Shown here: positions 1-64,000 of the stretch, in pieces
Layout: each line of letters opens with the position of its first letter
How positions within the stretch are numbered: the first letter of the stretch is position 1
Assembly: GCF_031877795.1 (NCBI RefSeq)
Contig: NC_133955.1
Span: 4,010,589 to 4,074,588, forward strand
DNA: 64,000 bases
Direction: 5' to 3'
From: Strix aluco
Lineage: Eukaryota > Chordata > Aves > Strigiformes > Strigidae
Notes under the pieces: generated by a model
The model's input: only the letters and a program-made list of their open reading frames with translations
Database searches by the model: none
What the model was told of the DNA's origin: nothing
Program-made: the position numbers and the translations under genes

Positions 1-1564
1 TTTGAGACCATGGCAGGACTTGAGACTCAAGTCTAGCTATGGGTGAGGTTCCACAAGGTGTGGTGAGCTAATCTAACAGCTTGCTGCTGCCAGAAGAGAC
101 AGGACCACACAGGGAAAGGAAAGGAGGGGAGCCAGACCTCTCTCTTTCTGTTTAACTACCTCTTACATCAGCTCAGCTATGTGTGGGACTGCAGCCTAAA
201 ACTATAGGTCATGTCTAACTTACGCTGCTCTAAAGTAATTTCCTGGTGATAAGTGAAGGCAAGTGGAGCCATATTTGCTATTTGAGTTGCTATTGTGTTT
301 TCTAGTTTTCATTCACCATGAAGACCTGTCATCAAGATTAATTTCTGTAATAGTGAGATCCTTTAGATTGTGCAATAGCCTCTGTTCCAGCGCTGTCTTT
401 TTATATATTAAAAGAAAATAAAATGTAAGAAGGGGATTGGATGAAGTTCTGGAGTCAGCAAAACAAAATTACTTGATGGAAAGGGTTGAATTGTGTGTAA
501 TTATGACATGTGATCTAGAGTTAACAGTCTGTCCACCCAGAAACACCTGGTGCAATAAAATAAGTCTTGCCCAGAGATCAAAGGGAGAATTTTGCTGTAA
601 AGTCATAGCTAATATTATTGGAAACTTTATTATTGCACTTGATGCTTAATAATATCTCTTTATTTCCTCCCCCAACTCACCATTTAAGAACCATCTCGGC
701 CTTGATTCCTCATACTCTTTTCTCTGTTTCTTTTCCACTTCCCTATCTCATGTTTTCTCTCTTCCCCATTTTTTTCCACTTGACAGCCCAGTGTGTAATC
801 ACCTGGGACAATAAAATGATGGAAGGGGACTCAGCTCTGTGATGTTAACTGGGGTCAGTTCCCACAGCCACTGTTCAGGGCTGCCAGAAGCCTCGGGTAG
901 ACACTACATCACTTACATTTGGTTTGTAAGTAGAAAATCACCAACTTTGCCAGGGGATTAAAAAGGGGAAGAAGGAGCACAGGGCCGTGGGGTTAGTCAG
1001 AGTTTACCTACTGGAAATTCTGATTCAAAAACATACACGCAAAATAAATCATGTGGGTCAAGTCCTGCTTGCATCCCCTTATTAAATAACGTAATACAGG
1101 AAACATTTGACTGTTTTGCGGGAAGTGGGATAGGTTTGTCTATTTTTCCCCCCCCAGATGTAGTGTGTGTTTGTTTTTCTTCTAGATCAGAATAGGAGGA
1201 ATCAAAATACCATCTCCTATTTGTCTGCGGTGTTAATGAGGTCAAGTAATTGATGCATTCAGCGCTCTGGGCTCGGTCGCTGACAGGCTATCATGTGAAT
1301 GGCACACAGAGTATTTGTGATTCATCTGAATGGAATGCAAAGGCACGGGGGGGGTGGGGGGGTGGGGGGGGGTGCCTGTGTAGGATTCATGTTATGTGCC
1401 AGCTGGATCTGCAGCAGGCTAACCATCGCCTGTGCGTGGTACGTGGTGCCTGCAGAGAGCTGACCGGAGCAGTGTGGCTTTGCTGCCTGCAGAGCATGAG
1501 GCCGCTGCAGAGATGGAGACTGTAAAAGGCATTGTGTATAGCTCAGCTATCTGATTCTTTTCAG
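1..1564. other. Left flank, no gene recognised
   Basis: AT-rich sequence with only short open frames that resemble no family I know. By conserved synteny the 5' exon(s) of SLC26A8 and its promoter should lie here or further left, and MAPK14 should follow beyond the window on the minus strand. I could find neither the SLC26A8 N-terminal exon nor any MAPK14 exon. The only structured element is a G-rich simple repeat near 1347-1372. Confidence 0.5.
1347..1372. repeat. G-rich simple repeat
   Basis: A run of G tracts broken by single T residues, seen directly. It could form a G-quadruplex on the plus strand. No gene association is visible. Confidence 0.7.
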
Positions 1565-4500
1565 CTTCTCCTGGGGAGGTTTGGAAAGATCATAATCAAG
1601 ATGTTCCCTGTCCTGAACTGGCTGTTTTTATATCAGTTCAGAGAATGGATCTTGAGGGGTCTACATGCAGGCCTAAGTGTTGGGATGTTTCAGATTCCTC
1701 AAGGTAGGCAGAGAGAAAAAAACACTCCAGCTTCCTTTTGTATATCATGGTTTTCATCATCTATCTCCTGTGTGTGTTTCTGTTCTTTCTAATGTCATCA
1801 GGTTATGCGAGAACTTTAACCTTGGAAGTTCCTTAAATCATTAACCTATTTATTTGCATATTTGCAGAACTTCTTTTCTATAATAAGATGTTACATGGTA
1901 TAATTTCAAGGACAGGACACTACTCAAAATGTAAACTAATATCAGCATTTTCCTATATTGCAAACAAAATAACATGGGCTTTAAAATCCACCTTGCAAAA
2001 TCAGGTCTGTTAGATACTCACATGCATAGCCACCCTGCTAATAGGTTGCCTAAATGAAGAGTAGTTCTGGTTTGTTGTCTAATTTCCAGTTAGCAAGGGC
2101 CTGTTGTTGTAAAACAGCATTGGCTTTTGGCCTGGCTTTATCAGGTCCTGAATGGGGATTTTCATAAAGGTTGTCAGGTTTTCATCAGCAAAATTTTACT
2201 TAAAAATAGTAATCAAAGATAGAGAGCCTTCCCAGTCCGCTTGATTTTAGGAACATTTTTGCTTTCCAGGGCTTTTAGGAGTTTGGCTGACCAGGTTACC
2301 TCTGCCAAATATCAATGGCTTCCTTTCTGCATTCTGCTGCTCGATAACATATGTTATATTTGGGACTTCACATCATATCTCAATTGGTGAGGTTTATTTT
2401 GTACTGTGAAATGTTTCTGCAGGATTTAGAGATTATTCAGTGCTGCTTCAAAAAACTGGCAAGATGTCCTACCTATTTCATCTAATAGGCAGATATTACT
2501 TAGGTGAGAATCCAGACCCCCACGTTCTCAGTTCGTTGTTGTTCCACTTCTGCTGCTGATCCATGGTGAGAATTTCACCAAGTCAGTCAAGTTTCAGGTG
2601 CTTTGAACCCCCCGAGGATGGGAGCCAGCACGGCTCCTGTGTGACAGACACCAGTGCAAAGGAGAGGCTGGAGTGTCATGGAGGCGTCTCCTACGTAAAG
2701 GACCAGTGCAAGCTGCTTCACATTCACCTCCAGGATCTTACTGTGAATTATGATTTGGCTCCTGGTCTTCTCCATGCAGTTTCCATGACTGAACTGGTGA
2801 TGGGTTTATGTTCTTAATGTGTTCAGCAGCTGCCTTATTAAAATGCTGTTTACATGTGAGAAGGCCCTTCACATTATCATAATGAGTGGGTATGTGGAGC
2901 TCTGGCCTCTTAGGTAAATTGGCAGTTCTTTCCCTGACTGTGTTTTTCAGCCTTTCTGGCAGCTCATTGCAATGCATCCATTTTTTGTGCTTTACATTAA
3001 AATCTTTTTGTTGTGCATCTGCCGAACTGAAGACTTCACTCGTAAAATAGTAGGAATATGAAATTTTCAGACAAGACTTTGAAAACTTTAGGTACTTACT
3101 CAGAAACAGTAAAAATGAATTATATATGTGGATTGTTAATATGAATGAAAATAGACTGTCTCATACTGCACAGACTGATGGTGGGGGGAAGAGATGGATG
3201 TGTGGTTTTAAGACACGACTTTGTTGCAACATCTCATGCAGTTTCATTTTCTGTTCTCTGTTCTGTTGGTTCCAGGCTCATTCAGCATCCTAAATATGGT
3301 GGTGATAGACATTCTGAAGACTCTTACTTTGAACCAAACATTTTCCACTAATGGTTCACTGGACAATTTCTCAGACCCTACACTTAGGAAAGGGTACATG
3401 GAGGCCTTGACGCTTACCGCCTCAATAACATTTTTGACTGGCATCATTCAGGTAGAAGATGAATCTATTTTACATTCTTAATGATGTATCCTGACATGCA
3501 TTCTTCATACAAGTGTAAGAATTGGTACTGCTTACATACTCTTACCACAAATACTAAGCTACATTTGAATACGTGTTGTGCAAAGTGGGACATGAAGGTC
3601 TGTCTCTTCCTCTCATGCTGTCTGAAAAAGGTATGACAGGTGAAGATTCATGTGTCTATGATTAATATGTGTAAAGTAAATTATTTACACTGACCAGTTC
3701 TGCAATATGTTGACCCTTAGGTAGTCCTGCATAACTGCACACACTTGATGTAAAGTGCTCCTATTTTGGTTTGGCAGTGTCTTACTTAATTGTGCATAAT
3801 GAAAATAGCATGTTCCAATAACTATCCATCATGTATGGCAGTGAAGAATCACGCTCTTCAAATATGGAAACAAGAAGGACAGGGTTAGACATGGATAATT
3901 TTATCACATCTCACTTCTTGTTTGTTCCATACAGTTGCTGCTGAGGTTGCTTTTGCCTGGGGTTTGTAACAACATACATGCCGAAGGCTCCTCAGTGCTC
4001 ACCTCACCGCAGCAGCATTGCATGTCGTTGGATCACAGTTTAGCTTTATCTTTGACGTCATGCTTGACTTCCATAAGGGACCCCTGGGCATTTTCTATGT
4101 GAGTAAATTCATTGTTAGTCAAAGAAATGCATGCTTTTTGGAGGGGAAAGAAAAGAGCAGCTTCAGAAATTGAAGGCAATTTCAATCTAAGTCAGTTGCT
4201 AAGGGATATTTGTGCAAGTCTCAGCTGTGGTTTACTTCACCTTCCTGTTGTCTTGAACAATGTATGGAGCTTATTGTCTGACATGCAAGAAGAAAAGTCT
4301 GTGTGCATATTTTTAATTACTTATGTAGTGCTATACTATATTTTCAGCATGCCTACAATTGTAGCGGAGCAAAGGTTAAAGGAAAAGGTACTTTTCTCCT
4401 CAATAGATCATCGTGGGCAAGCTGTTGGGTACACAGGATCTTTATCATACCTGACAAAGAAGCAGCAGACTCCAAGCTAAAGACAAGTTAAAGCTAATTC

Positions 4501-7500
4501 ATCCTAATTTACTTTAGTAATGTCAATCAGACAACTTGAGGAAAAGGTAGTGTAGAAGAGAGAAGAATGACAGCACTAGATCTGAGCTATTCGTGGCAGT
4601 GATTTCTCTGCAGATACCAATAGACGAGAGAGATTTTTCAAATACTGTTTTTCTCTTAGCATCCCTCTTCTTCTAACTGAAGATACCACCATAGCAGAAA
4701 GGTTGAGTTCAAGTGTCAGGGCAACCTATGTCAGTCTCCTGGAATACAGAAATAGTTGTAGTATCTGACTCTGATCCTTTCTGATGATTTTTTTTTTTTT
4801 TTTTTCCAGAATCTATTTCGTTTCCTCCTGGTTCTCCCAGAGGCTAATGCCACCAGCATATTGCAATTTTTGCTTGGCATGGCCGTACTACGAGTCAATA
4901 CATCTATCATGATAACTTATAAACATAGTCCTAATGCATTTCCTATGGAACTTCTCTTGGTAAGTGATCTCCAAAATGCCATCGCGATAATTGAGCTAAC
5001 AGAGAGTATAATATACTTTATTTCAAAAAACATGTAACGTATTACTTCAAGATGCTGTTATATTTACACACTGAATCTGTGGTTAAGTCCTTTAAATATT
5101 CCTGCAAGATTAACTGTCTTCAGATGTATTGTATACAGTTTCAGGAACAAATGCTGTATAATCTCTGGTATTGCTTCTTGTTTTCTTTCCCAGATTATCA
5201 CAGTCATCATTATTTCTAATTACATTCATCATCATGCTGAATCAGTAGTGCTGTGGTCAGTAAGATTCCTCAGAGGTTAGTTTTCTATGCTGTTTTTGAG
5301 GTTGTACTTTTGAGATACGAAAGAGATGTTTCAGCCTGTTCTTGGAATCTGGCATGGGCTGACTTTTACTGGGAAGTACAGCTAGAAGAATAACTCTTCA
5401 AGAATTTTAATTACATCACCATTTCTGAGAATATACAGAATTCAAACTGCAGTTTTCTGTGTTAGATTCAGGTTTTATTAGCACACAGAGGAAGGAATTT
5501 GGATTTTTTTTGTGAGGTGGATTGAGAGCATCTCCAGTGGGGTGCTGGATGCCTCTGATGATGATCCTGGGTTCAGAGTTACTGAACTGGCCTAAATTTA
5601 TCTGCTCTCTCCTGTAGATTTGTGCCTCCTACACTGCCAGATTTATCAAACCTGAGCAAGATCATACTGTATGCCTTCTCCCTTGCTATTGTAAGCTATT
5701 TCCTTCTTGGTTTTGCTGGGGAGAGATATGCTTCACTTCACAACTACAGTATTGCCAGCAATCAGGTGAGAACAAAACTACAATACTTCCTAGGCCAAGA
5801 AGCAAGCTAAACTCAACTTGCAAAGCCACTACCTACCTGCCAGTGGTAGAAACGCAAGGACAGAGTGAATATGCCACGTGATGGTTTTGTAGCAACTTGT
5901 TACCCTTTCCTATTGCAAGTGTATGTTATAAGGCAATAACGTGAAGGCCAAAACACGGCCTTCTTTGACCAGGAGGCCTTTGTATATTCCCAGTGATTGG
6001 GATGAACCACACACACACAGAGTGCTGCAACTGATCGCTGAGGACCATTGCTGTCATGAATCCATGAGACTATAAAAGCATGATAAATGAAGAGCTGAAT
6101 TTGTAAATGGCCAGAGCAGCTGTAGTTCTTTTCTGTATGTGGCTACTATCCCAGTGTATGGATTCTCTGCCCAGAGCAATTGCTCTGAGAGGCTTTTAAG
6201 CTAAAACTGTGTTAGTAAGTAAAACTGTGCTAGAGTTAGTAAGCATTAGGTGTTTTGTACTACCCCATGTTTAGCTTGTTGTGATGGCTTTGGATCTTTA
6301 CTGGAATGGAACTGAGCCAGTAAGGAAGCTGCCTCTGGGGATACAATATAAAGTGAATGTCTTTTCCACTCAGCTTTTGTCGAGGTGTACTCTGGCTGTG
6401 TACTCAGATTTGCCATGTGTTAGCTTGAAAGTTAGTGCTTCTTAGCTTTGAGGTTCTAAGTGGATTTCTTTGAAGGAAGGTTCATGAGATCCTCAGATGT
6501 GAAAACTGTATGCCTTTTAAGAGAGCTCATTTAACCACCAGAGACCTTGCTTTCCAGGAGGTTTCCTGACCTTAGCAATACAGATGAGCAACCAGCAAGT
6601 GTGAGCAAAAGGAAAGGAATCCCTGCTACGCTACTTCTATGAAGGTAAGTCATTCGTTTGGGGTTTGCTTCCTCCTGTTTCTGTTTTACAGGAGCCAGTA
6701 ACTGTGGGGCTATGGAATACTGGCAGCTCATTTTTCAAAAGCTTTGTTGTCAGCTGTGCTATTTCTGGAACTGTCATTCAAGAGAAGACAGGTGGAAGAA
6801 CACAGGTGAGCTGGGCTGGATTTTTTTTAAGCTTCCAAACTCTCATCTAAAATCACTGTATACTGAGTATAGGCTGACACCTAATCGAAACAATTTGTGA
6901 AATATAAAGTTACATACCCAGGCAACATGAATTCAGATCCCCTCTCTGTGGATGTTATACTACGTACTACACTTACAGCACGTGATATGCCACGAAGGAA
7001 GCCAGGATCCTGTGGGGAGAATAGGATATGTTGTTCATGTAGTTTAAAATTATTTTAGTGAATATGCTGAAAAGCCAAATGGAAAATTGTTCATGCACCC
7101 TTAATTCTGCCACTTCTTCCTAACTCTTGAGTACTTGACATCATGATCTTTTTTTTTCCAGGGGGCAAAGAGGGTGTAATGTGTAATAATAGTATGTAAG
7201 AATGTTTTTATAATACCTCTTGACTGAATGTCTGTATATGCTTTACTGCAGCGTAGAAATAATTTTGTTTAATAAAGAGTGTATTTCGAAGTCTGACTTG
7301 CAAGAGAAGTATCTTATTACTCAGGTGAAATTATCAAACCCAAATCATTTGTTGCATTGTTCTGTTGTGCCTAAGAATAGTCCATTTAGGCCAAATTTAT
7401 ATCTACAGAAAACTCTTCCATCTTGAGTATACTAGAATTTGTACCATGAGTTGCAGCATACCTGTGACCTTTGTTAATTGTCCCCTGGTTATTTTTCCCA

Positions 7501-10500
7501 GTCAGTGGTGTTACATGGGCCACAGCTACTTGTTTAGAGAGGACGAGGGAGTAGATGGTTCTCCCGGGCCTCTCTAATAAAGTGTTTCTGTTCAGTTAGC
7601 AGCAGCGATTGGAGCTGGTGATTGCACTGAAACTAGGATGCTTTTTCCAGATGATACCTAATGTAAGTGAACTTGAAGTAGTTATGGCAGCAGCCTACTT
7701 ACTTCCTGAGCATAAAATGAAGATTTTTTTCTAAGCATAATATCTAGATTTTTCTGGGACAGTTAGGGATTATATCATGCTCTAGAGTTAATTGTTTTCA
7801 GGCATGGACCAAACCAAAACAATGACTTTAAGCTCTCCTAAATTCAGCAGGCTAACATATTAGGTAATGAATATTGCATCTCTCTCCCATGTCTCACTGA
7901 GCAGTACAAGCTAAAATTCATTGGCTAAAACTGGATTGAAATTTCACTGACAGCCTCTATAATTTAAACAGCTTGGTCTTTGAGGTTTATTTTAAAACCA
8001 TATGGACCCCTAAACTGCCTTCTGTGGATTTTGCATTGCCAGTGCAATAAACATAAACATTTTGTTATCATAGATTATTCAGAGTACTCAGTTTTCCACT
8101 TTTCCCTTAATTTTTTATCTAGACTTTTTTTTTTTTCTGTAAGTTTTCTTAGGGAACCACTGACAGAGCATTACTTCCTGATTTTTTTCCTGGCCTCTTT
8201 GTAAGATGGGAGAATTAATCCCTTTCCCAAAACTAGCTGACAAAACAGAATTTAACCATCTACTTCCTTTCAGTCTCCTTTTCTTTGCTAAGAGGCTATT
8301 TCAACAAATGGTGTCAAAGAACTTCCTAAATCTGGCAACGAACTACCCATGCTAATTGAAACCATTCTTTGAAACAGCAGCTCTTAATTCTGTAGATGGT
8401 GTTGGCCTTTCTCCTAGTGCTGCAGGAGGCACAGGCATTCACTGAAGAACACTGTAATGGAAACTACACATAACAGTTCGAGAGGAAGTCCAGTTGTATT
8501 GGCAGAAGTGATTGTGAAATCAAACAAGAAGCGACATGCTAGTTTCATGTTGGTTTGCAGATCAGAGGAGAACCGTTATACGTAGCTATAAAAATTATGG
8601 AAATAAAGGTATTATAAGATTTTCATTTCAAGCAGTTTGTCTGTGATGGATATCTGTTCCTTAGCATGTTTGTGGTTGCAAACAAAAAATAACAAAATAA
8701 TAGATGCTGGTTTTCTGATTTGCACAGGGTATACTGGCTGCTATTGTGGTATTTAACATGATCCCTTTTCTTGAAAAATTTCTGGACATCCCCATCCTGT
8801 GGAGACGGGGTAAGTATCATTTTGTAAGTGACAAAAAAAAACCATCTAGGATTTGGAATGTTTCTTAAAGGGAGAAATGTTTTGAGAGGGCAAGGCAAAG
8901 CAGTGGCCATTCCCTAGGAAAGCGATCCTTTGAAATAGCCGCTGAAACAAGTGTATTGAAATCTCTTTAAATCAATTTTCAATTAGTTCTAATTATTGTT
9001 GTTGCTTCCCACATCCCTTAAGAAGGAAATTGTCTAGCTGCCAGCTAGGGCCACATTCTCATTTCAACTCTTGTGCAGGATTTCTCATAAAGACCCCCAA
9101 TATGATGTGGTTTCATCCTGATAATTGAAGGCCTGTTAAAAAGTCTGGAGATTTGAACTGTGATTTGTGATCCTTGTTTGTGGCTACGTCCAGGACTGGG
9201 TTGGTCTAGATGTGCCAGCAAAGCTTTTCACGTATTACCATTTCTAGCCTTTTATATTGTCTGCAGTTTACAAATGCTGGGGCTGAGTTGGAGGTCATTT
9301 TGCATCTTTTTATGGCTCATGTTCTCTCTGTCTCTCGTTCAAAGGTTATTTGGCTTGCAGCTTTTGCTGCAGTGATTTGTTGGTTTAGTGATCGCCATGG
9401 GATTTACGTTCTTCATAATCACCATTAGGTCACACAGGTACTTGTAAATTTTAAAACAAAATACAAGTTTTTCTTAGAGTTGATGCTTTAGAGATAGTTA
9501 TATGTACAACAATTAAATAGGTGTTTCATGTGTGTAAGCACTTCAGTCAGGTCATTCTGGAGTCTCTCTAATGCTATCCCAAACCAGTAATCCCTTCGAG
9601 TTTATGGGCTCTGCATTGGTCCCTTCTGCAGGTGTACCATGCTACTGAAGACAGCTTATTATGGAGTAGGCATCAGCCAGGAGAGGTGATCTGTGTACAC
9701 ACACTTGCATAGGGATGAAATGAGATATTGTGCCTTTATTTCAAATACATTCCTCAGTCTTCACTGCCATTTACCAAGTTGCTTTATCTTCTCCGTAAAC
9801 TCCGTTCGTGATAGGGGAGGGAGGTTACGTCAGGCACACATTACTCAGTTTATTAGCAGCTAATCCAAACAGGAAAATCATTCATAAATACAAGCCATAC
9901 CTCATGAGATTTACCATAATAGGGAGGTGCTTGTCTGAGTAGACTGAAGCCTGGAAAGAGGTAGGAAATAACTCAGTTGCTGTAAATATCGAACCACTTG
10001 TGATCTGATCCAGAGTGGCTCTGAAAGAATGAATACCTTCAGGAAGAATTTCAGTTGCTGTCCAAAACTCACAGCATTACTTCTGCTCAGAGTTAAGTTC
10101 TTGGGTTTGCCTTGGGACTTCATGAGCATTGTGAAAGGGCATTTCTGCAGCCACTTCTCCATTAAGTATCCCTGTTGTCCGTACTACCTTCAGGATATAT
10201 AACTGCTTATCAGTTTCCTACCAGTGAGAGCATTATGCTGACAACATTCAAAAAAGCATGGGAAGTTATCTGCAAAGAGATTGCTTTGAATAGAGTGTCT
10301 TGACAAAAATTTTCCATACACCAGGGCCCGCTGCCTTCCAGTTCTCCAGCAACAAGCCAGCCAGTCCCATGTTTATTCCACCCATGCCCTGAACTGACCA
10401 GAACCTGTCCCAAAACCATCCAGCACCATTAGCAAAGCCCAGTACCCAAACCAAGATATTCTCTTTCAAGGCAAAACCCTGCATTAATGGTGCTACACGA

Positions 10501-13500
10501 GCTCTGGATCAGACCTCACCTCTGAGCAGCCAGCTTTAAGCACAAGTCACCGCTGCCTCCACCAGACTGTGTAGATGTATCTTTGAGGAGAGCTGTGGGG
10601 AGACAGAGAGGGAACGTGCTTTCCAGCATAATAACAATCATCCAAGTGTTCCAGAGCTAGAAATGGGATATTATCCATTCTTGAGGACACCACTGTAGCT
10701 GAAGGTTGTGCTTGTGTACTGCTCCCCTACTCAAAGAACCCTAATTATGAGTGAATAACTTTTTGTACTCGCACCCTGTAAGTTACAGTTGGTGTATCCA
10801 GTGAAGAGGAGAGAAATGGAGATCAAGCTTTTGGGAACAAATGGTTTTTCTCTGTTCTCTGTGAAAACCTAATAAACATCTTGTTTCAGAATGAAGATGG
10901 TGGTGCTGGGACAGATTCCAAACATGAATATTTATAGAAGTTTATCCGTCTACAGAGCCCTAAGAGGAAACAAAAAACAAATGTTCCATCTCTTTCTGTA
11001 ATCCAGCTCCTTCCCTTAAATGCCTGGGGGGACCATTCAGACTCAGTTCATTTGATTCAAAACTTTGAAAACTGAAGAATGCTAAAGTATCTGTGGTGAA
11101 GCGATTCGGATACCTGGCTCAGCCTGCCCGGGCCCTGTGGAGCTCCTTGTGTCAATCTGTGTGATTGTGTCGAACGGTGGAAGCTGCACTGCTGGCACTT
11201 CCAGAGCTGTTTGGCGTTTTTTGCTGACCTGCTTTTCTCAGTCTGGTTTTGTCCACTCTACCTATGTTTTCACAATAACAACTGTGCATGTGCTAGACTG
11301 ACTCATAGGTTCTCCCAATGATGGGAAAATAGGTAGGGCACGGGCCTTTTTAACACATTATTTTCAAGTCCTGCACCAGTTAGTGCAGTAGCAGAAAGCT
11401 TTACCTTTGCCACATGGGTACCTTCCCAGTGCTACGCTGATGGATTGGAAAAAAATGGAATAATATAAGGACAAGGTTAGTAAGACAAAGGTATAGTGTA
11501 TGTTTCCTGTAATGAGCATCGAAAATAATTTCCCTTACTTTACATTAGAGCAGCCAGCTGCCATCTGTGATGGATGTGCTGGAGGTATGTTTTTAATTGC
11601 AAGAGAAGCAGATTAGATTATGGTAATTAGGTCCATGCTGCCAATGCCCCTACCAGTATGCAGTGTAGTCAACAATGTGACCAGAGAAACTCTGTCCTTA
11701 GGGTAAGACCTTGCAGACTAAACATAGACAGTCAGGAGGGGAAAAATAGCTCCTGCTAGGTACAGCCCTCACAGATACAACTTTTGTTTTACAGGCAAGG
11801 GAGATTGAAAGTATCAAAATCTTCCAGTGCTGTTCTTCCATCTCTTCCGCAAACATGAATCACTTCAAAACCTATTTGCTATGCAAGGTAAATGCCACTT
11901 TCTCAGTCAGCCGAAGTTTCTAAGAGCCCTGCATTGGGGAGATAAAACCCCTAATAAAACTGCCTTTCTGTTTCAGATGGACATGAAAGCAGTGCCTCTA
12001 GATGAAAGTGAAATGAAGGCTTTAATTTCACTTAGTCTGTCTGACACTGCAGTGGAAGGAAAAGATCTTAAACGCCCTTGTGTCTGTGATCCACCTCCAC
12101 CACCACCACCTAGGGTCAGCTTTAAAAGTATATTTATCTAGGCTGTTTGTTTGAGGTGCCTGGTTTTATGTTACTGAGGACAATGTTCTTAACTTGCCAC
12201 ACTGAAAAGGCTGTAAATGTTTATATAAAGGATATATATATATATATTTGCTGTTTGAAAATAAGCAAACATTGCCACTGTATTTCTTTACGCATGCTTT
12301 ATGTGATAGAGCAACAGTAGCTCAGCTTACTGGGTGAATTAACCAGCAGTTGAAGTATTCAACATACTCTCTCCTCAGTTGAAAGAATGATTTTTGTCAG
12401 GTTCTTTGGTAGGGATTTTCTTCTTTTTCCCCACTGAAGTGAGAGAATTCCCTTGCTTATGAGGAATTTGTTCCTGCCAATACTGCCAAATGCAAGTACA
12501 AAATACCTCAAAGGCAACTACGATTATCATGATTAGAGAGTTTCTCTTCTTTACTATAATTGGCCGCTGTGCATCTTCTAGAATCATTCTTGTTCCTTTT
12601 TATCTGAATTTTCTGAATTGTCTTAGACAATGTATGAAGGGAACTTCAGGGAATGGACTGTCTTCAGAAGTGTTTTGTAAAAGCCCTTGTATGAGAAACA
12701 GGTTGACAGTGGTTTGGAAAACGTATGTGGCACCGAGGTGCTTAGGGAGTTGAAGTGATAGACAATGCAACGTTATCTTCTAAAGTACAAAAAATGCAGA
12801 GAGTGACTTTACCTTTCTTGCGTTATAAAAATTAAAGAACACATTGGGAACTATTGTGAAAGAAAAATTGGTTAAATTGGTCCTTTCTGTGACCAGCTGC
12901 CATACAAGAATGTAGATGAATCAAAGTTCTGCAGAACTCAGCCAGTAAGGGTCAGCTTAGTGCTGCTGAGAGAGGCAATGGCCATAGACAATTTTTTTGT
13001 TTTCTTCTTTTCTTTCCTGAAAGGTAGAAGTAACAAATCGGATTCCAGTATCACAGGCCATGTCCAGGTGTGGAAGAGTGAGGTACCACTGTACTATCTG
13101 GTGGCTGAAGGCACTCTGCTAACCACATCTGAGACTTGCCTAAGTCACTTGCTGCTTTGCATGCTCTTGTGGGTTCGTGCTATATTTAGTGTTATTTCAC
13201 ATATGTTTTTTACGACGAGAGAAAAAATATCATCTGATTTACAGTACTGTCTTACTTGCAGCAAAAATATTTTCCACCTCCTGGGCCCAATTCTTCCATC
13301 TGCTGATGCATTCTCCATTTTCCATCTTAGATACCATCTACAGAGGAGAGCAGAACATCACACAGACAGCAATTCCTCGTCATCTTCAGTTAATTTGGTA
13401 CATTGGTCAAAGCGTGGAGACAAGCTCAGCTCTGGGATGCTCTGGGCGGGAGCAGCCGATGCACAGTGTGCATCCCCAGGCTTTAACACGGGACTTACGA

Positions 13501-14424
13501 CTGAGAAGAACAAGGACGAAGGGAAAAGAGCTTGCCTTTCACCAGGCTCTGCAACAGATAATTCCTCGGTACAGATAGATCAGGAGGAACAGCTGATGCA
13601 TTTGCCATCTCCAGTTCACACCGTTATTTTAGTCTTCAGCATGGTGCAATTAGGGGATTTGGTAGGTTCAGTGTAACTGCAACAGGTAAGTACCCTAACT
13701 GCACATAAATGTGAAACCTGAAGTTTACCCAATGGCTTATGTTTCTAGTTAGCCAAAAATGCCTTGCTACGTAACAACACTCACATCTTTCAGTTGACTA
13801 AGGGAGCTATCGAGTTTCAGAAATTAATAAATTCCGATAAAACCACTTTTTTTAAAAAACAAAAGCCCCACTATCCACACAAAAGACATGCAAAAACCTG
13901 TCATCCATTGTCACCAGTTCTAGAGTCATGTAAACTAAAAGCACATTTATAAAAGATCTATTTTTTTTCCATTTTGGCTGTTTTTTTTTTTTCTTCTAGC
14001 TGGACACTTTAAAAAAATGCTCTTCTTTAAAAGTGTCGGATGTAAAACTCCCCGCAGTCTTCTAGAGTGATTTTGCTGTTATTGCTGACTGCCTAATTAG
14101 CCTTTCCTTTGAAGTATGCCTTGAACTTTTAAATCTCCAAGTGGGGATCCTAGCCAATGGAGACATAAATTTAGCAAAAATAAATTTCATGTAGCTGTGC
14201 TGCTTGGAAAGATACAGTTCCAGATGGATTCTTAGTCAGCTCCCACAAACTCTATAGCTCAACTTCAAAAGATTTTTGTTTAATAACAGGTTAGACTAAC
14301 ACCTATTGGGAATAATTGTGGACTGAGCTGTTGTCCCTGAAATCCTTGAAGATTTATTCGCCACCCACTGAATGACCTTCCCATTGGGAAAGGGGGATAA
14401 AGTCAAAGTTTCTCCACATTCTTT

Positions 14425-14460
14425 CCAACCCCGTATTCTGAAATTCTGTGATTCTCTGAA
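14425..14460 (+). repeat. Possible decayed CR1 3' tail
   Basis: The words CTTTCCAACCCC and ATTCTGTGATTCT resemble the 3' end of avian CR1 elements (TTCCAACC followed by ATTCTGTG repeats). It lies in an intron of the SLC26A8 relic. The upstream part is too diverged for me to recognise. Confidence 0.35.
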
Positions 14461-16514
14461 ATAATGAGTTTCGTTGCCTTTTTAAAAAAAAAATTAACTA
14501 CTTTGAGATATTTTTGTTACAAAGGGTTAGGCATTGAGAAAATGGTGAGAATCTATCACCTTTAAAATCTGATTCCTTTAACACTAAGTTGATATATCTG
14601 AAAATGTTGGACATGAAAATTGAGACAACCAGAATTACAGGTCACGCTTGAAAATAGGGGTTCCTATTCTCGTTTACACGTGGGCATGGCATCTGCATAC
14701 GGAGAGATGTTTCAAGTTAGTCTGTTCCTGTGAGAACTTTTTGTTTTAAGTGAAGAGATAGCACTGTGTGCTGCGTAGTGAACTGCAGGAGGGCCAGCAC
14801 GGGGTCTGGCCGTGACCTGCCCTGGCTCTGGAGTCAGCATTCATTAACATCCCGGACATCTTGGCTGTTCAGTGCTGAACTAGAAAACAGGATCGGAGAT
14901 AGTGGAATAAGGGTTTTCTTCAGAGATAAAACCCTGCAAGGGAGGGTTTGTTTCCCTATTTATGTTTTACCTCCTAGTTCACTTGTTTAATGCAGAATTG
15001 CTCTAATTCCTGCATGGAATTAATTCTTTGCACAGATCATTCATGTTTCCCAATCCTGGCATTACAGCCCTCACAGCTGGTTGTCACTGTGAGTATAGTA
15101 TTTGTTTACTAATATTGACTTATCTCCAAGGATAAGTTTTAAACTTAGAGTGTTTTAGCAGTAGTACTTGGTGTGATTTTGCTGCTTTATTTATTTTCCC
15201 CCATTTTTTTATAGCCGCTGTGATAGCAGACTTTGAGAAGAATGATTTCTTTGACAGCTGGGTCACCAAAGAAAGGTTCTTTCTAACTCTTCATGATGCT
15301 GTGCTGGCTGCTTTGGGCAAACATCAAAGCCCAGATGAGCTAGAACCTGCTGCGCAAGGGTCTGAAGAATCACTAGCTGAACAGCACAAGGTAGAACATT
15401 TAGCTTTAGAACATTTAAGCCCTCACGTTGTTAAATTATCCTGTCGGTAACTTAAACCTTGTCATGTGGCTGAGGAAATAGGGCAGAGCAGATGCTCTTT
15501 TGAATTCTCCAGTTTTTCACAGGTACTTGCCTTTTTTGCAATGGATCCATAATCCAATTTGTTTCTTTGAGTCCTGTGTTCCTGTTTGGGGAAAGGCATC
15601 TTTGTGTGCAGGCTGGAAAGGCATCCAGCTGAGTTTTGCGGCAGGGAATGACTTAGTTGCATTTTAAATTGTTTCCATTTCTCCGACAGAGCAAGGACCC
15701 TGCCAGGGCAGAGCAAAAGCTCCAAGTTTTTTATTTCCAGAGGTCACTGCACCAGGTCTCTTGGGGCTGATGGGGGAAATGAAGGACAGTGCTAGCTTGA
15801 TTGCCTGAAGTTTATGCACATGCTCTTTCTGTCAGTACTCTGCAATAATTTTTAAGCTCACTGGCTGTCGCAGCCAAGTTTGAATAGGGCAGACGGTTGC
15901 AAGTTCCAGGAAAAGCCCTTGTTCTGAGTAGAAGATTCCAGTACTTGCCCCACCTAGGGAAAGAGCCCAGCCTTGACTAATCATCCTGTGCATATCGCCG
16001 GGCTGGGGTCCTATAGCTGAAGGAGGTGAGAATGAAGGCAAAAACCTATGCAAATCTGTAGGTAAACAGGGTTCTGCTGCTCATGGAACAACTTGTTTAA
16101 CTCTCTTATCTTGACATTGTACAGAATAGTCTGATGCAAGGGTATTGACCTTCTGGACTCTCTCCTCCCCATAGAAAAAAACTTCAAAGAATGAAGGTCA
16201 CCGTTTATATTCACCAATCTCCCTTTAATGGACGTGGCGGGGAGGGTTGGGAGCAGCTGCTGGGCAGGAGGTGATGATGATTCCCCACTTCGAGATGAGT
16301 GTGCAGGGCTGGGTGTGCAGACGGGACCCACGGCAGCTCGGTGACGTCGGCTTTGGCGGTCCCTGCTAGCTCCTTTCCTCGGGGATTCGGACTGTCCCGT
16401 GCTCCCACGCCAGCATGGCCCTCTCGCTGCTCACATGGTGTTGCCTTGGCACGGGAACTGCTCTTGACTGGCTCAACAGATCGGCCACCCTCGGCTTTTT
16501 TGTGTACATTTCAG

Positions 16515-16732
16515 GAAAGAAGTTTGCTCTTGAAGAAGAAGAAAGATTTTTTTTCTCTGCAAAGAACTCTGACAACGAACTTCTGCATGAAGAGCCAATA
16601 TCAGATATCTCACGCTCAGCCCAGAATAAAGCAGAGCCAAGCTCTCTCCAGCAGTACGATACTCCACCCCTTCAATCGGATATTCAGGACCCAGGCTGGG
16701 GGAAGAGATGGAAGTATACCAGCAATCCCTGA
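16515..16732 (+). pseudogene. Possible 3'-terminal exon of the SLC26A8 relic
   Basis: A cag acceptor at 16512-16514 is followed by an acidic frame (GKKFALEEEER and EEPISDISRS) ending in TGA at 16730-16732. An acidic tail after the STAS domain fits SLC26A8. However, the phase needed (two bases completing a codon) does not join to the preceding exon, which ends in phase 0 at 15390; the phase-0 reading gives an unrelated lysine-rich frame. Either a small exon is missing, this is another frame break, or it is not an exon. Confidence 0.35.
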
Positions 16733-17191
16733 ATTACAACTGTTGGGGAACTGGGATTTCAGTAGAGAGGAGAAAGGTACAGTTAAGAACAGTTCTGGTG
16801 ATTCTTATCAGCCTTCGATCCTCTTTTTATGTTTTCTGTTCCAGAGTTATAAAATAGACAGCCTGCCTAATGCTTCCAGTAATTCTGTTGTTCTAAACAA
16901 AAAGCAATATTTATGTTACTGCTTTCAAGCATTTTCAAATAGATATGATACCCAGCAATGCCAAAAGCACAGAAATGTCAATGTATAAGATAATTCCTAG
17001 TTTTGTAGATAATTCTAGCAAATTATTTGTGCTTGTTTTCCGAAATTTCCGTAGAAGTTTAATGTCCTGATTTAGTGTTTCTTATATATTTATTGCTTGC
17101 TAGTAAGTAAAATTAATCTGCCATATTTCAACAGATTACATGCAGGCAGTTTCATTATTTTCAGATGTATTTAGAATGATGTGAAGCTTTA

Positions 17192-17197
17192 AATAAA
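17192..17197 (+). terminator. AATAAA polyadenylation signal, candidate for SLC26A8 relic
   Basis: An AATAAA lies about 460 bases after the last possible stop codon of the SLC26A8 relic, in AT-rich sequence typical of a 3' untranslated region. It is the best-placed signal before SRPK1, but a hexamer alone is weak evidence. Confidence 0.35.
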
Positions 17198-17215
17198 ACA
17201 TTTTGTTATTACTCT

Positions 17216-19560
17216 TCAACACTTTGAAGTTGATATTGTCTGCACTAATATAACATGGTCTATTATTTCTTCCTCAGTCCCTTTCTAATCCACCAGAACT
17301 AAATCCCAGTAAACAATATAATAATTTTTTCAGGTTTTTATAGTCCTTTACTGAAATAGTGAAGAATGGAGGAATGTATTCACTGTGTTCTGAAAAGCCA
17401 GGAAAATTGTAGACTTAGATACAGTTAGCACTTGAGAAAACAATCAACTTAGTTATATTTTCTTTAGATCAGCTGTAGAGTTTGATGCAATAACATCAGT
17501 ACAGAGGTGTGAGCTGGGATTCCACTGAAAGGAGAAACATTTAACTACACCAGCAATACACATCACAAGGCTTCACCATGCCGTCGTCTGGAGGATTATC
17601 CCATGGCACAAACTGCCGAGTGTGCAGAGCTGCAGGTGAATTAATTTCCGATGGGTGGCCAGCACTGTGTATATACACCATTCAGACCCCATTTTAGGGC
17701 AAAGCTTGGATTTAAATGATGGATCCTTTGTGTATAGATCCTGTGCTCTGGGCTAAATTTGTTAACATGTGAACAGCTCTAACTTTTGCTGCTGGGCATC
17801 GTGTGGTTTCTGGATGTGCAGTAACAGCAAAGTGGCTCCTCTGAATTCTGCTGCTCCTGGCTGCTAAATTTTAGCAATAATATGATGGCTAATAGAAATA
17901 TTAATATTAAACTATCTGTAATGTATTCCAGTGATTTCTTCTAATCTTTTTTTCATTTCTTCCCTTTACGTTTTTACTGATTCCAAGCAGTTTCTAGAGG
18001 GAAGCCACAGTACTGCATTCGTAAACTGCAGTGGTAAAGGATTTTAGTGAGCATTACTGCATAGAGTTGCTTACTGTAGAGGAAACTGAGTCCTGGAACC
18101 CTCATACCTTTTGGATTGAAGGACAGGAAAAACTGAAAGCTCAAATGGTATTGAGTAATTCTCAAACCACATATGCTTCCCTGCATTGTTTTGGACAGTG
18201 GCTTCACGCCAAGCTCCTCTCAGCTCTGTTCAAAACAGAGTAACACAAAACCCATGAAAAGCATAGCTCTAATTTCCAGATTCTGTTGGCTCTCCTACGG
18301 CAGCCTTGATTTAAGATGAAATGGCATTCCTAGCTGTTGGCACCATCAAAAGTCTCCATTGCAAACTTAGGGTTTTTTTTGGCTTGTTCAGCAAAGTTCC
18401 AAATCTTTCCTTCCTACCCCCATGACTTGCAGAGTTGAGCACCAGGGGACAACTCAGACGTCAGTATGTTAGCGTTCAAATTATGGGTATTCGTGTTGCA
18501 AAACAAATATCTTGCTGAGAGGAAGTCCAGACAATCCTGATCTTTTTCCCTTATAGCTGTGCAGTGCCATAACTCTGCTCCCGCGTACATACACAAGGCT
18601 TCTGTGTTCAGCCAAGCACAGAGCCCTGGACCTGGGCTGTGAAGTGACAAAGCACGTACTTTATGGCCAAGGACTCCACCTATACCTCTAAAAAGCCACA
18701 GAAGTCAGAGTTCAAAGGCCTGTCTGTAATCATGTGTTTGCAGGCAGCTTGACGTTCTCACCTGACCTAGTTGTAACAACTACAGTTGTTTTGTGCACAC
18801 AGCAACTTTTTCATGTCCTTCCCAGCTAGTGTGATGCCACAATGTTTTCCTAGCAGGGCATGCTGCAGAAACCCAGCCAGCCCTCCCTCTGCACTGAATT
18901 AGAGGATACAGATCCCCCGACATGCACATTATCATCGCAGATGTTGCAAAGTGTATATAACCACCCCTAACCCTGTTGTCAGTTTATTAACTCTGGTGCA
19001 TAAACGGCTGTAGAAGACATAAAGCAGCTGAGGAACCTTGGGAGTCGTGCAGAGCGTGGCAGAAGCAGTTCTTGGGGCAGTGCACTGCGGTGTGTCACGC
19101 CGCGCAGGAAGCTATGAGGAAGGACCAGATAAACCAGTTACATGTGGGCATAGTTCGGGGGCATTTATTCTGCTTTAAAAATTAGTGCCAGCCTGGTTGT
19201 GGAAAAATTAATGTATCTTGGCTTAGGCCTGGCTCAGCAACCTTTTGAGGGTGCTACCCCAGACTGTGTTTTTCTATCCCAAATTTGGAGAGGCGTGGAA
19301 GAAACTTGGCAAGAGTGAGGCTGCTCAGTAATATCTTGCTTCTGTAGGAACCTCTGCATGAGGCTCCTCGTTCAGACTGTGGTGGCAGCTACTGTTCGAG
19401 GGAACGTGACACCTGACTCCACGCTTGCTTCGCTGTGTGGCTTTCCAAATCCGGCCACGTGTCGTCTTTGATGTCCTCACGTGAAGAAACCCAGCCTAGG
19501 CCAGTGGAAGTGTGAAACAGAGCGGTGGTCACGGCAGGTGTGAGCACACACCTTGCTAGA
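17216..19560. other. Intergenic spacer, nothing recognised
   Basis: AT-rich sequence between the SLC26A8 relic and the CR1 fragment. Open frames are short and show no family resemblance. I see no RNA gene and no clear repeat. Confidence 0.5.
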
Positions 19561-19806
19561 GCCAACTGTTAGACTAGATACTAGGAAGTATTTATCTCCA
19601 GAAGGGGTTGTTGGGCGTTGGAATGGGCTGCCCAGGGCAGGGGGGGAGTCCCCATCCCTGGAGGGGTTGAAGAGTCGGGTTGACCCAGCGCTGAGGGATC
19701 TGGTGGAGTTGGGAACGGTCAGGGTGAGGTTCATGGTGGGGCTGGAGGAGCTTCAAGGGCTTTTCCAACCTGGACGATTCTGTGATTCTGATTCCGTGAT
19801 TCTGTA
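19561..19806 (+). mobile_element. CR1 LINE 3' fragment
   Basis: The block carries the typical order of a chicken-repeat-1 3' end: AGACTAGATACTAGGAAG, then GGGCTGCCCAGGGCAG, GGGGAGTCCCCATCCCTGGA, CTTTTCCAACCTGGA, and finally the tail GATTCTGTGATTCTG. CR1 is the main LINE of birds and is normally 5'-truncated, as here. The orientation is plus because the short tail repeat is at the right end. Open frames within it are not genes. Confidence 0.9.
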
Positions 19807-20680
19807 ACTGCACGAGTCATTTTTTTGCAAACACAGCACAACAGATCCTGCTGAAGGAACAGGCTGCCTGTAAATTGAGATGATAGTAGCTTCTGTGTTC
19901 TGTTTGTATTGACTTCTTTGAGGTGGGAGGTTGCTGTGCAACGCTAGCGGGGGGACTCCATCGTGCTTGAGATCTTCCAGCTCAACGTTACCTTGAACGC
20001 AGTTGTGCAAAGGCTGAAATCTGCCCCTCTCTGTTGCATTATCATCACAAAATCTTGTGCTGGTTTCTCAGAACTCTTTGCAGAACAGACAGATGTACTA
20101 AACATCTCATGCTTGTAGTGAGTAATAGAGCAACAACTACAAATTATGAAAAAGGTTCTTCCGCCTTCCAAAATTGCACAAACGCGTACCTGCCTTTCCA
20201 TGAAAATATAATCTGCTCCCAAAGCGTGCTCTCGGCCACGCTTTAAAATGCCATGTCCTAGAAATGAAAAGCAGAGCAGACAGGGCTCGAGCTCCGGTCG
20301 CAGCTGAGGGCCGTGACTCCCTCTGCCGGCTTCCCGGCAGGAGCAGGGGGGGTGACGATCCCCCGTAAAAACCTGACAGAATATTTAATGTGCTTGGAAC
20401 AGCGCTCTGAGAGGTTTTGAGGAATCAAACAGCATTAAGCAAAGCTGCAGATAGAACTGGTGACAGTTCTGAGTATACAGCCACCTCAAAACACAGGTAC
20501 TGTTCGGTGCTCACAGTGAAATGCCACAATGGTCCAGCAGCTGAAAAGTTTAATTTTTTTTTCATGGCAATTATTAAATAATTTAAGAATCTCTAACAGG
20601 CACTTCACTCCGCTCAAGGCGTGCGATTTACGAATCTTTTCAGTGCAAAGCTTGACACACTGAGGAGAAGCGGCGTGTTC
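19807..20680. other. SRPK1 upstream spacer
   Basis: No gene seen. G+C content rises towards the CpG island that begins near 20680. Confidence 0.45.
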
Positions 20681-21117
20681 CGGCCTGCCGACACCCCGAG
20701 CCTTCCCCCGGTGGCGGCCGGCCGGCGGCAGCGTTTCGAGCCACGGAACTCGTGAGGTGAAAAATCCCTGTCCTGATGTCGCAGCGCGTGACTGCGGCGT
20801 CACCTCACCTCTATTATTCTCCGGGCCTGAGGGACAGCGCGGGGCGGGGGATACACACGCGTCCCCGAGCGGCCCTCACGACGCCGCTCCCGCCGCCCGC
20901 CATGCCGCGGCGGGCGGGCGGGGGGCGTGGCCAGGCGCGCGGGGGGGCGTGGCTTCCCCCCTCCCAGCTCGAGCGGCTCCTCCCGCCAGAGCGAGGCCGG
21001 GGCCGCGCGGTGGCGCGCGAAGGCGCCGGTCCTGCGCATGCGCGGCCCGGCGTGGCGCAGGGGGAGGGCGCAGCGCGCAGGCGCGCGGGGGACGCGGGGC
21101 TACCGGCTCTGGCGGCC

Positions 21118-45704
<24,587 letters not shown>

Positions 45705-48095
45705 AGGCTTCAGCCCAATGCCACAGCACTACTCTGGTTTACAGCATAGCATTCATGCACCCAGCTGCCCCTTCCCAGAGCCATTTTTTTCCCTTGTTCA
45801 TTTTCAGTGTGAAGTTCTTCCTTCAAGGCTTCCAAGATTTTAGATAAATCTAACCTGTTCTGCTGAGTTTGCTTGTGTGACTCAATGGGGACTCTCCTCA
45901 GCCAGTGGGCATCATCTGTTTTGCCTTGATTGGGCTTCGCCAAAGACTAATTGACTAGAATATGAAGTTTTTCCCGAGTTCCCTCACTGTTATGCACCGT
46001 GTGTTACAGAAGTGAGCTCACCTGTGCTCAGGTATGCTCCCTAAGCTAAATTTCAACTCTCCTTTCTTCATGAGGGGGATGTGAAGATCCAAACGCCTCC
46101 TTATCTCGCTGACTCAGGAGTCGATTTCCCGCTGTTGATGCAGTAGTTAGCAATGGGGTGAGAAGTACCAGATGGCACCAAAGTGGTGTTAGTTCCTCGT
46201 AGAGCAAAGACCTCCAAAGCCTCCATGGTTTTCTAGGTGTCTACTGTATTCTTTGCTTTCCAGTCACATAACTTTTCTTTAGTTCTAGCTGCTTAAATCT
46301 TTTGAGAAGAGCTATTTAAACCTAGGTTTTAGTATCCTTTATTTCTTCCTCCAAAGTGCCCTGCCCCTTTTTCCTTCCCTGTGCCCAGATAGTCAGAATA
46401 GTTTCTGAAGTCAGTGACATTTTTCTACTCTAATGCCTGTGCCTGTGACTAAAAGGTGACAAGTGAAATAAGCAAAAGCTGGAACTGGCTCAACGCACAA
46501 TCTTCAGCGTACAGATGGGTGCGCCCCTTGGCTGCAGAGAGGTAGCCTTGTTGCAGGCAACTCTTCTAACATTTTAATGAGCTGCGAGTTTTTTGGGTTT
46601 TATCCCTTACTGGCACTTTTTTTTTTTGCCTTGCTTGAGGCGGTTGCTGTATCTGTGAGAAACTGGCTTTCACTGATGCAGCCTTACTTTGGCTTTTAAT
46701 TTTTGACCATTCACTTTTTCCCAGGAAAAGGGTGTCAGTGTCTGTACCACAGCCACGCTATAGCCCTTGACTTTCAAAATCAACACTTGAAGGCCTGGTG
46801 TAAAGATTTCTTTTAACTTGCTTCAGGTGCTGGCCTTCAGAAATAACTTCCCAGGATGGGACTGCCTTTTATTTTCTAGGCCATTAGCACAAGGAGAGCT
46901 AGTAAAAGTGGAAGAGAACTGACTTTTCCATGTAGATACTGGATTAGAAGCTGTTTGTAGAGTTACCCCAAGTAAAAATGTTCGGTGGGGTTTCTATATA
47001 AACTTCTCGGAGCGGGTTGGATATAATGAGTAAATTGATTAATTTTAATTCAAAGTTAAATCACTGTGGCATTTGATAGTTTTATGATGACGTCTTCTAG
47101 ACTTGCCCATCCTGTTACAAATTCAGTGCATTCTACTCTACTCTAAAGCAAGATTTGGCAGCGTTGAGACTTCAGAGGCACTTCCTTACCCTGGACCAAA
47201 CAGGCCTTTGGATTCGTGGTGGCTCTCAGAGTGTAGGAGTTGCTGCAGGAGCGTGCTGGAGGCCACGCAGATGCCAGCCGAGACGATTCCGTTGCCAAAG
47301 CTGCCGAGACCACTGTTACGTGTCACTTCTGTGTGTGTGTTTGGAAATCCTGGTTCGTAAGGATCATTCATTCATAAACCTTGGTGTCATTTAATCCACT
47401 TGAACAGAGTTTCTCCAGTCCAGTGCCTGATTGGGCTTATTAATGCAAATCATGCTGCATGTTCTTTTAGGGGTAGGTCAGGTTCTCTATGCATATAATC
47501 TAAAATTAAAGGAAGGTAACATACCAAAAGAGTTTTAAACTGCTGATTTGACTTTTTTTTTTCCCTTTCATCTGGAGTTTTCCAGTTGCATGTCACTTCC
47601 ATATCTGTTACAGAAGGACTGGGTTCCAAAATACTGTCTACGTACTGTGAAGATACATTGGCAGGGCAAACAATTTCTGTTGTCTTGAAAGCTCACCCGG
47701 TCCTGTGCACCGAGACTGGCTGATCAAAGAACTTTTCTTAGAAGGGGTCTGCCCGCTTCGACTCCGAGGGCTCCTTCCTGTCCTTCCCTTCCCTCTGCCA
47801 CCCCTGACTGGAGGAGGAGGTTTTTTTACCGTGGTAGCCAAGGCTAGAGCCAGCTTGTGAGTTGAAGACCCGCAGAAGCAGCTGTCAGGGTTCAGTCTTG
47901 TACCGTGTGCTCGTTCACTTGGGGTTTGTTAAACTTCCAAATTGCCGTAAAGTGCTCACACTAAAGGATTTGTACTTGCTGTGTCAGTCTAAAACCTGAA
48001 GGAAAATACATTTTTATTCTTTCTACTTGGGTGCTTTGTCTTTTTTTTTTCCTTGTGAAAGCCCTACAATAAACAGATTATTTAATAACTGAGCC
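45705..48095 (+). other. SRPK1 3' untranslated region
   Basis: About 2.4 kb between the stop codon and the AATAAA at 48068-48073. Open frames inside are short and on both strands. The right boundary is inferred from the polyadenylation signal. Confidence 0.65.
48068..48073 (+). terminator. AATAAA polyadenylation signal of SRPK1
   Basis: AATAAA in an AT-rich stretch followed by T-rich sequence. It is the best-placed signal downstream of the SRPK1 stop codon and before the convergent LHFPL5 gene. Confidence 0.65.
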
Positions 48096-49435
48096 CTATT
48101 CCTCCTATGTTCCCTCTGTTCTCTCTGAGCTAGCGGCCTGTGGATTGAATTTTCTTGGCTAGTGAGCACTTAGTTTTGATTGCCAGAATGAGACGCAGGG
48201 AGATGCTGCAGGTGAAGATTTTGTTGCTGGTATTGTGATCTGTTTTAAAAGGGCTCAACAGCAGAACAACTCTGCTGGAATTTTTCCATTCTAAAATATG
48301 TTTTTCTCCAAGTCTCTGCTGTCTTCCCTAGCTAAGAGTCTTAACGCTTTTTTTAGAGGGAGGCATAAAGCTGGAAGGTGCTTGTTAGAGCTGAATTCAG
48401 TTGACTGCTGCAGGAACCAACAAATTACAGCAAGTAGAAACTAAAATCATCGCCCAGGCTAATTTTGGGTTCTGACCAGGTACGAGCTGGACAGGACGAC
48501 GTGCTGCTTCGTCTTCCACAGAAGCAGGCTGGGCCGAAGGCTGCGGCAGGTGGGTGTTGGATGTGGTGGGAAATGATGGCTAAATGGGAAGAATTGGGTG
48601 GTGCAGCCAGTTGATGCTGACTGGCACCATCTGCTGCAGTTTGCAGGTATTGTTACAGGCCGCCTGCACCCAACAGATTATTTTTTTTTTTCCCTAGAAA
48701 AGTGCCCTTTTTAAACAGTTGTGTTTCGTTATTGTTGCCCAGAGTGGGAAGCTGATTCATGGCTTTGCTAGGAATTCGCTGTGTTGTATTTTTCAAGGAC
48801 AACCTGGGACATGGCAGATGGTTTCCCCGGCTGCAAGGAGACCAGCACAAAATCCAAAACACTGGTTTTTTTATTCAGAAGTAATTTTCTTGAAAGAAGG
48901 TGTACAAACCCCCAGAAGAAGCAAATCTCCATCCCTCCCCTTTTCCCCAGGTTTGCTGATGAACTCAAAAAAAAAAAAAAACAAACCAACAACCTGTGTC
49001 CAGTTTGGGCTCTTCTCACCAAATAAACTCCACGAGAGCTGTGAGCTGATAGTGGCCCCATAAGTGAAAAGAAAAAAGTTGTAGAAAATCCACAGAGGTT
49101 GGTAAGTTTAAAGCTCCTGGAAAAGTCACTTTAAAGAGAAGGGCTGATGGAAGAAGAGCCCTAGGTGTCCCTGGGAACAGAAAGAACAGGTCAGCTCTTG
49201 CCAAATAGTGTATGACTTCAAATTTTTTGTCACTTTGCAAGGATTTATGATTTCTTGGTTTGAGGAGGCAAAGCAAAGACTATTTCCCGTTTAACCACAA
49301 ATAAAACCAATGCAACCAGAGCACCAAAATGATACAGTTGTCAATCCTCTAGTAATCAAAACACAAGAGCAACATTCTGTGTGCTGGGAAAAACCATGAA
49401 AAATCACTGTGGGCATCACGTGGTGGTCAGCTCTG
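48096..49435 (-). other. Spacer between convergent SRPK1 and LHFPL5, incl. LHFPL5 3' UTR
   Basis: The tail-to-tail space between two convergent genes. The right part, about 48.85-49.43 kb, is probably the LHFPL5 3' untranslated region. No other coding region is recognisable; open frames are short and unrelated to known families. Confidence 0.5.
48870..48875 (-). terminator. Candidate polyadenylation signal of LHFPL5
   Basis: TTTATT on the plus strand, that is AATAAA on the minus strand, about 560 bases beyond the LHFPL5 stop codon. The next stretch to the left belongs to SRPK1. Weak, hexamer-only evidence. Confidence 0.3.
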
Positions 49436-52400
49436 TCAGTCGTTCTCCTCTTCTGTAAAACAAAAGATAATTAGAGTGTTAATGGGGTGTAGGAATAACA
49501 ACAACGGTGCAGGTATGTTGTCACCTGCAGTGTGATGACCACAACAGCTCTGCTTCCCCCACCGGAGCAACCCACCATCCTCCCACCTAACAGCAGACGG
49601 CTGAGGTGTGAAAACGCTCCACGGCAGGACGGGGGCTCAGAGCTCAGCCCCGGCTGCCTTTACCTTTATCTTCCACTTTAAAATCAGACGGGAGGAGGTT
49701 GTCCTGCCGGTTCCCCAACACAAAGGCCAGGAAGGAGAGTATGAGCGCGTCGAGGATGCCGATGATGCAGAGGATGTACGCCCAGCGCACGGTGCAGGCG
49801 CCCAGTGTGTATTTGTCCGTCTTGTCCCCACACATGCGCTTCACCTCGCTCGAGTCCCAGCCGTCGGGGTAGATCAGGCACCCGATCATCAGCCCGGTAG
49901 CTGTGGGGAGAGGGAGATGTTACAGCCACCTCCCGAGCTGCTCCTGCACGGTTTGGGGGTCGGTGGAGGGGCACAGCGTGGCTGCATCCGGCCACAAACA
50001 CAATGCTACAACCGTAAAATGCTACGGACTGGCTAACGAGGCTTAAAAGTGCCCTGTGGTTGCCCATCCCGCGTGGGTTCTGCTTCATTCGTGCTGCTGC
50101 AGCTGGGGAGGAGCAGGACAGGGCACGCTGCTCCCATCAAGGCCGTGCTGCTGCAGCAGCATCTCCCATCGCTGCGTTGCCCAGGCAACATCTCTGCTCT
50201 CCTGCCTCCGCACACGTCCCTGGCTGTGTCGCTCCAAAGAAATATTTTCTCTGAACAAAACCAGGATGGATTTATTCTGTGCGAGGTGGAGAACCTTGTT
50301 ACTGCCTCGCACGTGGCTGGATTTCAGCTAAGGTAGAACTGCCGTCAGCAGCAGCTTTGCAGGCGGATTAATTCTGCTTGTTCAGCTGCCGTGGTTCCAG
50401 CCCGGCCCTGAGCCACTGGCTCGTCCTGCGGCTGCTCTCATCGCCCGACCCCGGTGCACACACGACCTCGACGGCCGCTCCCGCCCGGCCCCGGGGCCCT
50501 CGGCACGTCGCCCTTGTGGCTTTGCCATGGGAGTTGCAACAAACCCGGCGTGAGCTGCCGAAGGGCTGTCTTCTGCCAAGCAGCTCATGTCCCAAAATCT
50601 CAGAAGTGCTTTTTTTTTTTCCCCACGTGCTGAGAGAAATTGGATTTGCTGGACGAGAGTGACTGGGTTCAGCAGGGAGAAGAGCCGAGCTCATCTGCAA
50701 GGCTTTGGGATGTGATTAATGGAGGCTCTTTGCATCCTCCCCTGTTACCTTGGTGTAGAGCAGGGAAATAACTGGTCCTTTATATCTTTTTGTGCAGGTG
50801 TGAGGATGTCCTGGGCTCCTCATGCCAGAAACAACCTCATGGTAGGAGCTCTGGATGAGCAGCCATTTGTCCCTGCCCTTCGTGGACATCTACAGCCCCC
50901 TGCAGCAGCGAGATGCTCCCTGCCCTGTACTGGTGCCTTTTCTCTGTCACTGGGTGCTCAGTAATCCAGAAAACACTTGGGGTGGTTCCCTCACCCTTTG
51001 CTGATGTTTTTTTTTCCCTTGGTTTGGGGACAGGAGAGCGGCAAGGCCAGCGGGCAGCTTCCTAGGTCTGCAGAGAGCATTTCTCTTCATTAAGAAGCAG
51101 CTGGTTTCTCCTGTATTTAATTACTCTTCCCTGTAGCTAACAGAGAGGAGGGGCACAGAGAAAGGGGGGAAGCTAGAAAGGAATCGATTCTCCTGTGAAA
51201 ACGCACCCTGGGTGTGGAGCAAAGGCCAGAAAATGGATCCTCTTGTTGCCTGCCCTCTTTCTAAAACAACTCCCAGAAATGCGGCAGCACCTGCAGCGCC
51301 TGGTGGCAGCTCAAAAGCTCCTGAGAGTCAGTCTGGGACAGAGAAACTGGGCTGGCGGGGATGGTTTGGGCTCGTCTGTGCAGCCACAGCTGCCTGCACT
51401 AGGTTTCTCTCCACCATCCAGCACAAAAACATACGTAAAAGCCCCAAATGCAACAGCAAAGCCTTTCCCTGCTCCGGCTCCCGGGGAGGCTGAGCTTCCC
51501 CAAGCCTCTTATCTAAATCTTGGCTTGAGCTCACTTCTTTAGCCAGGAACTGGAGCAACCCCGATGCTGTCCTCCCGTGGGGTGTCGGCTGGGGTGTCCC
51601 TGCGTGGGGGCACCCAGGGGCGGTGGGAGCTGCAGCCAGTCCCAGCATGAATGATTCAGGAGCAGCAAAGGGCTGGGTTGGGTTTCAGCAGGGCTGCGAA
51701 GGCAGGAGCTGGGTTACCGGGTGTCTTGGGTGTCTCGATGCGTTGGGGGAGGGATGGGGAGGGCTGGAGATCTGCAGGCGTGAGCGGAAAAGCAGGAAAA
51801 TGTGGGTGATGGTACTAAGTCTTACAGTCAGTCCCCTCCTCCTGTTCCACCTCCCCACTACATCATCCCCTGAGCTCAGGGAGTTACCAAAATAACTCAG
51901 CAAATGTTATCACCGTCTCCTTGCTTAATTCCCACGGGATCCCCAAGGCAGCAGGGAGCCCCGCGGCATGTGGGACTCTCAGACTGATGCTCTGAAGCCA
52001 TGACCCCGCTGCACCCTGGGGCTGAGCAGGAGCGATGGCGCTGGGCGATGGCCAGAGGAAACCCCCCCACACCCCCAGGTAAGCGGGGACGGGCCGTGGC
52101 TGGGCCGTTGGTGCCGCGTGGTTTTGCAGCAGCAGCACACGGTGGGGGGAGCATTGCTCACATGCAGTGAGTTTGCTGGGTCTCAGCTGCTCTGACAGGC
52201 TTTATGTACTGCAAACTCCCTGCTGGTAACCAGTAAGGGGGAGCAAATGGGGCGTAGAGGTTATGCTGGTGTCTAGTCCCCCCCAGCAAAGTCGAGGTGG
52301 GGGCAGAAAGGGAAAAGCAGCTCTGGCCCCCCCATGCATCGCCCCCCACCCCGCTCACCTGCCGCCAGCTGCATCCAGGCACAGACTTTATAGACGGTGG

Positions 52401-52770
52401 CTGCGTTGCAGAAGAAGAAGAGGCTGAAGCAGAGGATGGAGCCGATGATGAGGAAGGTGGAGATGCCTACGAAGAACATGGCGGTTTTGAAGGCGCTGGA
52501 GGGGATGGTGCCGAAGTCCAGGGGGCTGCCCTTGCAGATGAGCTCGCCCGTGAGCGCGTTGCCGATGCAGTAGGAGAAGAGGCCGAAGTAACCGGCCTGC
52601 GGCGTGTCGATGCTGTCGCCGATCCAGTACGGCTGGATGAAGGTCACGACCATCAGGATGGAGAAGCAGAGGGTGAAGAGGGCCCAGAGCACCCCCATGG
52701 CCCGCGCGTTCCGCACGTAGTTGGTGTGGTAGATCCGTGCCGCCTCCTGCGCCGGCAGCAGCTTGGGCAT
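49436..52770 (-). CDS. LHFPL5: LHFPL5 (TMHS), four-pass subunit of the hair-cell MET complex
   Basis: Coding exons on the minus strand: 52359-52770, 49664-49900, 49436-49452. Together 666 bases: 221 residues plus stop, close to human LHFPL5 (219). In vertebrates the protein links the tip link (PCDH15) to the TMC1/2 channel in stereocilia; its loss causes deafness in humans and mice. The start [20 protein letters not shown] is typical of the family. Four hydrophobic segments are visible (roughly residues 25-45, 95-125, 130-150, 180-205). The first extracellular loop holds the conserved [10 protein letters not shown] and [13 protein letters not shown]. Exon 2 carries the DGWDSSEV loop and the last segment ([12 protein letters not shown]). 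The third exon is only 17 coding bases (EEEND after the split codon). LLPAQEA and TPQAGY favour LHFPL5 over LHFPL3/4, and the position next to SRPK1 and CLPS confirms it. The frame is intact. Intron 1 is about 2.5 kb. Confidence 0.96.
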
Positions 52771-52777
52771 GGCGGGG

Positions 52778-52836
52778 CTACCGGGATGGCTACCGGTATG
52801 GCTACCGGCACGGCCACCGGTACGGCTACCGGCACC
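52778..52836 (-). repeat. 12-base tandem repeat in the LHFPL5 leader
   Basis: Five or so imperfect copies of a 12-base unit (plus strand ATGGCTACCGGT), ending less than 20 bases before the LHFPL5 start codon. On the minus strand it reads as Pro-Val-Ala repeats and carries an ATG at about 52835 in a frame different from LHFPL5, so it could act as an overlapping upstream open frame if it is transcribed. Confidence 0.8.
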
Positions 52837-52973
52837 GCCCCGCCCCGGCCGAGAGCGGCGGCGGGAGGCTCCGGCGGCGGCTGGACCGCCCCGGGGGGCG
52901 GCGGCGCGACCCCCCCGCCCCGAGCTGGGGTGGGCTCGGGAGGAGCCGGGCGGGAGCGGCTCGGGATGGGACC

Positions 52974-53575
52974 TCGGGATGAGCCCGGTGGCCCCGGGAT
53001 GTGCCTTTAGGATGAGCCCTTAGGATGGGTCCTGCACCCCCAGGATGCGCCCCTAGGGTGTGCCCTGTGTCCCCGGGATGCGCCCTGTGTCCCCGGGATG
53101 TGCCCCGGACCCCCGGGATGTGCCCTGTGTCCCCGGGATGAGCCCCGGATCCCCTGGGATGAGCCTCGAACACCCGGGATGTGCCCTGTGCCCCTGGGAT
53201 GAGCCCCGTACCCCCCGCGATGCACCCTGTGACCCCGGGATACGCCCCCGGGATGAGCCCTGGACCCCCGGGATGTGCCCCATATCCCTGGGATGCTCCC
53301 TCGGGATGTGCCCTGGGCCTGTGGGATGAGCCCTGTGTCCCCAACGTGCACCCCAGGATCCCCCCGGGATGCACCCCGTGCCCCTGGGCGGTGCTCCGGG
53401 GTGCACCCTGTGCACTCTCGGGGTGCACTCTGTGCACCATTGTGTCCCCATAATGTACTGTGTGCCCCGGGATGGGCCGTGCACCCCCAGGATGTGTCCC
53501 AGGATGCATGTTGGGGTGCCCCCAGCGTGTGCCCCAGGGGCTGTACCATGACCCCCAGGATGTCCCCCAAATGCT
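52974..53575. repeat. GC-rich minisatellite, about 20-21 base unit
   Basis: About 25 imperfect copies of a unit like CCCCGGGATGTGCCCTGTGT, with variants containing GATGAGCCC or GATGCGCCC, decaying towards the right end. Because many copies are near 21 bases, several frames stay open on both strands; these are not genes. It lies 0.2-0.8 kb upstream of the LHFPL5 start codon. Confidence 0.9.
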
Positions 53576-54767
53576 TCACCCCCTCAGCTGCTCCCTTCTG
53601 CCCTCCCAGCTGGTGTCATCAGGGTCTTCCCCCACTGGAGGGGGGTACATGGGGTGTTGTATTGGGGTGGGGGGCTGTGAGACCCTGGTTCCCATCCCAT
53701 CACCTCCAGGGCTGGCTGGGGCTGCAGGCAGGGAGGGGACCGTCCCCACAGCCCCGCTGCAGAGAGGGAAATGGCTCATCCTGCTGCCAGGACACCCCGG
53801 GGGGGGGCAGCCAGCACCTGCGGCAGGGCCAGAGCCCTGCCTGGCCCCTGCGTCCTGCTGCCAGGGGAGCGTGGGCAGCCCCGGAGCCTGCCCTGATGGC
53901 CTGCGGGCACTTGTGGCCACCTTGGGACCTTTCTCCAGGAGCCACATCTGCCCCCCATCCCGAGGGACCGCAGGGGCTCCGCTCCCACCGTGGGGCCTGG
54001 ACGCCACGTGCCAGGGTGACGGTCACCCAGCGCCAGCCTCAGCGTCACCCCCGCGGCCACTGAAGGCCGGGGCTGCCCAGGGGGTTAATCATTGCCAAGA
54101 GCAGCTGGGCCAAGGCGGGCGCGAAAAGCTGTGCCGTTCCCAGCGCTGTTTTCCTTTCATCAGCCACGTCCCCCAAGCACTGAAACACAGAGCAAATATC
54201 TGGCAGGGCATGGGGCAGTGGTGGCCCGTGGGATGGGGACATCGGTGGGCTCCGGAGCACCGAGCGAGGCCAGCGGGATGCTGGCAGGGGGTGGGCTTGC
54301 TCCTGCCACGCTTTGGGCTTCCTCAAGCGGGTTTCTTGGCATCTGTGATCATAATGTTCCAGTGATGGAGGATCTGGGGTGGGCACTTTCCCACGGAGCG
54401 GAGCTGCTGTGGCGCCAGCTCTCGCTCTGCCCACGAACCCATCAGCAGCACCCAACGAGGAGGGTCTCGGAGAGCCCCAGCCCCACGGCTCCCTACAGCC
54501 AGGGTGGAGGAAAGGAGGAAGGAGGACTGGAAACCCCCCGGGGGAAGCGTGGGAGTGCCGTTCCTTCGCGTTCGCTTTGGCCAAAGGAGCTGCCACAGGG
54601 CAGGTTGGCATCACCAGTGCGGGACGGTCACCTGGGGACAGGCAAGACATCCCTGTGGTGGCACCACCTGGCAGCGTGGGCATCGCTGCTTCCCGTCGTG
54701 GCGCTGCCCCAATGCCACGGGTTGGGGTGTGATAGGAGCAGCCACATCAGCTGATGGAGGTGTTGGC
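53576..54767. other. Spacer between LHFPL5 and CLPS
   Basis: GC-rich, with overlapping open frames of up to about 300 codons in several frames of both strands and no family resemblance. It should contain the LHFPL5 and CLPS upstream control regions. CACCTG E-boxes occur at 54630 and 54666, a motif used by PTF1 in pancreatic genes, but the spacing to a TTTCCC box is not convincing. Confidence 0.45.
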
Positions 54768-54774
54768 TATAAAG
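54768..54774 (+). promoter_or_regulatory. TATA box of CLPS
   Basis: TATAAAG 47 bases before the CLPS start codon. The transcription start is then expected near 54798 and the leader would be very short, as is usual for pancreatic exocrine genes. A CAGCTG E-box sits just upstream at 54748-54753. Confidence 0.75.
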
Positions 54775-54814
54775 CACCCGCTGGCCCCGTGGCGGAGGCA
54801 CGAGCGAGCCCACC

Positions 54815-55825
54815 ATGGCCAACGCGCTTCCCCCCTGCCTGCTCCTGGCCCTGCTGCTCCTGCCCCTGGCCCTGCCTGCGCCGCACGAGCGAGGGCTCAT
54901 CTTCAACTTGGTAAGAGGGACACTAATCCCGTCCTTGCCACAGCTGGGGGATGCACCGGGGGGGGGGGTTTGGAGGGGTCTGTGGTGCTTTAGTCACTGG
55001 CAGCAGCTACGTGGGGGAGCCCCGGGGTAACGGCTGCAGCTGCCGAGAGCAAAATTTATTGTGGCTGGAGAAACTGAGGCAGGTGGGGATGGTGTGCTGG
55101 GTTTTCCCGGGTTGTGAGGGATCTCAGAGCCCGGGAAAGCAGCTGTGTAAAGGGACAGGGAAGCTGCAAGTGGATGGGATTGAAGTTCTCTGCTGCTTGC
55201 ACCAGTGAGAACCCTCTCCCTGGGGGGCTCACAGGGAATGGGGAGGGGGGACACTTTCCCTGTGGTGTCTCAGCCCCGTTCCCATGAGCCAGGCAGAAAA
55301 CAGCACTTCAGCGGGTGGTATTTTGGGCCAGACCAAGGAAATGCTGCAGGGTGGGAGGCTCAGGCATGCTGAGGCAGAGCTGGTGTGCGACACCCACCCA
55401 AAACCCCCAGGCCCCCCGGGGGGGGGTTTAAGGTGGGGGACAGAGAGGGACCTGGTGCTCAGGCCGTGCCTCGCGGTGCAGGACACGGGGGAGCTGTGTC
55501 TGCAGAGCGCCCAGTGCAAGAGCGGCTGCTGCCACCGGGGCAGCGGCCTGAGCCTGGCCCGATGCGCGCCCAAGGCGGCCGAGTTGCAGGCGTGCTCCCC
55601 AAAGGTACGTGCTCCTCTGCTCCCGGGGGGGTGGGACAGGGATGGGGGCACGTCCCCCGCGCTGCACTGTGCCTTGGTTCCCCGTAGAGCATCTATGGGG
55701 TCTACTACAAGTGCCCCTGCGAGAGCGGCTTGACCTGCGACGCTGATAAAACCATCGTGGGCTCCATCACCAACAGCGACTTCGGCATCTGCCAAGACCC
55801 CCGGAGCTCCAACGGGTCGCGGTGA
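54815..55825 (+). CDS. CLPS: CLPS, pancreatic procolipase
   Basis: Coding exons 54815-54910, 55482-55604 and 55688-55825; 357 bases, 118 residues plus stop (human 112). Colipase is secreted by the pancreas, binds the C-terminal domain of pancreatic lipase and anchors it to bile-salt-covered fat droplets. The first 18 or so residues are a leucine-rich signal peptide (LLLALLLLPLALPA). A short propeptide APHER ends in Arg before GLIFNL, the site where trypsin would free the activation peptide. The mature chain keeps all ten cysteines in family order (ELC, QC, GCC, ARC, QAC, KCPC, LTC, GIC). The lipid-binding finger with tyrosines (SIYGVYYKCPC) and the end GSITNSDFGICQD are also present. Exon phases agree (0 and 0). 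The gene is tail-to-tail with the ARMC12-like relic. Confidence 0.96.
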
Positions 55826-55937
55826 AGGAAGAGACCCCCCGGTGCCCCCCCGATGCTGCCTCTGCCACTCTGCTTTTTCCCTTCCCCAGGGATGCTCGGA
55901 CCTGCCCGCACTGCCCCGGCTGGGGGGGGGGGGGTCG

Positions 55938-55943
55938 AGTAAA
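55938..55943 (+). terminator. AGTAAA polyadenylation signal of CLPS
   Basis: The common variant hexamer AGTAAA lies 113 bases after the CLPS stop codon; no AATAAA is nearer. It follows a G run and fits a short 3' untranslated region. Confidence 0.5.
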
Positions 55944-56217
55944 GAGCATCTTCTGCCGAGCTGCAAGCCGGCGTTTTCACTCGACGCATCCCTCTGGCTG
56001 GGGACGGGGGCAGCAGGGCCAGAAGGTCCTGAGAAAAGCTGCAGGGACACGATGGCTTTACCTATATGTGCACATCGTATGGAATTGTGTAATCATCTGG
56101 GCCAGCAGTGAGCCATGGGGTGAGCTCGGGGGGGGCATTAGCGAAGGGGGTGCAGGGGAGTGGAAGAAGCAGCAGCGCCGGGAGCTGAGGGAGCCACTCG
56201 GGTTGTGCCAGACTCAG

Positions 56218-56223
56218 TTTATT
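56218..56223 (-). terminator. AATAAA signal overlapping the ARMC12-like stop codon
   Basis: TTTATT on the plus strand. On the minus strand the last codon and stop read AAA TAA A, so the polyadenylation hexamer overlaps the terminal TAA of one reading frame of the relic. CLPS polyadenylates about 275 bases away on the other strand. Confidence 0.4.
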
Positions 56224-57012
56224 TGCTGCCGTGGCTGCTCTGGTTGGAAATGTCCCCTAGAAAAGGTTTGTCACCGGAGAAGAGGGACTTGAAGGCGGTG
56301 TCGAAGCTGGGGGTGCTCGGGGTGCTCGGTGGCCGTGTCTGCCTCCGCCGTGCCACACCACGGGCTCTGGATGACCCTGCACCTCCTTGGGGGGGGCAGA
56401 CATGGCCAGGAGGTGGTTGGCCGGGTGCAAGTCCTCCCCAAAAAGGACTTTGTAGGGCAGCGGTTGTGTGTGCGCCGTGGGGGCCCCTGGTGCAGCACCC
56501 CCAGCTTCTCCAGCTGCGAGATGTGCAGGAGCTCTGGGAATTCGGGATGGGCCTGGGGGGAGGAGATGGTGGGAGCCGCCCTGGCTGGCAGCGAGAGGGC
56601 AAATCCCCTTAACTCTGCCCCTGCACAGCTGTGCCCTGGGCAGGGTGGGCTGGGGGGGGGGGGGGATGCACAGCTCAGACCAGCAGTTTGGGCATGGGGA
56701 GGGGGCACAGATGTGCTCTGAGGGGGGTGACGAAGAGGAGGCAGCCGCCTGGGGGGGCAGCAGGAGGCGAGGGGGTCACTGGCAGGGGGGTTCATGGCTT
56801 CTCTGGAACCTTCACCCCGGGGGTTTCTATCCCTGGGGCAGAACGAGCACCAGGCACCCGCAGCGCCGCTCCCCATCGCCCCAAGGAGCCGGGCACCCCA
56901 CACCAGGTGGGGGGGCTGTGGGGGGGCCGGGGGCCATACCCGGCAGCTGAGGATGTCCTGCAGGAAACTTTCTTTCCAGGACAAGGGTGACCAGCAGCTG
57001 GAGCAGCTGCAC
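56219..57012 (-). pseudogene. ARMC12: ARMC12-like 3' exons, frame-broken (relic)
   Basis: Two exon-like blocks on the minus strand. Block 56940-57012 has a CTGTAG acceptor and GTATGG donor. It reads VQLLQLL in one frame and KESFLQDILSCR in another; the human protein as I recall it has VQAVRLL and KNDLLYDILNCQ in one 24-codon stretch, whereas this block has 73 bases, so one base is extra. Block 56219-56552 starts in phase with HPEFPELLHIS (human HSNFLNLF), then QPLPYKVLFGEDL and HLLA appear in another frame (human QSLHESLFGEES, RLLA). A third frame runs to TAA at 56219-56221. ARMC12 is a testis protein of the sperm mitochondrial sheath. Strand and place agree with human synteny. Upstream exons were not found. 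Homopolymer errors in this G-rich DNA are the main alternative. Confidence 0.5.
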
Positions 57013-57980
57013 CTACAGAAACACCAGGGACACGGCTGGGAGGGTGGCACGGCTGGGGGGGGGTCCCCAGCATGGCGGGGGATTACATGGGGGCAGCATG
57101 GGGACAGGGCGGGGCATGTTCCAGGGACCTGCTGGCCCTTTCCAGCCTGGCTCAGCGGAGCTGCAAGAGGGGGAAACGCTGATCTGGGGTTTAGTTTTAA
57201 ACGTGGCCTTTGAGGGTCTCGTGGTGGTGGTCCTGGCAGGAGGCCACTGGGTCCGTGTCCTCATGGGTGCAGGATGAAGCCTGGAGGAAAGGGGGAGCTG
57301 GGGATGGGGGTGGGGACAGCAGCCCCTCCTGCGGCAGACAGGCACCCCTGGGGCACAGCCAGGGGACAGGGGACACGGGGGTTCTCCCTGGCCTCGCCAT
57401 CTGCGTGGGGTCCTCAGCCCCACGTGCTGTTCCACACCACCCCGGAGAGACTGGCATCACCCAGGACGCATACTGGGGATACTGGGAGCCCTGCCTGCCC
57501 GGGGCCAGCCTCGCCTGGGGCTTTGCATCCTTGGCACGGGCAGAATGTGGCCAGCGCCCGGGGCTCCGGCCGAGCCAGGACCAGCAGAGGGCAGCCGCAG
57601 CGTGCCCACGGCCTGGGACCCCCCACCCTGGGGACACCCCCCGCCCCCCCCCAGCCTAGCAGGGACCCCCCCAACCCCAGGAGCAGCTCAGAGCCTCGAG
57701 GGGCCCTGCAATGCACCCAGCCCCACAGCCCTGACACCCCTTGAGCCCTGCTTTGGGGGTCACCCCCTCCCTGGAGGAGGGGGGGATATGGCGGGGGGGG
57801 GGGGGGGCAGCAGCCTGGGCCAACTCCTGGTGTATATGGTGAGGATTTTGGGGTGTCCCCATTTTTGGGGTGTCTCTATTAGCAGGAGGAGGATGGGGGC
57901 ACCGGAGAGGTGGGAAGGGGGTGGCTGTGCTGGTGGGGGTCACACGCATGAACGGGTGTGTGTGTCCCCCCCCATCTCGG

Positions 57981-58092
57981 CCCTATATTTACTGGTGAAG
58001 CGGCGGCTTTATTTTGGCAGCTCTCGGCTGGTAAATATTGGCTTAAACCGAAAACCAGACGCCTGACTCACGGCGTCTTAACAAACACAGGA
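57981..58092. promoter_or_regulatory. Candidate regulatory island with AP-1 site
   Basis: About 110 bases of balanced composition inside G-run DNA. It contains TGACTCA (58064-58070, a perfect AP-1 site), GTAAATATT and AACAAACA (forkhead-like). There is no coding pattern. A conserved enhancer is one explanation. Confidence 0.3.
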
Positions 58093-58483
58093 AGGGGCCC
58101 CTGGCGCGTGTGGGGTGCTGCCAGCCCCGGGGCCGGGGGGGGGCTCCTACACCAGGATGGGGGCACCCTGAGCTGGGGTTGGGGGGGGTGGGTATGAACA
58201 GGGCATCTTTGTGCTGGTAGATTTTGCTGCAGTGAGGTCCCCGGTGAGGGGGGTGGGGGTGTGTGTGTGGCATCACCCCACGTTGTCATCCCCCCACTTT
58301 GGAGATGGGGGGGGCACGGGGGGATTGCGCCCCCCCCCCCCCTCCTCCCAGCTGGGGACCTCACTTCACCCTGGGTGATGGAGGGGTGCGGGCATTGGGG
58401 TGCCCCTTCCTCTCACCCGGGAGGGTCCCCCCCTCCCAGCTAAAAAGCAACGAGGAGGAGTATGAGGCCAAAGAGGCTTCGAA

Positions 58484-58509
58484 GGGTGGGGGGGGGGGGG
58501 GGGGGGGGG
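58484..58509. repeat. Long G homopolymer
   Basis: Around 25 G residues almost without break. Similar runs lie at about 57797-57812 and 59199-59210. Such runs are hard to sequence, so exact lengths may be unreliable. Confidence 0.7.
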
Positions 58510-59999
58510 CACCCAAGCCCCCCCCACCCCAGCCTCACCCCATCACCACGTTTACACCCCCCTTTACACCCCAATCCCCACCTGCTCACTCATGGGGTGC
58601 CCCCAGTGTCCCCCCCTTACACCGGGGAGGGGGGGGGCTGGAAGATTTGTCTCCCCCCCCCGCCGCCCCCCCCCGCCCGGGCTGTTTTTACCAGGAGGGT
58701 ACAGGATGTTCTCGCACAGCCGCGCTCCCTCTCCCCAACCTCCCTCCTCCCTCTCTCTTCCCCCCCCCTTTCCGCCAGCCCTCGGCCTTCACCTCTTCTC
58801 CTCCGCGCTGCTTTAACCCTTTTTTTTGCAAAACGCTGCCTTTTGCTCTTCTTGGTGTTCATTTCTTTTTTTTTTTTATTTCTGCAAAGATGCGGTCGAA
58901 GCTCCTTCCCTGCCCATCCCGGGGTGTTTCTGCACCCCCAATTCACCACGCTCCCCCCACCCTGAACCACCACAACCTGTGGCTGCAGGGGGGTCTCCAG
59001 TGAGGTGCCCACCCAACGCCCATCCTTGCAGACACCCCCCAACACAGACACACCCCCCCCCAAATGGGGAGCACCCTCCCGGCCCTGCTAAAAACCCCAA
59101 GAAAAAGGAGGTCTGGGGGGGGGGTGTTTGCTCCTGCAGCCTTCACCCTGTGGGCAGGGGGGCTGCCAGGCTCGGGGAGGGGTGTAAATGCTTCTTGGGG
59201 GGGGGGGGGGCTGAGCTGCTGGGCAGGCGTCGGCCCCATAGCACCCACCTTAGGGCAGTGATTTGGGGGGGGCAGACCCCAGGCACAGCCTGATTCCCCC
59301 CCCGCAGTTTGCTGCAGACTGGTGTCGTGCAGGGGCCTGATCCTGCGGCAGGGTCAGGGGGTCTCATGGGGGTTGGAGGGTGCTGGGGGGGGGGCTGTGC
59401 TTTGTGGGAGGCTTGTGCTGTGGGAATAGGCCCGAGGAGCTGCCTGGAGGCATCTGGGGGTGTCCGGAGGCGTTTGGGGGTGCCCTAGAGGTTTTTACGG
59501 TTGCCCAGAGGCATGTGGGGCTGCCCGCTTGCTTTTGGGGTTGGGTTTTATTTTTCTCCCCCTCTGGATGACTTTCCCCCCCCGGTTTTGGTTGGGGCAT
59601 GGCAAGGTGGTGGCAGGTGCAGCCAGGGGGGTGGTGGCCCCTCTGGGGGGTGTCCCTTGGCCAGGGGTGGCTTTTGGCTGGAGGTGGCCACTGCGTTCGC
59701 AAGGCAGGAGCCACGGGGGTGAAGCACGTCCCTGCGGGGTGTGGGACACCTCACCCAGCACCGGGGGCTGGGGGAACCCCAAATCCCTGGGGAGATGCCC
59801 CTAGTCTGCCCTCACCACCCCGTGCTGACGTGGGACACCTCGACCTGTGCCTGCAGCAGGCCCAAGCTGTGGGGCACAATGGGGTGCAGAGCCCCCCCCC
59901 CAACTGCAGCCCCCAGGGACACGGGGGCCTGATCCTGCCACTCCCCAGTGGGTTTTCCTAAATCTGGGCCAGGCTTGCACCGTGCTGGGGAGATGGTTT

Positions 60000-60215
60000 A
60001 GGGATAGAGCTGGCGTGAAGCCGTCCTTCAGGCTCTCGCTGGAGGAAAAGCAACCTTTCTAGCAACAACAACAAAAAAAAAAATTCATGAAAAGCTCTGG
60101 TTTGCCTCTTCTTGCCAAAACCAATTGTTGAAGCTTTTTCCCGGCCTCCCCGGCTTTGCCTTCGCATGTGATGGAGGGAACAATATCAGATGCTCTCCTG
60201 TTTTTCCACTCTGAT
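60000..60215. promoter_or_regulatory. Candidate regulatory island
   Basis: A stretch of normal base composition with an A-rich core and CCAATTGTTG and AACAATATC words that resemble SOX sites. No exon-like frame is supported. Weak; listed because it stands out from the surrounding G runs. Confidence 0.22.
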
Positions 60216-60786
60216 GTTTTTCCCCCGGGGTTGGCAGAGGGGAAGGACCTGGTGGGAGGGCAGGGACTGGCTCTGGGCAAACCACAGCCCCGGGGACCCC
60301 AAAACCTGGTGTGGGGGTCCCCATCCCTCCTCCACCCTCAGGGTTGGCTCTGGGGCTGGGAGCATGGCCAGGGTTGGGGTCCCCTGAGGATGCTCCCCCA
60401 GCCCAGAGCAGCCCAGGGCTGAGGACTGCCCAGCTCGGGGCAGTAGTGGAGGTTACGAGTGGGACATGGGGACGCAGGAGTGGCCCTGGGGGACATCCAG
60501 GCCCCCCACGCACCTCCATGAACCCCTCCTGATGCTTTCCAGTGGGGCACTAAGTGGAAAAATCCTCAGGTTGAATTATTTGGGCTGCTGGGGGAATTAA
60601 TTAACGCAATATGGGGAGGTGAGGAGGGGCTGATGGGCTGGGGAGGGCTTGAGGGTGGGTGCTTTGTGACAGCTGGGTTTGTGTGGGGGGTGGCTCCCCC
60701 CGGCTGGGATTCCCCCTTGTTGAGTATTTTTAGCATTAAATTCCCTGAAATACTGGTGAGTTGGGCTGGGGGAGTGGGCCAGCACC

Positions 60787-61082
60787 AGGGGGGGGGGTGG
60801 GAAATGCAGGGGGGGGATACTGGGGGGGTGTGGGGGGATGCAGGGGGTGGTGCTGGGGCTGTGCTGGGGGGGGATGCTGAAAGGGGTGTTGGGGGGGGGG
60901 ATGGGGGGGGATGCAGGGGGGTCTGTTGAGGGGTTGTGGGGGGAATGCAGGGGAGATGCGAGGGGGGATGTTGGGGGGGATATTGTGGGGGCTTGCATGG
61001 GGGATGTTGTGGTGGATGCAGGAGGGGGATGTTGGGGGGGATGTTGGGGCGGATGCCAGGGGCCATGCTGGGGGGGGGGGGT
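60787..61082. repeat. G-rich minisatellite
   Basis: About 300 bases of irregular tandem units of the form GATGCAGGGGGG or GATGTTGGGGGG, seen directly. Very strong G-quadruplex potential on the plus strand. The open frames within it (Gly/Gly-Asp on plus, Pro/His on minus) are artefacts of the repeat. Confidence 0.85.
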
Positions 61083-61827
61083 GGGTGATACTGGTGGCCA
61101 CACCATTCCCCACCAGCCCGCGGGGACCGAGCCGGGGCCCATTCACTCCGCGGACAGAGTAGGGGGGCGCGGGGGTCCTGTCTGCATGGCCGGAGGCTAG
61201 CGGGCAGCCCCCCCCCCCTTATCCCCGCAGGCAGCCCCCCCCGGCAGGGCCCTGCGGAGCGGATTCTCTCCCACCCACCGCCCCGGGTGCTGAGTCAGGC
61301 TGTTCCCGGCGCTCCCGCGGCCGGTACATCGCGTCCCCACGCCGGGCGCCTGGCAGCCCGCCCGCCCGGTGCTGCTCCCGGCAGGGGCAGGGCCCGGCCC
61401 CGGCGGCCCCCCCCGGGGGCTCCCTGGATCAGGGCCACGGGGCTGGCGATGCCGCGTCCGGGAGCGAACCCCTGGTTGCTGCAGGGTGGGTTTTTGGAGG
61501 TGTGCGGGGGAAGGGGGGGGATGCAGCCATAGCACTGGCCAGAGTCATGTTTGTGCATGTGCCCCCCACCACCACCCTGGGGCTCCCCTGGCACCCAGCG
61601 AGCATGAGGGCACCCAGGGTGGGTTTGGGGTGCAGATCCCTCGGGCAGGAGCATCCCCCCATCGCACGGCACAGCATCCCCGGGGGTGCTGCACCCCCCA
61701 CCACCCCTGCACCCGACACAGGAGAGAGGTACCAGCTTGCACACCCCCCCCCCCCACCTGACACCCCCATCCCCATGGGGCAGGCGGGGAGCCCCGGCCA
61801 CCCTCAGCCACCCGCCCGCCCCGGCAG

Positions 61828-61920
61828 AGGCTGGTACAGTTCGTTACGTCCAGACCGGAATGTACTTTGTGTTAGAAGTGGCCCAGGCCAGGACGGCAAA
61901 GCCGGACTTTATTTATCCTC
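61828..61920. promoter_or_regulatory. Candidate regulatory island
   Basis: About 90 bases of balanced composition in G-rich surroundings, with GGTACA-GTT-CGTTAC and TGTACTTTGTGTTA words that loosely resemble steroid-receptor elements. FKBP5, a classic glucocorticoid target, is expected beyond this point by synteny, so an element of that kind is conceivable. The match to the consensus is imperfect. Confidence 0.22.
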
Positions 61921-64000
61921 CCTGCTCCGGCCCCGCTGCATCCTGCCCTCACTTGTGCTGGGTGGGATCGCCGGCAGGGCTGGGGGGGCCCTGGACCCTG
62001 CCTGACCCCCCCAACTCATCTCCAGCCAGAGCGTGCAGGGCTTGTCCCCGTTTTCTCCAGGGGGAAATAATCTGGGGAAATATTTGTGTCCTTTCGGCGT
62101 GTAAAAGCTGTCCCCGGTGTCCGGGGGGAAGCACCGTGGGGGAGACGGGGACCTGGGATGGATCCAGCAAAGCCTCTGCCTGGACGTGCCCCCCACTTGC
62201 TTGCATGAGGGTTTGTTGTAACGGGGGACAGCGTTCGGATCACAACCTGGGAATTTATGGATTGGAAACGCATGGGGAAAGGGCCGGCGCTGGCCACGCT
62301 GGGGGACACGGCAGCGTCAGATGGAGCAGGGCCTGCTCCGGGCATCCGCCCCCCCTGTGTGAGGGCCACCTCGGCCCCTCGGCCAGGAAAAATTCATTTC
62401 AGGAGCCGTGAGTCCCAGCAGAGCGAAGGGGGGTCACAGCCGGAGGAGGGCTCACCCTGGGCTGGGTCTGGCCACTCGCCGCCGGCCAGGCTCCGCCACG
62501 ACACCCAGCATCCCTCCCGCGGCCTCTCCGGTAGGAAGATTTGGGGGGCGATTTCACACCCAAAGCAGCTTATCGGCTGCTTCGCACCCCCTGGGTGCAT
62601 CTTTACGCCAAGCGGGTGGTCTTGCCCTGCTGCCCCCCCTGCCGTGTCCCCCCCCCATGTCCCCACCGTCCATCCCTGCCTCCGGCACAGCTGCACCTAC
62701 AGCCGGCGGTGGGGACAGGGTGTCCTGCTGTACTCTGCTGCCTGTTGTGCAACACCCGCCTGCGCCTCCCATAAACACCCAGCGCCGGCCGCGCTGCACC
62801 CCCTGCGCCGGTGACAAACCGGGCCCTTGGAGGGGTGCGTGTGCCGGGGGGGTGCAGGGCAGTGAGGCCACGGCATCACCAGGCTGCAAAATGCTCCTTT
62901 TCTCCCCCAAAATGGGCAGCGGGCAGGTATCCGGGTACTGGGGGGCAGGAGGATGGATTTTGTCCCCCCAGGAGGGCGAGTGTCCCGCATGGGTCGTCTG
63001 CTTGGAGCCATCGGTTTGTGCTGTCACACGTGGAAGGAAACCAGGAGAAAACCCATTTCCTCCGCTCGCCAACGTGCTTCAGAGATTCACTGAAGCAGCT
63101 TTTAGATGTGAAGCCGAGGCGGAGGGACGCTTCTCCTCCCCGCGCTCTCAAGGCAGATTAACGCCGGTTATTTTTAGCAGAAGACAAGGATGAATAAAAA
63201 TACCCCCTATTTTATTTTAATTTTTTTTTTTCTTTTTCAGCAACTGCCACTCTCACATCACCCAAGGTGCTCAGGGGCCAGCACGAGGAAGGACATCACT
63301 GGCAAAGGGGGGGCCTCTGGTTTTGCTCCCCGGTTCCAGTGGGGGCCAAGGCTTTCCCCCAAACCCCCTGTCCTTTTGGGGCTGGGTGACGGCTGCGCAT
63401 TGGGTGCAGGGCTCGGGCAGGACATGTGTGGCCAGCTGGATGGCTAGGGGGAACAAGCAGTGCCCCTGGCAGCCGCCCCGAAGCTGCCCGGGATTATTTC
63501 TGGAGCAGATTTCCTCCAGGTTGTGTTACAGGGATGGGGGGGACGGGGCAAACCCCAGCATCAGGGTGGGGGAGGTTTGGGCATCCCACCACTCAAGAAA
63601 GCAGAGCGAGACGGTGCTGGTATCGCAGTGATTTGGGAGGTGTCTTTAAAAAAAACCCACTCTGTGTTTTCTTCCATGTATTTTGCTTTTTTATTTTTCT
63701 ATACAAACAAATTTACCATTTCTGTGGGACAAGGCTGCTGCCACTGGCCCCATGGAGTTTTTTAGGGCTTGGGTGTTATCTAAGGGGCTGCATGAAATTA
63801 AGCTGTGGGGTTTCCTGATATTGGAAACCCACAATATTTGTTTGGTAAATGGAAATTTAAAGCTCTCGGAGGCTGGGCAGGAGATGTTTAAAATCAAAAT
63901 GCAAGATTCACCTGGTTTATATTAGAGAGGGAAAAATGAAATGTCATGAAAACAAATTTTCTTTTCTGAAGTGGGCTTTAATTTTAACTCTGTAATTTCA

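Follow-up and report, generated by a model that had tools for sequence, protein, structure and literature searches.

The SLC26A8 locus and its exons

In the window (the whole stretch of 64,000 nucleotides that was analysed), a spliced SLC26-type gene occupies positions 1565–15390 of the + strand, with 17 exons mapped in the expected order and a doubtful final exon that would take the gene to 16732. The gene is flanked by MAPK14 and SRPK1, i.e., it lies in the position of SLC26A8, and the order MAPK14/SLC26A8/SRPK1 is the one described in most vertebrates, and in chicken too (PMC3202601). The features are as follows; exons are numbered among those found, "open" refers to splice sites and frames, "human match" to a provisional human SLC26A8 sequence, and "family" to the standard SLC26 exon length.

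1565..1703, +, exon 1 (first transmembrane part), 139 nt vs. family 140
2270..2386, +, exon 2, open, 44% identical in the human match
3276..3451, +, exon 3, open, human match
3935..4098, +, exon 4, two frameshifts, 164 nt vs. family 165
4810..4959, +, exon 5, open, human match
5194..5275, +, exon 6, 1-base deletion near 5242, 82 nt vs. family 83
5618..5765, +, exon 7, open, 63% identical in the human match
6692..6805, +, exon 8, open, human match
7596..7662, +, exon 9, 11-base deletion, 67 nt vs. family 78
8728..8823, +, exon 10, open, human match
9345..9437, +, exon 11, 14-base deletion, 93 nt vs. family 107
10890..10959, +, exon 12, open, 70 nt (a length that fits in own paralogues), human match
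10960..10961, +, exon 12 donor, CT in place of GT (ctaagagga after the 70-nt exon)
11795..11887, +, exon 13, open, human match
11977..12114, +, exon 14, open, human match
13331..13685, +, exon 15 (STAS insert, then the first part of the second STAS half), from splice sites and frames
13674..13676, +, in-frame TAA in exon 15, from the exon frame reading
15036..15088, +, exon 16, 2-base deletion, 53 nt vs. family 55
15215..15390, +, exon 17 (end of STAS), open, human match
16515..16732, +, tentative final coding exon for an acidic tail, uncertainly assigned, no Pfam match
21237..45701, +, SRPK1, control, no coding lesion where aligned, 639/655 residues covered
49671..52770, −, LHFPL5, control, no coding lesion where aligned, 214/219 residues covered
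54839..55798, +, CLPS (colipase), control, no coding lesion where aligned, 102/112 residues covered

The read-through product, with X at the lesions, has 752 residues and matches solved SLC26 proteins. By phmmer it matched 21 distinct solved sequences, the best of which was prestin (E 2.3e-102) in two stretches corresponding to the transmembrane and STAS parts. The Sulfate_transp transmembrane domain is present on the read-through (Pfam PF00916, E 4.9e-55), and exon 8 is the exon through which PF00916 detects the locus in the genome. The STAS part is represented by the second stretch, which aligned to prestin (residues 652–747) and to the chicken prestin STAS structure 5ezb; the 752-residue read-through was not matched by the Pfam STAS model, and four single exons run separately against Pfam matched no family. 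Using tblastn, exon matches to human SLC26A8 showed 34–63% identity over 530/871 residues, figures that depend on the provisional query; exons 6, 9, 15 and 16 gave no match to this query at E below 0.02. Paralogues elsewhere in the genome are 25–40% identical to the read-through. With an SLC26-like product and a place between MAPK14 and SRPK1, the gene is supported as SLC26A8, as proposed in the preliminary description.

The introns are kept, with AG acceptors on 17 exons and GT donors on 16/17, showing that the gene is not a retrocopy and agreeing with the earlier statement that most exons retain intact splice sites. Undamaged exons of 114, 148, 96, 70 and 93 nt have lengths that also fit in the bird's own paralogues, as expected from the conservation of SLC26 exon lengths. 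Only one in-frame stop occurs in the 721 codons of the exon frames, whereas 2000 mononucleotide shuffles averaged 39.5 stops and never had fewer than 23; the exon signal is far above chance.

The exon set was previously described as nearly complete, which holds for the 17 mapped exons but not for the two ends of the gene, since 16515–16732 is of uncertain assignment and the roughly 6.1 kb that separate the MAPK14 start codon from exon 1 did not yield the first coding exon. ATG open reading frames of at least 40 codons were listed up to window position 1600, and scanning for the cysteine motif upstream of 51 donor-like sites returned one poor candidate; the exon is called not found because no candidate looked like an SLC26 N-terminus.

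Lesions, control genes and copy number

Nine probable or certain lesions were counted, where the preliminary description had claimed at least seven that destroy the frame: seven frame-shifting indels (in order −1 (probable), +1, −2, −1, −11, −14 and −2), the exon 12 donor change and the in-frame TAA. In exon 1, a probable 1-base deletion near 1574 accompanies a frame change (FSWG/RFGK). In exon 4, indels of +1 near 3960 and −2 near 3990, sizes inferred from alignment to the provisional human SLC26A8, split the homology so that one part lies in each of the three frames, and in exon 11 the second half reads in a different frame from 9382 onwards. When the 18 exons are joined unaltered, the frame stops after 232 codons, with 24 stops inside. 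In exon 15 the TAA is in frame; the net frame is changed with the acceptor at 13331 and unchanged with the acceptor at 13344, 13 bases downstream, which leaves a 342-nt exon open except for the TAA. The frameshift is thus ambiguous and was dropped from the count, standing as a possible tenth lesion.

The standard exon lengths were compared with SLC26 paralogues in this assembly that look intact. For exon 1, 140 nt fits and 139 fails in two own paralogues; for exons 4, 9 and 11, the standard length (165, 78 and 107 nt) fits and the observed one (164, 67 and 93 nt) fails in three each; for exon 6, 83 nt fits and 82 fails in the bird's own prestin-like gene; and for exon 16, 55 nt fits in two paralogues, in one of which, prestin-like, 53 fits too. 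The standard length thus fits in 14/14 places, a count that follows from selecting rows where it fits, and the abnormal length in 1/14. Of the 40 paralogue matches, 33 agree with one or more of the standard exon lengths (several with more than one) and 7 with none. All six exons of abnormal length, carrying the seven indels, are therefore backed by lengths from the same genome, and the earlier call of a pseudogene is upheld: with nine lesions, this SLC26A8 copy is dead.

It is very improbable that assembly or base-calling errors disrupt an intact gene here. Such errors would account for the excess of indels over stops (7 to 1) and for the single-base indels of exons 1 and 4, both of which fall in runs of four G, the kind of run where assemblies err most. 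However, typical errors do not include deletions of 2, 2, 11 and 14 bases, a donor change or a stop, 33/40 paralogue matches fit a standard exon length, and the aligned parts of the four flanking genes show no coding lesion. For SRPK1, LHFPL5, CLPS and MAPK14 together, the comparison, made on coding sequence, aligned 1290/1346 residues with 0 coding lesions. The MAPK14 count was made on matches of at least 80% identity lying outside the window. Those removed beforehand include MAPK13-like exons and a single short match to one exon (residues 146–167), and residues 39 and 142–165 were left uncovered by the alignment. That short match shows a stop at its presumed intron edge. The lesion-free neighbours and the indels of 2, 2, 11 and 14 bases make general assembly error an unlikely cause of the lesions, and the argument already drawn from intact genes nearby holds.

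Since a single haplotype was seen, the lesions might represent a null allele that is polymorphic in the species and was sampled in one individual. Nine lesions, however, need a long time without selection (limits of 0.9–7.5% divergence), beyond the usual lifetime of a polymorphism; this reading is very improbable. Exons 2, 3, 5, 7, 8, 10, 12, 13, 14 and 17 are still open, as would be expected had a shorter function been kept, whether as a fragment of the N-terminus, as a regulatory RNA or as a protein with the STAS part only. Against this stand the probable frameshift in exon 1 and the start exon that was not found, together with the TAA and the frameshift in the STAS part, and a retained function of this kind is highly unlikely.

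A whole-genome search, in which all 42 candidates were scored, placed 13/20 matches in the window at 64–98%, the other 7 being paralogues at 40% or less. No second SLC26A8 copy was found in this search of an assembly that may be incomplete. The earlier description of the pseudogene as unitary is thus supported as far as the whole-genome search shows.

Age and extent of the loss

From the lesion counts and assumed ratios, the neutral divergence since the loss was estimated at about 2–4%, with limits of 0.9–7.5%. The indel-to-substitution ratios (0.05–0.15), the frame-shifting share (80%) and the neutral rate are assumed values, so that years since loss are a rough guide only. A fairly recent loss had been proposed before; the low stop count fits it, but the dating depends on these assumed mutation ratios. 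Ciliary genes have reportedly been lost in some birds as well, in a study of WDR93 and CFAP46, which are genes other than SLC26A8.

In published accounts, as far as the parts used here go, sNHE is conserved in no bird examined and CatSper is kept only in two palaeognaths (PMC6660944). These genes and sAC resemble the present case in serving ion transport or signalling in sperm and in having been lost or turned into pseudogenes, yet their losses are wide among birds, unlike that of SLC26A8 here, a name with 0 occurrences in the consulted part of that article (PMC6660944). STK33, a possible spermatogenesis gene, is a unitary pseudogene of neognath birds: the copy at the native locus is dead, with indels and premature stops, and no functional one was found (PMC4509753, in part). 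However, several STK33 exons are gone by large deletions in 28/28 neognaths studied and its loss was placed by the authors at about 100 million years ago (PMC4509753, in part), whereas SLC26A8 here retains nearly all exons and its loss looks younger.

The wide loss of CatSper, sNHE and STK33 in birds (PMC6660944, PMC4509753, in part) would be in line with an old loss of SLC26A8 common to a large bird clade, a variant of the unitary pseudogene reading and not exclusive of it. This is unlikely, given one stop only in 721 codons and two excerpted reports in which SLC26A8 is named in chicken (PMC6508745) and its expression measured in duck gonads (PMC9643717). According to the chicken and duck reports, birds at large have not lost the gene, and its loss is probably restricted to a particular bird lineage. 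Since other birds have SLC26A8, the pathway argument alone fails to explain this loss.

Probable inactivation of SLC26A8 and its possible meaning for bird sperm

The most probable reading, at roughly 0.92, is that the locus holds the bird SLC26A8 (testis anion transporter 1) in its ancestral place, and that the gene lost its function within the lineage of this bird and has decayed since, which would make it a unitary pseudogene. Mammalian SLC26A8 belongs to the same protein family and likewise has SRPK1 and MAPK14 as neighbours (PMC3202601), but is a working gene, unlike the copy here; its knockout leaves male mice sterile, with sperm that do not move, and heterozygous missense variants were found in men with poor sperm motility (PMC6813192). 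The mammalian protein serves sperm together with CFTR and the HCO3−/cAMP pathway. As the linked machinery (CatSper, sNHE and partly sAC) is largely gone in birds, the need for SLC26A8 may have fallen, so that relaxed selection would have allowed the fixation of one indel or of the lost splice donor, the remaining lesions accumulating neutrally. A transcript from this locus would be cut short or degraded; if the damaged exons were skipped, membrane helices would be lost and no working transporter would remain. The loss fits the published bird loss of CatSper and sNHE.

CFTR seems to be kept in this genome, its R domain being open, which counts against this reading. The CATSPERB_C profile gave no match in this genome and likewise none in control genomes. 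It can be suggested, tentatively, that the loss marks a bird lineage whose sperm left the HCO3−/cAMP motility pathway on which mammals depend, with CFTR staying and other birds keeping the gene, perhaps after relaxed sperm competition.

Unitary pseudogenes of bird sperm genes, e.g., STK33, are a kind already known; the SLC26A8 case is new. Because the only copy found is broken in about nine places next to intact-looking neighbours, this bird probably makes sperm without SLC26A8. If true, a bird reproducing without it would be a natural knockout, and would show SLC26A8 to be dispensable after changes in the remainder of the sperm pathway. The lesions also offer a means to time the loss against the mating system in sister species.

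The SLC26A8 locus and its neighbours

The window corresponds to C25:4010589-4074588 of an assembly of 1.41 Gb in 202 contigs, and SLC26A8 was mapped to the following parts of it.

1565-15390: 17 exons, numbered from the first one found (1565-1703)
16515-16732: last exon, doubtful

AG acceptors are present in 18 of 18 exons and GT donors in 16 of 17. The gene lies head to head with MAPK14, whose start codon is ~6.1 kb from exon 1, and is followed on its other side by SRPK1, then LHFPL5, then CLPS; this is the position of SLC26A8, and a paper on MAPK evolution places SRPK1/SLC26A8 beside MAPK14 in most vertebrates, also in chicken (PMC3202601). Past MAPK14, MAPK13-like exons (1513-6885 of L012, a stretch beyond the window) suggest that the MAPK13-MAPK14 pair is kept. 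A MAPK14-like piece, INQLQQIMRLTGTPPAYLINRMPS, flanked by two MAPK14 exons (3364-3447 of L011, another such stretch), resembles the known alternative exon of human MAPK14, so that alternative splicing of MAPK14 may persist. Two repeat arrays were also observed, a GC-rich one of related short repeats between LHFPL5 and CLPS (53009-53426; periods ~20, 33 and 61) and a G-rich, low-complexity one at 60789-61077 (period ~12), and 19565-19810 (~19.6-19.8 kb) resembles a CR1 element 3' end with an ATTCTG-type tail. Together with the gene order, this repeat tail suggests a bird genome.

The exon translation (752 residues, X at lesions) matched 21 distinct sequences of solved structure, which are SLC26 or plant/other sulfate-transporter-like proteins; the best was prestin (E 2.3e-102), to which both the transmembrane and STAS parts align. 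A Pfam search of this read-through found PF00916 (E 4.9e-55) and no match to the STAS model, and four single exons searched alone matched no Pfam family. Using an approximate human SLC26A8 query in tblastn, the locus covered 530 of 871 residues, with matching exons 34-63% identical (lowest in broken exon 11) and no match at E < 0.02 for exons 6, 9, 15 and 16. Paralogues elsewhere in the genome are 25-40% identical to the read-through.

Lesions and exon-length control

The preliminary description had claimed at least seven separate lesions, and the present count of nine in ~720 codons, of which that in exon 1 is only probable, bears this out.

Lesions of SLC26A8 (indels in nucleotides)
Exon 1: -1 (probable)
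Exon 4: +1 and -2
Exon 6: -1
Exon 9: -11
Exon 11: -14
Exon 12 donor: CT in place of GT
Exon 15: TAA
Exon 16: -2

The frame of exon 15 may be shifted too; another acceptor choice abolishes this shift. Three SLC26 paralogues of the same assembly provided a control, with every tblastn match tested for an enclosing open frame bounded by AG and GT. At least one standard exon length fits in 33 of 40 matches; the other seven fit none, and some span two exons. Lengths of 165, 114, 107, 93, 78 and 70 nt fit in all three paralogues (sometimes beside other fitting lengths), 148, 96, 140 and 55 nt in two, and 83 nt at the expected place in one. At 14 paralogue places for the six abnormal exons, chosen where the standard length fits, the SLC26A8 lengths (139, 164, 82, 67, 93, 53) fit just one, an exon-16 place, showing that exons 1, 4, 6, 9 and 11 are abnormal in length by the measure of their own genome too; the same holds, less firmly, for exon 16.

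Assembly quality and copy number

No coding frameshift or stop was found in SRPK1 (639/655 residues covered), LHFPL5 (214/219), CLPS (102/112) or MAPK14 (335/360, counting matches of at least 80% identity outside the window). Where aligned, the coding sequence of these flanking genes is thus free of lesions over 1290 of 1346 residues, versus nine in ~720 codons of SLC26A8. Judged from sequence, the lesions are unlikely to be a general assembly fault, as already argued from the intact neighbours. A whole-genome search with the read-through gave 20 matches, 13 in the window (64-98%) and seven at paralogues (≤40%), and just one of 29 PF00916 exon matches across the genome lies at the SLC26A8 locus. 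On this genomic evidence, the pseudogene is unitary.

Age and meaning of the loss

The 721 SLC26A8 codons contain one stop, versus a mean of 39.5 in a shuffled frame. Scaled to their mutational target, this stop and the single splice loss correspond to 1.5% divergence (0.2-5.6%). If six or seven indels are included, with indel-to-substitution ratios assumed to be 0.05-0.15, the estimate becomes 2.1-4.2%, and the limits across all settings are 0.9-7.5%. An avian neutral rate of ~2 per billion sites and year would place the loss ~10-20 million years ago (limits ~5-37), as a guide rather than a date.

According to PMC6813192, SLC26A8 occurs in two parts of the sperm, the annulus and the equatorial segment, binds and stimulates CFTR, and its knockout in male mice causes sterility with immotile sperm. 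The CFTR regulatory (R) domain is open across 266 residues here (L031, a stretch at G000:C5:61252378), suggesting that this mammalian partner is kept. In one survey (PMC6660944), sNHE is conserved in no bird, CatSper in two palaeognaths only, and sAC is a pseudogene in some birds. Among the papers listed for SLC26A8 in birds, no title or abstract opening reports its loss in a bird. Chicken selection scans mention the gene (PMC6508745; PMC12046372) and its level was measured in duck gonads (PMC9643717), suggesting that other birds may keep it. STK33 provides a precedent (PMC4509753). The loss of SLC26A8 would probably reflect a lessened need, not adaptive loss.
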